Shown in pieces: positions 1 through 64,000 of a stretch of 64,000 bases of DNA. Made by a program: the position numbers and the translations under genes. Below the pieces are notes generated by a model. The model worked only from the letters and a program-made list of their open reading frames with translations. It did no database searches and was not told where the DNA came from. Source of the DNA: Solirubrobacteraceae bacterium (GTDB lineage: Bacteria; Actinomycetota; Thermoleophilia; Solirubrobacterales; Solirubrobacteraceae). Position 1 is the stretch's first letter; each line of letters begins with the position of its first letter. Location of the stretch: the NCBI GenBank assembly GCA_025451035.1, contig JANWLE010000069.1, positions 77,483-141,482 on the forward strand, in the 5' to 3' direction.

Positions 1-729
1 GTGAAGCCCTATGGATCGACGTTCCTGATCTTCTCCGACTACATGCGGCCCAGCGTGCGGCTTTCGGCGCTGATGGGATTGCCGGTCGTGTGGGTCTGGA
101 CGCACGATTCCGTCGGTCTCGGCGAGGACGGGCCCACGCACCAGCCGATCGAGCACTTTGCCGCGCTGCGCGCGATCCCGCGCCTGTGGGTGATCAGGCC
201 CGCGGACGCCAACGAGACGACCGCCGCTTGGCGGGTCGCGCTCGAGCGCGAGGACGGTCCGGTCGCGCTGCTCCTCTCGCGCCAGGACCTGCCCGTGCTC
301 GATCGCTCGGAGCTGGGCGCCGCCGACGAGCTCGAGCGGGGCGGCTACGTCCTGTGGGACTCGGGCGCCGACCCCGAGATCGTTCTGATCGCCACGGGCA
401 GCGAGATCGCCCCGACGCTGCAGGCGGGACGGGCTCTCACTGAGCAGGGGACTCCGACGCGAGTCGTGTCGATGCCGTGCATGGAGCTGTTCGAAGCCCA
501 GGCGCCCGAGTACCGCGAAAGCGTCATCCCGACGGACGTGGGCGCCCGGCTGGCCGTCGAGGCCGGTGTGAGTATGAGCTGGTGGAAGTGGGTCGGGGAT
601 CGGGGTAGTGTGTTGAGCATCGAGCGTTTCGGGGCCTCCGCGCCGGGTACGACAGTCCTCGAGAAGCTCGGATTCACATCCGAGTCGATCGTCGAACGCG
701 CAAAGGCCCTCTTCGCCCAAACGGTCTGA
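1..729 (+). CDS. tkt: Transketolase, C-terminal part (5' truncated by window edge)
   Basis: Transketolase moves two-carbon ketol units between sugar phosphates in the non-oxidative pentose phosphate pathway, using thiamine diphosphate. The 242 residues visible correspond to the end of the pyrimidine-binding domain (GLGEDGPTHQPIEH, a very characteristic segment) and the C-terminal domain (IATGSEI). The reading frame is open from base 1, so the GTG there need not be the real start. The N-terminal TPP-binding half lies outside the window. Transaldolase begins 4 bases after the stop, so the two are surely co-transcribed. Confidence 0.95.
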   Translation: MKPYGSTFLIFSDYMRPSVRLSALMGLPVVWVWTHDSVGLGEDGPTHQPIEHFAALRAIPRLWVIRPADANETTAAWRVALEREDGPVALLLSRQDLPVLDRSELGAADELERGGYVLWDSGADPEIVLIATGSEIAPTLQAGRALTEQGTPTRVVSMPCMELFEAQAPEYRESVIPTDVGARLAVEAGVSMSWWKWVGDRGSVLSIERFGASAPGTTVLEKLGFTSESIVERAKALFAQTV

Positions 730-733
730 TCAG

Positions 734-1840
734 ATGCCATCAAGCCGCTCACCGCTTCAGTGCCTCTCCGCTCTCGGCCAGAGCGTCTGGATCGACTCGC
801 TCTCGCGCGAGTGGATCAGAGGTGGCAAGCTCTCTCAGCTGATCGACGAGGACGCCGTTGTGGGCGCCACCTCCAATCCCACGATCTTGCAGAAGGCCAT
901 GAGCTCAGGCGATGCCTACGACAAGCAGTTGCGCGAGCTGGCCGGCCGCGACACGAGCGAGGTCTTCTGGACGCTCGCCGAGCAGGACATCGGAGAGGCG
1001 TGCGACGTGTTCCGCCCCGTCTATGACTCGGGGCTCGCGCGCGACGGGTACGTGTCGATCGAGGTCGACCCGCGACTCGCCTACGACTCGCTTGCGAGCT
1101 TCCGCGAGGCGGTCAGGCTGCACGAGGTGATCAACAGGCCCAATCTGCTCGTGAAGATCCCCGCCACCAAGCCGGGCCTGGCGGCGATCGAGGACGCGAT
1201 CGCCGCAGAGCACTCGATCAACGTGACTCTCATCTTCTCGCTCCGGCGCTACGCGGAGGTCGTCGAGTCCTACATCCGAGGTCTCGAGCGCCTCGTCGCG
1301 GAGGGAGGAGACCCGGGGAAGGTGGTGTCCGTCGCAAGCTTCTTCGTGTCGCGAATCGATACAGAGGCCGACCGGCGACTGGATGAGATCGGCGGTCACG
1401 AGGAGCTGAAGGGACGCCTTGCGATCGCCAACGCCAAGCTCGCCTACCAGCATTATCTACAGGCTTTCAGCACCGAGCGCTGGGAATACCTCGAGGGCAA
1501 GGGCGCCACGCCCCAGCGCGTGCTTTGGGCGTCCACCTCGACGAAGAACCCCGCCTATCCAGACACGCTCTACGTGGATGAGCTGATCGGGCCCGACACG
1601 ATCAACACGATGCCGCTCGAGACGATCGAGGCGTTCCAGGATCACGGCGCTCCCAGGCCCACGCTCCAGAGCGGACTCGCGCGGGCGAGGGCGACCTTCG
1701 AGGAGCTAGAGCGCGCAGGTGTCGACTACGACGAGGTCACCGACACGCTTGAGCGCGAGGGAATAGAGAAGTTCGAGGCTTCCTTCAACGAGCTGCTCGA
1801 GTCACTTCAGGGCAAGCTCGGATCGCTCGCGCACGCCTAG
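734..1840 (+). CDS. tal: Transaldolase
   Basis: Transaldolase transfers a dihydroxyacetone unit from sedoheptulose-7-phosphate to glyceraldehyde-3-phosphate. The 368-residue protein has the long actinobacterial form. It opens with LGQSVWIDSLSREWI, carries GATSNPTI near residue 45, the Schiff-base lysine region LLVKIPATKPG near residue 140, NVTLIFS near 160, and LWASTSTKNPAYPD near 265. The start ATG lies 4 bases downstream of the transketolase stop. The pairing tkt-tal is the usual pentose phosphate operon. Nothing odd is seen in the catalytic regions. Confidence 0.97.
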   Translation: MPSSRSPLQCLSALGQSVWIDSLSREWIRGGKLSQLIDEDAVVGATSNPTILQKAMSSGDAYDKQLRELAGRDTSEVFWTLAEQDIGEACDVFRPVYDSGLARDGYVSIEVDPRLAYDSLASFREAVRLHEVINRPNLLVKIPATKPGLAAIEDAIAAEHSINVTLIFSLRRYAEVVESYIRGLERLVAEGGDPGKVVSVASFFVSRIDTEADRRLDEIGGHEELKGRLAIANAKLAYQHYLQAFSTERWEYLEGKGATPQRVLWASTSTKNPAYPDTLYVDELIGPDTINTMPLETIEAFQDHGAPRPTLQSGLARARATFEELERAGVDYDEVTDTLEREGIEKFEASFNELLESLQGKLGSLAHA

Positions 1841-1875
1841 AGCGAGCCGCTCAGGGGAAGTCGGGTACGGCCCGG

Positions 1876-1960
1876 CGGTAGCGCCCCCAATCTCTGCCAA
1901 GATTGATCCTCGCGTCGACGCCTGAAACTGCCCTTTAGGTTTCGCGCTACCGTGAGGTAG
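1876..1960 (+). promoter_or_regulatory. Structured leader with mutually exclusive hairpins before the transglycosylase gene
   Basis: The 156-base gap between tal and the next gene holds three inverted repeats. CGGTAGCGC (1876-1884) can pair with GCGCTACCG (1944-1952). Inside that loop, CAATCT-ctgcca-AGATTG forms a hairpin at 1888-1905. The right arm of the long stem can instead fold locally as CTACC-GTGA-GGTAG (1947-1960), a stem closed by a GNRA tetraloop. The two pairings compete for the same bases, as in a switch. No known riboswitch consensus was recognised. Confidence 0.4.
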
Positions 1961-1996
1961 GTCTGATGGGGAGCTGTAGTTGACAAGGATGAGTCT

Positions 1997-2974
1997 ATGA
2001 AACCGCCCTGGCGTAGGGGGGCTGCGCGCAACCAGGAGCTGTACGGCAACCTGCCGCTACCGGGCTCCGAACGGCGGGCGTGGCTGCTAGCTATCGGCCT
2101 TTGCTTGGTGGGCCTCGGCGTTCTGAGCGCGACCCTCACGGGTCTCATAGGCGCGAGCTCGCCGTCGCCGAGGACCCCCCCGCCCGTGCTGTTTGTGGCG
2201 CAAACTCCGATACCCGCAACCGTCGAGGCATCGCTCGCGCAGCCGCAGCCCAGCCGCCGCGGGGCGGTTGGCGTCAGCGCACGTAGACGTCGGGCTGACG
2301 GCGTCCGACCTGTGCGCCAGATGCGCCGCGCGCTCTTTGAAGAAGGCACGCGCGTACCCATCTCAAATAGCTGGATGTCGGGCTTCTATCCGATCTACGA
2401 AGTCGCTCAACACACCTTTGGCGTCAACTGGCTGCTGCTGGCCTCCATCCACAAGCAAGAGTCCGCGTTCTCGACCGACCCCAGCACCTATCACGGCCTG
2501 AACTTCGCTGGTTGCTGCGGCGGGCCGATGCAGTTCAACGTGACCAACGGCCCAGTCAGCACCTGGGGTCTATTCGCGAACTCTTATCTGTATGGCAAGC
2601 GCCCAGCCGGCTACGGGCACGAAACCAGCAAACACCCCTCGATCTACGACGACTTCGATTCGATCATGGCCGCCGCCCACCTGCTCTCTTCAGACGGCGC
2701 TGGCTTTGGCCTGGAAGGAGCGGCCTGGAACGCCGCATACGACTATTACGGACACGACACGACTGGAGTCAGCTACGCCGATGAAGTACTGGCGCGTGCG
2801 ATAGCGTGGTCACAGCACGGCTTCTGCTTCAACTGTGGGTCGGACCAGGCGATCCGTGAAGCGGTGCACGCCGCCTATGGCGTGCCGGTGCTCGCTGCGC
2901 TTGAAAGCAGCTCTGGCAAGAGCCCCTACGCCATCGTCGCCGGTGTCCACCGGCGTGGGCAGCTTGGGCGTTAG
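1997..2974 (+). CDS. Membrane-anchored lytic transglycosylase-like (SLT) protein
   Basis: This is probably a peptidoglycan lytic transglycosylase acting outside the membrane. The 325-residue protein has a basic N-terminus, one membrane segment at about residues 29-52, a Pro/Ala/Arg-rich linker to about 110, and an SLT-like domain from about 130. Within the domain, ASIHKQESAF places the likely catalytic Glu at 155, and CCGGPMQF matches the GxMQ block. Four cysteines (CC in that block, CFNC near 277) may form disulfides. AAGGATGAG lies about 5 bases before the ATG as ribosome site. It stands alone and converges with the YbjQ gene, overlapping it by 4 bases. Glutamate is mostly GAA here, unlike the neighbours. 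Confidence 0.75.
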   Translation: MKPPWRRGAARNQELYGNLPLPGSERRAWLLAIGLCLVGLGVLSATLTGLIGASSPSPRTPPPVLFVAQTPIPATVEASLAQPQPSRRGAVGVSARRRRADGVRPVRQMRRALFEEGTRVPISNSWMSGFYPIYEVAQHTFGVNWLLLASIHKQESAFSTDPSTYHGLNFAGCCGGPMQFNVTNGPVSTWGLFANSYLYGKRPAGYGHETSKHPSIYDDFDSIMAAAHLLSSDGAGFGLEGAAWNAAYDYYGHDTTGVSYADEVLARAIAWSQHGFCFNCGSDQAIREAVHAAYGVPVLAALESSSGKSPYAIVAGVHRRGQLGR

Positions 2975-3303
2975 ACCCGACGCACTCTGACCGCGGTGCC
3001 GTAGGCGCAGATCTCCGTCCACGTGGTACCGAGCTCGGACGTGTCAAAACGGAACGCTATGACCGCGTTGGCGCCCTTCGCCTGGGCCTCCTCGACGAGT
3101 CTCTGCTGGGCGTGCAGACGTCCTTCGGCGAGCATCTTGGTCATGCCCTTGAGCTCGCCCCCGATGAGCGACTTCAGCGACGCTCCGATCTGCGAGCCCA
3201 CGTTGCGCGCCCGCACGGTCAGGCCGAACACCTCGCCATACACCTCCTCCACCTCGTACCCGGGAAGGTCGTTCATGGTCGTGATGATGATCTGCTCGTT
3301 CAC
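2971..3303 (-). CDS. YbjQ/UPF0145 family protein
   Basis: This 110-residue protein belongs to the YbjQ (UPF0145) family of small putative heavy-metal-binding proteins, whose cellular role is not established. Diagnostic parts are the N-terminal IIITTMNDLPGYEV, the central SLKSLIGGELKGMTKML, and A-KGANAVIAFRFD followed by EICAYGTAVRV. The GTG start at 3303 overlaps the stop of the acyl-CoA dehydrogenase gene upstream (GTGA), so it is translationally coupled to it. A longer upstream reading in the same frame is only antisense to that dehydrogenase and was not used. Confidence 0.85.
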   Translation of the reverse strand: MNEQIIITTMNDLPGYEVEEVYGEVFGLTVRARNVGSQIGASLKSLIGGELKGMTKMLAEGRLHAQQRLVEEAQAKGANAVIAFRFDTSELGTTWTEICAYGTAVRVRRV

Positions 3304-4442
3304 GCAGCCGCCTGTGCCAAGAGCTCCCCGGCAACACGATCGCTGGCGCCAGAGGTCCCGCCAAGCAAGCGGCGTGAGAGCTGGGCTCGGCGGAAATACA
3401 GCGGCGCGTCGTGCTCCCAGGTGGCGCCGATTCCGCCGTGCACCGAGATCATTGTGCGTGCGGCGTAGTCGAGCGCACGACCGGCAACCGAACGGGCGGA
3501 GTTGGCCGCGAGCGGGAACTCCCCAGGAGCTCCGTTGCGTGCCCAGCCAGCGTAGTAGAGCAGAGACTTGCCGTTCTCCAGTTGGCGTAGGACCTCGGTC
3601 AGCGAGTGCTTGACCGCCTGATATGAGCCGATCGGCCGGCCGAAAGTGTGACGCTCCTTGGCGTAGGCGACCGACATCTCCAGAGCCGTTTCGACGCTCC
3701 CGATCGATTGGGCGGCGATCAGCGCCTGGGCGAGGTGCCATGCTCCCGCGAGCGACTCCACGGGCGCGTCGAGCACAGTCGCGGCGGCGTCTTTCAGCGT
3801 CACATGCGCGAGCGAGCACGTCGCGTCGTAGCGCCGCACTGGCTCGACCTGCACGCCGTCGGCGTCGGCCATGATGACCACGCCGGCAGGCTCGCCGTCA
3901 ATCACAGCCACGCCGACGAGTGCGTCGGCGCCGGGAGCGTCGGGGACAAACGCATAGCTGCCGCTCAGCTTCACCTCTCCATTTGCGTCTGGTCTTGCGC
4001 CCGTCGGCAGCGGCGAGCGCTCGAGCCCGCTGGCGGGGTCTGCGGTCCAGCGCTGATCGACGTCGGTGGGCGGCTGCGACGGCAGGTATGCCGCTCGCCG
4101 CTCGCCGCTCGCCAGCGCGGGCAGGTAATCGGCCACCCGGGGTGCGTCGGCGAGGATGGCGGTGGCGGGCAGGTGTCCGAGCAGAGGCACGGAGGCCAGT
4201 ACGCGACCGCACTCGCCGAGAACGAGCATCGCGTCGAAGGCGTCAAGGCCGGCGCCACCGTGAGCTTCGTCGATCAACAGACCTGGCCAGCCCGCCTCGC
4301 GGGCGGTCGGCCACAGATCAGGCAGTGCGCTCGAGTCGCCGTCGAGTGCCTCGCGGGCCGCTTCGAGTGTCTTTACGCGCGAGAGCGTCCCTCTGGCGGC
4401 CTCTCGCAGGAACTCCTGCTCGTCTGACAGGGCGAGATTCAT
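3300..4442 (-). CDS. Acyl-CoA dehydrogenase, second subunit of a pair
   Basis: This is a flavin-dependent acyl-CoA dehydrogenase family protein of 380 residues. It starts MNLALSDEQEFLREAAR and ends with the typical VHGGIGATWEHDAPLYFRR. The usual C-terminal catalytic Glu site (YEGT in medium-chain enzymes) reads LGGTSG, so that Glu is absent. Its ATG overlaps the stop of the preceding dehydrogenase (ATGA). Adjacent, overlapping dehydrogenase pairs in mycobacteria (FadE28-FadE29 type) form alpha2-beta2 heterotetramers acting on bulky CoA esters. By analogy I infer a heteromeric enzyme here. The substrate is unknown. Confidence 0.88.
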   Translation of the reverse strand: MNLALSDEQEFLREAARGTLSRVKTLEAAREALDGDSSALPDLWPTAREAGWPGLLIDEAHGGAGLDAFDAMLVLGECGRVLASVPLLGHLPATAILADAPRVADYLPALASGERRAAYLPSQPPTDVDQRWTADPASGLERSPLPTGARPDANGEVKLSGSYAFVPDAPGADALVGVAVIDGEPAGVVIMADADGVQVEPVRRYDATCSLAHVTLKDAAATVLDAPVESLAGAWHLAQALIAAQSIGSVETALEMSVAYAKERHTFGRPIGSYQAVKHSLTEVLRQLENGKSLLYYAGWARNGAPGEFPLAANSARSVAGRALDYAARTMISVHGGIGATWEHDAPLYFRRAQLSRRLLGGTSGASDRVAGELLAQAAA

Positions 4443-5656
4443 GTCGCCGCTCCTTCCTTGGAGCGCAGCTCCGAGAACGGGATTCCCTTGTCGAGGCGCG
4501 GCTCGGGTGGCAGCCCCAGCACGCGCTCGCCGATCGTGTTGCGCAGTATCTCTTCCGTTCCTCCGGCCGACTTCAGGCCGGGGAGGAAGGAGATCATGTA
4601 GGCCCACTCGCTACCTTGATCGAGCGCGTCCGGACCGAGCACGTCGGCGATCAGGTCGCCGGCTTTGATTGCGCCGTTGACGATCGTCACCTTTGCCAGT
4701 CCCGCCTCAGGGCCGGGGATCTGGCCTCGCTGGAGTGCCGTCAGCGTGCGATAGCCGGTGAAGCGGACGGCGAGCAGCTCGCTCACTATATCGCCCAGCT
4801 GCTTGCGCACCTCAGGATCGCGCCGGGCATGCTCGTCAGCGGCGATGCCCCTAGCGAACCGCACCGAGTTGTAGCCGAGCCCCTCGCCGCCGAGCCCGAT
4901 CGTGACGCGCTCGAACATCAGCGTGGTGAGGGCTGTGCCCCAGCCGTTGCCGACGCCGCCGACGACCGCTCCCTCGTCTAGCTCAACGTCGTCGAGAAAT
5001 ACCTCGTTGAACTCCGCCTCGCCGGATATCTGACGCAGCCCCCGCACTGTCACCCCAGGCGCGTCCATCGGCACGATGAACATCGTCAAGCCCTTGTGCT
5101 TGGGCTGATCGGGGTCGGTCCGGGCCAGCAGTAGGCCGTACGCAGCGAACTGGGCGTTCGTCGTCCACACCTTCTGGCCGGTCAGCCGCCAGCCGCCGTC
5201 CTCGCCCTGACGTGCACGTGTCTGTACCGCCGCGAGATCCGAGCCCGCGGCGGGCTCAGAGAAGAGCTGACACCAGACCTCATCACCGTGGAGCATTGGG
5301 CCGAGGTAGCGCGACTTCTGCTCGTCGGTGCCGTGCGCGATGATCGTCGGGCCGAGCATTCCGACGCCGATCGCGTCGAGGATGCCCGGCACTCCGGCAC
5401 GAGCGATCTCCTGGCTACAGATCACCTGCTCGATCGGGCCAAGGCCCTGGCCACCGTACTCCTTCGGCCAGGTCACCCCGGCCAGCCCGCCCTCGGCAAG
5501 CCTGCCCTGCCAGGCCCGTCTGGCGGCGATGATCTCATCCTCGTCTTGCAGCGCCCCCGGGCCGCTCAAGACCGGCGCCTGATCCTTGTTTTGCTCGAGC
5601 CATGCGCGCGCCTGGGCGCGATGAGTCACCTGCTCGGGCGTGTCGTCGAGATCCAC
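4439..5656 (-). CDS. Acyl-CoA dehydrogenase, first subunit of a pair
   Basis: This 405-residue acyl-CoA dehydrogenase has the flavin/substrate blocks CQLFSEPAAGSDLA and GQKVWTTNAQFA, and the NEVFLDDVEL strand. At the C-terminal base position it reads SAGGTEEILRN, where the Glu of the classic YEGT is Gly. This is a feature shared with FadE29-like subunits that place the base elsewhere. The start is GTG at 5656, preceded by AAAGGAG 6 bases upstream. The next gene overlaps it, giving one operon with the YbjQ gene. A 14-bp palindrome 16 bases upstream of the start suggests control by a TetR-type repressor, which is not encoded nearby. Confidence 0.9.
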   Translation of the reverse strand: MDLDDTPEQVTHRAQARAWLEQNKDQAPVLSGPGALQDEDEIIAARRAWQGRLAEGGLAGVTWPKEYGGQGLGPIEQVICSQEIARAGVPGILDAIGVGMLGPTIIAHGTDEQKSRYLGPMLHGDEVWCQLFSEPAAGSDLAAVQTRARQGEDGGWRLTGQKVWTTNAQFAAYGLLLARTDPDQPKHKGLTMFIVPMDAPGVTVRGLRQISGEAEFNEVFLDDVELDEGAVVGGVGNGWGTALTTLMFERVTIGLGGEGLGYNSVRFARGIAADEHARRDPEVRKQLGDIVSELLAVRFTGYRTLTALQRGQIPGPEAGLAKVTIVNGAIKAGDLIADVLGPDALDQGSEWAYMISFLPGLKSAGGTEEILRNTIGERVLGLPPEPRLDKGIPFSELRSKEGAAT

Positions 5657-5671
5657 TCACTCTCCTTTGGC

Positions 5672-5685
5672 TGACTGGCCAGTCA
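5672..5685. promoter_or_regulatory. Perfect 14-bp palindrome, probable repressor operator
   Basis: TGACTGGCCAGTCA is its own reverse complement. It sits immediately upstream of the ribosome site of the acyl-CoA dehydrogenase operon. TGAC-N6-GTCA symmetry is typical of TetR-family operators in acyl-CoA catabolism. The cognate regulator is not in this window. Confidence 0.6.
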
Positions 5686-5719
5686 ATCTTGGCAGAAACT
5701 CACAGACGGCGTCCCTCGG

Positions 5720-6847
5720 CTAGCGACCTCGCGGTAGCGGCGGAGCCAGCACGGGCGGCTGGTGGTAGGTGCGCTCGAACGCCTGGTTGAGCAGTGCCTC
5801 CGCCTGGCGGCCGAGTTCGGGCGAGTGCAGCAAGACCACGCCGAGACGGACATGGTTGCGTTCGGCGGTTCCTACCAGGCAAAGCCCGGCTGCTTCGGTC
5901 TCCCCTGTCTTCAGTCCAGTCGCGCCGGGATAGCCGTAGCGCAACAGAGGATTGTTGTTGTAGAGGTAGAGCCTGCCGCCCTTGATCGGGAAGGGTACGA
6001 TCGCCGAGGCCGAGCGTGCGATCGGCACGAGCTGAGGCTGGGAGAGGTCCGCGTAGGCGAGCTCGGCCAAATCGACAGCGCAAGAGCTGTTGCCATCGTC
6101 CAACCCGTCCGGCGAGGTGAATCTGGTGCAGGCCAGCCCCAGTTTGGCTGCCTCGGTGTTCATGGCCGCGACGAACTGGCCGATGCTCCCGGACACCGCT
6201 TCGGCTAGCGCGATCGCGGCGTCGTTGCCGGAGGGCAACAGCAACCCGTACAGCAGCGCCCGCAGTGACACGCGCTTGTGCAGCGGCAGCAGCCCCACCT
6301 TCGAGCCCGTGGCGTTCACCGCCCGCCGCGTGATGAAGACCCAGGCGTCGCCGGGCAGCGAGCGGACCACCAAGAGCGCGGTCATCATCTTCACTAGGCT
6401 CGCGACCGGAAGGACCCGGGTGGCCTCTCGCGCCCACAGCACACGGCCGTTATCCAGATTGAACACGAGTCCCGCGCGTGGCTCATGGCGAAACGAGACG
6501 GTCAGCGCTTCTGCTGGCCCCGCCGGTGTCAGCTCAAGCGCCGGCCTGCCGAGCGGCAAGCCAAGCCGGGATGCGGAAGCGCTGAGGTTGAGCTTTGCCG
6601 CGGTGGGCGTCGCACCTTGCTCGCTTTCCCGAGAAGTGAGCTGTCCTTCGCCGCTTCCTTGAGCACTGACCACTGAGCGTCCCGGACCCGTCCTATGCAG
6701 GACGAACAGTGCCTTGCCGGCTGCGAACAGGCCGACGACGACGGTCATCGCGACTAGGCGCACCCATCTGCGCCGTCGGCGGTGCCTGCGCCGTGGCGGC
6801 CTGGGTCGGCGCGGCGGGAGGTCCATCAGCAGGGGAGGATCATTCAC
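5720..6847 (-). CDS. D-alanyl-D-alanine carboxypeptidase (peptidase S11)
   Basis: This is a penicillin-binding-protein-like D,D-carboxypeptidase that trims peptidoglycan stem peptides outside the membrane. The 375-residue protein has a very basic N-terminus (a run of Arg/Pro to about residue 30), one membrane segment near 32-50, a Ser/Gly/Thr linker, then the S11 domain. All three active-site motifs are present: SLVK (Ser150, Lys153), SGN (from Ser206) and KTG (from Lys313). The start chosen is GTG at 6847, 10 bases after the stop of a small membrane gene and behind an AGGGATGAG element. An internal ATG at 6826 lacks a ribosome site. Confidence 0.88.
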   Translation of the reverse strand: MNDPPLLMDLPPRRPRPPRRRHRRRRRWVRLVAMTVVVGLFAAGKALFVLHRTGPGRSVVSAQGSGEGQLTSRESEQGATPTAAKLNLSASASRLGLPLGRPALELTPAGPAEALTVSFRHEPRAGLVFNLDNGRVLWAREATRVLPVASLVKMMTALLVVRSLPGDAWVFITRRAVNATGSKVGLLPLHKRVSLRALLYGLLLPSGNDAAIALAEAVSGSIGQFVAAMNTEAAKLGLACTRFTSPDGLDDGNSSCAVDLAELAYADLSQPQLVPIARSASAIVPFPIKGGRLYLYNNNPLLRYGYPGATGLKTGETEAAGLCLVGTAERNHVRLGVVLLHSPELGRQAEALLNQAFERTYHQPPVLAPPLPRGR

Positions 6848-6857
6848 GAGCGAGCAC

Positions 6858-7037
6858 TCATCCCTGCGGAGGGCTGCGCCAGGCGCCGAGAACACCGACC
6901 AGCAGCAAAATCAGGATGAACAACGAGAGCGCCGCGCCGAACGTAAAGTGACCCTGCGCGCGAACCGCCGAGACGGTCAGGCCTGCGAAGAAGACTGTGA
7001 ACAGCAGCGCCAGGGCGAGGACGATCAAGCGCCTCAC
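6858..7037 (-). CDS. Small membrane protein, 59 residues
   Basis: This is a short gene between rhomboid and the carboxypeptidase. It starts at GTG 7037 (VRRLIVLALALLF) and encodes two hydrophobic segments, about residues 4-21 and 33-52, joined by a polar turn, ending WRSPPQG. Its stop is 10 bases before the carboxypeptidase start and its own start is 24 bases after the rhomboid stop, so it fits tightly in that operon. The pattern of two membrane helices with a short loop is unlikely by chance here. The topology resembles DUF1049/LapA-like small membrane proteins, but I cannot assign a family or function. Confidence 0.7.
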   Translation of the reverse strand: MRRLIVLALALLFTVFFAGLTVSAVRAQGHFTFGAALSLFILILLLVGVLGAWRSPPQG

Positions 7038-7061
7038 GTTGGTGCCAGGCGCTCGTGAGCG

Positions 7062-7853
7062 TCAATAGACGGTCGGGCGCGCCCAGCCGTGGCGTTTGAC
7101 GAAGACGTAGACCAGCGCAAGGCCAAAAATGAACCCCCCGACATGTGCGAAGTAGGCTACCGCGCCGCCTGCGACGATGGGGCTGATTGCGCCGGCAGCC
7201 CCGAAATACAGCTGCTCCAGAAACCACAAGCCCAGCAGGATCACGGCCGGGACCTCAATCAACGTGGCGAAGAAGACGATGAACACCAGCGTCAGCACCC
7301 GCGCCCGCGGATACAGCAGGATGTAGCCGCCCAGTACCGCGGCGATCGCTCCCGAGGCGCCCAGCGTCGGCGCCGTCGAAGATGGATCGAACGCGACCTG
7401 CGCCGCGAGCGCGACGAGGCCGCCAAGCAGGTAAAAGGCGATGTAGCGCACCCGGCCCGTCGCTTCCTCGACGTTGGGCCCGAAGATCGCCAGGAAGAGC
7501 ATGTTGCCTGCTATGTGCAGGAAGCTTGCGTGCAGGAACATGGCCGTGAAAACGGTCTGCCATGTGGCCGGCTGCGGTCCGGGCGTGCCTAGCACGCCGG
7601 GCTGTCCCTGGCAGGCGACAGAGCTGGCGGGCCCTGTGGGGGTTTGCACTGAGATCAGCCCGCAGTGCTTGCCCGGATGGGCCAGCTCATAGGGGATCGC
7701 CCCGTAGTGCGCTACCACGTCGCTTGGCGGTCCGCCGAAAAACGAGCCGCCGTGACGGATCGACAGCAGATAGGCCACGACGTTGATCACGAACAACGCC
7801 AGCGTGACCAGCGGAAAGCGTTCGTTGGGAATGTTGTCCTTCAGTGGGAACAT
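7062..7853 (-). CDS. Rhomboid family intramembrane serine protease
   Basis: This is an intramembrane serine protease of 263 residues with several membrane segments. The catalytic serine is in GASGA (Ser167) and the catalytic histidine is in YFAHVGG (His237). The oxyanion-side motif HASFLHIAGNM (His108, His113, Asn117) is intact. The N-terminus FPLKDNIPNERFP is common to actinobacterial and cyanobacterial rhomboids. A roughly 50-residue insert with cysteines (64 and 81) lies in the first external loop. Substrates are unknown. It lies between lipA and cell-wall genes on the same strand. Confidence 0.93.
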   Translation of the reverse strand: MFPLKDNIPNERFPLVTLALFVINVVAYLLSIRHGGSFFGGPPSDVVAHYGAIPYELAHPGKHCGLISVQTPTGPASSVACQGQPGVLGTPGPQPATWQTVFTAMFLHASFLHIAGNMLFLAIFGPNVEEATGRVRYIAFYLLGGLVALAAQVAFDPSSTAPTLGASGAIAAVLGGYILLYPRARVLTLVFIVFFATLIEVPAVILLGLWFLEQLYFGAAGAISPIVAGGAVAYFAHVGGFIFGLALVYVFVKRHGWARPTVY

Positions 7854-7901
7854 CGCGACTGTGCGGCCGGCGCGGCCGACGACGCCAGGCTGGCGTCGAG
7901 C

Positions 7902-8897
7902 CTACTGGCTGGCCGCCAGCGGGCCTACACCTGGCCGGTGCTGCGGCACGTGTTGATCAGCGTGGTAGCTCGAACGAACGAGTGGGCCGGCCGCGACGTG
8001 CTGGAAGCCAAGGTCGTATGCGTCCTCTTCCAAGGCCTTGAACTCCTCCGGATGCCAGTAACGCACGATGGGCAGATGGTGCTCGGACGGACGCAGGTAC
8101 TGCCCTACGGTCAACACCTGCACCCCGTGTTCGCGCAGGATTCCGAAGGCCTCGACCATCTCCTGGTGTGTCTCGCCGAGGCCGACCATCAACCCCGACT
8201 TGGTTACGACCTCGCCTTCACCCATCTCGCCCGCCAGTCTCAGAACGCGGCAGGAGCGGGTGAATTCAGAGCCGCGTCGCGCCAGCGGGTAGAGCCTCGG
8301 CACGACCTCAACATTGTGATTGAAGACGTCGGGCCGCGCGTCGATCACCCTCGCCAGCGGCATCTCCTGGCCCTGAAAATCAGGCGTCAGCACCTCAATC
8401 TGGCAGTCGGGCGCCTGGCTGCGAACCTGACGGATGACGCCAACGAACGCCGATGCGCCCTTGTCCGGCAGATCGTCGCGGTCAACCGAAGTCACGACCG
8501 CATGACGCAGGCCCATGCGTGCGATCGAGCGGGCGACGCGAGCCGGCTCGAGCGGATCATTCCATGTCGGCTTGCCGGTCTGGACGTTGCAGAATCCGCA
8601 TCTCCTGGTGCACGTATCACCGAGAATCATGAATGTGGCGGTACCGCGCTCCCAGCACTCGCCAACGTTCGGGCAGGCGGCCTCCTGGCAGACCGTGTGC
8701 AGATTCTCGGAGCGGATCAGCTCGCTCAGCTGGCGGTAGCTCTTCCCGCCGGGTGCTGGAACCTTGAACCACGGCGGCTTTCGCTCGTTCAGCGGGCGAA
8801 CCTGTTCGCCGAGCTGCTCGAGAACATTCATTCCGCCGGGGTTGCTGCGCGCGCGGGTGACATGCTTGCGTGCGTCTGGTGATCCTGTCTGGCTCAT
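7902..8897 (-). CDS. lipA: Lipoyl synthase
   Basis: This radical-SAM enzyme inserts two sulfurs into octanoyl chains attached to lipoyl domains. The 331 residues contain both cluster-binding sets: the auxiliary cluster cysteines in CQEAACPNVGECW and the radical-SAM CTRRCGFC. SVDRDDLPDKGA is another LipA signature. Its ATG overlaps the lipB stop by 4 bases (ATGA), the classic lipB-lipA pair. The product would lipoylate the E2 protein encoded at 42.4-43.6 kb. Family length is normal. Confidence 0.98.
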   Translation of the reverse strand: MSQTGSPDARKHVTRARSNPGGMNVLEQLGEQVRPLNERKPPWFKVPAPGGKSYRQLSELIRSENLHTVCQEAACPNVGECWERGTATFMILGDTCTRRCGFCNVQTGKPTWNDPLEPARVARSIARMGLRHAVVTSVDRDDLPDKGASAFVGVIRQVRSQAPDCQIEVLTPDFQGQEMPLARVIDARPDVFNHNVEVVPRLYPLARRGSEFTRSCRVLRLAGEMGEGEVVTKSGLMVGLGETHQEMVEAFGILREHGVQVLTVGQYLRPSEHHLPIVRYWHPEEFKALEEDAYDLGFQHVAAGPLVRSSYHADQHVPQHRPGVGPLAASQ

Positions 8898-9652
8898 ACG
8901 CTTACCACCTGCTGGCGCTGGGCTTCGGCGAGGAGATCCTCGATATGCAGTTGCGTGGGCGAGACTGCGCGCTCGCTGCGGGCGTGAGCCTCGCAGAAGC
9001 AGCTGGCCATGACCTCACGGAAGGAGCCGACGAGATCTCCGTGTGGTCGCGCGAGCTCCCGCTCGAGCGAGGTCATCTGCACGCCGGCCAAGCCGCAGGC
9101 TATGACCCACTGAAATGGCTCCAAATCGTTCTCGATGTTCACCGCAAAGCCATGGGTCGCGATGCCTTGCGAGACGTGCACGCCGATCGAGGCGATCTTG
9201 CGATCCTCAACCCACACACCGGTGTAGTCAGGCCCCTCGTCGCTGCGGGAATGGCCGCTTATGCCGTGCTCGGCCAGCGCGGCGATGATCGCCGTCTCCA
9301 TTGTGCGTAGATAGCCGTTGATGTCGGCGACGTGCATGATCGGATAGCCGACCAGCTGTCCGGGCGCGTGGTAGGTGACCCGCCCACCGCGGTTGGTGCC
9401 CACCACCTCGATGCCGTGTGAGCGGTAGAAGTCCTCGCCGAGCGGAAGCTCCTCTTCGCACGAGCGGCGTCCTCGGGTGTAGACAGGCGGGTGCTCCAGC
9501 AACAGCAGGCTGTCCGGTAGCTGCCCGCTCTGGCGCAGGGTCCTGATTCGCGCTTGGATCAGGCTCGCCTGCGTGTAGCGCACAGTTTCGAGCTGGCACA
9601 CCCAAAGCTGCTTTGAGGAGTCAGCCGGGGTGGTTTGCTCAGTTGCGCACAT
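8894..9652 (-). CDS. lipB: Octanoyl-[acyl carrier protein]:protein transferase
   Basis: LipB transfers octanoate from acyl carrier protein to a lysine of lipoyl domains, the first step of lipoate assembly. The 252-residue protein shows LLLLEHPPVYTRGRR, NRGGRVTYHAPGQLVGYPI, the catalytic lysine region DRKIASIGV and the acyl-thioester cysteine in ACGLAGVQMTS. It carries a C-terminal extension of about 45 residues beyond the usual domain. It is coupled to lipA downstream. Upstream, 39 bases separate it from a small gene on the same strand. Confidence 0.97.
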   Translation of the reverse strand: MCATEQTTPADSSKQLWVCQLETVRYTQASLIQARIRTLRQSGQLPDSLLLLEHPPVYTRGRRSCEEELPLGEDFYRSHGIEVVGTNRGGRVTYHAPGQLVGYPIMHVADINGYLRTMETAIIAALAEHGISGHSRSDEGPDYTGVWVEDRKIASIGVHVSQGIATHGFAVNIENDLEPFQWVIACGLAGVQMTSLERELARPHGDLVGSFREVMASCFCEAHARSERAVSPTQLHIEDLLAEAQRQQVVSV

Positions 9653-9691
9653 CGCGGTGATCCCAGGCTAGCATCGCGCTCTTCCAGGCTG

Positions 9692-9931
9692 CTAGAGCTC
9701 AAGTGCGCGATAGCGCTCGAGCATCTCGTCGGCCTCTAGCTGGGCAAGGTCGGTCCGCAGCGCACGCGCAAGTCGTGAGGCTGTCTGCGGCGGGCAGTCC
9801 CAAAACAACACCACCTCGCCACCGTCGATCTCTACCACCTCCACGTGATCGACCCGCGCCGGATCGGCAAGCAGGGCGGGGGCCCGTCCACCGCGTTTGA
9901 CGATCAGCCGGTACGCGCGGTTGGCTTTCAT
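9692..9931 (-). CDS. Hypothetical protein, 79 residues
   Basis: I do not recognise this gene. It encodes a soluble, acidic C-terminal protein with a beta-like N-terminal half (YRLIVKRGG, HVEVVEIDGGEVVLFWDC) and a helical end rich in Leu/Ala/Arg/Glu. Its ATG overlaps the stop of the upstream DsbA-fold gene (ATGA), and codon use is normal, which supports a real gene. It ends 39 bases before lipB. The single cysteine in WDCPP is the only reactive-looking residue. Confidence 0.7.
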   Translation of the reverse strand: MKANRAYRLIVKRGGRAPALLADPARVDHVEVVEIDGGEVVLFWDCPPQTASRLARALRTDLAQLEADEMLERYRALEL

Positions 9932-10524
9932 GGCTTGCGCACCGAGGTGGCGTGGATCGCGGCCTGCTGCAGCTGCTGCTCGCCTTCGAACACGCGCCCG
10001 CCAACTCTCACCGCGGGGACGGTCTGCACGCCGCAGCTGATCGCGAGCTCCGTGGCGCTTCGCAGCTCAGCCTGAACGGGGGTGCGCTCGATGCTCTGCA
10101 GCACCGCACGAGGGTGCATCTCGCAGGCCGCCGCCGCTATCAGCACAAAGTCGAGGTTGGCGAGATCATGGCCGGCGGCGAAAGCCTGGCGAAAGGCCGC
10201 CTGCGCGAACGCGACCCCCCGCCCGATCGACTTGGCGTAGGTGGCGACGCGCATGGCTGGCTCACTGTCGAATGGGAATCCGGGTGGCCAGCGCATCGGC
10301 TGCAACCCAAGCGCGAGTGCCCGCCGCTCAATCTCAACCACACAGATGTCCTGCTCGTTCTGGCACCGGAACACCCCCGCAGGTCCGCCAATCCCGCCCG
10401 GCAGCTCGCGCTCCAACACCGGATGCCATTCGGTGTCAGCGGGTAGCGCGTGACGGACCTGCTCGGCCGCCAGATAGGCAAGCGGGCTGGCCAGATCGAA
10501 GTAGAAATGGGGGATATCGCCCAC
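9928..10524 (-). CDS. DsbA-fold protein (2-hydroxychromene-2-carboxylate isomerase-like)
   Basis: This 198-residue thioredoxin-fold protein belongs to the DsbA/HCCA-isomerase family. It opens with HFYFDLASPLAYLAAEQV, where the family's FYFD-x-SP-AYL segment is clear. The C-terminal part reads CGVQTVPAVRVGGRVFEGEQQ, the cis-proline TVPA region and a GxxFxG end. There is no CxxC at the N-terminal active site, so it is not a disulfide oxidase. Family members are glutathione- or thiol-dependent isomerases, but the substrate here cannot be told. It is coupled to the 79-residue gene. Confidence 0.82.
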   Translation of the reverse strand: MGDIPHFYFDLASPLAYLAAEQVRHALPADTEWHPVLERELPGGIGGPAGVFRCQNEQDICVVEIERRALALGLQPMRWPPGFPFDSEPAMRVATYAKSIGRGVAFAQAAFRQAFAAGHDLANLDFVLIAAAACEMHPRAVLQSIERTPVQAELRSATELAISCGVQTVPAVRVGGRVFEGEQQLQQAAIHATSVRKP

Positions 10525-10617
10525 CAGCAGAGCCTAGTCGCCGCGACGGTGCGCCGAGGTGCGAGGGGGTTTAGTGAGCCTGCACACGCGCCCGCGATCT
10601 TCGACCGGGACGTCTAC

Positions 10618-11988
10618 TCAGCCGTGAATGAGCCAGCCGTCCGCGGCCCGGGCGGCTTCCATCACCGCCTCCGACAAAGTCGGATGTCCGTGGATGATGC
10701 GCGCGACCTCGGTGTAGCCACCCTCCAGCGCACGGACGTTGACGAGCTCCTGGATCAGCTCGGTTGCACGGGAGCCGACGATGTGCCCCCCGATGAGCTC
10801 GCCGTACTTGCTCTCGCCGATCACCTTCACAAGTCCAGTGCGGTCGCCGTAGACAGTGCCGCCGCCCACAGCTCCGTAAGGCACCTTGCCGACGACCACG
10901 TCATAACCCTGCTCGCGCGCTTGCGCCTCGGTGAGCCCGAAGGAGCCCACGTTGGGAGTGCAGAACGTCGCCCGTGGAATGTCGAGGTAAGAAAGCGGAT
11001 GGGTGCTCAGGCCAGCCGAGTCCTCGGCGGCAATGATGCCCTCGTCCGAGGCCTTATGGGCGAGCGCGGGCCCAGCCACCAGATCACCGATCGCATACAC
11101 GCCCTTCGTGCTCGTACGCAGCGCGCAGTCAACCTTGATGAGGCCACGCTCGTCTAGCTCCACGCCCGCCGCGGTGAGATTTAGCGCCTCCACATCGGGG
11201 CCCCGGCCCGCTGCGATCACGAGGTAGTCCACCTCGGTGGACTCGGAGCCGTAGGTAAAGCTCACAGCGCTCGCAGCGTCCTTGACGTCCCCAACCAATG
11301 TGCTTGTGAAGACCTGAATCCCCTGCTTCTTCAAGCCCCGCTCGACGAGTCGCGAGATGTCGGCGTCCTCGGTCGGCAGCACCTGCCCGAGCGCCTCGAA
11401 CAGCAGCACCTCGCTGCCCAGGCGCGCAAAGCCTGAAGCGATCTCTGCTCCGGATGCTCCGGCGCCTACCACAGCCAAGCGTGCGGGTAGCTCACCGATG
11501 GCCCACGCCTCCTCGGTGCCGATCACGCGACCACCGAACTGTGTGCCGGGAAGGGGGCGCTTCACCGAGCCGGTAGCCAGAATCACAGTCTCGGCTTGGA
11601 TCTGACGATCACCGACCTGGACGTCCGCAGAGCCGGTCAGCGACGCCTCCCCTTCGATCACATCGATCTTGTTCTTGCTGAAGAGACCGGACACACCGCT
11701 GGTGAGGGTGCTGACAATCTTCTGACGGCGCTCCTGCACTGCCTGGAAGTCGACCTCGACCGACCCCACCCGCAGACCGTAGTCCTGCGCCTCGCTGATC
11801 TCGCTCAGTATGTCCGCTGAGCGCAGCACCGACTTAGCGGGGATGCACGCGTAGTTGAGGCAGCGGCCGCCGATCTTGTCCTTCTCCACCACGGCCGTCT
11901 TCTTCCCCAGTTGCGCAGCCCGGATCGCGGCTACATAGCCGCCCGGTCCCGAGCCGATAACGACGCAGTCATATGAGGACTCAGTCAT
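10618..11988 (-). CDS. lpdA: Dihydrolipoyl dehydrogenase (E3)
   Basis: This is the FAD-dependent E3 subunit that reoxidises dihydrolipoamide in 2-oxo-acid dehydrogenase complexes. The 456 residues carry the FAD motif GSGPGGY, the redox disulfide in GGRCLNYACIPAK (Cys43, Cys48; an Ala-Cys variant of the usual VGC), the NAD motif GAGASGAE, the second FAD motif YAIGDL, and the active-site base HGHPTLSEAV near the C-terminus. It lies 12 bases after a small membrane-protein gene. The E1 and E2 genes that would use it are 31 kb away at 42.4-45.7 kb. Confidence 0.97.
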   Translation of the reverse strand: MTESSYDCVVIGSGPGGYVAAIRAAQLGKKTAVVEKDKIGGRCLNYACIPAKSVLRSADILSEISEAQDYGLRVGSVEVDFQAVQERRQKIVSTLTSGVSGLFSKNKIDVIEGEASLTGSADVQVGDRQIQAETVILATGSVKRPLPGTQFGGRVIGTEEAWAIGELPARLAVVGAGASGAEIASGFARLGSEVLLFEALGQVLPTEDADISRLVERGLKKQGIQVFTSTLVGDVKDAASAVSFTYGSESTEVDYLVIAAGRGPDVEALNLTAAGVELDERGLIKVDCALRTSTKGVYAIGDLVAGPALAHKASDEGIIAAEDSAGLSTHPLSYLDIPRATFCTPNVGSFGLTEAQAREQGYDVVVGKVPYGAVGGGTVYGDRTGLVKVIGESKYGELIGGHIVGSRATELIQELVNVRALEGGYTEVARIIHGHPTLSEAVMEAARAADGWLIHG

Positions 11989-12000
11989 CGCGTCGTGAGC

Positions 12001-12489
12001 CTATCGAAGCTTCTCCGTGGAGCCCTGTGTGCCTGCCTGGATGCGCCCCATCACGCGAACCAGCTTCCAGAAGAGCCATGCGCCGAATACGATGCTGGCT
12101 GAGCAAAGCGCGGCAGCCTGTAGCCCTGAGACCACCACCAGCGCGAGTGAAGTGACGAGTATCTGAAAGGCGAGCAAGGCCTCGAAAGAGAGCACCGCCC
12201 AGTACCGCCGCCGATACATGCCAATCGCAAGCGCGGCTAGCACGACTGCGAGGAAGATTCCACCGGGTGCCGAGCCTCCGCGTCGCGTGAGCCCGTGGAC
12301 GGTGAGCACCCCGACGATCACCGCGGCCGCCAGCACGCCTGCGACCACTACAGCCAGCAACAGGGCTGGCGGCCGCTCCCGCTCGCCGAGGGGGCGAAGG
12401 CCTTCGCGTACGCGAAGCTCGGCCAGCTCGCCTCGCCGCGAGGTCTCCTCGCTCGGGAGCTGCTCGGCGCGCGCGGAGTGGTCCCTCAA
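12001..12489 (-). CDS. Four-helix membrane protein
   Basis: I do not recognise this 162-residue protein. It has a charged cytoplasmic N-terminus of about 40 residues, then four hydrophobic segments at about 42-65, 75-91, 96-117 and 122-142, and a short polar tail. Its start overlaps the thiE stop by 4 bases (ATGA) and its stop precedes lpdA by 12 bases, so the three are co-transcribed. No catalytic motif is seen. Its neighbours do not define a role. Confidence 0.75.
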   Translation of the reverse strand: MRDHSARAEQLPSEETSRRGELAELRVREGLRPLGERERPPALLLAVVVAGVLAAAVIVGVLTVHGLTRRGGSAPGGIFLAVVLAALAIGMYRRRYWAVLSFEALLAFQILVTSLALVVVSGLQAAALCSASIVFGAWLFWKLVRVMGRIQAGTQGSTEKLR

Positions 12490-13160
12490 GGCTGTGCTCC
12501 CGCGGGTTGCTGGTCGAGCGCTTGGCGCATCGCGTGCGCTGCCTCGCGAGGGTTGTGGCTCTCGGCTATCGCGCGTACCACCGCCACCCGCGACGCGCCC
12601 GCGCGGATCACCTCGTCGAGATTGCGGGCGTTGATTCCGCCGATCGCAAAGAACGGCAGCTGCGAGCGTGCGGCTGCATAGCGCACCAGCTCGAGCCCTA
12701 CCGCAGGACGCCCGGGCTTAGTGGGCGTCTCGTGAACCGGACCGACGCCGATGTAGTCAGCGCTTACCGCGCTGGCCTCGTCGATCTCCTGCGGAGCATG
12801 CGTGGACAGGCCGATGAGCATTTCTGGCCCGATCAGCCGCCGCGCCTCTTCGACTGGCATGTCCAGCTGACCGACGTGAACGCCATCTGCGCCTACCGCG
12901 AGTGCGATGTCCGGGTGGTCGTTGACTATGAACAGCAAGCCAAGCCGTTCGCACAGCATCCGAGCCTCGTGCGCGGCGGACACGAGCGCCGCACCGTCCG
13001 AGCCCTTCTGGCGCAGTTGCACTACCTGCACGCCGCCCGCGACGGCCGCGGTCAACAGCTCGGCGAGCCCGCCCGGTGCTTGCCCGGGATCGCACACCAG
13101 GTAAAGACGGGCAGCCTGCAGCCGCGAGCGACGTTCGCTGGCGCGGTCGGTGACACTCAT
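12486..13160 (-). CDS. thiE: Thiamine-phosphate synthase
   Basis: ThiE joins hydroxymethylpyrimidine diphosphate and thiazole phosphate to make thiamine phosphate. The 224-residue TIM-barrel protein has VQLRQKGSDG, FIVNDHPDIALAVGADGVHVGQ, GLSTHAPQEID, DYIGVGPVHETPTKPG and FAIGGIN, all standard ThiE blocks. It is divergent from thiS-thiG, whose product it uses, with 84 bases to the start of the possible leader ORF. No TPP riboswitch consensus (CUGAGA with its partner) was found on either strand in that gap. Confidence 0.96.
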   Translation of the reverse strand: MSVTDRASERRSRLQAARLYLVCDPGQAPGGLAELLTAAVAGGVQVVQLRQKGSDGAALVSAAHEARMLCERLGLLFIVNDHPDIALAVGADGVHVGQLDMPVEEARRLIGPEMLIGLSTHAPQEIDEASAVSADYIGVGPVHETPTKPGRPAVGLELVRYAAARSQLPFFAIGGINARNLDEVIRAGASRVAVVRAIAESHNPREAAHAMRQALDQQPAGAQP

Positions 13161-13231
13161 TGATCAAAGTCTGACACCGCGACGAAGTGCGGTGGATGGC
13201 GGGCGTCTCGCGTTGCCGGCCGTCGGCGGGC

Positions 13232-13237
13232 TAGCAT
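13232..13237 (+). promoter_or_regulatory. Leaderless-type -10 element
   Basis: TAGCAT followed by 7 bases (caaagga) and then ATG at 13245. This spacing puts the transcription start on the ATG. No clear -35 was found. Confidence 0.45.
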
Positions 13238-13244
13238 CAAAGGA

Positions 13245-13399
13245 ATGCCGGAACGTAGTGGGCAAGGAGGTATGTTCGTTGGTGTAGCCGGAGCGCCACC
13301 GTGGCCGTGGGTTGGTGGCGCTCGCCCGCGTCTGCAGCCCGCGAGCGGGGGATGCAGACGGGCCGCTGCCAGCGCGCCGAAGCTCGCGGGAGCCCTCCG

Positions 13400-13403
<4 letters not shown>
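13245..13403 (+). CDS. Possible 52-residue leader ORF coupled to thiS
   Basis: An open frame runs from ATG 13245 to a TGA whose first bases overlap the thiS ATG (ATGA, 13400-13403). It starts exactly 7 bases after a TAGCAT -10 element. A second in-frame ATG at 13272 sits directly against a full AAGGAGGT sequence, which is too close for good initiation. The peptide is Gly/Ala/Pro/Arg-rich and contains APPWPW, a potentially slow stretch. It resembles no family I know. Function as a leader peptide or translational coupler is an inference, and it may simply be untranslated leader. Confidence 0.35.
13291..13360 (+). promoter_or_regulatory. Two tandem strong hairpins in the thiS leader
   Basis: GAGCGCCACC (13291-13300) pairs perfectly with GGTGGCGCTC (13314-13323) around a 13-base loop. 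Six bases later CGTCTGCA (13329-13336) pairs with TGCAGACG (13353-13360), with a further CCCG/CGGG stem inside its loop. Both lie between the strong AAGGAGGT and the thiS start. No match to the TPP riboswitch is seen. Confidence 0.5.
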
Positions 13404-14423
<1,020 letters not shown>

Positions 14424-14429
14424 GCGCGG

Positions 14430-14885
14430 CTACTTCACGACTTCAATAGTCCCGTTCATAGTCGCCGGATGCAGCGTGCAGCGGTAGTGGATCACTCCCG
14501 GCTTGGTGACCTTGACCTCGAAGGTTTGGCTTTCACCGAAGTTTTTCGAAGCGAATTTGATCGGACCACTCGCCGAGGTGACGTTGTGTTCGACTGGATC
14601 TTCATTGGTCCACCTGATCGTGCTGCCTACCTTGACCTTCAGGGTGTCCGGTTCGATCGTGATCTCGCGGTACTTGATCTGCACCAAACCACTCTGGACC
14701 GGAGCGTTGGCGGGCGGGCTGGCGTAGTTGATCTTGCCATCGACCTTCACGCTGCTCGAGGGGCCGATCGTGGATGTGGAGGAGCCGTTTGCGTTGCCGG
14801 CGGGGCTCGATTTGCTCGACCCGCAACCTGCCGCGAGCAGCATCGCGCAGAAAACGACCACCAGCACAGCTAGGCGTCTGTTCAT
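14430..14885 (-). CDS. Cupredoxin-domain lipoprotein
   Basis: This is a predicted exported lipoprotein of 151 residues with a plastocyanin/cupredoxin fold, probably binding one type-1 copper. The N-terminus is a lipoprotein signal peptide ending LLAAGC (Cys21), followed by a Ser/Gly linker. Copper ligands are recognisable: the His in EHNVT, and the C-terminal cluster YRCTLHPATM giving Cys, His and Met in the C-x2-H-x3-M arrangement. The start at 14885 has AGAAAGGA upstream and fits the signal peptide. A longer frame upstream is not needed. A role in extracytoplasmic electron transfer is inferred. Confidence 0.88.
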   Translation of the reverse strand: MNRRLAVLVVVFCAMLLAAGCGSSKSSPAGNANGSSTSTIGPSSSVKVDGKINYASPPANAPVQSGLVQIKYREITIEPDTLKVKVGSTIRWTNEDPVEHNVTSASGPIKFASKNFGESQTFEVKVTKPGVIHYRCTLHPATMNGTIEVVK

Positions 14886-14969
14886 CAACTGTCCTTTCTC
14901 GGCATCTGCAGTTACCTGAAGACCATCGCACACCGCGTCGTCGTGTGTGAGCCTAGACTGCCGAGTCTG

Positions 14970-15887
14970 ATGACGCGCCATTTCCTGACAGGAACCGAGC
15001 TCTCGGCCCCCGAGCTAGACGCTCTGATCGAGCGCTCGGCACAGCTTAAGGCCGAACCGTTGAGCTCCCGCGCGCTGGCTGGCGCCAGTGTCGCCCTCAT
15101 CTTCGAAAAGCCCTCGACACGCACGCGCCTTTCTTTTGAGGCTGGTGTGCACGAGCTCGGTGGCCACGCCCTGGTACTGCGCTCAGATGACCTGCAGCTA
15201 TCGCGTGGAGAGTCCCTGCGCGACACGGCTCTGGTCCTCTCACGCCACGTCGCCGCGCTCGGAGTCCGAACCGGCCCCGACACGGTGCTCAGAGAGCTGG
15301 TGCAGTACGCCTCGATCCCAGTGATCAACATGCTCAGCGCGCTTCATCACCCCTGCCAGGCGCTCGCCGACCTGCTGACTATCCGTGAGACACGCGGCAC
15401 CCTCGAAGGTGTGCGCCTGGCGTATATCGGCGATGGCAACAACGTCGCGCGCTCGCTGGCGTTGTTGGGCGGGCTCGCCGGACTGGATGTAGCTGTCGCC
15501 TCGCCGGAGGGCCGGTCGCTTGAGGCCGATCTGGCGCTGCCGCATGACGCACGCGGCTCGCTGACCCTGTACACCGATCCGCTCGAGGCCGCCAGCGGTG
15601 CTGATGTCCTCTACACGGATGTCTGGGTCAGCATGGGCGAGGAGGTCGACCCGGCGCGACTGCGCAAGGAACTAGAGCCCTACCGGATCGACGACGCGCT
15701 GCTTGACCGCGCTGCCCCCGGGGCATTCGCTCTGCACTGCCTTCCTGCCCATCCGGGCGAGGAGATAACCGCCGAAGTTCTTTACGGTGATCGCCAGCGC
15801 ATCTGGGACCAGGCCGAGAATCGTCGCCATGTGCAGAAGGCGCTGCTCGAGCTGCTCGTGGGCGCGAACGGTTGCGATACGCGCTAG
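14970..15887 (+). CDS. argF: Ornithine carbamoyltransferase
   Basis: OTC makes citrulline from carbamoyl phosphate and ornithine in arginine biosynthesis. The 305-residue protein has the carbamoyl-phosphate loop FEKPSTRTRLSFE, HHPCQALADLLT, the ornithine-side TDVWVSMGEE loop (SMG) and FALHCLPAHPGEE, whose HCLP is diagnostic for OTC over aspartate carbamoyltransferase. ATG 14970 was chosen because it gives the usual length. TAGACT lies 10 bases upstream. It stands alone, with no other arginine genes adjacent. TAGACT contains one arm of a small inverted repeat, AGACT-gccg-AGTCT, just before the start. Confidence 0.96.
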   Translation: MTRHFLTGTELSAPELDALIERSAQLKAEPLSSRALAGASVALIFEKPSTRTRLSFEAGVHELGGHALVLRSDDLQLSRGESLRDTALVLSRHVAALGVRTGPDTVLRELVQYASIPVINMLSALHHPCQALADLLTIRETRGTLEGVRLAYIGDGNNVARSLALLGGLAGLDVAVASPEGRSLEADLALPHDARGSLTLYTDPLEAASGADVLYTDVWVSMGEEVDPARLRKELEPYRIDDALLDRAAPGAFALHCLPAHPGEEITAEVLYGDRQRIWDQAENRRHVQKALLELLVGANGCDTR

Positions 15888-15920
15888 CCTCAGCTTCCCA
15901 GCCAGGCAAGGAAACGCAGC

Positions 15921-16427
15921 ATGTCTCAACCGAAGTCCCCAAGTTCTCGCAAGCTGAGCACGGGCCCAGGCCGGGCCTCGAACCCTTCCCGCGCTCAAGC
16001 GGCAAAGGCAAAGAAGCCGGCCAGCCCACAGCCCGGGGCGTCGGCGCGCCCCGCCACGCGTAAGGCTAAGGGCGCATCGCGCGCAGCGACGGCCACTGCG
16101 GCGAGCGGTGCCAAGCAGCCCGCTGGGGCGACGCGCTCACACCCCCAGAAGGCCACCGATGACACGCTCGGCGTGGCCGTCGGAGCCATACGTAGCAGCC
16201 TCGCGCGGGGTCTTGTGCTGACGGGCGAGCGTCTGCAGGAGACGATCGACGACGCCGCCAAACGCGGCCGCTTGACCCCCAGGGACGGAGAGGATCTCGC
16301 ACAGCGACTGATCTCCGTCGGCCGCAAGCAGGCCGACGAGCTCTTGCGTGATCTGGAACAGATCGTCGAGCGTGGGGGCGATGAGCTCATCCGCGCCAGC
16401 CGCGAGCTTCGCAAGAAGCTTCGCTAG
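15921..16427 (+). CDS. Basic disordered-tail protein, phasin-like C-terminus
   Basis: This protein of 168 residues has two parts. Residues 1-72 are Ala/Lys/Arg/Ser/Pro-rich and surely disordered, like a histone-H1 tail. Residues 75-168 are helical and charged (AIRSSLARGLVLTGERLQETIDDAAKRGRLTPRDGEDLAQRL in two parts), resembling polyhydroxyalkanoate-granule regulator/phasin-like proteins in which a helical hairpin binds surfaces. A ribosome site AAGGAA precedes the ATG. Function is not established. Nucleoid or granule association are possibilities. Confidence 0.7.
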   Translation: MSQPKSPSSRKLSTGPGRASNPSRAQAAKAKKPASPQPGASARPATRKAKGASRAATATAASGAKQPAGATRSHPQKATDDTLGVAVGAIRSSLARGLVLTGERLQETIDDAAKRGRLTPRDGEDLAQRLISVGRKQADELLRDLEQIVERGGDELIRASRELRKKLR

Positions 16428-16467
16428 CCAGCGCGTCTGTGGGCTTCGAGGCTGCCATGCTAAGTGA

Positions 16468-17919
16468 ATGCAGGACGAGCTCTTGACTACTGCCGCACCG
16501 ACGCCCTCCCGGCAGGAGGAGCCACCGTCACGGACCCGGCCAGAGCGGGGCGAGGAGCTCGAGCTCACCATCGACTCGCTCGCTTTTGGAGGCGAGGGAG
16601 TCGCGAGGTGGGGCGAGGGCGGCTACGTCGTATTCGTTGCCGGCGCTATACCTGGTGACCACGTGCGCGCGGTCGTGCACAAGCGCAAGCGCAGTTACGC
16701 GCATGCCCGGACAGTGGAGGTCCTCGCGGCTGGACCAGAGCGGATTGACCCGCTCGCCCAGCATCCCGGCGTGCCGTGGCAAGTATTGCCTTACGAGCGC
16801 CAGGTCGAGATAAAGCAAGACCAGCTCGCCGAGGCCCTGCGGCGCATCGGTGGACTCGAGGGCTTCTTGCTCGAGGAGACCATCCCTGCGAGAGAGAGAT
16901 GGCGCTACCGCAACAAGCTCGAGTACTCCTTTGGCGAGGATCCCAAAACAGGTGAGCTTCTATGTGGATTCCACGCCTCGGGAGGGTGGAAGCGTGTGGA
17001 GCCGATCACTGACTGTCTGCTCGCCTCTGAGCGAGGCAACCTCGCACGTGAGCTCACTTTGCAGTGGTGTCGCGGACAGCGGCTGGGTGCTTGGGATCGA
17101 CACCGGGAGAACGTCGGCACGGGCACGGCATTGCTACGCAACCTCGTCGTGCGGGAAGGTCGCAACGCGGGATTGCTGCAGATCAGGCTCGTGACGACGC
17201 CTGGCGAAGTAGATGTCGACTCGCTGGCGAGTGTGCTCGCAGCCGAGCTCGGCGCCGAGCATCTCAGCGGTGTTCTATGGACGCGCTCCACTGCGCTCGC
17301 GGAGACCACCGCCGGAGGCGAGACGGACCTTGTCTGGGGCGAGGAAGCGCTGCCCGAGCGTCTGGGCGAGCTGGACTTGCGTATATCGGCAGAGGCGTTC
17401 TTTCAGACGAACACCGAGATGGCGCAAGAGCTTTACGGGCTCGCCTCTTCCTACGCAGCCCTGCAGGGCTGGGAGCGGGTCTTCGACCTCTACTGTGGGA
17501 CCGGCACGATCGCGCTCACGCTCGCGCCGCGAGCTGGGGAGGTGTGGGGAATCGAGCTGGTTGAGCAGGCGGTCGCCGATGCGATCGCCGCGGCGAAGCG
17601 CAACGAGATCACCAACGCCAGCTTCTTCGCGGGAGATACCCGTCTGGCGCTGCCTGAGCTAGTCGAGCGTGCCGGACGACCGGACGTGGTTGTCGTTGAT
17701 CCTCCTCGTGCCGGCCTCTCGCAGAAGGTTGTGCGGCGCATCATTGATGCTGCGCCAAAGCGCATCGTGTATGTGTCCTGCAATCCAACGACGCTTGCGC
17801 CAAACGCAGCTCAATTGGTAGAGGCGGGGTGGAGGCTGATCAAGGTCCGCGGGGTCGACATGTTTCCCCAGACGCCACACATCGAGTGCGTGGCGCTGCT
17901 CGAGCGCCGCAAGCACTGA
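16468..17919 (+). CDS. TrmA/RlmD-family RNA uracil-C5-methyltransferase, Fe-S cysteines missing
   Basis: This SAM-dependent enzyme is predicted to methylate C5 of uridine in tRNA or 23S rRNA. The 483 residues hold a TRAM RNA-binding domain (about 28-90), the central domain, and a methyltransferase domain with FDLYCGTGTIALTLA, VVDPPRAGLS and the catalytic cysteine in YVSCNPTTLAPN. Where RlmD has its 4Fe-4S cysteines (CGGC then Q before the first helix), this protein has PGVPWQVLPYERQ, so the cluster is absent. The start is ATG 16468, without a Shine-Dalgarno, 6 bases after CATGCT. The target base cannot be told. Confidence 0.88.
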   Translation: MQDELLTTAAPTPSRQEEPPSRTRPERGEELELTIDSLAFGGEGVARWGEGGYVVFVAGAIPGDHVRAVVHKRKRSYAHARTVEVLAAGPERIDPLAQHPGVPWQVLPYERQVEIKQDQLAEALRRIGGLEGFLLEETIPARERWRYRNKLEYSFGEDPKTGELLCGFHASGGWKRVEPITDCLLASERGNLARELTLQWCRGQRLGAWDRHRENVGTGTALLRNLVVREGRNAGLLQIRLVTTPGEVDVDSLASVLAAELGAEHLSGVLWTRSTALAETTAGGETDLVWGEEALPERLGELDLRISAEAFFQTNTEMAQELYGLASSYAALQGWERVFDLYCGTGTIALTLAPRAGEVWGIELVEQAVADAIAAAKRNEITNASFFAGDTRLALPELVERAGRPDVVVVDPPRAGLSQKVVRRIIDAAPKRIVYVSCNPTTLAPNAAQLVEAGWRLIKVRGVDMFPQTPHIECVALLERRKH

Positions 17920-18498
17920 CAGGCATTCCTCCGCTCGCCACCGCCTCGTCAAGGCTGTCCGATGTAGCCGGACGGCTATGCTGTTTTTCACTGTTGTGCT
18001 CACAGCCAACCGCCGGTAGCATCCTCGATGGATAGAGGTATCGCGACGATGGTGGTCGTCTATCCCTCTTGACTGAAGCTCGGCTTGCTCCCGTAACCGG
18101 TACACAGGGAAAACAATCCCAATGTCCGGTGACTGCAATCACACTAAATGCGCACGTTCCTCTGCGTGCGCACAGGCGGCCTGCGCGCAATTGTGCGACT
18201 GCGGGCGACAGCGTTTGTGCGCCATATGCAGCACCCACCAGATGTTTACAGCCCGTATCGGGCGGTGGCTTGTGGGCACAAACAGACGACGGCCCGTCGG
18301 CCTACCTGAAACTAAACCGTCGAACTATCGGCCGACACCAATAGTTAATTCACCATACAGGGCACGGAATAAATTACGCCCAAGATCCCGAGGTTCACCT
18401 AATTGGTGGACATCTGGCCGAGCTTTCGCGGGCCTCCTCACATCGCTCCCGTCGCGAGTCGATCGCTACCGCGTTATTGCTGCCGAAAAGGAGCGTAA
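17920..18498 (+). other. 579-base gap, AT-richer, structured leader of the secreted protein
   Basis: No convincing gene is seen. GC content falls visibly against both neighbours, notably at 18300-18400. It holds small inverted repeats: GGATAGA/TCTATCC around 18027-18062, and AACTAT-N12-ATAGTT near 18322-18345. A frame from ATG 18122 encodes eight cysteines within its first 36 residues but then runs into the next gene in another frame, with atypical third bases. It may be a long 5' leader or remnant DNA. Confidence 0.5.
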
Positions 18499-19950
18499 GT
18501 GTCGACAGGGACGGGCAACCGCACTGCAGGGCTAGCCAGACAGCTGATTCTGCTGACAGTTTTGCCACTGCTGCTCATGTCGCCGAGAGCAGATGCTTCA
18601 CTGGGAAACAGGCTCGACGCGTTCGTGCCCGAAGCAGGCCAGGCGATAGCAGTATCGGGCTCCACGGCCTACCTAGGCTCGCAAGGCAGCGAAGACATCA
18701 GCCAGATCGATCTAGCGACTCACGCGAAGATCGGATCCATCGATCCATCCGGCAAGGCCCCCCAAGGCTTCAGTGCATTCACGGCCGATTCCTCAGGAGG
18801 TCTATGGGCTGCTGAGGCTGCGGCTAGGGGACAGATCTACCGGATGGACGTGGCAACGGAATCCATGGACAGCGTCTTCAGCGCGCAGGAACTCGGGTCC
18901 ACTAGCGAATCGGTCGACGGCCTAGCCGTCGATGCAGACGGCACTCTTTGGCTAAAAGGAACGAGTACAAGCGCGCATCTGAGCGTCATCTACCACATCC
19001 AGCTGCTCCACGAAGTCACCGGCTACGCCTACAAAGTCATCGGCGCTTTCACCGTGCCGTTTGAAAGCACCGGGCTAGCGGTGGATGGACAGGATCTATG
19101 GCTAGCTGACACAAGCGCAGGAAAGATCAGGCAGTATGACAAGGCCGGCGAACCGCTCCCAGGAGCAGTCTTCGACGTCGGTGAACTCAATGGACAGGCG
19201 GTAAGGCCAGACGGGCTGGCGCTCGACTACTGCACTTTCCCGGGAAAGCTCGCTATTTGGGCTTACGGCGCTGGCGGCACGTCGGGGCAGCTCGTGGCCT
19301 ACGAAATAGGCCCAGGAGCGACTTCGCCAAAATGTCCATTGCCGCGCAGTGAAGAACCAGCCATCGCTGGTGCCTGGACCTTCCCGGTAGTAAGCCAGGC
19401 GCCGCCTCGGGCCAGCATCGGGGCGCCTCGCTTGCGGGCCCTCGCTCAGGACAATGGTGCTCGTGCCGGAAGCCCGGTACTTCTGGAAGGGTTCGTCCCA
19501 GGTGACAGGAAGGGCCACCGTTTCACCTATACATGGGATCTCGGCGATGGCATCAAGCGAGCCGGCCCCGGTCGTCTAAGCCACATCTATAGGTGCGCCG
19601 GTATCTACACCATCAGTGTGACTGCCACCGCAGCGTCAGGCGCGGCCCATACCACCGTCGGCACTTTGACTGTGGGCTTCCCGAGGAGCACTGGTCGGTC
19701 CTATCGAGGCGTTCGCGTCAGTCCGCGTGTGCGCCTAGAGGGACACGACGCGGTCGCATGGTTGAGTTGGTCTGGACATCAGCGGCCTGCCGCGGCACGG
19801 TGGGTTTCCTGGGGGCTCGATCGCCGTCACACAGCCCGGGCAAGCATTCGCACCAATGTGACAACGCTCAAAGGCGACCACCGCCTTAGCGCGGTAGCCC
19901 ATTTCGGCAAAGGCCAGACGGTGGCCATAAAGGCCTGCTTCTACGTATAG
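18499..19950 (+). CDS. Secreted protein with beta-propeller-like repeats and a PKD domain
   Basis: This exported protein of 483 residues has a signal peptide at about 1-34, ending PRADA. Residues 40-270 contain propeller-like strands (GGLWAAEAA, DGTLWLKG, QDLWLADTSAGKIRQYD), as in NHL/SMP-30-type six-bladed folds. A PKD (Ig-like) domain spans about 320-390, with YTWDLGDG and GIYTISVTAT. The C-terminal ~85 residues are basic and unrecognised. The GTG start at 18499 is 5 bases after AAAGGAG. A cell-surface or extracellular binding role is an inference. Glutamate is almost always GAA here, as in the other exported proteins of the window. Confidence 0.75.
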   Translation: MSTGTGNRTAGLARQLILLTVLPLLLMSPRADASLGNRLDAFVPEAGQAIAVSGSTAYLGSQGSEDISQIDLATHAKIGSIDPSGKAPQGFSAFTADSSGGLWAAEAAARGQIYRMDVATESMDSVFSAQELGSTSESVDGLAVDADGTLWLKGTSTSAHLSVIYHIQLLHEVTGYAYKVIGAFTVPFESTGLAVDGQDLWLADTSAGKIRQYDKAGEPLPGAVFDVGELNGQAVRPDGLALDYCTFPGKLAIWAYGAGGTSGQLVAYEIGPGATSPKCPLPRSEEPAIAGAWTFPVVSQAPPRASIGAPRLRALAQDNGARAGSPVLLEGFVPGDRKGHRFTYTWDLGDGIKRAGPGRLSHIYRCAGIYTISVTATAASGAAHTTVGTLTVGFPRSTGRSYRGVRVSPRVRLEGHDAVAWLSWSGHQRPAAARWVSWGLDRRHTARASIRTNVTTLKGDHRLSAVAHFGKGQTVAIKACFYV

Positions 19951-20062
19951 AGCGCCCAGCTGGCTGTGCTTCGCGATTGAAGGTGGCAAGGCGCGTACGG
20001 CAAGGACCCGTGCGCCGTTGCGGGGGACCACAGCCACTTCTATGCACAAGACCCGCCGCATG

Positions 20063-20068
20063 TAGTCT
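20063..20068 (+). promoter_or_regulatory. Leaderless-type -10 element
   Basis: TAGTCT, then 7 bases, then ATG 20076 of the quinone oxidoreductase gene, with no Shine-Dalgarno. Confidence 0.5.
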
Positions 20069-20075
20069 GAGTGCA

Positions 20076-21014
20076 ATGCGTGCTGTAACCATCCGCGACA
20101 AGGGGATCTCGGTCGAGGAGCATCCCGATCCGACGCCCGGTGCCGGCGAGGTGTTGGTACGCGTTCGCGCCGCTGGACTAAACGGCGCCGACATGATGCA
20201 GCGTCGTGGCCTCTATCCCGCGCCACCGGGATCACCTCAGGACATACCTGGCCTTGAGCTCGCCGGCGAGGTGCAGGCACTAGGCGAGGGCGCTACGCGA
20301 TTTGCGCTGGGCGATCGCGTGATGGCCATCACTGGTGGTGGCGGTCAAGCGGAGCTAGCGGTCGTGCACGAGCGTCAGCTCATGCCGGTGCCGGCGTTAC
20401 TCGACTGGCCTCAAGCAGGCGGCCTGCCGGAGGTGTTCACAACCGCTCATGACGCAATCTTCACGCAAGCCGGGCTGCGTCCAGGTGAGCGCCTGCTCGT
20501 GCAGGGCGGCGCCGGCGGGGTCGGCACCGCCGCGATCCAGCTGGCCCGCGCGGCTGGGGCGCAGGTGACCGCGACGGTGCGCAACGAGAGCCTGCGTGAG
20601 GACGTCAGAGCGCTCGGCGCGCAGGCGCTCGATCCCGAAGGCTTTGCCGAGCACGGGCCCTTCGACGTCGTGCTCGAGCTTGTCGGTGCGCCCAACCTGG
20701 CTGACAACCTGGCGGCGCTTGCGACAGGCGGGCGGATCGTCGTGATCGGCGTGTCCGCCGGCGCCAAGAGCGAGATCAACCTGCTGGCGCTGATGGGCAA
20801 GCGTGCGCGCATCCACGGCTCCACCCTACGCGCGAGACCTCTCGAGGAGAAGGCGCTCACGGCCCGTCTACTCGAGCGTGAGGTGCTGCCGCTGTTCCAA
20901 GCCGGCGCTGTGAAGGTGCCTGTCGCCCAGACGTTTCCTCTGGAGCGGGCGGCCGATGCCTATGAGTGCTTTGCCGCCGGCGGCAAGCTGGGCAAGATCG
21001 TGCTGACCGTCTAA
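20076..21014 (+). CDS. NAD(P)H:quinone oxidoreductase-like zinc-free alcohol dehydrogenase family protein
   Basis: This medium-chain dehydrogenase/reductase of the zeta-crystallin/quinone oxidoreductase type has 312 residues. The N-terminal GroES-like domain reads MRAVTIRDKGISVEEHPDPTP, then GLNGADMMQRRGLYP, which lacks the catalytic zinc cysteine. The nucleotide-binding motif is LLVQGGAGGVGTAAIQLA near residue 140. Such enzymes reduce quinones or activated double bonds with NADPH. The start follows a TAGTCT-N7-ATG leaderless arrangement and matches the family N-terminus. It converges with the UDG-like gene with a 4-base overlap. Confidence 0.9.
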   Translation: MRAVTIRDKGISVEEHPDPTPGAGEVLVRVRAAGLNGADMMQRRGLYPAPPGSPQDIPGLELAGEVQALGEGATRFALGDRVMAITGGGGQAELAVVHERQLMPVPALLDWPQAGGLPEVFTTAHDAIFTQAGLRPGERLLVQGGAGGVGTAAIQLARAAGAQVTATVRNESLREDVRALGAQALDPEGFAEHGPFDVVLELVGAPNLADNLAALATGGRIVVIGVSAGAKSEINLLALMGKRARIHGSTLRARPLEEKALTARLLEREVLPLFQAGAVKVPVAQTFPLERAADAYECFAAGGKLGKIVLTV

Positions 21015-21616
21015 TAGGGCGGCTGCGCCGCGTACCAATCGCCGAGTGCGCGAAAGGCGTCCCAGAAAGCGCGCTTGGCGTCCTGCTCGTCGAGTGAGTC
21101 GTCGATGTTGGGTACATACAGCGCATCGATCGTTGGCGTCAGTTGCTGCACCTGGCCTATCACGGGGCGCAGCTCGCGCGCTAGGGGAATGTCGAGCTGG
21201 CCGACTATCGAGAAAGCCTCTTCGCCCATAACCACGACGATCTTCGGCTGCACGATCGCGATCTCCTCGACAACGCGCGCTATGCAAGCGGGATCAGCCA
21301 GCGAGGGATCACCGACCGGGCACTTCACGCACAGGGTGCCGTATACCGCCAAGGGGTCGATCGAGAGACGCTTGAGCGACTTCATCAACGCTCCTCCAGA
21401 ACGTCCGTAGAAAGCGACTCCCTCTTCTATCTCCGATGACAGCGGGGAGTACTTGAGCAGCATGATGTCCGCCTGGGGGTGCCCCGATCCGAGCACCGGC
21501 ATGAGATTGCCTCTGGGACAGTATGCGCAGGACTGAAGGCTGCGCGTGAGCGAGTTGAGCTCACGGATCGCGCGCTCGAGGTACTTCTCACGAATCTCGT
21601 CGTCTGTCACGGGCAT
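21011..21616 (-). CDS. Divergent uracil-DNA glycosylase superfamily protein
   Basis: This 201-residue protein resembles family-4/5 uracil-DNA glycosylases in layout. It has an N-terminal CAYC (Cys30, Cys33), GRSGGALMKSL in place of the GRAG helix, a CVKC segment (Cys99 with Cys111) where family 4 has its KCRPP and last cluster ligand, and VVVMGEEA. Four cysteines could therefore hold a 4Fe-4S cluster. The two catalytic motifs are lost: the GEAPG-x-E block reads LKYSPLSSEIEEG and the HPS loop reads VPNIDDS. It may be a nonglycosylase relative. It is 48 bases downstream of the GT-PHP gene. Confidence 0.65.
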   Translation of the reverse strand: MPVTDDEIREKYLERAIRELNSLTRSLQSCAYCPRGNLMPVLGSGHPQADIMLLKYSPLSSEIEEGVAFYGRSGGALMKSLKRLSIDPLAVYGTLCVKCPVGDPSLADPACIARVVEEIAIVQPKIVVVMGEEAFSIVGQLDIPLARELRPVIGQVQQLTPTIDALYVPNIDDSLDEQDAKRAFWDAFRALGDWYAAQPPY

Positions 21617-21664
21617 GACCGGGAAAGCTTTTTGACGAGGCCCGCACTTGTCCTTGAGTGTGCA

Positions 21665-23623
21665 TCAACCCTTGCGCCTTTCCGAGCGCCCTGCGCGCCG
21701 CAGCTGACGTGCTCGGCGTGCGCGCTGCGCGGCTGGCGGCGTAGCCCTGGTCTGAATGAACTTCAGCGCTTGGACGTAGAGCAGGCTCGTCGGGCGTGTG
21801 ATGATGTCCGCTTCGCGCAGCGACGCCAAGAACTGCTCTGGGCCGTCGAAGTCACGCATGCGGATACGGACCGAGCCGAGTCCCTGCGCTACGTGCGAGT
21901 CAGATCCCGCACCGGCAACGATCCGGTACTTGGCCGCGAATCGCACCGCCTCCTCGTTGAAGGCGCCGATCGCCACGCGGGGGTTGTAGACCTCGATGGC
22001 GTCGATGTCGTCGAGGATCGTCAGTAGGTGCTCGTAGTCCGGCACGGAATGCATGCGATCGAAGGGGTGAGGCACATAGACGAGACCTCCTTGGCGCTTG
22101 ATCTCGGCCACGGTCTCTGACAGCGTCATCCCGCGAGGGATCTTCTCCTCGATGAACAGGCCGATCACCTCGCCTTGGTTAGCGGTCTTTATCTCCTCCG
22201 CGACGATCACCTTTACCCCAGCCGCACTCGCCTTATCGCGGGCCTCCAGGGCACCGGAGATCTCGTTGTGGTCGGTAACGGCGATCGCCCCCAGGCCCTG
22301 CTCGCGCGCTGTGCGCAGCAGAACCTCAACGGGGGTCGTGCAGTCATGAGAGTGGTCGGTGTGCATATGCAGATCGACGTCGATCAGCTCGCGGCGCGCC
22401 AAGTGACGGGACACGGCTGGATCAGCAGTGGCGTTGTGACGTTGCGCCGCGACCTCCTGGTAGACAGATTCGATTTCGTCGGTCGTGCGCTCCCAGCTGA
22501 GCGTCCGTATGAACTCCTGGCCGCAGGCGCACAGCCTGTGTCTGAGCTGTGCGTCGTCGATGAGGCGTGTCAGCTGGGAGGCGAGCGTGAGCGTGTCCCC
22601 GGGCTCGAACAGCAGCCCGCGCTCACCCTCACCGAGCACCTCCTCGTAAACGGGCAGCCGCGAGGCGATGGGGACTAGTCCCGAGCCGAGCGCGCGCAAC
22701 AAGAGCTCGGGTGCCGCCGCGGTGCCCTCGGATGAGCAGACGATCACGTCTGAGCTAGCGAGCAGATCCTGCTCAGCGGCGGCTGCTGGATCTATGAAGC
22801 TCACGCGCTCGCGCAGATCGGCGCGCAGCGGCGTGATACTCGACTCTCCGCGTTCGCTTGCGATCGTGATCTGCCAGGGAGCACTCGCTTGCACATGGCG
22901 CAGCGCGCGCAGCAGCGCGCGCATAGCCGCGCGCTCCTCCTGCTCGATATAGAGGACCTGCACAGGAGAGCCCGCGCCATCGCGCGAGGCTCGTGGCTTG
23001 AACTCATCCGCGCCTGGGGTCAGCACGCGATAGTCCGCCGGGAAGTAGCGGGACATGAGCTCGGCGGTCGCTCTAAAGCTCGCGAGGCGCGCGTCGAGGC
23101 GCCCGAAGAACGTCTCGACGAACCGTCTTGCCACCTGCGTCGAGAGCACGTGCTCTGTGGGAGCGTGGAACGCGCCGATGTTCAGCGAGCGCGAATGACG
23201 AAGAGCGGAGCTCGAGATGCTCGGCGCAAAAGGCTCGTGTACGTGGACGAAGTCCAGCGAAACGGACGTGAGGATCTGCTCGATCGTGCGGGCCGCGTCG
23301 ATCGGCACGGGGGCTGGTCGTCGCGCGCTGCGGCCTGCGACATCGAGGACCTCACCGACGGCCATGAGGCCTGGCTTGCCCTCGTCCGTGCCTTCCAATA
23401 GGAGGTGTCCCTGTCCTCGTGCGCTGCGCAAGGTGCGGCGTGACTGACGCACCTCGCGCTGGGACAGCGAAGGGGCGAGGATGAGCACCCGGTGCCCCCT
23501 GCGCGAGAGCTCGCTGGTCACACACTGAAGGTAGGAGTTGACCTCGTGCTCGGACTCCCAGGGGAAGGGAGTCACGTGAACCAGTGATAGGCGCTCGGAG
23601 GACACTGCCATCGGGTCGTTCAT
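21665..23623 (-). CDS. PimA-like GT4 glycosyltransferase fused to a PHP-domain phosphoesterase
   Basis: This is a two-domain protein of 652 residues. Residues about 10-395 form a GT-B fold. HVHEPFAPSISSSAL (127-141) and AFHAPTE (His153) closely resemble PimA, the mannosyltransferase acting on phosphatidylinositol. In the GT4 E-x7-E motif the first Glu is present (Glu299) but the second position is Arg310. Residues about 413-610 are a PHP domain with metal ligands intact: HMH (419/421), DH (451/452), EE (476/477), HP (519) and SDSH (575/577). The tail is basic. It lies downstream of ino1 behind a strong hairpin. I infer a role in inositol-phosphate lipid or mycothiol-type chemistry, with the PHP part as phosphatase. 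The start could also be an internal codon. Confidence 0.8.
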   Translation of the reverse strand: MNDPMAVSSERLSLVHVTPFPWESEHEVNSYLQCVTSELSRRGHRVLILAPSLSQREVRQSRRTLRSARGQGHLLLEGTDEGKPGLMAVGEVLDVAGRSARRPAPVPIDAARTIEQILTSVSLDFVHVHEPFAPSISSSALRHSRSLNIGAFHAPTEHVLSTQVARRFVETFFGRLDARLASFRATAELMSRYFPADYRVLTPGADEFKPRASRDGAGSPVQVLYIEQEERAAMRALLRALRHVQASAPWQITIASERGESSITPLRADLRERVSFIDPAAAAEQDLLASSDVIVCSSEGTAAAPELLLRALGSGLVPIASRLPVYEEVLGEGERGLLFEPGDTLTLASQLTRLIDDAQLRHRLCACGQEFIRTLSWERTTDEIESVYQEVAAQRHNATADPAVSRHLARRELIDVDLHMHTDHSHDCTTPVEVLLRTAREQGLGAIAVTDHNEISGALEARDKASAAGVKVIVAEEIKTANQGEVIGLFIEEKIPRGMTLSETVAEIKRQGGLVYVPHPFDRMHSVPDYEHLLTILDDIDAIEVYNPRVAIGAFNEEAVRFAAKYRIVAGAGSDSHVAQGLGSVRIRMRDFDGPEQFLASLREADIITRPTSLLYVQALKFIQTRATPPAAQRARRARQLRRAGRSERRKG

Positions 23624-23694
23624 TATGCTCGCAGCCTGCGTAGCGTGGGAGCCTGCTACAAGGCCAGACCCCGCTTGGTCCGCTTCGCGCAGGG

Positions 23695-23735
23695 TGACTG
23701 ATCACGCTAGCCGCGCTGGCGAGCGTGATCAGTCA
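23695..23735 (-). terminator. 14-bp perfect hairpin after ino1
   Basis: TGACTGATCACGCT (23695-23708) pairs perfectly with AGCGTGATCAGTCA (23722-23735) around a 13-base loop, 13 bases past the ino1 stop. No U-tract follows on either strand. It should separate ino1 from the GT-PHP gene. Confidence 0.75.
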
Positions 23736-23748
23736 GCGACCGGCTCGG

Positions 23749-24966
23749 CTAGCCCTTGGTCTTGGCTGGCACGCGCTTCTTGCTCGCGGCAGCACGCGAC
23801 CTCGCTGGCCGCGCCTTGGGTGCGCCCTTTGCCTTACCGCCGTAGCGGGCAATGAACTTCTCGGTCTCCTCGTGCGCGAGGTTGTCTGGCCGCTGAGTGT
23901 GCGGAGACTTCATCAGGTAGGACGAGGGGCCATCGAGCTGTCCGCTGACGCCGTTGTTGAGCGCGAGCTTGCAGCAGCGCACGGCATCGATGACGATCCC
24001 GGCCGAATTGGGGGAGTCCCACACCTCGAGCTTCAGCTCCACGTTGAGCGGTACGTCGCCGAACGCCTGACCCTCGACGCGGATATGCGCCCACTTGCGG
24101 TCGGTTAGCCAGGGAACGTAGTCCGACGGGCCGATGTAGACATCCTCGGCGGGGAGCTTGTGATCCATGATCGACGTGACCGCGTTGGTCTTGGAGATCT
24201 TCTTGGACTCCAGGCGCTCCCGCTCGAGCATGTTGTAGAAGTCCATGTTGCCGCCGACATTCAGCTGGGAGGTGCGCAGCATCTTCACGCCGCGGTCAGC
24301 GAACAGGCGCGCGAGCGTGCGATGCACGATCGTAGCTCCGACCTGTGACTTGATGTCGTCGCCGACGATCGGGAGTTTCGCCTTCTTGAAGCGCTTGTCC
24401 CAGTAGTCCTCCCGGGCGATGAACACCGGGATGCAGTTAACGAAGCCGCAGCCGGCCTCGAGTATCTGCTCCACGTACCACTTGGTCGCCTGCTCGGAGC
24501 CAACCGGCAGGTATGAGACCACGACGTCGGTGTGCGTCTCGCGCAGGATGCGGACGATGTCGGCGGTCTCACCGGGAGCCTTGGTGATCTTCTCCTTCAG
24601 GTACTTGCCCAGACCGTCGTGGGTCATGCCACGGTAGACGGGCACGCCGAGGTGCTTGGGGACCTTGGCGAAGCGGATCGTGTTGTTCTGGCCTGCCCAG
24701 ATCGCCTGGCCGAGATCCTTGCCCACCTTGGCACGATCGATATCGAAAGCCGCGGTGAACTCGATGTCGCGCACGTGGTAGCCACCGAGGTCCACGTGCA
24801 TTAGCCCTGGCACTTGCTCGGCAGGGTTGGCGTCGCGGTAGTAGTGGACGCCCTGCACGAATGCCGAGGCGCAGTTGCCGACGCCGATGATGGCCACGCG
24901 GACCTTCTCGGAGCCATAGCGCGTCACGCCATTGGCATTGCCGTTGCTGTTCTGTGAGATCGTCAC
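23749..24966 (-). CDS. ino1: Inositol-3-phosphate synthase
   Basis: This NAD-dependent enzyme converts glucose-6-phosphate to inositol-3-phosphate, the committed step to inositol. The 405 residues include the Rossmann motif [11 protein letters not shown], [16 protein letters not shown] [52 protein letters not shown] and [14 protein letters not shown], all in the actinobacterial form. A Lys/Arg/Ala-rich tail of about 30 residues follows the domain. The start is GTG 24966, with AGGAAGG upstream. It lies 76 bases after a CDP-alcohol phosphatidyltransferase gene on the same strand, which supports inositol lipid synthesis. Confidence 0.96.
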
Positions 24967-25042
24967 GAGTGAAATGTCCTTCCTAGAAGTTCCTGGAGAG
25001 TACCCCGTCGAGCCGCGAGGGTGACAGTCGCCGTTAGCTCCT

Positions 25043-25708
25043 CTACTCGCTCTCCCGGGACAACTCGCGCTGGACGTGCCGTATGCGCTGGGCGACGGTC
25101 AGGACGCTCAACGCGGCCAACGCGTAGACGGCGGGTCGGAGTAGCTGGAAATCGCCGAGCGAGGCGCCCTTCGCGAACAGCAGCCCAATCGAGAGGATGA
25201 CGACCCGGACGGGGCGGGTCGCGAGCCCCACCTTGCAAGCCACGCCCAGGGCCTCCGCGCGTGCGCGCGTGTAGGAGACCATGAGCGAGGCCAGCACCGC
25301 GACCACGACGGCCGCCGCGGCGACGCGACTACCCTGCAGGGCGAAGTAGCCGGCGACAGCGGTCAGCACGATTCCCTCCTCGATGCGGTCAAGCGTCGAG
25401 TCCAGGAACGCTCCAAAGGGCGTGCCCTTCCCCGACATGCGCGAATAGCGCCCGTCGAGCGTGTCGCAGATCGACCCGACGATAAATGCGATCCCGCCGA
25501 GGAAGAAGTAGCGCTCCCACACTAGTGCGGCGGCGAGCACGTTCAGCGCTAGCCCGGTCAGCGAGATCGCGTTTGGAGTGAGGCGCGACTCAATCAGGCG
25601 GTTGCGCACCATCTCACGCCGCTGCGAGCGGGCGCTAGCTCGTGAGCTTGCGCGGGAACGAGAGGTCGTGGGGCGCACGTGCCGAGGCGAGATGGGGCTA
25701 GGCGTCAT
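25043..25708 (-). CDS. CDP-alcohol phosphatidyltransferase family protein (PI-phosphate synthase candidate)
   Basis: This membrane enzyme of 221 residues couples CDP-diacylglycerol to an alcohol. The family signature is present as DTLDGRYSR, then G (8 residues on) and D-x3-D ([10 protein letters not shown]), so all catalytic acidic residues are kept. Ala of the usual DGxxAR is Ser. About five to six hydrophobic segments follow an Arg/Ser-rich N-terminus. Next to ino1, the natural acceptor would be inositol-3-phosphate, giving phosphatidylinositol phosphate as in mycobacteria. Phosphatidylglycerophosphate synthase is the alternative. The assignment to PI-phosphate is inferred from context. Confidence 0.8.
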
Positions 25709-25753
25709 CTCGCCTCGGCACGAGCCGGTCGTGGTGGTAGCCGGCGTCGCTCA

Positions 25754-26530
25754 TCACATGCCGGCCGGCGCGGGCGAGAAGCGCCAGGCGCCCGGCCGGG
25801 CCCGGGCTAGCCAGTGGGCCCCGTAAGCGGATACGGCGGCAGTGAGTGCGCCGAGCAGCGCATCCAATATGAAGTGGTTGGCGGTGGCGACGATCACGAA
25901 CGCAATCAGCAGTGGGTACAGCCGCCACAGCACCTTCGCCGCGCGGGTACGCGAGAGCGAAGCCAGCGGCCAGCCGATCATCAAAGCAAAGGCCACATGC
26001 ATCGAGGGCACGGCGGCATACGGGTTAAACAGCGCGCTCATCGAGGCGCTCGCGTGGGACACATGCACCCCGGTGATGTCGGAGACCGTGTCGATGAACC
26101 CCCACTCCGGCAGGAAGCGCGGGGGGGCAGTGGGGAAGACGGCGTAGCCGACGAGCGCGATCAGCAGCGCGATCGCGAACATGTTGCGCACGAAATAAAA
26201 GGAGTGGTTGTGACGCCCGTACAGGTAGATCAGGGCTGCCACCGTGATCGACGTCTGCGCGTTGACATACAGCCAACTGGAGAAGTCCATCAGCGCATGG
26301 CTGCCAGACGCCCACGCCTGCACGCTCGGCTCGACGAACACGTGCAGCGCGCGCTCGATCTGGATCATCTCGCGCGCATGCTGGAAGGCGGCGGTGGCGT
26401 TGCCCTGCACCAGGCCGCGCACGAGGCTGTAGGCGCCGTAGGCGAGTCCGACGAGTAGTAGTTGACGCACGACGTCCAGCCATCCGTGCGGCAGGACGCG
26501 CGCCTGCAGGAGCCTTAGCCGGGCGAGCAT
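25754..26530 (-). CDS. PAP2 superfamily protein, Aur1/Ipt1-like
   Basis: This multi-pass membrane protein of 258 residues is in the PAP2 (phosphatidate phosphatase/inositolphosphotransferase) superfamily. The three PAP2 motifs appear as PTAPPRFLP, AVPSMHVAF (Ser-x-His) and NHFILDALLG (His-x3-Asp), the form found in Aur1/Ipt1 inositol-phosphorylceramide synthases. About six hydrophobic segments are present. It lies 45 bases before the CDP-alcohol phosphatidyltransferase and in the same run as ino1. It could dephosphorylate or transfer inositol-phosphate headgroups. The substrate is not shown by sequence. Confidence 0.85.
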   Translation of the reverse strand: MLARLRLLQARVLPHGWLDVVRQLLLVGLAYGAYSLVRGLVQGNATAAFQHAREMIQIERALHVFVEPSVQAWASGSHALMDFSSWLYVNAQTSITVAALIYLYGRHNHSFYFVRNMFAIALLIALVGYAVFPTAPPRFLPEWGFIDTVSDITGVHVSHASASMSALFNPYAAVPSMHVAFALMIGWPLASLSRTRAAKVLWRLYPLLIAFVIVATANHFILDALLGALTAAVSAYGAHWLARARPGAWRFSPAPAGM

Positions 26531-26598
26531 CGGCTAAAAGCCTAAACCATCGCCTGTGCTCGGCGGTAGGGGTTTGGCGTCGCTGGCCGTGCGTCTTC

Positions 26599-28386
26599 TC
26601 AGCCGGCGGCACCCCGGCAGCGTGGACCGTCCTCGAAGATGCGTGTCGGCGAGAAGGAGACTCCGATCCTGAGCTCGCCTGCTCGCGGCGCGCTGACCTG
26701 CGTCCAGTCGTCGGCTGCGCGCTGCACACACCCGACTCCGCTCTGGACAGCCCAGTAGCCGGTGAAGCGCACGCGCACGAGAAACCGTCCCGGTCGTGGC
26801 ACGGCGAGGGTGAACGTGTCGCTGCCGATGCTGCGCATGACCGCTGGGCTTTGCGCCAAACCGGGGCTGTCGCCGACCGCATACAGGCGCCAGTGCGCAG
26901 AGCGCCACACCTCGCGCAGGTAGGCAGGCGTCCTTTCGCCAACCAGCTTTGCCTCGGCACGTGCGGATGGGTCAAGCGGTGCGTCCGGCAGCGCGACGTA
27001 GGAGATTCCCTCTTCGCGAAGCCAGGCGTGATAGCGCGCGCTGGTCAACGTGGCGGTCCCATAGAAGAGCGAGTCGTGCTCCCGGTCTAGCTGGCGCTCC
27101 CAGCCCCGGGCCAGGGAGATATGTGGCGCGAGCCAGCGCGCCTCCCAGTGGACGCGGGTAGCGACCGCCTCGATGCGGTCTGCTCGCGCAAGTACCCCGA
27201 GCCTGCCGAGCTCGCCCAGCAGCGGCTCGTAATAGGAGGCGCTGACAGACGGGTCTGCGACGGCCGCAGCGAAGTCTCGCACCGGTGCCACCACCTGCCA
27301 GTAGGCGAGCACCGGCGCGAGCGCGATCAGAACGCCCCGGCGGCGGCCCCACAGCGCGCAGGCCGCCAGCGGGCCCGCGGTCAGGGCGCCCAGTCGGACC
27401 GCGTTCCCACCGAGCGGGCTGGGGACCAGGAACGCCACCAGCATGCCGAGCGCATACAGCAGCATCCCGCTACGCAGCACTCGCTGCTCACGCGCGATCA
27501 GCGCAGCGATCAACACAACTAGTGTCGCCCCTGGCCCGAAGGACGAGACCACGAACGGCTCTGAGCCGCCCTCGGGGAACGCCGCCGCCAGGAGCAGGAT
27601 CACCACCAGTGCGGCCGCGCCGATGCTCACGCGAGCGCGTATCCCCAGTGGGCTCGCCTCGCGTCCACGGGACTCGATGAAACGAGAGGAGCTCGAGGCG
27701 TAGGTCCGGCGGATGGCTAGCCGACCAGGCTGCCTTGCCGGGGCGCCGATCGCCCACGCCATGCAGGCGAGCAGCAAGAAGACGCCGGCGACCGGACTGG
27801 CGAGCGAGGTGAGCGCCGCGAGCGCGAGCGCAGCCCAGCGTCTACGGCGCTGAGCTACCAGGAGCGCGCCGAGGCCGACGGCGAGCCCCAGGCCATATGG
27901 CACTCGGCCAGAGAGCAGTTCGATGTTTACCCCGAAAGCGAACCAGCAGGCCCCTACGCGCACTCCGCGCGCAGGGAAGCGCCCTTCGATCAGGAGCGCG
28001 AACAGCACAGCTGCGACCGGCGCTGTGATCGCTTGCACCAGACGTGGCCCGAGCAGCGCGCCTAGCGCAGGTGCCAACAGGCTGTAGGCGGGTAGGTGAT
28101 GGCCGCCATACCAAGCGTTGTCCCACAGCGTCAGCCCGGAGTGAGCGAACAGGTAGCTTCGGTATGAAGCGGCGGCCATATCCCCGCTCGCTGGCGCGGC
28201 GATGAGATAGGCCAGTGCGAGCGGGAGAGCGACGGCGCCAGCCAGCGCCCAGGCGGGCTTGCTGGCGAAGCCGGCCGCGCGTGCCTTGACCGCGGAGAAA
28301 CGCCTCGGCGGGCCGGCATCGATCCTCCTCAGCTTGACTCCTTGCGATGCGGGTGTGCGGGATTCGGCATGCCTTTCGCGGGGCAC
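26599..28386 (-). CDS. Large multi-pass membrane protein, GT-C-like
   Basis: This 595-residue protein has about ten or more hydrophobic segments from residue 25 to about 400, followed by a soluble, probably extracytoplasmic C-terminal domain of about 190 residues. An early loop after the first helix contains LTLWDNAWYGGHHLPAYS, where GT-C transferases carry acidic catalytic residues. I infer a polyprenyl-phosphate-sugar-dependent transferase, but no motif proves it. The GTG at 28386 was chosen because it follows the hydrolase stop by 13 bases. Reading further upstream in frame is only antisense to that gene. It ends 68 bases before the PAP2 gene. Confidence 0.65.
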   Translation of the reverse strand: MPRERHAESRTPASQGVKLRRIDAGPPRRFSAVKARAAGFASKPAWALAGAVALPLALAYLIAAPASGDMAAASYRSYLFAHSGLTLWDNAWYGGHHLPAYSLLAPALGALLGPRLVQAITAPVAAVLFALLIEGRFPARGVRVGACWFAFGVNIELLSGRVPYGLGLAVGLGALLVAQRRRRWAALALAALTSLASPVAGVFLLLACMAWAIGAPARQPGRLAIRRTYASSSSRFIESRGREASPLGIRARVSIGAAALVVILLLAAAFPEGGSEPFVVSSFGPGATLVVLIAALIAREQRVLRSGMLLYALGMLVAFLVPSPLGGNAVRLGALTAGPLAACALWGRRRGVLIALAPVLAYWQVVAPVRDFAAAVADPSVSASYYEPLLGELGRLGVLARADRIEAVATRVHWEARWLAPHISLARGWERQLDREHDSLFYGTATLTSARYHAWLREEGISYVALPDAPLDPSARAEAKLVGERTPAYLREVWRSAHWRLYAVGDSPGLAQSPAVMRSIGSDTFTLAVPRPGRFLVRVRFTGYWAVQSGVGCVQRAADDWTQVSAPRAGELRIGVSFSPTRIFEDGPRCRGAAG

Positions 28387-28399
28387 CCTAGCCAGTCGC

Positions 28400-29308
28400 T
28401 CACGCGTCAGCCAGAAACGAGGCCACTTGCTCGATGACATCCGGCCGGTCGAGCCACGGCCAATGACCGGCGTCCGCCAAGCGCAGCAACTCGGCGTTGG
28501 CGAGCGCCTGCGCGTAGCGGTCAGCAAACACGGCGGGGATGTAGGGGTCGCGCTCGCCCCAGACGACGAGTGAAGGCATCGTGAGCGACCCCAGCCGCTT
28601 GCCGGTCTGCGCCAAGACCTCGCTGGGAGAGCTGCGGTAGAGGCGCAAGATCGCACGCTGCGTGCCGTGGTCGAAGTGGTCCAAGATCGAGTCGATGAAC
28701 GAGTCGGGCAGCGCCCCGGCGGTCGTGGCTTCGCGGGTCCCGTAACGCAGCACGGCGCGCGTCGTTGAGCCCATCGCGAGCTCGCCGAGCACCGGCGTGC
28801 GCCACAGGCGGGCAGTCCGGTGCCAGCGGTAGCCATCGAGCAGCGGGACGGCGTTGATCACCACCAACCGCTCGACGCGGTCGGGGTGAGCCAGCGCGAA
28901 GGCAAGTCCCACGGCGCCCCAGTCGTGCACGACCATGCGCACCCGCTCGAGCGACAGCGCCTCGAGGAACCGCTCTATGAAAGCGGCGTACTCGGAGATC
29001 GTGTAGTCGCGGTTGTTGGGCTTTCCCGACCGACCGAAGCCGGGTAGATCCACGGCTAGGCCGCCTGTCCGTTCGAGGAAGCCGACGCTCGGTCTTGGTT
29101 GCTCGATCCAGCGGTCGCTGTCGCGCATCAGCCTCCACCACCGCCTCCAGCGAGGCTTGATCCTTTGCACCGCTTTTCCCGCGACCCAGTCATCAGAGCT
29201 TGAGGGGACGCCGTGGAGATACAGCGTTGGGGTTCCCTCGACCATGGCGCTGCGCCAGAAGACGGGCAGGCCGTCGATCTGCGCAGTCTGCTCGCTGACT
29301 GTGAACAC
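28400..29308 (-). CDS. Alpha/beta hydrolase (haloalkane dehalogenase/epoxide hydrolase-like)
   Basis: This alpha/beta hydrolase has 302 residues. It shows the oxyanion segment LYLHGVPSSSDDW, then GLAVDLPGFGRSGKP, the nucleophile elbow VHDWGAVG with Asp as nucleophile (typical of haloalkane dehalogenases and epoxide hydrolases rather than esterases), VVWGERDP and the catalytic His in AGHWPWLD. The GTG at 29308 was chosen as the first start after the divergent endonuclease III promoter region. A longer frame beyond it is antisense to that gene. It is followed closely by the large membrane protein. The substrate is unknown. Confidence 0.85.
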   Translation of the reverse strand: MFTVSEQTAQIDGLPVFWRSAMVEGTPTLYLHGVPSSSDDWVAGKAVQRIKPRWRRWWRLMRDSDRWIEQPRPSVGFLERTGGLAVDLPGFGRSGKPNNRDYTISEYAAFIERFLEALSLERVRMVVHDWGAVGLAFALAHPDRVERLVVINAVPLLDGYRWHRTARLWRTPVLGELAMGSTTRAVLRYGTREATTAGALPDSFIDSILDHFDHGTQRAILRLYRSSPSEVLAQTGKRLGSLTMPSLVVWGERDPYIPAVFADRYAQALANAELLRLADAGHWPWLDRPDVIEQVASFLADA

Positions 29309-29380
29309 GAGGAGGCGAGGATATAGCGTGTGGCTCCCACCTCGATGTCGACTAGGGCGCACCGTTCGTCCGCTTGTGGA

Positions 29381-29386
29381 TACGGT
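29381..29386 (+). promoter_or_regulatory. Leaderless-type -10 element
   Basis: TACGGT, then 6 bases (gaagcc), then ATG 29393 of the endonuclease III gene. Confidence 0.45.
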
Positions 29387-29392
29387 GAAGCC

Positions 29393-30232
29393 ATGCCACC
29401 AGCCGAGCGTGCACTCGGGCGGGAGCCGGCCGCGGACCCGCCGAAGCCCTGGCGGCGGCCGAGCGCCGCGCGCGTCGCCCGAGTACGCGACCGCCTGCGC
29501 GAGGTGTACGGCATTCCATTGATGGCGCCGCACGAGCGCCCACTTGATGAGTTGATCTTGACGGTGCTCTCGCAGAGCACCAACGACCGCAATCGCGATG
29601 TCGCTTTCATGCGACTGCGCGAGCGTTTTGCGGACACGGGCCCGTCTGCCCCGTGCGCAGGATCGATCGACTACGAGGCGATGCTTCGAGCTCCGGTGGG
29701 TGAGATCGAGGAGGCGATTCGCCCCGGCGGGATCTCCAAGGTCAAGTCCGCGCGAATCAAGGCGATTCTGCAGGCGATCGCCGGCTCGGCCCGCGATCCC
29801 CGCTGTCAGCTCTCGCTGGACTGGATGCGCGAGGCTCCGATCGAGGAGAGCCGCGACTACCTCACAGCGCTCCCCGGGGTGGGGCGCAAGACGGCCGCCT
29901 GCGTGCTGCTGTTCTCCTACGGCCTTCCCGATATACCGGTCGACACGCACGTGTCGCGGGTGGGCACGCGGCTTGGTTTCTTCCGCCCGGGCGCGGGCTT
30001 CGAGGAGCTACACGATGAGATGCTCGCGATCACGCCGGCGGGACAGGCACTCGAGTTGCACGTCGATCTGCTGCGTCACGGCCGTCGCACGTGTTTTGCG
30101 CGCGATCCGGCCTGCCCTCGCTGTCCGCTCGCGCGTATGTGCCCAAGCCGCAGGCTCCCTTCCGCGCGGCAAAAGCCCGAGCCTCGCCGCACTCAGCCTC
30201 GTGGCAGCACCAAAAACGCGATCACCGCGTAG
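29393..30232 (+). CDS. Endonuclease III-family DNA glycosylase/lyase
   Basis: This is a base-excision repair enzyme of the Nth/MutY fold, acting on oxidised pyrimidines. In its 279 residues, the helix-hairpin-helix reads LPGVGRKTAACVLLFSYG, with the catalytic lysine in GRKTA and the catalytic Asp in VDTHVSRVGTRLG. The C-terminal 4Fe-4S cluster is intact as C-x6-C-x2-C-x5-C (CFARDPACPRCPLARMC). The N-terminus has an Arg/Pro-rich extension of about 25 residues. It converges with and overlaps the hemolysin III gene by 40 bases. It may differ from classic Nth in specificity. Confidence 0.92.
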   Translation: MPPAERALGREPAADPPKPWRRPSAARVARVRDRLREVYGIPLMAPHERPLDELILTVLSQSTNDRNRDVAFMRLRERFADTGPSAPCAGSIDYEAMLRAPVGEIEEAIRPGGISKVKSARIKAILQAIAGSARDPRCQLSLDWMREAPIEESRDYLTALPGVGRKTAACVLLFSYGLPDIPVDTHVSRVGTRLGFFRPGAGFEELHDEMLAITPAGQALELHVDLLRHGRRTCFARDPACPRCPLARMCPSRRLPSARQKPEPRRTQPRGSTKNAITA

Positions 30233-30876
30233 TGCAGGGCCGCCGCTGCGATCACCAGCGCGTGGAATATCTCGTGGTAGCCGAAGACCGCGGGCCACGG
30301 GTTGGGTCTGCCGGTGGCGTAGATGATCGCGCCGACTGTATACAGCAGCCCGCCGAGCGCGATCCCCGCAACCCCGATCCAGCCAATCGCCCCAGGTAGC
30401 TCTCCGAAGACCGCGACGGACACCCACCCGAGCGCGACATAGACGGCGGCAAACAGCCACTTCGGCGCGTCGATCCACGCGAGCTTGAAGACGATGCCCG
30501 CCGCGGCGCCAGCCCACACCACGATTAGTACGGTCCTTGCGAGCGCACCCGACAGGGCGATCACCGCGACCGGGGTATAGGTGCCCGCGATCAACACGAA
30601 GATCATCGAGTGATCGAGCCGCCGCATCCAGCGTCTGGCGGCCGGTTGCCATGTGACGCGGTGATATAGCGCACTCGTGCCGAGCAGCGCAGAGACCGCG
30701 GCAGCGTAGATGGTCGCGACGACCCTCGCCGTGCCGGCCGAGGCGGCGAGTATCAGGCTTGCCCCGCATGCCAGCGAGACGAAGAACGCGTATTGATGAG
30801 AGACGCCGCGTAGGCGGGGCTTCACGAACAGCGCGACACCCTGCTTGATGCTCGTTGGCTGAATATCGCTACTCAC
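30193..30876 (-). CDS. Hemolysin III family (PAQR-like) membrane protein
   Basis: This seven-helix membrane protein has 227 residues and belongs to the YqfA/hemolysin III/PAQR superfamily, predicted metal-dependent membrane hydrolases. The family histidines are found in SALYHR, MRRLDHSMIFVLIAGTYTP and FGYHEIFHALVIAAAALHY. Despite the name, the cellular role in most bacteria is membrane-lipid related and not haemolytic. The GTG start at 30876 is preceded by TACCGT-N6, a leaderless arrangement. Its end overlaps the endonuclease III gene on the other strand. Confidence 0.9.
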   Translation of the reverse strand: MSSDIQPTSIKQGVALFVKPRLRGVSHQYAFFVSLACGASLILAASAGTARVVATIYAAAVSALLGTSALYHRVTWQPAARRWMRRLDHSMIFVLIAGTYTPVAVIALSGALARTVLIVVWAGAAAGIVFKLAWIDAPKWLFAAVYVALGWVSVAVFGELPGAIGWIGVAGIALGGLLYTVGAIIYATGRPNPWPAVFGYHEIFHALVIAAAALHYAVIAFLVLPRG

Positions 30877-30882
30877 GTAAAC

Positions 30883-30888
30883 ACGGTA
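30883..30888 (-). promoter_or_regulatory. Leaderless-type -10 element
   Basis: On the minus strand TACCGT, 6 bases (gtttac), then GTG 30876 of the hemolysin III gene. Confidence 0.45.
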
Positions 30889-30907
30889 GCGCGGTCCCGG
30901 CGGCCTT

Positions 30908-31813
30908 TCAGGCCCTGCCTCGCTGCGCGGTCGCCAGCCGTGAGTGCTCTCGCTCAGGGCTGACCCTGACCACCTCCCAGGCGAGGCCGAACTTCGCCAT
31001 CGCGAGGATCAGCCAGCCGGAGGGGTCGAGCTCATACCAGCGCAAACCGTGGAATGCCGAGCGCGGGAAGGCGTGGTGGTTGTGATGCCATGCCTCCCCC
31101 AGCGAGGGAAGGGCGAGCCAGAAGACGTTCGTGGAGTGATCGTCGGTGTCGAACCGACGCCGGCCGAAGAAATGACAGATCGAGTTGATCGACCAGGTGA
31201 TGTGGTGAACCAGGAAAATCCGCACGAGCCCTCCCCACAGCAAGGCCGAGAGTCCCGCCATCAGCGAGCCCCCGCTGAGCGCGAGACCCGCCAGGAAGGG
31301 CAGCAGCAGCGTGCTGAGGGCGATCCATGGAAACGCACGGCTGATCGCGCGCATCTTTGGATCCTCCAGTAGGTCGGCAGCGAAGCGGCTGGAGGACGCC
31401 TGCCCGTGTGTCTCGAACAGCCAGCCGACGTGCGCATGCCAGAGTCCGTGCAGCATTCCCCGCAGCCCGGCGCCGTGGCCCGCGTGAGGACTGTGTGGAT
31501 CGCCCTCCTCGTCGGTGAAGGTGTGATGCTTGCGGTGGTCGGCGACCCAGTCGATCACCGGTCCCTGCAAGGACATCGAGCCCATGGTCGCGAGCGCGTA
31601 GCGCAGCCACGCGTGTGTCTGGAAGGCGCGGTGGGTCAGTAGACGGTGAAAGCCCACCGTCACGCCGATCGCGGTGATCAAGTACATCGCGAGGAAGATC
31701 GCGATATCGCGCATGTCGAGGAACCGGTGCCAGAGAATCACCGCCGCGAAGAGCAATCCAGCGAACGGGACGATCACGGCCGCGACATTGACGTTGCGCT
31801 CAAGACGGGTCAT
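30908..31813 (-). CDS. Acyl-CoA/stearoyl delta-9 desaturase-type fatty acid desaturase
   Basis: This membrane di-iron desaturase of 301 residues introduces a double bond into acyl chains. The three histidine boxes are present as HRLLTHRAF, HRKHHTF and HNHHAF, with pairs of hydrophobic segments between them. The start at 31813 follows TACGCT-N6-ATG, and a 22-base palindromic AT-rich element overlaps the -35/spacer region, which suggests repression. It is divergent from a PucR-type regulator gene 68 bases away, which is a natural candidate for control of membrane fluidity. Confidence 0.93.
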   Translation of the reverse strand: MTRLERNVNVAAVIVPFAGLLFAAVILWHRFLDMRDIAIFLAMYLITAIGVTVGFHRLLTHRAFQTHAWLRYALATMGSMSLQGPVIDWVADHRKHHTFTDEEGDPHSPHAGHGAGLRGMLHGLWHAHVGWLFETHGQASSSRFAADLLEDPKMRAISRAFPWIALSTLLLPFLAGLALSGGSLMAGLSALLWGGLVRIFLVHHITWSINSICHFFGRRRFDTDDHSTNVFWLALPSLGEAWHHNHHAFPRSAFHGLRWYELDPSGWLILAMAKFGLAWEVVRVSPEREHSRLATAQRGRA

Positions 31814-31819
31814 GCTTTG

Positions 31820-31825
31820 AGCGTA
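31820..31825 (-). promoter_or_regulatory. Leaderless-type -10 element of the desaturase
   Basis: On the minus strand TACGCT, 6 bases (caaagc), then ATG 31813. Confidence 0.5.
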
Positions 31826-31827
31826 GG

Positions 31828-31849
31828 CGAGAGAATTTTCAATTTCTCG
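31828..31849. promoter_or_regulatory. Imperfect palindrome, probable operator between desaturase and PucR-type gene
   Basis: CGAGAGAATT-ttc-AATTTCTCG is palindromic apart from one extra base in the left arm. It is strikingly AT-rich for this genome and lies over the -35/spacer of the desaturase promoter, where a bound repressor would block transcription. Confidence 0.5.
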
Positions 31850-31881
31850 TCACATCGCTAACGGTAGATCCATCGGTTTTT

Positions 31882-33084
31882 ATGCAGATTGCTCAAAGAG
31901 TGGCGTTTGGCATCGAGCCCTCGTGGGGCCAGTTGGACCCGGAGCTCGCGCTGGCCCTGCACGCTGGGCTCCCTGCTCTCACAGACGAGATCATCGCTGC
32001 TATCGGCGAGGCGATACCGGAGTACCGGAGGCCGCTTGAGGGCGCCTTCGGACGAGGGGTGCGCGTGGGTGTCCGCCGCGCGCTCGAGCAGTTCCTGCGG
32101 CTGGTCGAGCACGGGGAGCTGACCGGCCCCTCCGATCGCGACATCTATCGGGAGCTGGGGCGCGGAGAGTTGCGGGCGGGACGGAGCCTGGACGCCCTAC
32201 AGGCTGCGTACCGGCTGGGCTCACGCATCTCCTGGAGACGTGTCTCAAGCGTAGCTCGAGAGCGGGGCGCTGATGCCGCCACCGTCTCTTTGCTGGCGGA
32301 GTCGATGTTCGCCCACATAGAGGAGATCTCAGCCAGCTCCGTCGAAGGGTACGCGCAGGCTCAGGCCGAGCTCGCGGGCGAGCGAGACCGCCGCCGCCGC
32401 CGTTTGGTGCGCATGCTCGTCGAGCGCAGCGAGGCCATAGATGAGCATGCGCTGCGCTTGAGCGCGCTCGACGCCGAGTGGGAGCTGCCGACCACGCTCG
32501 CGGTGCTCCTCTGCGAAGCCGAGGACGTGAACATCCTGGTCCCGCTGATCGGCGCGGACGCCATCGGCGCCAGGGTCGATGAGCTGGCGTGCGTGCTGGT
32601 CTGTGACCCGGACGCGCCGGCACGGCGCTCGCAGCTCGAGAAGCTTCTGCACCGCCGCCAGCTGATCGCGGCCCTCGGCCCGACCGTGCCCAGCGCCGAG
32701 GCGCATTTGAGCTTCAGACGAGCATCCACCGGGCTTGAGCTGCTGAAGCGCGGTGTGTTTCCCGCGGAGGGACTGCTCATTTGTGAGGAGCATCTGCTCG
32801 CGCTGTTGCTATTCGGTGATCCCGAGCTTGGCGATGAGCTCGTGCGGCGAAGCCTCGCGCCGCTGGAGCTGGAGTCGCCCGGTTCGCGAAAGCGGTTGCG
32901 CCAGACGCTCGCCTCCTGGCTGCGTCATCAGGGAAGTGTGCCGGCGATAGCCAGCGAACTGCACGTTCACCGCCAGACGGTGCGCTATCGCTTGAATCGC
33001 CTGAAGGAGCTCTTCGGGGAGCTACTCGAAGATCCAGATCGCCGACTCGAGATAGAGCTCGCCTTGCGGGTAACCCAAAGATAG
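31882..33084 (+). CDS. PucR-type transcriptional regulator
   Basis: This regulator of 400 residues has an N-terminal helical region of about 160 residues resembling the RsbT co-antagonist-like sensor part of such proteins, a middle GGDEF-like degenerate region, and a C-terminal PucR helix-turn-helix at about 340-400 (VPAIASELHVHRQTVRYRLNRLKELFG). It is divergent from the desaturase. No Shine-Dalgarno is evident before ATG 31882. A hairpin lies after its end. Control of the desaturase is an inference from position only; the effector is unknown. Confidence 0.82.
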   Translation: MQIAQRVAFGIEPSWGQLDPELALALHAGLPALTDEIIAAIGEAIPEYRRPLEGAFGRGVRVGVRRALEQFLRLVEHGELTGPSDRDIYRELGRGELRAGRSLDALQAAYRLGSRISWRRVSSVARERGADAATVSLLAESMFAHIEEISASSVEGYAQAQAELAGERDRRRRRLVRMLVERSEAIDEHALRLSALDAEWELPTTLAVLLCEAEDVNILVPLIGADAIGARVDELACVLVCDPDAPARRSQLEKLLHRRQLIAALGPTVPSAEAHLSFRRASTGLELLKRGVFPAEGLLICEEHLLALLLFGDPELGDELVRRSLAPLELESPGSRKRLRQTLASWLRHQGSVPAIASELHVHRQTVRYRLNRLKELFGELLEDPDRRLEIELALRVTQR

Positions 33085-33117
33085 GGCCGCACCGGCCGTT
33101 AGGCATCTTCTGGAGGC

Positions 33118-33145
33118 GGGGGCACCGGGTCGGCCACCCGCCCCC
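33118..33145 (+). terminator. GC-rich hairpin after the PucR-type gene
   Basis: GGGGG and CGGGT (33118-33130, with a 3-base bulge) pair with ACCCG and CCCCC (33136-33145) around the loop cggcc. ATTTG follows. It separates the regulator from the dnaK operon. Confidence 0.6.
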
Positions 33146-33175
33146 ATTTGCCATGCTCTTTGTCTAGAAGCCCTG

Positions 33176-33204
33176 TTGGATGTTCTGAGAAAATCTGCCA
33201 TACT
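33176..33204 (+). promoter_or_regulatory. dnaK promoter
   Basis: TTGGAT (33176-33181), a 17-base spacer, then CATACT (33199-33204). The -10 lies inside the HspR-like inverted repeat, so repressor and polymerase would compete. Confidence 0.6.
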
Positions 33205-33216
33205 CACGCTTAGATT
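33192..33216 (+). promoter_or_regulatory. HspR-type operator at dnaK (degenerate left arm)
   Basis: AATCTGCCA-N7-GCTTAGATT. The right arm matches 8 of 9 bases and the left arm 5 of 9 of the perfect repeat found before clpB, with the same 7-base spacer. Canonical actinobacterial HAIR is CTTGAGT-N7-ACTCAAG. Confidence 0.65.
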
Positions 33217-33245
33217 TGTAAAGCACACAGTAAGGAGCTTCCCCC

Positions 33246-35153
33246 ATGGGCAAGACCATAGGCATCGACCTCGGCACGACCAACTCGTGTATGGCCGTGC
33301 TAGAGGGTGGCGAGCCGACCGTAATCGAGAATGCTGAGGGCGGCCGCACAACCCCATCCGTAGTGGCCTTCGCGGCTTCTGGCGAGCGGCTCGTCGGGAC
33401 CGTGGCCAAGCGCCAGGCGGTGACGAATCCTCAGAACACGATCTTCTCGATCAAGCGCTTCATGGGCCGTAAGGAGGCCGAGGTGCGCGAGGAGGAGGCG
33501 ATCGTCCCGTACAAGGTCGTCGCCGGACCCAACGGTGACGCGCGCGTTGAAGCCGACGGCGAACAGCATTCCCCGCCTGAGATCTCGGCCATGATCCTGC
33601 AGAAGCTCAAGACCGACGCCGAAGCGTATTTGGGCGAGGCGGTCGACGCGGCGGTCATCACCGTGCCGGCCTACTTCAACGACGATCAGCGCCAGGCGAC
33701 CAAGGACGCCGGCAAGATCGCCGGGTTGGACGTAAAGCGCATCATCAACGAGCCGACGGCGGCATCGCTGGCATACGGACTGGACAAGGAATCAGACCAG
33801 ACGATCCTCGTGTTCGACCTCGGTGGCGGCACATTCGATGTGTCGGTGCTGGAGATCGGCGATGGCGTGTTCGAGGTCAAGTCCACCGCCGGCGATAACC
33901 ATCTCGGCGGAGACAACTTCGACAAGGCGATCGTCGACTGGCTGGTCGCCGACTTCAAGCGCGATCAGGGCATCGACCTGTCGGCCGACCCGATGGCGCT
34001 GCAACGCCTGTATGAGGCAGCCGAGAAGGCCAAGATCGAGCTCTCCACGACACAGGAGACGCAGATCAACCTGCCGTTCATCACCGCCGACGCGTCCGGG
34101 CCGAAGCACCTCGACACCCGTCTGACACGAGCGAAGCTCTCCGAGCTGACGAGCGTCCTGCTCGATCGTGTGGTGGCTCCCGTGCGCCAAGCGCTCGACG
34201 ACGCCAAAGACAAGGGGGTCAAGGAGATCGACCACATAGTGCTCGTCGGCGGCATGACACGCATGCCGGCCGTGCAAGAGAAGGTCAAGGAGCTGACCGG
34301 CAAGGAGCCTCACCGCGGCGTGAACCCCGACGAGGTGGTGGCTGTCGGCGCCGCGATCCAGGCAGGCGTGCTGGCCGGCGACGTCAAGGACGTGCTGCTG
34401 CTCGACGTCACGCCGCTGACGCTCGGCATCGAGACCAAGGGCGGCGTGATGACAAAGCTGATCGAGCGCAACACAACGATCCCGACGCGCAAGGCCGAGG
34501 TCTTCTCGACCGCCGAGGACAACCAGCCGTCGGTGGAGATCCATGTGCTGCAGGGCGAGCGCGAGATGGCCGCATACAACAAGTCGCTGGGCAAGTTCCA
34601 GCTGACCGGCATCCCGCCGGCGCCGCGTGGGATCCCGCAGATCGAGGTCGCATTCGACATCGACGCCAACGGCATCCTCAACGTGTCGGCGAAGGATCTC
34701 GGCACCGGCAAGGAGCAGAAGATCGAGATCAAGGCTGGCTCCGGCCTGTCCGAGGATGAAATCAAGCGGATGGTCACCGATGCCGAGTCGCATGCCGACG
34801 AGGACCGCAGGGCACGGGAGCTCGCCGAGGCCCGCAACAACGGCGAGAACGCCGCGTATCAGGCCGAGCGCCAGCTGGCGGACCTGGGCGACCAGGTGGA
34901 CAGCGACTCCAAGCAGCGTGTGGAGCAGGCGATCAAGGAGGTGCGTGACACGCTCGAGTCCGACGACCCTGCTGCAATCAACGCCAAGACCGATGCCTTG
35001 CAGAGCGCCTTCCACGCGATTTCCGAGGCCATGTATCAGCGCGCCCAGGAGCAGCAGGCAACGACGGCTAGCAGCGACGGCGCCGCTGGCGCTGGTGCTG
35101 GTGAGGCCGAGGAGGATGTCGTCGACGCCGAAGTAGTCGAGGAGCAGAAGTAG
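33246..35153 (+). CDS. dnaK: Chaperone DnaK (Hsp70)
   Basis: DnaK is an ATP-dependent folding chaperone. The 635 residues begin with [19 protein letters not shown], carry [13 protein letters not shown] and [11 protein letters not shown] of the ATPase domain, the linker [15 protein letters not shown], the peptide-binding domain, and a helical lid ending with an acidic Glu/Asp-rich tail. TAAGGAG precedes the ATG. It heads the dnaK-grpE-dnaJ-hspR operon typical of actinobacteria, with its own HspR-like operator and a recognisable -35/-10. Confidence 0.99.
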
Positions 35154-35155
35154 GC

Positions 35156-35794
35156 ATGGAGAACACCGACTCAGACACGACCTTCAGCGGCGAGCAGCGG
35201 GCATCGACAGATACTGCGCAAGGGCCGGGGGATCCCCTCCGGCCCGCCGTGCCGGAGGATTCGGTCGCCAGGGACGCGCTTGCCGAGGAGGCTCCGGCGG
35301 GGGGCGAGGAGAGCGCCGAGGAGGAAGCCGGTGACGCCGCGCTGCGCGGCGACGTCGACGAGCTCATGGACATGGCCGCCCAGCGCGATGAGTACCTGGC
35401 CCTGGCCCAGCGCACGCAGGCTGACTTCGAGAACTACCGCAAGCGCGTCGCGCGTGACGCAGCCGCCGCCCAGCAGCGGGGTGTCGTAAAGGTAGCCCGG
35501 GAGCTGCTGCCGGCGCTCGACAGCCTCGACCGTGCGCTCGAGGCTGCTTCCGAGGAGGATCCGCTGCTGGAGGGCGTGCGCCTGGTCCGCGCCGAGCTCG
35601 CCTCGGCGCTTGCCCGGGTTGGGATCGAATCCTTCTCTCCCAACGGCGAGCGCTTTGATCCCGCCGAACATGAGGCGATGGCACAGCAGCCCGTCGACGG
35701 TGCCGACAGCGGAACCGTCGTCGAGGTCTACCAGTCCGGATATCGCCTCGGTGAGAACATCATCCGCCCAGCTCGTGTGCTGGTGGCCGCGTAA
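35156..35794 (+). CDS. grpE: Nucleotide exchange factor GrpE
   Basis: GrpE releases ADP from DnaK. Of 212 residues, the first 60 or so are acidic and disordered, the middle (about 65-140) forms the long helical dimerisation region (QRTQADFENYRKRVARD is diagnostic), and the C-terminal beta domain ends EVYQSGYRLGENIIRPARVLVA. The ATG lies 2 bases after the dnaK stop. The start is fixed by this tight spacing. Confidence 0.97.
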   Translation: MENTDSDTTFSGEQRASTDTAQGPGDPLRPAVPEDSVARDALAEEAPAGGEESAEEEAGDAALRGDVDELMDMAAQRDEYLALAQRTQADFENYRKRVARDAAAAQQRGVVKVARELLPALDSLDRALEAASEEDPLLEGVRLVRAELASALARVGIESFSPNGERFDPAEHEAMAQQPVDGADSGTVVEVYQSGYRLGENIIRPARVLVAA

Positions 35795-35804
35795 GGAGTA
35801 GCCG

Positions 35805-36926
35805 ATGGCTGTGCGCCCGGATTACTACGCCACGCTCGGGGTCGACAAGAAAGCCTCCGCCGAGGAGATCAAGAAGGCCTACCGCAAGCTCGCGCGCCAG
35901 TATCACCCCGACCGCAACCCTGACGACAAGACCGCGGAGGAGCGCTTCAAGGAGCTCTCCCAAGCCTACGACGTGCTCGGCGACCCGGAGAAGCGCAAGC
36001 AGTACGACAGCGGCAGCGGTCCTTTCGCGACGGGGGCGGGTGGGTTTGGCGGCTTTCAGAACTTCGAGTTCGATGCCTCGAGCATGGGCGACATCCTCTC
36101 GAACCTGTTCGGCGCGGGCAGGGGCCGGCGCACCCGCGCGCGCCCAGAACGCGGGCAAGACCTTCAGGTCGAGGTGCAGATCTCCTTCGAACAGGCGATC
36201 TCAGGCGCGCAGATCTCGCTCTCGGTACCGATGCGCGGGCTCTGTGACACCTGTCATGGAACGGGTGCCAAGCCCGGCACGACCCCGAAGGTCTGCCCTC
36301 ACTGTGAGGGTCGCGGCATCGAGACCCAGGGCCAGGGCATGTTCTCCATCTCCCAGCCCTGCTCACGCTGTGGCGGCTCCGGCACGGTCATCGAGACGCC
36401 GTGCCCAACCTGCCGCGGCACCGGCGCGGTGCGCACCGTCAAGCGCTACAAGGTGAACATCCCGCCGGGTGTCAAGGAGGGCAGCCGGATCCGCGTCGCG
36501 GGCAAGGGCGAGCCTGGGGAGCGCGGGGGCCCAGCCGGCGACCTGTATGTCGTAACTCACGTGGGGGCCTCCCCTATCTTCAAACGCAGAGGCGAGCATC
36601 TCGAGGTCGAGGTGCCGCTCACCATCCCCGAGGCGCTCAAGGGAGCCGAGGTGACAGTGCCGACGCTCAACGGCACCAAGACGTTGCGCGTCAAGCCGGG
36701 CACCAAGCACGGAACCGTGCAGCGGCTGCGCGGCGAGGGCCCGCCGAAGCTCGCGAGCGGCACGCCGCCCAAGCGAGGGGACATCCACTACCGCTTCGTG
36801 ATCGACGTCCCCGAGAAGCTGACCCCTGAGCAGCAAGAGGCAGTCGAGGCACTATCGAAGGTGATGAACGGAAACCCCCGGGCGCGCCTGTTCTCAGGCG
36901 CCTTCTCCGAGGCAGGTGAGAGCTGA
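35805..36926 (+). CDS. dnaJ: Co-chaperone DnaJ
   Basis: DnaJ delivers substrates to DnaK and stimulates its ATPase. The 373 residues contain a J domain at 5-70 with the HPD motif (YHPDRN), a Gly/Phe-rich linker, four CxxCxGxG zinc motifs ([32 protein letters not shown]) and the C-terminal substrate domain. It is a full-length type I DnaJ. It is 10 bases after grpE, and its stop overlaps the hspR start by one base. Confidence 0.98.
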
Positions 36927-37408
36927 TGGGAGGCAAAGAAGTGACGCGAGTCAAGGTGGCGATGGACCGCGGCGTGTTCATGATCTCGGTCGCTGCCGAG
37001 CTGGCAGAGATGCACCCGCAGACGCTGCGCACCTACGAGGCACGTGGCCTGGTCGAGCCAAAGCGCTCCCCCAAGGGGACGAGGCTCTACTCCCGTGAGG
37101 ACGTCGAGAAGCTCAGGCGCATTCAAGAGATGACCGCGGAGCTCGGGTTGAACCTCGCGGGCGTCGAGCGGGTGCTCGCGCTCGAGGGGGAGATAGAGCA
37201 ACTGCACGCTCGCGTGCAAGAGCTCGAAACGCAGGCGTTGCGCGCCCAGGTCCAGCTGGCCCAGGAGCTCGAAAAGGTGCGCCGCTCCTTCCGTGCGGAG
37301 CTCGTGGTGCCGTACCGCACAAGCCAGGAGCTCGTTCGCGCCGCCGACGTCCGCTCGCCCTTCCGCTTGCCATTCGGTAAAGGCAGGCGCGGTCCCGGAC
37401 AGTCCTAG
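36926..37408 (+). CDS. hspR: Heat-shock repressor HspR (MerR family)
   Basis: HspR represses the dnaK operon and clpB under normal conditions, with DnaK as co-repressor in Streptomyces. The 160-residue protein has a MerR-type winged helix at about 15-85 (MISVAAELAEMHPQTLRTYE, then a wing ending GTRLYSREDVEKLRRI) and a helical dimerisation segment. In this frame the C-terminal tail is longer than usual. Its overlap with dnaJ shows co-transcription, so it is autoregulated through the dnaK operator. Inverted repeats matching its expected sites occur at 33192 and 37491. Confidence 0.95.
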   Translation: MGGKEVTRVKVAMDRGVFMISVAAELAEMHPQTLRTYEARGLVEPKRSPKGTRLYSREDVEKLRRIQEMTAELGLNLAGVERVLALEGEIEQLHARVQELETQALRAQVQLAQELEKVRRSFRAELVVPYRTSQELVRAADVRSPFRLPFGKGRRGPGQS

Positions 37409-37464
37409 CGCGCGACTCCGGGGTTGTCCGCATAGGTTGCGGGTAGAAATGCCCGACCAAGCGG

Positions 37465-37493
37465 TTGAAGGCGAGTCCATCCTGCGTAATAAT
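37465..37493 (+). promoter_or_regulatory. clpB promoter
   Basis: TTGAAG (37465-37470), a 17-base spacer, then AATAAT (37488-37493), overlapping the HspR-type repeat that starts at 37491. Confidence 0.55.
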
Positions 37494-37515
37494 CTAAGTC
37501 ACATCCACTTAGATT
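37491..37515 (+). promoter_or_regulatory. HspR-type (HAIR-like) operator at clpB
   Basis: AATCTAAGT-cacatcc-ACTTAGATT is a perfect 9-bp inverted repeat with the 7-base spacer of HAIR. The core AGT-N7-ACT is the same as in Streptomyces, but the outer bases differ. Confidence 0.8.
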
Positions 37516-37528
37516 TATTAGGATCTAG

Positions 37529-40135
<2,607 letters not shown>

Positions 40136-40261
40136 GCACCAGCAGCCGATCTCTCGGGTGGCTCGCGCAGCGGGAACGTTCGCGGCTGACACCGGCGTCT
40201 CGCGCGATCCTGTACAAAAAGGGAAGCGCTCAAGCAAGCGGACCGCTATCGAGGAGGAGTA

Positions 40262-40543
40262 ATGCCCACCTACATCATGCTCGCCAACCTGACGCCGGAG
40301 GGCGTGCAGACGATCAAGAACAATCCACAGCGCATCCACGAGGTCAACAACGAGGTGCAGCAGCTGGGTGCGACGGTCAAGGCGCAGTGGGTGACCCTCG
40401 GCCGGTTTGACTTCGTCAACATCGTCGAGGCTCCCGACGAGAGCACGATGGCACGAGTCTCGCTCGAGCTGAGCTCGCGGGGAACGGTGAGCTACGAGAC
40501 GCTCGCGGCGATCCCGGTAGACGACTTCATAGCGTCTCTGTAA
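40262..40543 (+). CDS. GYD-domain protein
   Basis: This small ferredoxin-like-fold protein of the GYD family has 93 residues. Its typical features are YIMLANLTPEGVQTIKN at the N-terminus and LGRFDFVNIVEAPDE in place of the family's GxYD-type strand. The function of GYD proteins is not known. A strong GGAGGAG precedes the ATG. purD begins 3 bases after its stop, so the two are co-transcribed, which ties it to purine synthesis. Confidence 0.85.
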   Translation: MPTYIMLANLTPEGVQTIKNNPQRIHEVNNEVQQLGATVKAQWVTLGRFDFVNIVEAPDESTMARVSLELSSRGTVSYETLAAIPVDDFIASL

Positions 40544-40546
40544 GAG

Positions 40547-41833
40547 GTGAAGGTTCTCGTCGTCGGAGGGGGAGGACGCGAGCACGCGATCGTGCGTGCG
40601 CTGCGGCGCTCGCCCAGTAGCCCGGAGGTTCTGTGCGCCCCCGGGAACGCGGGTATAGCCAAAGACGCGCGCCTGCTCGATATCGCCGTGGAGGACATCG
40701 ATGGGCTGGCGGCGGTGGCCGAGCGCGAGGCGGTCGGTCTCGTCGTGGTCGGCCCGGAGGCTCCGCTTGTCGCCGGGCTGGTGGATGTCCTACAGGCGCG
40801 GGGGATTGCTGCGTTCGGGCCGTCTGCGGCGGCCGCCAGGCTCGAGGGCTCGAAGGCATACGCGAAGGAGGCAATGGAGCAGGCGAATGTGCCGACCGCC
40901 TCCTGGCGGGCCGTCAGCTCGCTCGAGCAGGGGCTGGATGCGGTGCGTGATCTCGGCGGCGATAGCGCCAGCGTGGTCGTCAAGGCCGACGGCCTGGCCG
41001 CCGGCAAGGGTGTGACCGTCGCCGAGGACGCCGAGCAGGCGCGAGCGGCGCTCGAGCAGATCTTCACCTTCGGCCGCTTCTCCGCCGCCGGCGAGGCGAG
41101 CGCAGTTGTCGAGGAGCGCCTCGTGGGCGAGGAGCTCTCGCTGCTCGCGTTGTGTGACGGCGAGCGTGCGCTCGCGATGGCCCCGGCGCGGGACTTCAAG
41201 CGCATATTCGATGACGACGAGGGACCCAACACCGGCGGCATGGGCTCCTACTCGCCGGTCGCGGACATCGGCTCCGAGGAGCTCACGCGGATCGTCGAGA
41301 CGGTGCACCAGCCGATAGTCGATTTGATGCTCTCCCGCGGCACCCCTTTCCATGGTGTGCTCTACGCGGGGTTGATGCTGACCGCGGCTGGCCCCAAGGT
41401 GCTCGAGTTCAACGTGCGCTTCGGCGATCCCGAGACCCAGGCGGTGCTGCCTCGGCTTCAGTCGGATCTGCTCGAGCTGCTGCTCGCTGCCACCCGTCGA
41501 GGTGGGCTCGCGCAAGCACAGTTGAGCTGGTCGCCGCAGTGGGCCGTCACGGTGGTGCTCGCCAGTGGCGGCTACCCCGAGTCCTCCTCCAGCGGTCAGG
41601 TCATCGAAGGCCTGCAGAACCTTCCGGCCGGAATCGAGCTGACCCACGCCGGCACCGCCGGCGAAGACGGCAGGCTCGTCAGCGCCGGCGGCCGTGTGCT
41701 TAATGTCACGGCGCTCGGCGATGATCCTGACTCAGCCCGTCGTCTGGCATATGCTGGCGCAGAGGAGATCTCCTTTGAGGGTATGCAGATCAGGAGCGAT
41801 ATCGCGGCGCACGCCGCAGGGAGAGCGAGATGA
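40547..41833 (+). CDS. purD: Phosphoribosylamine-glycine ligase
   Basis: PurD makes glycinamide ribonucleotide, the second step of de novo purine synthesis. The 428-residue ATP-grasp protein has the N-terminal [50 protein letters not shown] and [12 protein letters not shown] blocks. The start is GTG 40547. The end overlaps the purE start by 4 bases. Length is normal for the family. Confidence 0.98.
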
Positions 41834-42384
41834 GCGGTGAGCAGGAGGGCCCACCTAGCTGGAGCGATGAGAGCCCTTCTGGGCAGAGCGCAATGTCCGG
41901 TTCTGGACAGGGAATCTCGCTCGTGCCGGAACCGGTCGCAACTGACGAGGTAGTGCACGAGCTCGAGGGGATCGGCGCCGATGCCCCGCTGGTGGGCATC
42001 GTGATGGGCTCAAAGAGCGACATGGAGACGATGGAGAAGGCTGGCAGCGAGCTCGAGCAGCGAGGCATCATGTATGAGATCAGGGTGATGTCCGCGCATC
42101 GCGAAGCGGACGTTGTAGCCGAGTACGCCAAGAACGCTCAGATGCGGGGGCTGCGCGTGATCATCGCCGGCGCCGGCATCTCGGCGGCACTCCCCGGCGC
42201 GGTCGCCGCGCACACCCAGCTGCCGGTCATCGGGGTGCCTTTGTCGGGGCGGCTGAGCGCGGCCGGCGGGCTCGATTCGATCCTTTCGATCGTGCAGATG
42301 CCCCCGGGTGTGCCGGTCGCCTGCGTCGGCCTGAACAATGCCCGCAACGCGGCGATCCTCGCCGCCCAGATCCTCGCGGCCTGA
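41830..42384 (+). CDS. purE: 5-(carboxyamino)imidazole ribonucleotide mutase, with N-terminal extension
   Basis: PurE class I interconverts N5-CAIR and CAIR. The catalytic domain begins at about residue 54 ([14 protein letters not shown]) and has [41 protein letters not shown] and [17 protein letters not shown]. The first 53 residues are a low-complexity Ser/Gly/Glu extension not present in usual PurE. The ATG at 41830 overlaps the purD stop, which favours that start. No purK is adjacent. Confidence 0.95.
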
Positions 42385-42395
42385 AGCGCCAGCCG

Positions 42396-42412
42396 CGCTG
42401 CCTAGAGCAGCG
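42396..42412. terminator. Hairpin between convergent purE and E2 genes
   Basis: CGCTGC-ctaga-GCAGCG; the loop contains the E2 stop codon. It can act in both directions. There is no T-tract. Confidence 0.4.
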
Positions 42413-43598
42413 AGACAGGTCGTTCCAGGCGGGCGCTGATGCGCTGCAGAAGTTCGGCTGCGTCGGCGCCGTAGAGGATGCGGTGATCGCAGCTCAAGGT
42501 GACTGTCATCGTGTGACGTACGGTGAGCTCGCCGTCGCGCACGATCGCTCGCGGGGCGAGTGCGCCGACGGCGAGGATCGCAGCCTGCGGTGGGTTGATC
42601 ACCGCGGTGAAGGAGTCGATCCCGAACATGCCGAGGTTGGAGACACTGAACGTTCCCCCGGCAAGCTGCGGCGGGGTGATCGTGCCGTCGCGTGCGCTGG
42701 CCGCGAGTCGCCGCGCCTGCGCGGCGATCTCCCACAGTGACCGCTCGTCGGCGTCGTGAATAGTCGGTACGAGCAGCGCGTCTTGAGCGGCGACCGCCAC
42801 ACCGATGTTGATCCGTGGGTGCAGCTCGAAACGACCGTCGCGGTAGGTGCCGTTAGCTCTGGGGAACTCCCGTAGCGCGAGCGCGCAGGCCTTGACGACC
42901 ATGTCGTTGAACGACGGCAGCGTCCCGCCCTTGAGTTCCGCGACTTCCTTCAACTCGCCGCGCAAGCGCACCGCGTCCTCCATATCGATTTCGCGGGTCA
43001 GGGTGAACTCCGGGATCGTCGCCTTGGCCTCCGCCATGCGCCGCGCTATCAACGACTGGATGCGCGTCGGCTCGACGACCTCGGCCTCGCCCTTGGCCTG
43101 TGCTCTGGCCGGGCTAGGCGACGGTGCCGGCTGGGAGGCGCTCGCCCGCTCCACGTCCGCCTTGACGATGCGCCCGCCCGGTCCCGTGCCGTGGATCTTG
43201 CCGAGCTCTACGTTCTGGTTGCTTGCCAGGCGCCGAGCGAGCGGCGAGGCCTTCAGCCGCGGCGCCGCCGCGCTCTCGGGCTCGGCCACGGCCAGCTTGT
43301 CCGCCGCCGGCGTAGGGGGGACCGCCGCGCTAGCCTGCTCGCTCGCTCCACCGCGCGGCTCCTCCCCCTCCTGCAACAGCTGCGCGATCGGCGCTCCCAC
43401 CGGCAGCGTGTCTCCCTCGGCCGCGATCATGTGCAGCACGCCGCCGGCGTCGGCCTCGTGGGTCATCGAGGCCTTGTCCGTCTCGATCTCGACTATCTCC
43501 TCCCCGCGCTTCACCTGCGCGCCGTCGGCAACCAGCCAGCGGATTATCGTGCCCTCCTCCATCGAGTCCGAGAGGCGGGGCATCAAAACGTCGCTCAT
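42402..43598 (-). CDS. 2-oxo-acid dehydrogenase E2 (dihydrolipoyl acyltransferase)
   Basis: This is the E2 core of a pyruvate or branched-chain 2-oxo-acid dehydrogenase complex, 398 residues. The lipoyl domain (1-80) carries the modified lysine in EIETDKASM. A peripheral subunit-binding domain lies at about 115-155 (ASPLARRLASNQNVELGKIHGTG region), and a catalytic domain at about 175-398. The active-site motif reads DHRILYGADAAE, where Tyr stands in the usual Asp position of DHRxxDG. The same change occurs in plastid-type E2. It is coupled to E1 beta by a 4-base overlap. Lipoylation depends on lipA/lipB at 8-9.6 kb. Confidence 0.93.
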   Translation of the reverse strand: MSDVLMPRLSDSMEEGTIIRWLVADGAQVKRGEEIVEIETDKASMTHEADAGGVLHMIAAEGDTLPVGAPIAQLLQEGEEPRGGASEQASAAVPPTPAADKLAVAEPESAAAPRLKASPLARRLASNQNVELGKIHGTGPGGRIVKADVERASASQPAPSPSPARAQAKGEAEVVEPTRIQSLIARRMAEAKATIPEFTLTREIDMEDAVRLRGELKEVAELKGGTLPSFNDMVVKACALALREFPRANGTYRDGRFELHPRINIGVAVAAQDALLVPTIHDADERSLWEIAAQARRLAASARDGTITPPQLAGGTFSVSNLGMFGIDSFTAVINPPQAAILAVGALAPRAIVRDGELTVRHTMTVTLSCDHRILYGADAAELLQRISARLERPVSLL

Positions 43599-44638
43599 GC
43601 CTGACCCAGGCTGTGAAGGACGGCAGCTTCGATGCGCTCCTCGCCGGGCAGCGCCGCTAGCTCTAGGTTCTTGGCGTACGGCAACGGTACCTCGGCCATG
43701 CCGACGCGCTCCACGGGCGCGTCGAGGTCGTCAAAGCAGGCGTTTTGGATGCGCGCGGCGAGCTCGGCGCTCACGCCGTAGGAGGGCCAGCCCTCCTCGA
43801 CGCAGACGGCGCGGTTGGTCTTGGAGACAGACTCGGCGACGGTCTGCACGTCCAGCGGGCGCAGCGAGCGCAAATCGACGACCTCAGCCTGAATGCCGTG
43901 ACGCTGCGCCAGCCGCTCGGCGACAGCCAGCGAGCGGACTGTCGCGAACGAGTGAGCCACGAGCGTCACATCGGATCCTTCGCGAGCCACTGCCGCCCGC
44001 CCGATCGGGGTCACGTGGTCAGGGTCGAGAGGCACCTCGCCCTTCTCCTTATAGATCGGCAGGTTCTCTATCACTAGCACGGGGTCATCATCGCGGATCG
44101 CAGCCTTCAACAGGCCCTTCGCGTCCGCGGGGTTAGCGGGCGCCAGCACCTTCAGCCCGGGGACCGACGCGAACCATCCCTCAAAGGATTGGGAGTGCTG
44201 GGCGGTGAGCTGGTTGCCGGCGCCATTGGGGGTGCGTATGACCAGCGGACACCCGACCTGGCCCCCGAACATCGCGCGGATCTTGGCGGCATGGTTGACG
44301 AGCTGGTCCATTGCGATCAGCAGGAAGTTGATGGTCATGATCTCGACCACCGGTCGCTCGCCGAGCATCGCGGCGCCCACCCCCGCTCCCAGGAAGCCCT
44401 CCTCGGAGATCGGGGTATCCCTCACCCGGTCCGCGCCGAACTCGCTGAGCAGGCCGGCCGTAACCTTGTAGGAGCCCTCGAACAGGCCGACCTCCTCGCC
44501 CATCACGAACACCCGCTCATCGCGCGCGAGCTCCTCGCGCAGCGCCAGGCGCAGCGCCTCGCGATAGCTCATGACGGCCGAGGAGGCCTGCCCATCGGGG
44601 CCCTGCGGCGGATGGCTGGATCCCTCGACGGCACTCAC
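43595..44638 (-). CDS. 2-oxo-acid dehydrogenase E1 beta subunit
   Basis: This is the beta subunit of the heterotetrameric thiamine-diphosphate E1, 347 residues. Typical blocks are REALRLALREELARDERVFVMGEEVG, DTPISEEGFLGAGVGAAMLG, PNGAGNQLTAQHSQSFE, VLAPANPADAKGLLKAAI and VVDLRSLRPLDVQTVAESV. It overlaps both E1 alpha (upstream) and E2 (downstream) by 4 bases, giving a tight three-gene operon. Whether pyruvate or branched-chain oxo acids are the substrate is not fixed by what I can see. Confidence 0.95.
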   Translation of the reverse strand: MSAVEGSSHPPQGPDGQASSAVMSYREALRLALREELARDERVFVMGEEVGLFEGSYKVTAGLLSEFGADRVRDTPISEEGFLGAGVGAAMLGERPVVEIMTINFLLIAMDQLVNHAAKIRAMFGGQVGCPLVIRTPNGAGNQLTAQHSQSFEGWFASVPGLKVLAPANPADAKGLLKAAIRDDDPVLVIENLPIYKEKGEVPLDPDHVTPIGRAAVAREGSDVTLVAHSFATVRSLAVAERLAQRHGIQAEVVDLRSLRPLDVQTVAESVSKTNRAVCVEEGWPSYGVSAELAARIQNACFDDLDAPVERVGMAEVPLPYAKNLELAALPGEERIEAAVLHSLGQA

Positions 44639-45717
44639 TCCCCGAGTCCTGACTCGAACACCAGCTCCCGCTCGCCGAACGCGCTGCCCGGCAGCATGCG
44701 GGCGAACTGCTTGGCGCTTCCCGGCGCGTACACGCCGCGGGCGAGTCCCGCCACGTCGGGCTCCGGGCTCTGCTCCGCGACGCTGACGGCGGAGGCGATG
44801 CGCTGCTGCACGCGCTCGGCGACTGCCTGGAGCTCCTGCTCGCTGACGCCAATCCCGAGCAGCATGGAGCGAAATCGCTCCAGCGGATCGGCCTTCAGGT
44901 GGGCCGCGATCTCCTCGCGCGTGCGGTAGGCAAGGCCAGCGTCGGCCACCGAGTGTCCTCTGTAGCGGTAGGTGAGGGCCTCGAGCAAGGCGGGAAGCCG
45001 CTCCTCGCGGGCGCGGGCTAGCAGCCGGCCGGTCGCCTGTGCCACCCTGTCGAGGTCATTGCCGTCGACACGCTCGCCGTGCATGCGGAAGGCCGCCGCG
45101 CGCCGGTAGAGCGCTGGCTCGGCGGAGGCTCTCTCGACACTCGTGCCCATGCCGAAGTCGTTGTTGATGAGCAGGTAGACGATCGGCAGGCGCCACAGCG
45201 ACGCCAGGTTCAGCGACTCGTGCCAGGCGCCTATGTTCACCGCGCCGTCGCCGAGCTCACACAGCACCGCCGCGGCCCGACCCTGGCGCTTGAGCGCCAA
45301 CGCCAGGCCCGTTGCTAGCGGCAGCTGGCCGCCGACGATGCCCCATCCGCCGTAGAAGCGGCGCGAGAGGTCAAATAGGTGCATCGACCCGCCGCGCCCG
45401 CCCGCGCAGCCGTCGCGGCGGCCGAAGAGCTCGGCCATCACGCGCTCGCAGGGAACGCCGCGCGCGATCGCAAAGCCGTGGCAACGGTAGCCCGTGACGA
45501 GCAGGTCATCCTCGCTCATGGCGCTGACGGCGCCGAGGGTCGTCGCCTCCTGGCCTGAGGAGAGATGACAGTAGCCACCGATCCGCGCCGCCTTGTATTG
45601 ACGCTCTGCCTCGGTCTCAAACTGCCTGATCGTGAGCAGCTGCTCGTAGCTCGCGAGTCGCTGCTCGCGTTCAACGCTCACGCCAGGCTTTGATGTGCTG
45701 TCCGTAGCGGAGCTCAT
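44635..45717 (-). CDS. 2-oxo-acid dehydrogenase E1 alpha subunit
   Basis: This is the alpha subunit of the TPP-dependent E1, 360 residues. HLSSGQEATTLGAV, YRCHGFAIARG, GGRGGSMHLFD and the TPP motif GDGAVNIGAWHESLNLASLWRLP-type segment (GDG to NN, about 30 residues) are present. The Ser-rich phosphorylation loop of eukaryotes is not expected here. ATG 45717 was chosen for its AAGGTGAG ribosome site. A longer frame upstream has no support. It is divergent from purB across a 166-base gap. Confidence 0.95.
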   Translation of the reverse strand: MSSATDSTSKPGVSVEREQRLASYEQLLTIRQFETEAERQYKAARIGGYCHLSSGQEATTLGAVSAMSEDDLLVTGYRCHGFAIARGVPCERVMAELFGRRDGCAGGRGGSMHLFDLSRRFYGGWGIVGGQLPLATGLALALKRQGRAAAVLCELGDGAVNIGAWHESLNLASLWRLPIVYLLINNDFGMGTSVERASAEPALYRRAAAFRMHGERVDGNDLDRVAQATGRLLARAREERLPALLEALTYRYRGHSVADAGLAYRTREEIAAHLKADPLERFRSMLLGIGVSEQELQAVAERVQQRIASAVSVAEQSPEPDVAGLARGVYAPGSAKQFARMLPGSAFGERELVFESGLGE

Positions 45718-45870
45718 AAATCTCACCTTAGCCCTTGCTGGGGGAAACTCATGCATGGATCGCCTATGAGCGCTCAGCCCCGTCCACCGCGGGTCTTGTG
45801 CCACGGCCGCTTTAGCCGATCGCTCACCTCTCCTTCCGCCCCGCGCGTGACGGTCGGTCAGCGACCAAGC

Positions 45871-45876
45871 GATAAT
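45871..45876 (+). promoter_or_regulatory. Leaderless-type -10 element of purB
   Basis: GATAAT, then 7 bases (gaaaccc), then GTG 45884. This agrees with the start expected from PurB homology. Confidence 0.5.
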
Positions 45877-45883
45877 GAAACCC

Positions 45884-47179
<1,296 letters not shown>

Positions 47180-47225
47180 GACGCGGGGTCGTCAAGCGGG
47201 ATGGCTTATCTCCCGAGCGCGCTGC

Positions 47226-47231
47226 TAGCAT
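47226..47231 (+). promoter_or_regulatory. Leaderless-type -10 element of purC
   Basis: TAGCAT, then 8 bases, then GTG 47240. Confidence 0.4.
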
Positions 47232-47239
47232 CGCGCCCC

Positions 47240-48136
47240 GTGAGCACCGTAGCTGACCTCTCACTCATCGCCAGCGGGAAGGTCCGCGAGATGTACAGCC
47301 TCGACGGCGCCGGCGATCCCTGCCTGCTGATGGTCGCAAGCGACCGCATCTCTACCTACGACGCGGTCCATCCGACGCCGATCCCCGACAAGGGCAAGGT
47401 GCTGACGGGACTGTCGGTGTTCTGGTTTGAACGGACCGCGCAGATCGTCTCAAACCACCTGGTCTCCGCGACCGAGGGCGTCCCCGAGGATGCGCGCGGC
47501 CGCGCGATCGTCGTGCGCCGCCTGCAGATGCTGCCAGTCGAGTGCGTGGTGCGCGGCTACATCACCGGTTCCGGATGGAAGGACTATCTGGCGACTGGCA
47601 AGGTCTCCGGCGTGACACTGCCGGCCGGCCTGCGGGAGTCCCAGCAGCTACCCGAGCCGATCTTCACGCCCAGCACCAAGGCCGACGTAGGTCACGACGA
47701 GGCGATTGACTTCGACCGCGCGGCGGAGCTCATCGGCGACCGTGAGCTGATGGAGCGCGTGCGCCGCGTATCCATCGAGCTGTATTCGTTCGCCGCCGCG
47801 CACGCGAGCGAGCGCGGGGTCATCCTCGCCGATACGAAGTTCGAGTTCGGGGTGGACCAGAGCGGCGAGCTGGTGATCGGCGACGAGGTGCTGACCCCAG
47901 ATTCGAGCCGCTACTGGCCGCTTGAAGGCTACGCCGTAGGCAAGGGACAACCGAGCTTCGACAAGCAATACGTGCGCGACTGGGCCGCGGGGTCGGGCTG
48001 GGATAAGCGCCCGCCAGCACCCGCGATCCCGGAGGATGTGGTGGCCGGTACGCGCGCACGGTATCTCGAGGCCTATGAACTCATAACCGGCGAGCCATTT
48101 CAGCGGTGGCTCGACCGAACCGCCGCGAGCCGGTGA
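47240..48136 (+). CDS. purC: Phosphoribosylaminoimidazole-succinocarboxamide synthase
   Basis: PurC ligates aspartate to CAIR to form SAICAR. The 298 residues show IASGKVREMY at the N-terminus, VASDRISTYDAV, VECVVRGYITGSGWKDY, STKADVGHDEAID, GVILADTKFEFG and DEVLTPDSSRYWP. This is the long SAICAR-synthase form. GTG 47240 was chosen because the family start lies just there and TAGCAT is 8 bases upstream; an ATG at 47201 is the alternative. Its stop overlaps the purS start. Confidence 0.96.
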   Translation: MSTVADLSLIASGKVREMYSLDGAGDPCLLMVASDRISTYDAVHPTPIPDKGKVLTGLSVFWFERTAQIVSNHLVSATEGVPEDARGRAIVVRRLQMLPVECVVRGYITGSGWKDYLATGKVSGVTLPAGLRESQQLPEPIFTPSTKADVGHDEAIDFDRAAELIGDRELMERVRRVSIELYSFAAAHASERGVILADTKFEFGVDQSGELVIGDEVLTPDSSRYWPLEGYAVGKGQPSFDKQYVRDWAAGSGWDKRPPAPAIPEDVVAGTRARYLEAYELITGEPFQRWLDRTAASR

Positions 48137-48369
48137 TCCGCGCGCGCGTGCTGATTCGCCCGAAGGCGGGGATCCTCGACCCGCAGGGCGAGGCCGTTGA
48201 GCGGGCTCTGCCCGCACTGGGCTTCACCGGAGCGGCGAATGTCCATATCGGGCGCTTGGTCGAGCTGGACGTCGAGGATCCGCAACAGCTCGAGCCGATG
48301 TGCGAGAAGCTGCTGGCCAACCCGCTCATCGAGGACTACGAGGTGCAGCTCCTCGACGCCGGCAGCTGA
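48133..48369 (+). CDS. purS: FGAM synthase subunit PurS
   Basis: PurS is the small bridging subunit of the three-part FGAM synthase, with PurQ and PurL. The 78 residues read IRARVLIRPKAGILDPQGEAVER, GFTGAANVHIGRLVELDV and the C-terminal MCEKLLANPLIEDYEV. The start is GTG 48133, overlapping the purC stop (GTGA). This is the separate-subunit system, in keeping with the ~730-residue PurL downstream. Confidence 0.95.
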   Translation: MIRARVLIRPKAGILDPQGEAVERALPALGFTGAANVHIGRLVELDVEDPQQLEPMCEKLLANPLIEDYEVQLLDAGS

Positions 48370-48375
48370 CACGAA

Positions 48376-49050
48376 GTGAAGTTCGGCGTCCTCCAGTTTC
48401 CCGGCTCGTGCGACGAGGTCGATGCGCTCCAAGCGGCCCGTCACGTCGGCGACGCGGAGCTTATCTGGTACGGCGACAAGGACCTCAAGGGCGCAGACGC
48501 GATCATCGTGCCAGGTGGCTTCTCCTACGGCGACTACCTGCGGGCCGGCGCGATTGCGAGGTTTTCACCGGCGATGGAGTCGGTGGTCGCGTTCGCGAAC
48601 GGCGGTGGCCTGGTGCTCGGCATCTGCAACGGCTTTCAGGTGCTGTGTGAGGCGCATCTGCTTCCCGGCGCGCTGCTGCCGAACGCCAACCGCCGCTTCA
48701 CCTCAAGGCAGGTGCAGCTTGAGGTGATCCGCGCCGACAGTCGCTTTACCTGCGCATGTGCGGGCGGTCAACGACTGAGCATTCCCGCCAAGCACTCGTG
48801 GGGGCGCTACTACGCCAGCGAGCAGACGCTCGACGAGATGGAGCGGGCTGGCCAGCTCGTCCTTCGCTATGCGCCCGGTGAGAACTTCAACGGCTCGCTG
48901 CGCGACATAGCCGGCGTGTGCAACGAGGCCGGCAACGTGTTCGGCTTGATGCCCCATCCCGAGCACGCGGTTGACGAGCTGACCGGCTCGACCGACGGAC
49001 TGGCGATCTTCGAGTCGATGCGCCTCGCGCTAAAGGACAGCCGTGTCTAG
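48376..49050 (+). CDS. purQ: FGAM synthase glutaminase subunit PurQ
   Basis: PurQ releases ammonia from glutamine for PurL. The 224-residue class I glutamine amidotransferase has the nucleophile cysteine in [11 protein letters not shown] and the His/Glu pair in [10 protein letters not shown], with [14 protein letters not shown] at the N-terminus. The start is GTG 48376, 6 bases after purS. Its last 8 bases overlap the purL start. Confidence 0.97.
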
Positions 49051-51235
49051 CGCTACGTTGCCGAGCCTGCAGGACGCGCTTGCGCTGGGGCTGACCCACG
49101 CCGAGTATGAGCTGATCTGCGAGAAGCACGGTGGTCCGCCGAACCGCCTCGAGCTCGCGATGTATTCGCTGTTGTGGAGCGAGCACTGTGCCTACAAGCA
49201 CTCCAAGAAGCTCTTGCGAACGCTTCCGACGGAGGGCCCCACGGTCGTCATGGGCCCCGGCGAGAACGCCGGTGTAGTCGACGTCGGCGGTGGGCTGGTT
49301 TGCGCGTTCAAGGTCGAGTCACACAACCATCCGAGCGCGGTCGAGCCATTTCAAGGCGCAGCGACTGGGGTCGGCGGGATCCTGCGCGACATCTTCGCGC
49401 TAGGCGCGCGCCCGATCGCGGTGCTCAACTCGCTGCGCTTCGGCGAACCCTCAAGCGAACGATCACGCTACCTACTGGATCATGCCGTCAGCGGCATCGG
49501 CCACTACGGCAACTCGATCGGTGTGCCGACAGTCGGCGGCGAGGTCTATTTCGAGGGCCCTTACGAGCAAAATTGCCTGGTCAACGCGATGGCGCTCGGG
49601 CTGTGTGCGCGCGAGCAGATCGTGCGCAGCGCCGCGAGCGGCGTCGGCAACCTAGTCGTGCTGTTCGGCGCGCGCACCGGTCGCGATGGCATCGGTGGCG
49701 CCTCGGTGCTCGCCTCCGCCGAGTTCGGCGAGGCAGACGAGGACAAGCGACCCACAGTCCAGGTCGGTGATCCCTTCGAGGAGTCCAAGCTGCTGGAGTG
49801 CTCGCTGGAGCTGGTGGCAGCAGGGCTGCTCGTCTGCCTACAGGACCTGGGGGCTGCGGGCCTGACCTCCTCGGCTGCCGAGATGGCCTCCAAGGGCGGC
49901 GTCGGCCTCGATCTGCACGTCGACCGCGTCCCGCTGCGCGAGGCGGACATGGAGCCGTTTGAGGTCATGGTCTCGGAGTCCCAGGAGCGGATGCTGTGCG
50001 TGGTCGAGCCGAAGAACGTCCCGATGGTGCTCGAGCTTTGCGAGAAGTGGGAGGTCAACGCCAGCGCGATCGGCCAAGTCACCGACAGTGGGCGGATACG
50101 CGTCTTTCAAGCGGAGCGGCTAATCGGCGACATGCCCGTGGTGGCGCTTGTCGACGAATGCCCCCTCTATGACCTGGAGCCGGCTAAGCCGCAACGGCAG
50201 CTGTATGCCCCAAGCCGCCCCACGCTCGAGCGTGGGGCCTCGCTGGCGCGGACGCTGCTTGCGCTGATCGGGTCTCCCAACCTCGCCTCGCGCAGGCCGC
50301 TGTTCGAGCAGTACGACTCAATCGTGCAGTCACGCACGGTGGCGCGGCCCGGCCAGGCAGACGCCGCTGTGCTCAAGCTTGCCGACGGCGGAGCGCTCGC
50401 CGTCTCGATCGATGGCAATGGCAGGCGTGTGGCCGCAGACCCTTACTGGGGAACGGTGGCGGTGGTGCTCGAGTGCGCGGCGAACCTCGCCTGCGTTGGC
50501 GCGCAGCCACTCGGCGCCACCAACAACCTCAACTTCGGCAACCCGGAGAAGCCGCACATCGCCTGGCAGCTGACCGAAGCAGTCCGCGGTCTGGGCGACG
50601 CCTGCCGGGCGCTGCAGACGCCGATTGTGGGCGGGAATGTCTCGCTCTACAACGAGGCTGCCCAGGGCGGCCCGATCTACCCTACCCCGGTCATCGGCAT
50701 GGTCGGTAGGATGCCCGACGCCTCCCGCGCCTGTGGGCTCGGCTTTCGTCGCGAGGGCGACGCGATCGCACTCGCTGGCGAGTTCAAGCCCTCGCTCGCG
50801 GCCAGTGAGCTAGCCAAGCTGCTCGGCGAGGAGCTGCCCGACGGCCTGCCGGAGATCGAAATCGACCTCGTCGCGGTGAGCCTGCTGGCTGTGCGGGAGG
50901 CGGTGCGCTCCGGTGAATTGAGCAGCGCCCACGACATCGCCGAGGGTGGGCTTGCGGTGGCGCTCAGCGAGTGCTGCCTGGCGGGCGGCGTCGGCGCACG
51001 CGTGACTGTGCCCGCCGCCGAGCCGCTCAGCGCTCTCTTTGGCGAGGCGGCGGGCGGGTTCGTGCTCAGCGGTCCCGCGGATGTGCTCGAGCGCCTGGGG
51101 ACGAGCACCAACTTGAGGGTGATCGGCGAGGTTGGCGGCCAGACGCTGCAGATCGAGCACTCAGATGGTCTGCTCGAGTGCTCGCTGGAGCAGATGATGC
51201 AGGCCAGCGGTTCACTGGGCGAGCTGTTTCCATAG
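49043..51235 (+). CDS. purL: FGAM synthase large subunit PurL
   Basis: PurL uses ATP to convert FGAR to FGAM with ammonia from PurQ. The 730-residue protein is the small (Bacillus-type) PurL. It has [17 protein letters not shown], the ATP-site [66 protein letters not shown] and [11 protein letters not shown]. The start is GTG 49043, overlapping purQ. A TAGGTT-N6-GTG element immediately after its end starts purF. Confidence 0.98.
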
Positions 51236-51246
51236 CCTGCTGGTGC

Positions 51247-51252
51247 TAGGTT
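51247..51252 (+). promoter_or_regulatory. Leaderless-type -10 element of purF
   Basis: TAGGTT, then 6 bases (gttggt), then GTG 51259. There is no Shine-Dalgarno. Confidence 0.5.
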
Positions 51253-51258
51253 GTTGGT

Positions 51259-52806
51259 GTGAGGCATGGCCAGGATCGCCGGGATGGTGATCAATCTCCT
51301 CAGATGAGCCGGCTATCTGATGGCGGCTCTGCGGTGACGTCTACCCGCGATGGCCCGCGTGACGAGTGCGGGGTGTTCGGGCTGTATGCGCCCGGGCACG
51401 ATGCCTCGCGGTTGTCGTTCTTCGCCTTGTATGCGCTGCAGCACCGCGGACAGGAGTCGGCTGGTATCGCGGCCGCGGACAGGGGCGGGCACATCATCAC
51501 CCGACGTGAGCTGGGACTGGTCAACCAGGTGTTCACCGAGAACGATCTGCACACGCTCGCGGGCGAGCTCGCGATTGGGCACGTGCGCTACTCCACGACC
51601 GGCTCAAACGCGTGGGAGAACTCACAGCCAGTGCAGCGCTCGGCCGGAACCAACGGCTCCCACCGGGAGCTCGCGCTGGCTCACAACGGCAATCTCATCA
51701 ACGCGGTCGAGCTTCACCGCGAGATGCTCGAGGCCGGGGTCACTTTCAGCTCCACCTCTGACTCGGAGATCATCGCTGCGCTGATCGCGACACACCCAAG
51801 CGCGGACGTCGAGGACGCGATCGCTGAGGTGCTGCCGAGATTGAAGGGAGCGTTCTCGGTCGTCGTGATGACCAAGGACCGGGTCGTCGCCTTCCGTGAC
51901 CCTCACGGCCTGCGCCCGCTCGCGCTCGGGGCGCTCGAGCCCGGGGACGACGGCGAGGTGCGCTACTGCGTGGCCAGCGAGTCGTGCGCGTTCGACATCA
52001 TCGGCGCGAGCTTCATCCGCGACGTCGAGCCGGGGGAGGTCGTGACGCTCGATGAGTGCGGCCTGACCTCCCGCCAGGTTATGCCGGGCGAGCGTCGCGC
52101 GTTCTGCATCTTTGAGTACATCTACTTCGCGCGTCCGGACTCACGCATGAACGACCAGGTGCTGCAGGTCGCCCGCGGGCGCATGGGCGAGATCCTATGG
52201 CGAGAGGCCCCGGTGGACGCCGATCTGGTGATCGCCGTGCCCGACTCCGGCAATGCCGCTGCGCGTGGCTTGGCGCGGGCGGCTGGCTTGCCGCAGGACG
52301 ACGGCTTCGTCAAGAACCGATATGTCGCGCGCACGTTCATCCAGCCGGGCCAGGAGCTGCGCAAGCACGGGTTGCGCCTGAAGTTCAACCCGCTGCCCGA
52401 GGTCGTCGGCGGCAAGCGGCTTGTGGTCGTGGACGACTCGATCGTGCGCGGCAACACGACCCGTCAGATCGTGCAGATGCTGCGCGACGCTGGCGCCGCC
52501 GAGGTGCACATGCGCATCTCGGCGCCGCCGATCAAGCATCCCTGCCACTACGGCATCGACATGTCGACGCGCGAGGAGATGATCGCCCACGATCGTACGG
52601 TGCAGGAAATTGCAGAGGAGCTTGGCTGCACCTCCCTTCACTACCTGTCGCTGGAGGGGGTGTATGAGGCGGTGAGGGGAAGTCGCGAGAATCACTGCGA
52701 CGCTTGTTTCAGCGGCTCCTACCCGCTGGAGGGAACAGGTCAGGCGCGGGGCAAGTACGCGCTCGAGGAGTCAACTGGACCAGTCCTGCCGCTGGTACAG
52801 GCCTAA
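51259..52806 (+). CDS. purF: Amidophosphoribosyltransferase
   Basis: PurF commits PRPP to purine synthesis by forming phosphoribosylamine. The 515-residue precursor has the N-terminal nucleophile cysteine in RDECGVFGLYAP at residue 37 from GTG 51259, so a propeptide of 36 residues would be removed. The PRPP loop is VVVDDSIVRGNTTRQIV. Cysteines in the C-terminal ENHCDACFSGSYP match the Bacillus-type 4Fe-4S enzyme. An ATG at 51304 would give a shorter propeptide. The leaderless element favours 51259. Confidence 0.96.
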   Translation: MRHGQDRRDGDQSPQMSRLSDGGSAVTSTRDGPRDECGVFGLYAPGHDASRLSFFALYALQHRGQESAGIAAADRGGHIITRRELGLVNQVFTENDLHTLAGELAIGHVRYSTTGSNAWENSQPVQRSAGTNGSHRELALAHNGNLINAVELHREMLEAGVTFSSTSDSEIIAALIATHPSADVEDAIAEVLPRLKGAFSVVVMTKDRVVAFRDPHGLRPLALGALEPGDDGEVRYCVASESCAFDIIGASFIRDVEPGEVVTLDECGLTSRQVMPGERRAFCIFEYIYFARPDSRMNDQVLQVARGRMGEILWREAPVDADLVIAVPDSGNAAARGLARAAGLPQDDGFVKNRYVARTFIQPGQELRKHGLRLKFNPLPEVVGGKRLVVVDDSIVRGNTTRQIVQMLRDAGAAEVHMRISAPPIKHPCHYGIDMSTREEMIAHDRTVQEIAEELGCTSLHYLSLEGVYEAVRGSRENHCDACFSGSYPLEGTGQARGKYALEESTGPVLPLVQA

Positions 52807-52824
52807 AAAGCGCTGCGAACGAGG

Positions 52825-52974
52825 CTAGAGAATTTTGTCCTCGCGTGCGGCTGAGGCGTCGTTGTAGCGGTTGTTATATGGGCGTGGGGTGATGATCTCC
52901 CCGCCAGGGAGCGAGCGCAACGCGTTGGCGAGCGCCGCGATCACCACGCCTATGACTATCAGTGAATCAAGCAC
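52825..52974 (-). CDS. Small single-helix membrane protein, 49 residues
   Basis: This short gene on the strand opposite purF-purN starts at GTG 52974, 5 bases after a full AAAGGAGGT. It encodes a hydrophobic helix (LDSLIVIGVVIAALANAL), then SLPGGEIITPRPYNNRYND and a charged end. The strong ribosome site plus a membrane helix argue for a real gene. I do not recognise the family. A longer frame upstream is not needed. Confidence 0.6.
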   Translation of the reverse strand: MLDSLIVIGVVIAALANALRSLPGGEIITPRPYNNRYNDASAAREDKIL

Positions 52975-53142
52975 GAGAGACCTCCTTTTTCGGCGCGTTT
53001 TGCGCAGTCTCCGTAAGAGTGATACCGCCGCCTCAGTGGGCCTTCTGTGAGGTGAGTCACAGCCTGTGCTCACGGCATCCTGCGGCTCGATGACCCACCC
53101 GCGTGAGGGTCAGTGCAGGCGGAGCGTTATCGTCCCCGCCCA

Positions 53143-53772
<630 letters not shown>

Positions 53773-53833
53773 CGGTCGCGATCGCAGGGCAAGGCCCCGG
53801 CCGATCGCATAGGTGGATAGTCTGCGAGTCCAG

Positions 53834-55450
53834 ATGAGTGCCGAGGACGAGAGCTCTGTCACCGCAAGGGAGATGCAGGGCGCTGCACCCGGGCAGGTAA
53901 GGGTGAGCCGGGCCTTGCTTTCGGTGTCGGATAAGACGGGCATCGTTGATTTCGCCCGCGGTCTCGCTGACCTGGGGATCGAGATCGTCTCCACCGGGGG
54001 GACCGCCCGGACCCTCAGCGAGGCTGGTCTTCCCGTGCGCGCGATCGAGGATTTCACCGGTTTCCCGGAGATGATGGATGGCCGTGTCAAGACGCTTCAC
54101 CCGCGCCTTTATGCGGGGCTGTTGGCGGTGCGCAGCGAGGAGAGCCATCTGCTGGCCGCCGCAGAGCACGGGATCGAGCCGGTGGACCTCGTATGCGTGA
54201 ACCTGTATCCGTTCGAGCAGACCCTTGCCCGCGGTGACGCGACCGAAGAGGAGATAGTCGAGAACATCGATATCGGCGGCCCGACGATGATCCGGGCGGC
54301 CGCTAAGAACAGCGCGTATGCCGCAGTCGTAGTCGACCCGACCGACTATGCGGGCGTGCTTGCGGAGCTCCGCGGATCTGGTGGGCAGATATCGCTCGAC
54401 ATGCGCGCTCGGCTGCGAGCCACCGCGTTCGCATGCACCGCGCGTTACGACGCCGCTATCTCGCGCTGGTGTGCAAGCAAACTGTACGAGGGCTTTCCCC
54501 CGACGTGGGCGGCGAGCTACCGGAAGGTCATGGATCTGCGCTACGGGGAGAACCCCCACCAGCAGGCCGCCTACTACGCCGAAGCGGGCGCGCGCACCCA
54601 CCTACTCGACGGGGTCATCCAGCTGCACGGCAAGGAGCTGTCGTTCAACAACCTGCTCGACTTGTCTTCCGCGCGCGAGCTGGTAGAAGAGTTCGAGGAG
54701 CCCGCATGCGCGATTCTCAAGCACAACAACCCCTGCGGCTGCGCTTTGGGCGAGAGCGGGCAGATCGCCTACGAACGGGCCTTCGCGTGCGACCCATTGA
54801 GCGCATTCGGCGGCGTTATAGCTGTGAACCGGCCCGTCGACCGCGCCTTCGCCGAGGTGCTGTCCGAGCAGTTCGTTGAGGTGCTGCTCGCCCCTGGCTT
54901 CAACCAGGAGGCGCTCGAGGTGCTCACCCGCAAGAAGAACGTGCGCCTGCTCGAACTGGCCGAGTGGCACAAGCAGCCGGCGGGGGTCGAGGAGAAGCCT
55001 GTGCTTGGCGGGGTGCTCGCGCAGACTCGCGACGTAGTCAGCGAGACCCGCGAGCAGATGCAGACCGTCACCGGCACACAACCCAGCGAGGAACAGTGGG
55101 ATGACCTTCTGTTCGCCTGGCGCGTTTGCCGACATGTTCGCTCCAACGCGATCGTGATCGCCCACCGGCGGGCGACGATCGGCATCGGCGCGGGCCAGAT
55201 GAGCCGCGTCGATGCGGTGAGCATCGCCGTGGAGAAGGCTCGTGCTGCCCAGCCTGAGCTTATGGCTGGATCCGCTTTGGCTTCGGACGCGTTCTTCCCC
55301 TTCTCCGATGGGCCGGAGCTTGCGATCAAGGCCGGTGTCACGGCGATCATCCAGCCGGGCGGATCAGTTCGCGACCAAGACACGATCTCCCTCGCGGATG
55401 ACTCCGGCGTAGCAATGGTGATGACCGGCGTCCGTCACTTCCGCCACTGA
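53834..55450 (+). CDS. purH: Bifunctional AICAR transformylase/IMP cyclohydrolase
   Basis: PurH performs the last two steps to IMP. The 538 residues start with a roughly 26-residue leader, then RALLSVSDKTGIVDFARGL (IMP cyclohydrolase domain), GRVKTLHPRLYAGLLA, the transformylase region DLRYGENPHQQAAYY, LKHNNPCGCALG and SAFGGVIAVN. A GTG at 53813 is an alternative start. ATG 53834 has TAGTCT 10 bases upstream. It ends convergent with the diguanylate cyclase gene. Confidence 0.97.
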   Translation: MSAEDESSVTAREMQGAAPGQVRVSRALLSVSDKTGIVDFARGLADLGIEIVSTGGTARTLSEAGLPVRAIEDFTGFPEMMDGRVKTLHPRLYAGLLAVRSEESHLLAAAEHGIEPVDLVCVNLYPFEQTLARGDATEEEIVENIDIGGPTMIRAAAKNSAYAAVVVDPTDYAGVLAELRGSGGQISLDMRARLRATAFACTARYDAAISRWCASKLYEGFPPTWAASYRKVMDLRYGENPHQQAAYYAEAGARTHLLDGVIQLHGKELSFNNLLDLSSARELVEEFEEPACAILKHNNPCGCALGESGQIAYERAFACDPLSAFGGVIAVNRPVDRAFAEVLSEQFVEVLLAPGFNQEALEVLTRKKNVRLLELAEWHKQPAGVEEKPVLGGVLAQTRDVVSETREQMQTVTGTQPSEEQWDDLLFAWRVCRHVRSNAIVIAHRRATIGIGAGQMSRVDAVSIAVEKARAAQPELMAGSALASDAFFPFSDGPELAIKAGVTAIIQPGGSVRDQDTISLADDSGVAMVMTGVRHFRH

Positions 55451-55462
55451 CGGGTGTGTGGA

Positions 55463-55487
55463 GTAGCTGGCGCTGAAGCAGCGCTAC
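55463..55487. terminator. Hairpin between convergent purH and diguanylate cyclase
   Basis: GCGCT-gaagc-AGCGC with outer GTA/TAC pairs and a 4-base bulge. It can serve both genes. There is no T-tract. Confidence 0.35.
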
Positions 55488-55494
55488 GGGGTAG

Positions 55495-56586
55495 TCAGAC
55501 AGCAAGCCGCAGCGCCTGCTCGTCGGCGTCCGCCGCGGCGAGCCTTGTTGCCTTTGGGCTGGCGACAACGACCCGGTTGCGGCCTGTTCGCTTGGCCTCA
55601 TAGAGGGCTTCGTCGGCGGCCTTGAACAATCCTTCATAGTCGACTGACTCTCCCAGGCCAGTGCTCAGGCCAAGCGAGATCGTGACCTGCATACCGGTCG
55701 GTCGCAGCTGCTCCATCGTGGCACGCAGCCGCTCGGCTGTTTTCTGCGCGTCGGCGGAGCCAATACCGGGCAGCACGATCAAGAACTCCTCACCCCCGAG
55801 GCGGTAGGCGAGCTCGAAAGAGCGCAGTTGCTTGCGTAGCTCGTAGGCGATGTCCTGCAGCACCGCGTCTCCGCGGTCGTGGCCACAGCTGTCGTTGATC
55901 GCCTTGAAGTTGTCGACGTCACACAGCAGCAGGCTCACTGGCTGGCCGCTGAGCCGCGCCTGATAGGTGATCTCGATGAATCTCGGTAGGAGCGTGTTGC
56001 GATTGAACAGGCCAGTGAGTGGGTCGAGGATCGCCTCGCCGCGATGATGCAGCTCGGCGTCCTCCAACGCCCATACGATCGAGACGACCCCGGCGAGCAG
56101 CGCGAGCGTAGCTATGAGCAGGACGGGATCGTGAAATGTGGAGCGGGGATCAACACCGATGGTTGAGATCAAAATCAGGACGATGGTGAGGACCAGTGCC
56201 GCCACCACCACCCGAGGACGAAAGCGTGCTGCCACCATTGCGCTCGGAAGAACCATCCAGGGAAGGGCTGGGCTCTGCGGCCCGCCGCTGAACGCAACCC
56301 CCACGCTCAAAAGCAGCAGCGTGATCACGATCGCCGCAGCGCTCACGATCTCCGGCCTCGGGCTCGTGTGGATCCGCCTTTCGACGTTCACGAAGTTGAG
56401 TGTCGCCAGGGCAAACAGGACTAGCGTCCACCAGCCGACCCAAGGAGCGGAGGCGAGCAGCGCGACACCGACTGCGATCGACCCGATCATCCTGATCACG
56501 CGGACACGATCGTTGCCGTCGATGACGCGGGCGCGATCGAGCTCCGTCGGACACAGCCACCAACCGGTCTTCTGCCTCGCGCTCAT
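55495..56586 (-). CDS. Membrane diguanylate cyclase (GGDEF)
   Basis: This enzyme would make the second messenger c-di-GMP. The 363 residues have about five hydrophobic segments in the first 175, with no recognised sensor domain, then a GGDEF domain at about 185-345. The active-site motif is GGEEF in AYRLGGEEFLIVLPG, and NTLLPRFIEI plus VSLLLCDVDNFKAINDSCGHDRGD are intact. At the product-inhibition site the usual RxxD reads RSFE. ATG 56586 was chosen; an in-frame start up to 56730 is possible. It is divergent from the large secreted protein, which may be a c-di-GMP-linked surface function. Confidence 0.9.
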   Translation of the reverse strand: MSARQKTGWWLCPTELDRARVIDGNDRVRVIRMIGSIAVGVALLASAPWVGWWTLVLFALATLNFVNVERRIHTSPRPEIVSAAAIVITLLLLSVGVAFSGGPQSPALPWMVLPSAMVAARFRPRVVVAALVLTIVLILISTIGVDPRSTFHDPVLLIATLALLAGVVSIVWALEDAELHHRGEAILDPLTGLFNRNTLLPRFIEITYQARLSGQPVSLLLCDVDNFKAINDSCGHDRGDAVLQDIAYELRKQLRSFELAYRLGGEEFLIVLPGIGSADAQKTAERLRATMEQLRPTGMQVTISLGLSTGLGESVDYEGLFKAADEALYEAKRTGRNRVVVASPKATRLAAADADEQALRLAV

Positions 56587-56996
56587 CACCGACGGTTCGG
56601 CATCCCACTTCCTGACCTTGAGGGGGTAGCGAGCTCTACGCCGCAAAATGGCAGGACTTGGGTTAGGGGCAGTCGACGTATGTTTGACCGCCAGGAGAGG
56701 GTAACCAGAGCTGGGCCTACGCTTGGTCAAGCGCCAGGCGCGGCCTGCCCATTCAAGTCAACGGTCACCTGCAATCAAATGGAATAAGGCAGGATCGAGG
56801 GGAACATCTTTTTACAGGAAGCCTGTCGTCATAGGAATGGCCAAAAAGGCCAACTGGGGCCCGTTGCTTTGGCCATCAGGGACATGCGGTTTTTCCGCAG
56901 ATATCTGCTTGCATCTACCGATGGCGCGACCTTTAGCCCTACCTAGCGTTGCCGTGAGGAGATGAGGTTTGCGACGCCAACAGGAGGAGAGTCGTC
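56587..56996 (+). promoter_or_regulatory. 410-base non-coding region with a cluster of compact hairpins
   Basis: No convincing gene is seen. The plus strand holds ACAGG-aag-CCTGT (56814-56826), TGGCC-aaaaa-GGCCA (56838-56852), TGCGG-ttttt-CCGCA (56885-56899) and the perfect palindrome GCAGATATCTGC (56897-56908). The second hairpin competes with a longer pairing of TGGCCAAA (56838-56845) with TTTGGCCA (56868-56875). GGAGGAG lies 7 bases before ATG 56997. It looks like a structured leader of the secreted protein gene. It did not match the c-di-GMP riboswitch consensus. Confidence 0.5.
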
Positions 56997-59900
56997 ATGA
57001 GGGTTGCTGCGCGGTCTTTTCTGCCGGGGGCGCTCGTCGCCGCGATGCTTGTGACTCTGGCGCCGGCTGCCGCATCTGCCGCTGAATTCGGAGTGGAACG
57101 GTTCTTCGCGGCAAATTGCGTTCAGTTGCATGAAAAATGCGCCGAAGAACCGATCACGACATATCCGACTGAACCGACTCTGAGCGAAGCCTATACGCAG
57201 GCAGCGGGGCATCCACCTTGGGGTGCGACCACCTTCAAGATCAACACCGAAGGAACCTTCCCCAACGAAGCCCCGTCCGGCATCTTGACGTCCGGGCCGG
57301 TAACTCATGTCCGCACCGACGTTGCTCCCGGCGTCAGCACCGATCCGGAGGCAGTTCCCAAGTGCTCGTTTGCCGAATTCGGCGGAGAAGCTATACCGGG
57401 CTCAGGCCTGTTCCCCGCGCCGAACTGCAAAACCGAAACCGAAATCGGCGAAAACAAGGTCGTCGTTTGGCTTGGGCCGAAACCTTCGCCGGAAGGTGGA
57501 GATCTGCCACTGCATGGAAAGGTCTACAACCTGATCCAGCCCGAAGGTCTGGCGTCGGACTTCGGCGTCGCGCTCGAACTGCCAATGGCGGTAAGCGCAG
57601 CGGCGCTTGCCAAGGGCTTCAAAGAAGCGGAAGAAAAAGGTGCGGTGCCAGGTGTCGGCGGCTTTCCCTCGCTTCCCGAACAGGCATTCCTCGAGGCCCA
57701 GCAATACTACGCGCACACCTTGATCGAAGGTCACATCGAATGGGCAGGCGACTACCACGACTACTACGAAATCAACGTCTCGCCAAAGACTCCATTGATC
57801 TCCTCGCGGCTGGTGCTCAAAGGCAACATCTTGCTGGCTGGAAAAGAAAACGGTGGGTTCATCACCAACCCAAGCCGTTGCGAAGGGCCTGGTCCTCTCA
57901 CCACCAACACCGTGTCGCTCAAAGCTGCGGCGGGTCAGGAAGGCACGAAGACCTACACGACCCCCATTGGTCCCGCGGGTTGTCTGGGAGAAGCCGGGTT
58001 CACCGCGCCGCCGTTCGAACCAAGCTTTGCTCTGATTTCTGAAACGAGTCAGTCCGACTTGCCGAACGGGCTGACAACCGAAGTGAGTTTGCCGCATGAC
58101 CCGAGCCCAACAGGAATAGATAGCTCGCAGTTGCGCAACGCAACGGTCGTGCTGCCCGAAGGCATGAGCCTAAACCCGTCGGCTGCACACGGCTTGGTCG
58201 CATGCACACCGACACAGTTCGGGATAAAAACCCGCAGAGCCGTGGAATGCCCACTCGAATCAAGGGTTGCCACGGTGCAGCTCACAGTCCCTGATCTGCC
58301 GGCGAGTGAACCGCTCGAAGGCAACGTCTATCTAGGCGGCGGGCCAACTATCGAAAACCCGCCCTACAAGCTCTATGTGGACGCAGAGTCTGCGCGCTAC
58401 GGCATCTCGACACGCCTTGAAGGAACTGTCACGCCGAATGAAGCGACAGGTCGTCTGACCACGACGTTCCTCAACAATCCCGAACAGCCGTTCACCAACA
58501 TCAAGCTCAACTTCGGCGTGCGCGGCAATGCGCTGGCGCCGATCGCAAACCCGCTCAGTTGCGGGACGGCGCTGACGGAAACGAGTTTCGTTCCATATAC
58601 AGGTGGCCCGACGAAGACGCCGACTTTTGGGTTCATAGTCGATAGCAATGGCAAAGGCGGCGCATGTGCCTCGCCGCTGCCCTTCTCGCTGAGCCAAAGC
58701 ACCGAAGATCACCCAACGACGGGTGCTGCCAACACGAACTTCACGTTCAACCTCACGCGGGCAGATGGCCAGCAGTACCTATCAAAGGTAAGCACGACCC
58801 TGCCCGAGGGGCTCGTCGGCAAGATCCCGGCTGTGCCACTGTGCGGTGAACCACAGGCAAACGCGGGCACATGCCCGGAAAGCTCGCGGATCGGCACGGC
58901 TACCGTAACCGTTGGATCCGGCAGCGCCCCCTCGCAGTTCTCAGGGCCCGTGTATCTCACCGGTCCCACAGGCAAAGACCCATACGGGATGACGGTGGTG
59001 ATCAACGCCGCGGTCGGCCCCTTCAACCTAGGGCCGGTGGTCGTGCGTGCCGGGATCGCGGTCGATCAGTTCACGACGCGCGTCACGGTGACAAGCGAGC
59101 TTCCGACGATTATCAAGGGCATCCCGACTCGCCTGAGGACCCTGAGCGTCGCCGTCAATAGGCAGGGCTTTTTGATCAACCCAACCAACTGTGGCCCGCT
59201 GGCGACGGAATCGTCGCTGACCTCCACGCTCGGGGGCACGCAGGTTGTGTCTACGCCATTCCAGGCGACCGAATGCGCCTCACTAGCGTTCGCCCCGAAG
59301 CTGACTGCGTCGACTAGTGGTAAGGCCTCGAAAGCGAACGGGACTTCGTTCAAGGTCAAGATCGGCTATCCCGTCGGGGTGCAGGCGAACGTCAAGTCTG
59401 TCTTCACGCAGCTGCCCAAGCAACTGCCCTCACGCCTGTCGACGCTCAGGCAGGCGTGCGTTGAAGCAACGTTCAACGCCAATCCCGCGGCGTGTCCCGC
59501 TGGTTCTCGTGTAGGTACGGCGACGGCGATCACCCCAGTCTTGCCGGGACAGATGACCGGGCCGGCCTATTTCGTCTCACACGGAGGGGCGGCGTTTCCT
59601 GATCTCGACCTCGTACTGAGCGGCAACGGCGTGACCGTGATCCTGGTCGGCAACACCAACATCACAAAGGGGATCACGACCACAACGTTCGCGTCGGTGC
59701 CCGATGTGCCGGTCTCTAGCTTCGAATTGAGTCTGCCGGCGGGTAAGAACTCGGCGCTGTCGGCCAACGGCAACCTGTGCGCAAAGCCGCTCTCCATGCC
59801 GACGACGATCACCGCCCAGAACGGCAAGGTCCTCAAACAGAACACGCGCATCTCGGTTCCCGGTTGCGGCGTGCAGATCATCTCCCACCGGGTGCACGGC

Positions 59901-60182
59901 CACCATGTGATCCTGAAGCTGCAGGTGCCTGCAGCCGGAAAGCTCACCGTAGGTGGCTCGTTCCTGCAGGTCCTCCACCGTACGGCGAGAGGAGCAGGGC
60001 GACTGACAGTCTCGGTCGCTCTCACCCGCTCCGGAGTCAACCTGCTCAATCTGCATGGCATCCTGCGAACACGCGTAAAGGTGCGCTTCGTCCCGAGCAA
60101 AGGCCGTGCGTCTACCGCGCAGGCGAGCGTGACGTTCAAGTCGCATGGCCGCCCACCTCGGCGTGAACCAGGACGAGGCTAG
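56997..60182 (+). CDS. Large secreted protein with three Cys-Cys repeat modules
   Basis: I do not recognise this 1061-residue exported protein as a named family. It has a signal peptide at 1-29, ending ASAA, then a unique ~350-residue region. Three copies of a degenerate ~70-residue module follow, at about 378-450, 594-660 and 797-865. Each has the form LPxGL, a Cys, then CPxxSRIGTATV and an L-x-GxVYL strand. The C-terminal ~90 residues form a basic beta-rich domain (ISHRVHGHHVILKLQVP). The cysteine pairs suggest disulfides. A cell-surface or matrix role is inferred. The next gene is a clear paralogue. Glutamate codons are almost all GAA. Confidence 0.8.
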   Translation: MRVAARSFLPGALVAAMLVTLAPAAASAAEFGVERFFAANCVQLHEKCAEEPITTYPTEPTLSEAYTQAAGHPPWGATTFKINTEGTFPNEAPSGILTSGPVTHVRTDVAPGVSTDPEAVPKCSFAEFGGEAIPGSGLFPAPNCKTETEIGENKVVVWLGPKPSPEGGDLPLHGKVYNLIQPEGLASDFGVALELPMAVSAAALAKGFKEAEEKGAVPGVGGFPSLPEQAFLEAQQYYAHTLIEGHIEWAGDYHDYYEINVSPKTPLISSRLVLKGNILLAGKENGGFITNPSRCEGPGPLTTNTVSLKAAAGQEGTKTYTTPIGPAGCLGEAGFTAPPFEPSFALISETSQSDLPNGLTTEVSLPHDPSPTGIDSSQLRNATVVLPEGMSLNPSAAHGLVACTPTQFGIKTRRAVECPLESRVATVQLTVPDLPASEPLEGNVYLGGGPTIENPPYKLYVDAESARYGISTRLEGTVTPNEATGRLTTTFLNNPEQPFTNIKLNFGVRGNALAPIANPLSCGTALTETSFVPYTGGPTKTPTFGFIVDSNGKGGACASPLPFSLSQSTEDHPTTGAANTNFTFNLTRADGQQYLSKVSTTLPEGLVGKIPAVPLCGEPQANAGTCPESSRIGTATVTVGSGSAPSQFSGPVYLTGPTGKDPYGMTVVINAAVGPFNLGPVVVRAGIAVDQFTTRVTVTSELPTIIKGIPTRLRTLSVAVNRQGFLINPTNCGPLATESSLTSTLGGTQVVSTPFQATECASLAFAPKLTASTSGKASKANGTSFKVKIGYPVGVQANVKSVFTQLPKQLPSRLSTLRQACVEATFNANPAACPAGSRVGTATAITPVLPGQMTGPAYFVSHGGAAFPDLDLVLSGNGVTVILVGNTNITKGITTTTFASVPDVPVSSFELSLPAGKNSALSANGNLCAKPLSMPTTITAQNGKVLKQNTRISVPGCGVQIISHRVHGHHVILKLQVPAAGKLTVGGSFLQVLHRTARGAGRLTVSVALTRSGVNLLNLHGILRTRVKVRFVPSKGRASTAQASVTFKSHGRPPRREPGRG
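59384..59890 (+). repeat. Duplicated segment shared with 62634-63140
   Basis: The 3' parts of the two secreted-protein genes are closely similar at DNA level as well as in protein, for example through VFTQLPKQLPSRLSTL and the MPTTITAQNGKVLKQNTRIS region. The 5' halves are far less alike. This suggests tandem duplication with later conversion or strong constraint at the C-terminal part. Confidence 0.7.
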
Positions 60183-60200
60183 CCGGCCTGGTTCGAAGCG

Positions 60201-60241
60201 ACGCGGAAACCAGCATGGCTAGGTGCGCCTGGTTTCCGCGT
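60201..60241 (+). terminator. 13-bp perfect hairpin after the first secreted-protein gene
   Basis: ACGCGGAAACCAG (60201-60213) pairs perfectly with CTGGTTTCCGCGT (60229-60241) around a 15-base loop, 18 bases past the stop. No T-tract follows. Confidence 0.75.
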
Positions 60242-60395
60242 TAGTGGTCTGCTGGAAGGCCTAAGACGCGCCAGCTGTGCGGATCTCCGTGCCGAGCGCG
60301 GGGATGCCATTCCCTCCGCTGATTAGAGCCGGCGATACGGGGTATTACGCACCCGGATGCCAGATAGCACCAAGACGGGCACGGGAGGGAGAGCT

Positions 60396-63300
60396 ATGAG
60401 GCTAGCTGCTGCGCGGCTTGCGGGCGTGTTGGCTGCGACGACGATGTTCTTGGCGAGTGGGGCCGGCTCAGTACAGGCGGCGAGTTTCGGTATCGAACGT
60501 TTCGAAGCGGGGACGTGCACTGAAGACAGCAGTGCCGCGCACTGCACGAAGGAAACGCCGGAAAAGTTCTACAGACAGGCTGCCGGCCATCCCAACGTCG
60601 GTATCACCGACATCAAGTTCAACAGCCATACAGTCATTCCGGGGGTGCTGGTCGAACCTGTCGGCAAAGTAAAAACGATACGGGTCGACATTCCGCCGGG
60701 TCTAGCCGTCAACCCCGAGGCGGTCCCCAAGTGCACCGAAGAACAGCTCGAAGCCGGCGCCTGCACCTTGGCGTCCAAGCTTGGTGTAGACGAAATCACG
60801 ACGGTGACCGAAAAAAGTCTGGGAGTCTTCGAAAGCATTACGATTCCGGCGGTCGTCTATGACATCGAACCGGGCGCCAAACACCCTGGCGTGCCCTCGT
60901 TGTTCGGGTTCGACCTAGCCCCCGGCGCACCCCCCACCTATCTTGTGGGCGGGGTGAGCTGGCACCCTGAATCAGAAGCGGAATTTGCCCCCACAAAATT
61001 TCCCACGGGTGACTTCCACGAGTTCTTCACGATCTTCGAAATACCGGAAAGCGTTCCGTTCATCGAGACCCGACTGGTCACCGAAGGCAAGGCATTCATC
61101 CCGACCCAGGGGACAGGACCGTTCGTCACGATGCCGAGCTCGTGCACCGAAAAACCCAACCCGATTTCGAGCGCTGTTGTCGAATCATGGAACAAAGAAA
61201 GGGATGAGAAGGAGTTCGAAGCGCCTTTCGGGGCCAATGGCTGCGACAAAGTTCCCTTCGAACCAAGCGTCAAGGTGGAGCCTGCCACGGCGCAGTCTGA
61301 TCGTACGGACGGGGCAACCGTCAAAGTGGAAGTGCCGCAAAACGCCGATCCGGAAGGGATCAACTCCTCCACGCTGAAGGACGCCCACGTCACCCTGCCG
61401 GAAGGCATGACGCTCAACCCCTCGGTGGTCAACGGGCTGGAAACATGCACCGACGCCCAGTTCGGCAAGGGAACGGCTGCTCCCGTCACCTGCCCCGCCG
61501 GCTCGCAGATCGGAACGGTGACGATCGAAACCCCCGACCTGCCAGCCAAGTCGCTCGTCGGCAACGTCTATGCGGGGTCGCCGCTAAGCACCAACCCCGA
61601 ATCGGGCCAGGAGTACAGGATCTTCATCGCTGTCGAGTCAGTGCACTACGGAGTCACCATACGACTGCTCGGAATGGTGAACGCCAGCACCGCCACGGGA
61701 CGGCTCACCACCGCGGTACTCGAAAATCCACCGATTCCCTTCAGTGACTTCAGCGTCACGCTCGATGGCCCGCACGTGCCGCTCGCCAATCCGCTCAGCT
61801 GTGGGGCGGCGACCCCAGCTGGGATATTCGCCCCCTACAGCCAGAACCCGCCCTCCGAGTCCATCGCGGGAACGCCGTTCACCGTCGATTTCGACGGCAA
61901 AGGCGGTGTCTGCGCCTCGCCGTTGCCGTTCGCGCTCGCCCAGAGCACCGCGACTGCGCCGACGACGGGCGGCTCGACCACGAGCTTCACTTTCACCCTG
62001 ACACGCGGTGACGGCAACCAATACCTCTCTAAGGTGAGCGCCACGCTGCCGCCGGGCCTTGTCGGCAAGGTTCCGTCGGTCACGCTCTGCGGTGAAGCGC
62101 AGGCCAATGCCGGCACCTGTCCGGCCGCTAGCCAGATCGGTGCCGTCAACGTGGCTCTTGGCGCGGGGAGCAGTCCGCTCAAGCTCTCCGGCACGGCGTA
62201 TCTGACCGGTCCCTACGCGGGCGCCCCTTACGGTCTCTCGGTCGTGGTGAACGCCGAAAAAGTCGGCCCGTTCAACTATGGCGTGATCGTCACGCGGGCG
62301 ACGATCAACATCGATCCGCACACCGCGCGTCTGATCGTCGCCAGCACCCTGCCCACGATCGTCGGTGGGGCGCCGCTGCGCCTGAAAGCTCTGAGCGTGG
62401 ATACGAACAGGCCCAACTTCATGCTCAACCCCACTAACTGCGGCGTGCTTGCCAGCGACACGCTACTGACGTCCACCTTCAACTCAACGCAAGCCGTCTC
62501 AAGCCCCTTCCAGGCGACAGGCTGCTCAGCCCTCGGCTTCAGCCCGAAGTTCACGGTCTCGACGAACGCGAAAGCCACCAAAGTCAACGGCACGAGCCTG
62601 ACGGTCAAGGTGGGCTATCCAGGCGGCATGCAAGCGAACATCAAGTCCGTCTTCACCCAACTGCCCAAGCAGTTGCCCTCGCGCCTGAGCACGCTCAGCA
62701 AGGCATGCACGGCGGCGGTCTTCGACGCCAATCCAGGCGCCTGTCCGGCCGAATCGAGGGTCGGCACCGTGACCACGACGACCCCAGTTCTGCCCGGGAA
62801 GCTGAGCGGCCCCGCTTACTTCGTCTCGCACGGTGGGGCGGCGTTCCCTGACCTGGACATCGTCCTCACGGGCGCCAACGGCGTGACCGTGATCCTTGTC
62901 GGCAACACCAACATCGCGAACGGGATCACCACCTCGGACTTCGCCTCCATACCCGACGTGCCGGTCTCAAGCTTCGAACTGAACCTGCCTGCCGGCAAGT
63001 ATTCAGCGCTGTCCGCCAACGGAAATCTGTGCACGAAACCGTTGATCATGCCGACCACGATCACCGCCCAGAACGGCAAGGTCCTAAAGCAGAACACCCG
63101 CATCTCTGTGGTGGGCTGTGGTGTGATCATCCTCTCCCATCGCGTCAGGCACCGTCACGTTCTGCTGAAGCTGCAGGTTCCGGGGTCAGGGCGCATCGTC
63201 GCCGGTGGCAGGGATCTCAAGACAGTTCGTAGACCCGTCAAAGGCGGCCGCGTGAGCATTTCCCTCGCGCTCAGCCGCCGCGGCCGGCAGGCGCTTGCAC

Positions 63301-63404
63301 GTGCTCACCGGCACCACCACCATCTCAGCGTGAGGGTGCGCGTGCGTTTTCTCCCCGGTAAAGGGCATGGGTCGGCTGCTGGTGTGACGGTTGTGTTCAG
63401 GTAG
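60396..63404 (+). CDS. Large secreted protein, paralogue of the preceding gene
   Basis: This 1002-residue exported protein has the same layout as its neighbour: signal peptide 1-28 (ending VQA, then ASFGIERFEAGTC), an N-terminal region, three Cys-Cys modules at about 326-396, 542-608 and 747-812, and a basic beta-rich C-terminal domain. In the second module the motif reads LCGEAQANAGTCPAASQIG. ATG 60396 was chosen because it begins the signal peptide and has GGGAGGGAG just upstream; an earlier in-frame ATG at 60357 adds only polar residues. A strong hairpin before it implies its own promoter in 60242-60395. Function is unknown. Confidence 0.8.
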   Translation: MRLAAARLAGVLAATTMFLASGAGSVQAASFGIERFEAGTCTEDSSAAHCTKETPEKFYRQAAGHPNVGITDIKFNSHTVIPGVLVEPVGKVKTIRVDIPPGLAVNPEAVPKCTEEQLEAGACTLASKLGVDEITTVTEKSLGVFESITIPAVVYDIEPGAKHPGVPSLFGFDLAPGAPPTYLVGGVSWHPESEAEFAPTKFPTGDFHEFFTIFEIPESVPFIETRLVTEGKAFIPTQGTGPFVTMPSSCTEKPNPISSAVVESWNKERDEKEFEAPFGANGCDKVPFEPSVKVEPATAQSDRTDGATVKVEVPQNADPEGINSSTLKDAHVTLPEGMTLNPSVVNGLETCTDAQFGKGTAAPVTCPAGSQIGTVTIETPDLPAKSLVGNVYAGSPLSTNPESGQEYRIFIAVESVHYGVTIRLLGMVNASTATGRLTTAVLENPPIPFSDFSVTLDGPHVPLANPLSCGAATPAGIFAPYSQNPPSESIAGTPFTVDFDGKGGVCASPLPFALAQSTATAPTTGGSTTSFTFTLTRGDGNQYLSKVSATLPPGLVGKVPSVTLCGEAQANAGTCPAASQIGAVNVALGAGSSPLKLSGTAYLTGPYAGAPYGLSVVVNAEKVGPFNYGVIVTRATINIDPHTARLIVASTLPTIVGGAPLRLKALSVDTNRPNFMLNPTNCGVLASDTLLTSTFNSTQAVSSPFQATGCSALGFSPKFTVSTNAKATKVNGTSLTVKVGYPGGMQANIKSVFTQLPKQLPSRLSTLSKACTAAVFDANPGACPAESRVGTVTTTTPVLPGKLSGPAYFVSHGGAAFPDLDIVLTGANGVTVILVGNTNIANGITTSDFASIPDVPVSSFELNLPAGKYSALSANGNLCTKPLIMPTTITAQNGKVLKQNTRISVVGCGVIILSHRVRHRHVLLKLQVPGSGRIVAGGRDLKTVRRPVKGGRVSISLALSRRGRQALARAHRHHHHLSVRVRVRFLPGKGHGSAAGVTVVFR

Positions 63405-63479
63405 CGCCCGGCGTGAGAGCCACGACGCGCCTGGTTCACTAGACGTGTACAGCTGACTTGCGCGCGCGCCGCTACGCGC

Positions 63480-63485
63480 TAGATT
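63480..63485 (+). promoter_or_regulatory. Leaderless-type -10 element
   Basis: TAGATT, then 7 bases (gcgggga), then GTG 63493. Confidence 0.45.
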
Positions 63486-63492
63486 GCGGGGA

Positions 63493-64000
63493 GTGGAGAT
63501 TGTGTCCCAGGAGCGGGGGGCCGTACCTGACGCCGAAGCGGTGCTCGGCGGCATCCGGCGGCTGAGCCTGCTCGCCGATCACGCGGAGGATCCCGAGTCG
63601 ATCTTCAAGGCGCTTGCGGGCGAGCTGTTGTCGATGCTTGAGACCGATGAGGTTCAGGTCCACCACATCTCGCCGGCCGGCGCAGACCCGGAGCTCGTGA
63701 TCGTCTACATGTTCGACGGCGAGGGCAGTCTCACCTACCGCCTGCCACGCTCTGAGCGCGCCCCCGGCGTGAGCTGGGTGGCGAACACCGGCCGGAGCTT
63801 CTTGGCGGCCAATCCACGCGAGCTCGAGGCGAGCCTGCCGCGCCTTGCGATCATGGGCGGCGTCCGCTCGGCCGCGCTGCTCCCGCTCACGGTCAGCGGC
63901 GAGGTGCGCGTGGTGGTCGTGCTCGTACGCCACGACGGGGAGGTCTTTGACGACGCCGCCATAGGGCTCGCGGGCACCCTTGTCGGCCAAGCCGCCACCG
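63493..64000 (+). CDS. GAF-domain protein, N-terminal part (cut by window edge)
   Basis: The frame from GTG 63493 stays open to the last base. The 169 residues visible contain a GAF sensor domain (about 15-169): IRRLSLLADHAEDPESIFKAL, then LLSMLETDEVQVHHIS, APGVSWVANTGRSFLA and SAALLPLTVSGEVRVVVVLVRH. Such domains usually precede an output part (phosphatase, GGDEF/EAL or kinase), which is beyond the window. The start is set by TAGATT-N7-GTG. Good codon use and the domain match support the gene. Confidence 0.75.
   Translation, partial: MEIVSQERGAVPDAEAVLGGIRRLSLLADHAEDPESIFKALAGELLSMLETDEVQVHHISPAGADPELVIVYMFDGEGSLTYRLPRSERAPGVSWVANTGRSFLAANPRELEASLPRLAIMGGVRSAALLPLTVSGEVRVVVVLVRHDGEVFDDAAIGLAGTLVGQAAT

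What the first reader, a model, noticed from the sequence alone, without database searches (positions are those of the whole stretch)
56997..63404. Tandem giant secreted paralogues built from an unnamed Cys-Cys module
Both proteins contain three copies of a ~70-residue module with the core CPxxS(R/Q)(I/V)G, an upstream Cys and a following LxGxxYL strand, then a shared basic beta-rich end. I recognise no catalytic motif. The module looks like an undescribed extracellular domain, perhaps forming a surface layer or adhesin. The pair lies between two signalling genes (GGDEF and GAF).
Basis: partly seen in the sequence, partly recalled or inferred. Interest (0 to 1): 0.62.

Follow-up and report, generated by a model that had tools for sequence, protein, structure and literature searches.

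The report
Uncatalogued family of chained surface proteins
Two neighbouring genes of an uncultured soil bacterium make long secreted proteins, each a chain of four large immunoglobulin-like blocks ending in a strongly positively charged domain; they belong to a large protein family, absent from the databases searched, that is found almost only in one order of actinobacteria and probably forms adhesive or structural fibres on the cell surface.

Summary
The two genes are real: secreted, 49% identical end to end, matching nothing in Pfam, NCBIfam, PHROGs or PDB sequences. AlphaFold2 is confident (unit pLDDT 93); the unit is a large Ig/cupredoxin-like beta-sandwich nearest YcnI and BslA, then Gram-positive Ig adhesins.

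The multi-unit family is confined, as far as sampled, to the window's own order (Solirubrobacterales), from 1-2 to about 30 copies per genome. Small-genome relatives chain the same alternating pair into frames of 4,600-7,200 residues. In 40 loci a member lies next to a secreted beta-propeller gene, in 30 of them through an ATGA/GTGA overlap. Both proteins end strongly positive, and some share a homologous C-terminal domain. The window's clade lacks the propeller but keeps a GAF-GGDEF gene downstream.

Best explanation: non-covalently wall-anchored Ig-chain surface proteins (adhesin or matrix scaffold), basic C-terminus at the wall and variable N-terminal unit outward. Family, architecture, pairing and charge are shown; location and adhesion are inferred.

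The parts
56997..60182 (+). p1, secreted four-unit protein, 1061 aa
   Evidence: ORF with RBS AGGAGGAGAG just upstream and Sec-type signal peptide; profile hits U1-U4 and CTD
60357..63404 (+). p2, secreted four-unit protein, 1015 aa as annotated; likely true start 60396 (1002 aa)
57201..58004 (+). p1 unit U1 (divergent odd-type unit)
   Evidence: profile boundaries
58011..58682 (+). p1 unit U2 (even type)
58668..59297 (+). p1 unit U3 (odd type)
59283..59882 (+). p1 unit U4 (even type)
59871..60140 (+). p1 basic C-terminal domain (CTD)
   Evidence: CTD profile 1.7e-28, residues 959-1048
60579..61262 (+). p2 unit U1
61254..61928 (+). p2 unit U2
61914..62546 (+). p2 unit U3; 61908-62546 folded alone, pLDDT 92.7
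62532..63131 (+). p2 unit U4, the most conserved unit of the family
63123..63401 (+). p2 basic CTD, Ig-like, net charge about +20
63484..64000 (+). start of a 343-aa GAF-GGDEF gene, syntenic downstream neighbour (continues beyond the window); context, not part of the proteins
55495..56730 (-). divergent membrane GGDEF gene upstream; context, matches the genes next to relatives only through its GGDEF domain

Best explanation
p1 and p2 are cell-surface proteins built as chains of four large disulphide-stabilised Ig-like sandwiches. They are exported by the Sec route and held on the wall of this Gram-positive-type cell not by a sortase but by electrostatic binding of the strongly basic C-terminal domain to anionic wall polymers. 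The conserved U3-U4 part forms the base and the fast-varying, acidic N-terminal unit(s) face outward, making contacts with soil surfaces, other cells or matrix. In many relatives the same protein is co-translated with a secreted beta-propeller protein that carries the same kind of anchor, so the ancestral unit of function was probably a two-protein surface assembly; the window's clade works without the propeller. Shown by computation: the family, the unit structure, the charge polarity, the variability gradient, the pairing, and the absence of sortase from the held genome. Inferred: surface location, the electrostatic anchor, disulphide pairing, and adhesion or scaffolding.
For: Confident model of a chain of Ig-like sandwiches (pLDDT 87.8 for mature p2, 92.7 for U3); nearest folds include BslA and many Gram-positive Ig adhesins and pilins. 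Paired Cys conserved in 45 of 45. Charge rises from N- to C-terminus in every relative; C-terminal net charge positive in 45 of 45; last 60 residues +14 in family, +18.5 in partner propellers, -1 in 83 other secreted-like proteins of the same loci. The CTD is homologous to the C-terminus of partner propellers (E 5.5e-18 and others), as expected of an anchor shared by partners. Identity rises U1 0.32, U2 0.42, U3 0.50, U4 0.59. No LPxTG, no sortase gene in the genome while the control rings in Gram-positives. Long alternating chains of the same units in relatives fit a fibre.
Against: No experiment, no known ligand, no direct evidence of surface location. A basic C-terminus could instead bind nucleic acid or acidic polysaccharide of the matrix. 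Folds nearest to U3 (YcnI, BslA) are not adhesins in the strict sense, and Z of 7-9 is only a common arrangement. The link to c-di-GMP is adjacency only.
Confidence: 0.55

Rival explanations
1. Matrix or coat protein: the proteins are released and assemble on extracellular polymer or at interfaces, like the BslA coat of Bacillus biofilms; the basic end binds extracellular DNA or acidic polysaccharide rather than the cell wall.
For: BslA is the second-best fold (Z 8.4, rmsd 2.5, 113 residues); no covalent anchor; a GAF-GGDEF gene lies next door in eleven loci including the window.
Against: BslA is one domain of ~130 residues with a hydrophobic cap, not a chain; no test of a cap was made. No sequence relation.
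Confidence: 0.2
2. S-layer: the proteins self-assemble into the cell's regular outer protein lattice, attached through the basic CTD.
For: Large secreted beta-rich proteins, present in all 18 same-genus genomes looked at. The Deinococcus HPI S-layer is among weak matches of the CTD (Z 7.6).
Against: Up to about 30 divergent copies per genome, a variable N-terminal unit, no SLH or CWB2 Pfam match; a regulator beside many copies suggests conditional use rather than a permanent coat.
Confidence: 0.12
3. Capture of nutrients: each propeller/Ig-chain pair binds one polymeric substrate at the surface, and the TetR-type gene beside it senses it, loosely like the many substrate-specific surface pairs of Bacteroidetes.
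For: Many divergent copies with a fixed pair and a neighbouring TetR-type regulator.
Against: No transporter or hydrolase recurs among the neighbours, and the window's pair has neither propeller nor TetR gene.
Confidence: 0.08
4. Metal binding: the units are tandem YcnI-like copper-binding domains.
For: Highest structural score (Z 9.4, rmsd 2.5, 117 residues).
Against: No DUF1775 profile match. The His/Glu/Trp monohistidine-brace ligands (PMC8424229) have no conserved counterpart: apart from one His near the N-terminus and one His of U4, no His, and no Trp at all, is conserved above 80%.
Confidence: 0.02

Closest known systems
YcnI / DUF1775 copper-binding domain (Bacillus subtilis; PDB 7me6, 8um6)
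   Same: Best structural match of one unit: Z 9.4, rmsd 2.5 over 117 residues; secreted beta-sandwich
   Different: No DUF1775 profile match; copper ligands not conserved; unit ~80 residues longer with two Cys pairs; in tandem
BslA, biofilm hydrophobin (PDB 4bhu)
   Same: Second fold match, Z 8.4, rmsd 2.5 over 113 residues; secreted, non-covalent
   Different: Single small domain with hydrophobic cap; no Cys-pair pattern; no basic C-terminal domain; no sequence relation
Gram-positive Ig-like adhesins and pilins (CNA, Cnm, SpaD, antigen I/II C-terminal domains, SSA1632/1633)
   Same: Chains of large Ig-like sandwiches on the surface; Z about 6-8 to one unit
   Different: Those are sortase-anchored (LPxTG) as a rule and use isopeptide bonds (general knowledge); here no LPxTG, no sortase in the genome, Cys pairs instead
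Long repeat adhesins (SiiE, RTX-type; PDB 2yn3, 6xi3)
   Same: Long chains of beta-sandwich repeats; the CTD matches one SiiE Ig domain at Z 8.3; giant relatives reach 7,223 aa
   Different: Those are type-I-secreted Gram-negative proteins with calcium sites (general knowledge); here Sec signal peptides and a ~430-residue alternating super-repeat
NHL/PD40 beta-propeller surface proteins
   Same: The partner protein of the relatives is of this general kind (Pfam NHL, fn3, PD40)
   Different: Co-translated with an Ig-chain protein and, in several genera, ending in the same CTD; no such pair turned up in the paper searches made here

Membership tests
Any Pfam, NCBIfam or PHROG family | Profile match above the curated cut-off | tested here: not met
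   nothing above cut-off; best stray match He_PIG 0.011 in 2 of 42 units
YcnI / DUF1775 | DUF1775 profile match | tested here: not met
   no match in p1, p2, 22 relatives, 42 units
YcnI / DUF1775 | His, Glu, Trp copper ligands | tested here: not met
   ligand set from PMC8424229; no conserved Trp, and conserved His only near the N-terminus and in U4
YcnI / DUF1775 | Fold (cupredoxin-like sandwich) | tested here: met
   Z 9.4, rmsd 2.5, 117 residues; fold only
BslA hydrophobin | Fold | tested here: met
   Z 8.4, rmsd 2.5, 113 residues
BslA hydrophobin | Surface-exposed hydrophobic cap | not tested
   model coordinates were not at hand
Sortase-anchored (LPxTG) adhesins | LPxTG, membrane helix and basic tail | tested here: not met
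   no LPxTG, no C-terminal hydrophobic helix
Sortase-anchored (LPxTG) adhesins | Sortase in the genome | tested here: not met
   PF04203 absent from G000, 94% complete
S-layer proteins | Known wall-binding domain (SLH, CWB2) | tested here: not met
   no Pfam match; S-layers without these domains exist
S-layer proteins | Two-dimensional lattice, high abundance | not testable with these tools
   needs microscopy or proteomics
DUF11 proteins (relatives with the propeller partner only) | DUF11 match above cut-off in the N-terminal extension | tested here: inconclusive
   L056 relative: 21.0 bits against cut-off 24.6, E 4.4e-4

The most novel reading that the evidence does not exclude
A two-protein surface system of the order Solirubrobacterales: a secreted beta-propeller protein and an Ig-chain protein of a new domain family, translationally coupled and sharing one cationic anchor type, multiplied to some 30 divergent copies per genome, some with their own TetR-type regulator, as a switchable repertoire of cell surfaces; the window's pair is a propeller-free branch.
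Probability: 0.35. Interest if true: 0.75.

Novelty: new variant of a known kind. Interest (0 to 1): 0.58.

Why it matters
[quoted passage not shown] A domain family with no Pfam entry that takes up tens of kilobases in some of these genomes, with a fixed partner and a shared C-terminal anchor, would be a main part of their cell surface, and perhaps a new non-sortase way of fixing proteins to a Gram-positive wall.

Tried and rejected
Phage or plasmid origin: tblastn of p2 found nothing in 50,697 phage and 72,556 plasmid records, and the family alignment found no relative in IMG/VR. Weak PDB sequence hits (photosystem I subunit, EGFR, complement C5, CoxG) were judged chance (E 0.03-5). Foldseek hits of the whole chain (mastigoneme filament, transglutaminase, alphavirus E1/E2) reflect Ig-like sandwiches in a row, with TM-scores near 0.1. 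Recent tandem duplication of p1 and p2 was rejected: in the tree p1 groups with L041 and L045 and p2 with L034. Short secreted proteins with a C..CP motif near some relatives (for example L043:3936-4955) were considered as one-unit members but do not match the unit profile. Orthology of the upstream GGDEF gene with the genes next to relatives was rejected: only its GGDEF domain matches. A viral-library fold search gave no useful match.
Full report
WHAT IS THERE. Two tandem genes on the + strand, p1 (56997-60182, 1061 aa) and p2 (60357-63404, 1015 aa as annotated), are 49% identical from end to end. p1 has a good ribosome-binding site; p2's best site precedes the ATG at 60396, so p2 is probably 1002 aa. 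Both begin with Sec-type signal peptides; neither has LPxTG or a C-terminal membrane helix. Each has 18 cysteines in regular pairs.

TRUE REPEAT. Alignment of 45 relatives (A3) and profile comparison of its segments show four homologous units of about 210 residues: U1-U2 98.5%, U1-U3 98.8%, U2-U4 99.3%, U3-U4 96.9%, U1-U4 87.4% probability; the C-terminal domain (CTD) is unrelated to them by sequence. U1 pairs best with U3 and U2 with U4, so the protein is two ~430-residue super-repeats plus CTD. In four genomes of another family of the order (L118-L121), single frames reported as 4,643 to 7,223 aa chain the same units; in the parts fetched, 15-22 units alternate between the U2 and U3 types, two of the four chains closing with a U4-like unit, and all end in a Lys-rich terminus.

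FOLD. AlphaFold2 with 45 rows gives pLDDT 87.8, pTM 0.74 for mature p2 and 92.7, 0.87 for U3 alone. U3 is an Ig/cupredoxin-like sandwich: YcnI Z 9.4 (2.5 A, 117 residues), BslA Z 8.4 (2.5 A, 113), then Gram-positive Ig adhesins and pilins at Z about 6-8. Foldseek alone gave no match under E 0.001 for the unit. The CTD is a separate small Ig-like sandwich (Z about 8 to SiiE, GbpA and others). These are shared folds; they do not assign function.

NOT IN THE DATABASES SEARCHED. No Pfam, NCBIfam or PHROG family matches p1 or p2. None credible matches 22 relatives or 42 units spread over the order. No PDB sequence relative was found. Eight paper searches (open-access papers only) turned up no description.

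DISTRIBUTION. With the full-length profile, 55 of 299 genomes of the class match, all in the window's own order, and 5 of 396 drawn from the phylum, again all own order. The single-unit profile adds only weak matches of single-unit secreted proteins in one family outside the class (E 1e-7 to 1e-5). Named relatives are nearly all Solirubrobacterales or Solirubrobacteraceae MAGs. Matches per genome in the genus run from 3 to about 30 (counts are match pieces, and only some candidates are scored). The window's genome has just these two genes. In ten other genomes of the order the counts are 1 to 22.

PARTNER GENE. In 40 of the loci read, a family gene directly follows a gene for a secreted beta-propeller protein (NHL, FN3, PD40 domains where Pfam sees any). 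In 30 of the 40 the stop and start overlap as ATGA or GTGA, against 77 of 434 other same-strand neighbours (odds ratio 13.9, Fisher p 1.5e-13; paralogues are not independent, so p is optimistic). In the genus, numbers of family and propeller matches rise together (Spearman 0.75). In several other genera, in two families of the order, the propeller protein ends in a domain homologous to the family's CTD (E 5.5e-18, 9.1e-18, 1.2e-15, 2.4e-13, 4.4e-13, 5.3e-13, 7.6e-7). In the large expansions both proteins end instead in Lys/Arg-rich tails. A TetR-type regulator, in one scanned case with two TetR_N stretches, lies beside many of the expanded loci.

CHARGE AND VARIABILITY. Median net charge runs -13 (N-terminus and U1), -11 (U2), 0 (U3), +6 (U4), +16 (after the last Cys), the last positive in 45 of 45. 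The last 60 residues carry +14 (family) and +18.5 (propellers), but -1 in 83 other secreted-like proteins of the same loci; at least +10 in 92%, 97% and 2%. Charge is kept while sequence is not: a domain, a tail, or a Lys-rich end. Sequence identity rises from U1 (0.32) to U4 (0.59).

THE WINDOW'S BRANCH. A tree of 78 members places p1 with L041 and L045 (100) and p2 with L034 (98): two old paralogue lines, not a recent duplication. Both lie in a strongly supported clade of 24 rows (100) with no propeller next to any member. Propeller-paired members lie on both sides of the midpoint root, so pairing may be ancestral and lost here; the root is for drawing only, so this is tentative. The window's genome has no propeller match. 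Downstream of p2 lie a 343-aa GAF-GGDEF protein, aconitase and a peptidase resembling M42 aminopeptidases (the last two named from sequence resemblance, not scanned), with counterparts of 62-79% identity in the same order in relatives; the family gene sits directly upstream of the GAF-GGDEF gene in ten further loci. The upstream GGDEF gene is not part of that synteny.

MECHANISM. Most likely: surface-exposed Ig chains, exported by Sec, held on the wall by the basic C-terminus through anionic polymers (no sortase in the genome), conserved base and variable tip, used for attachment or as scaffold; in relatives, together with a co-translated propeller. The C-terminus being the inner end is inferred from charge, conservation and sharing of the CTD with the partner. 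Adhesion is inferred from architecture only.

LIMITS. MAG assemblies; ORF calls in high-GC DNA by a simple script; match counts are not gene counts; no collection of all proteins or of AlphaFold DB could be searched; disulphide pairing is inferred from conservation, not measured.

Noticed in passing
L118-L121 (G024, G027, G021, G030): Genomes of only about 2.4-2.6 Mb carry single open frames of 4,643-7,223 aa made almost wholly of the same two alternating ~215-residue units, an unusual investment for such a small genome.
   Followed up: partly
L056-L090, mostly one MAG (CRAIB_MAG44, G016): About 30 propeller/Ig-chain pairs scattered over the genome, several directly followed by a TetR-type gene of 320-370 aa with only 5-16 bases between; some members may be broken, since matches read through a stop codon.
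   Followed up: partly
L086: A contig titled Phenylobacterium (Pseudomonadota) carries a typical propeller/Ig-chain pair that nests inside the Solirubrobacteraceae in the tree; the record name is probably wrong.
   Followed up: no
L167, L168 (G475, G417; same phylum, other class): Small secreted proteins (about 220-290 aa) with one weakly matching unit (E about 1e-7), possibly the single-domain stock from which the chain family grew.
   Followed up: no
window 60183-60356: The gap between p1 and p2 holds the inverted repeat GGAAACCAG...CTGGTTTCC without a T run; p1 and p2 may be separate transcripts.
   Followed up: no
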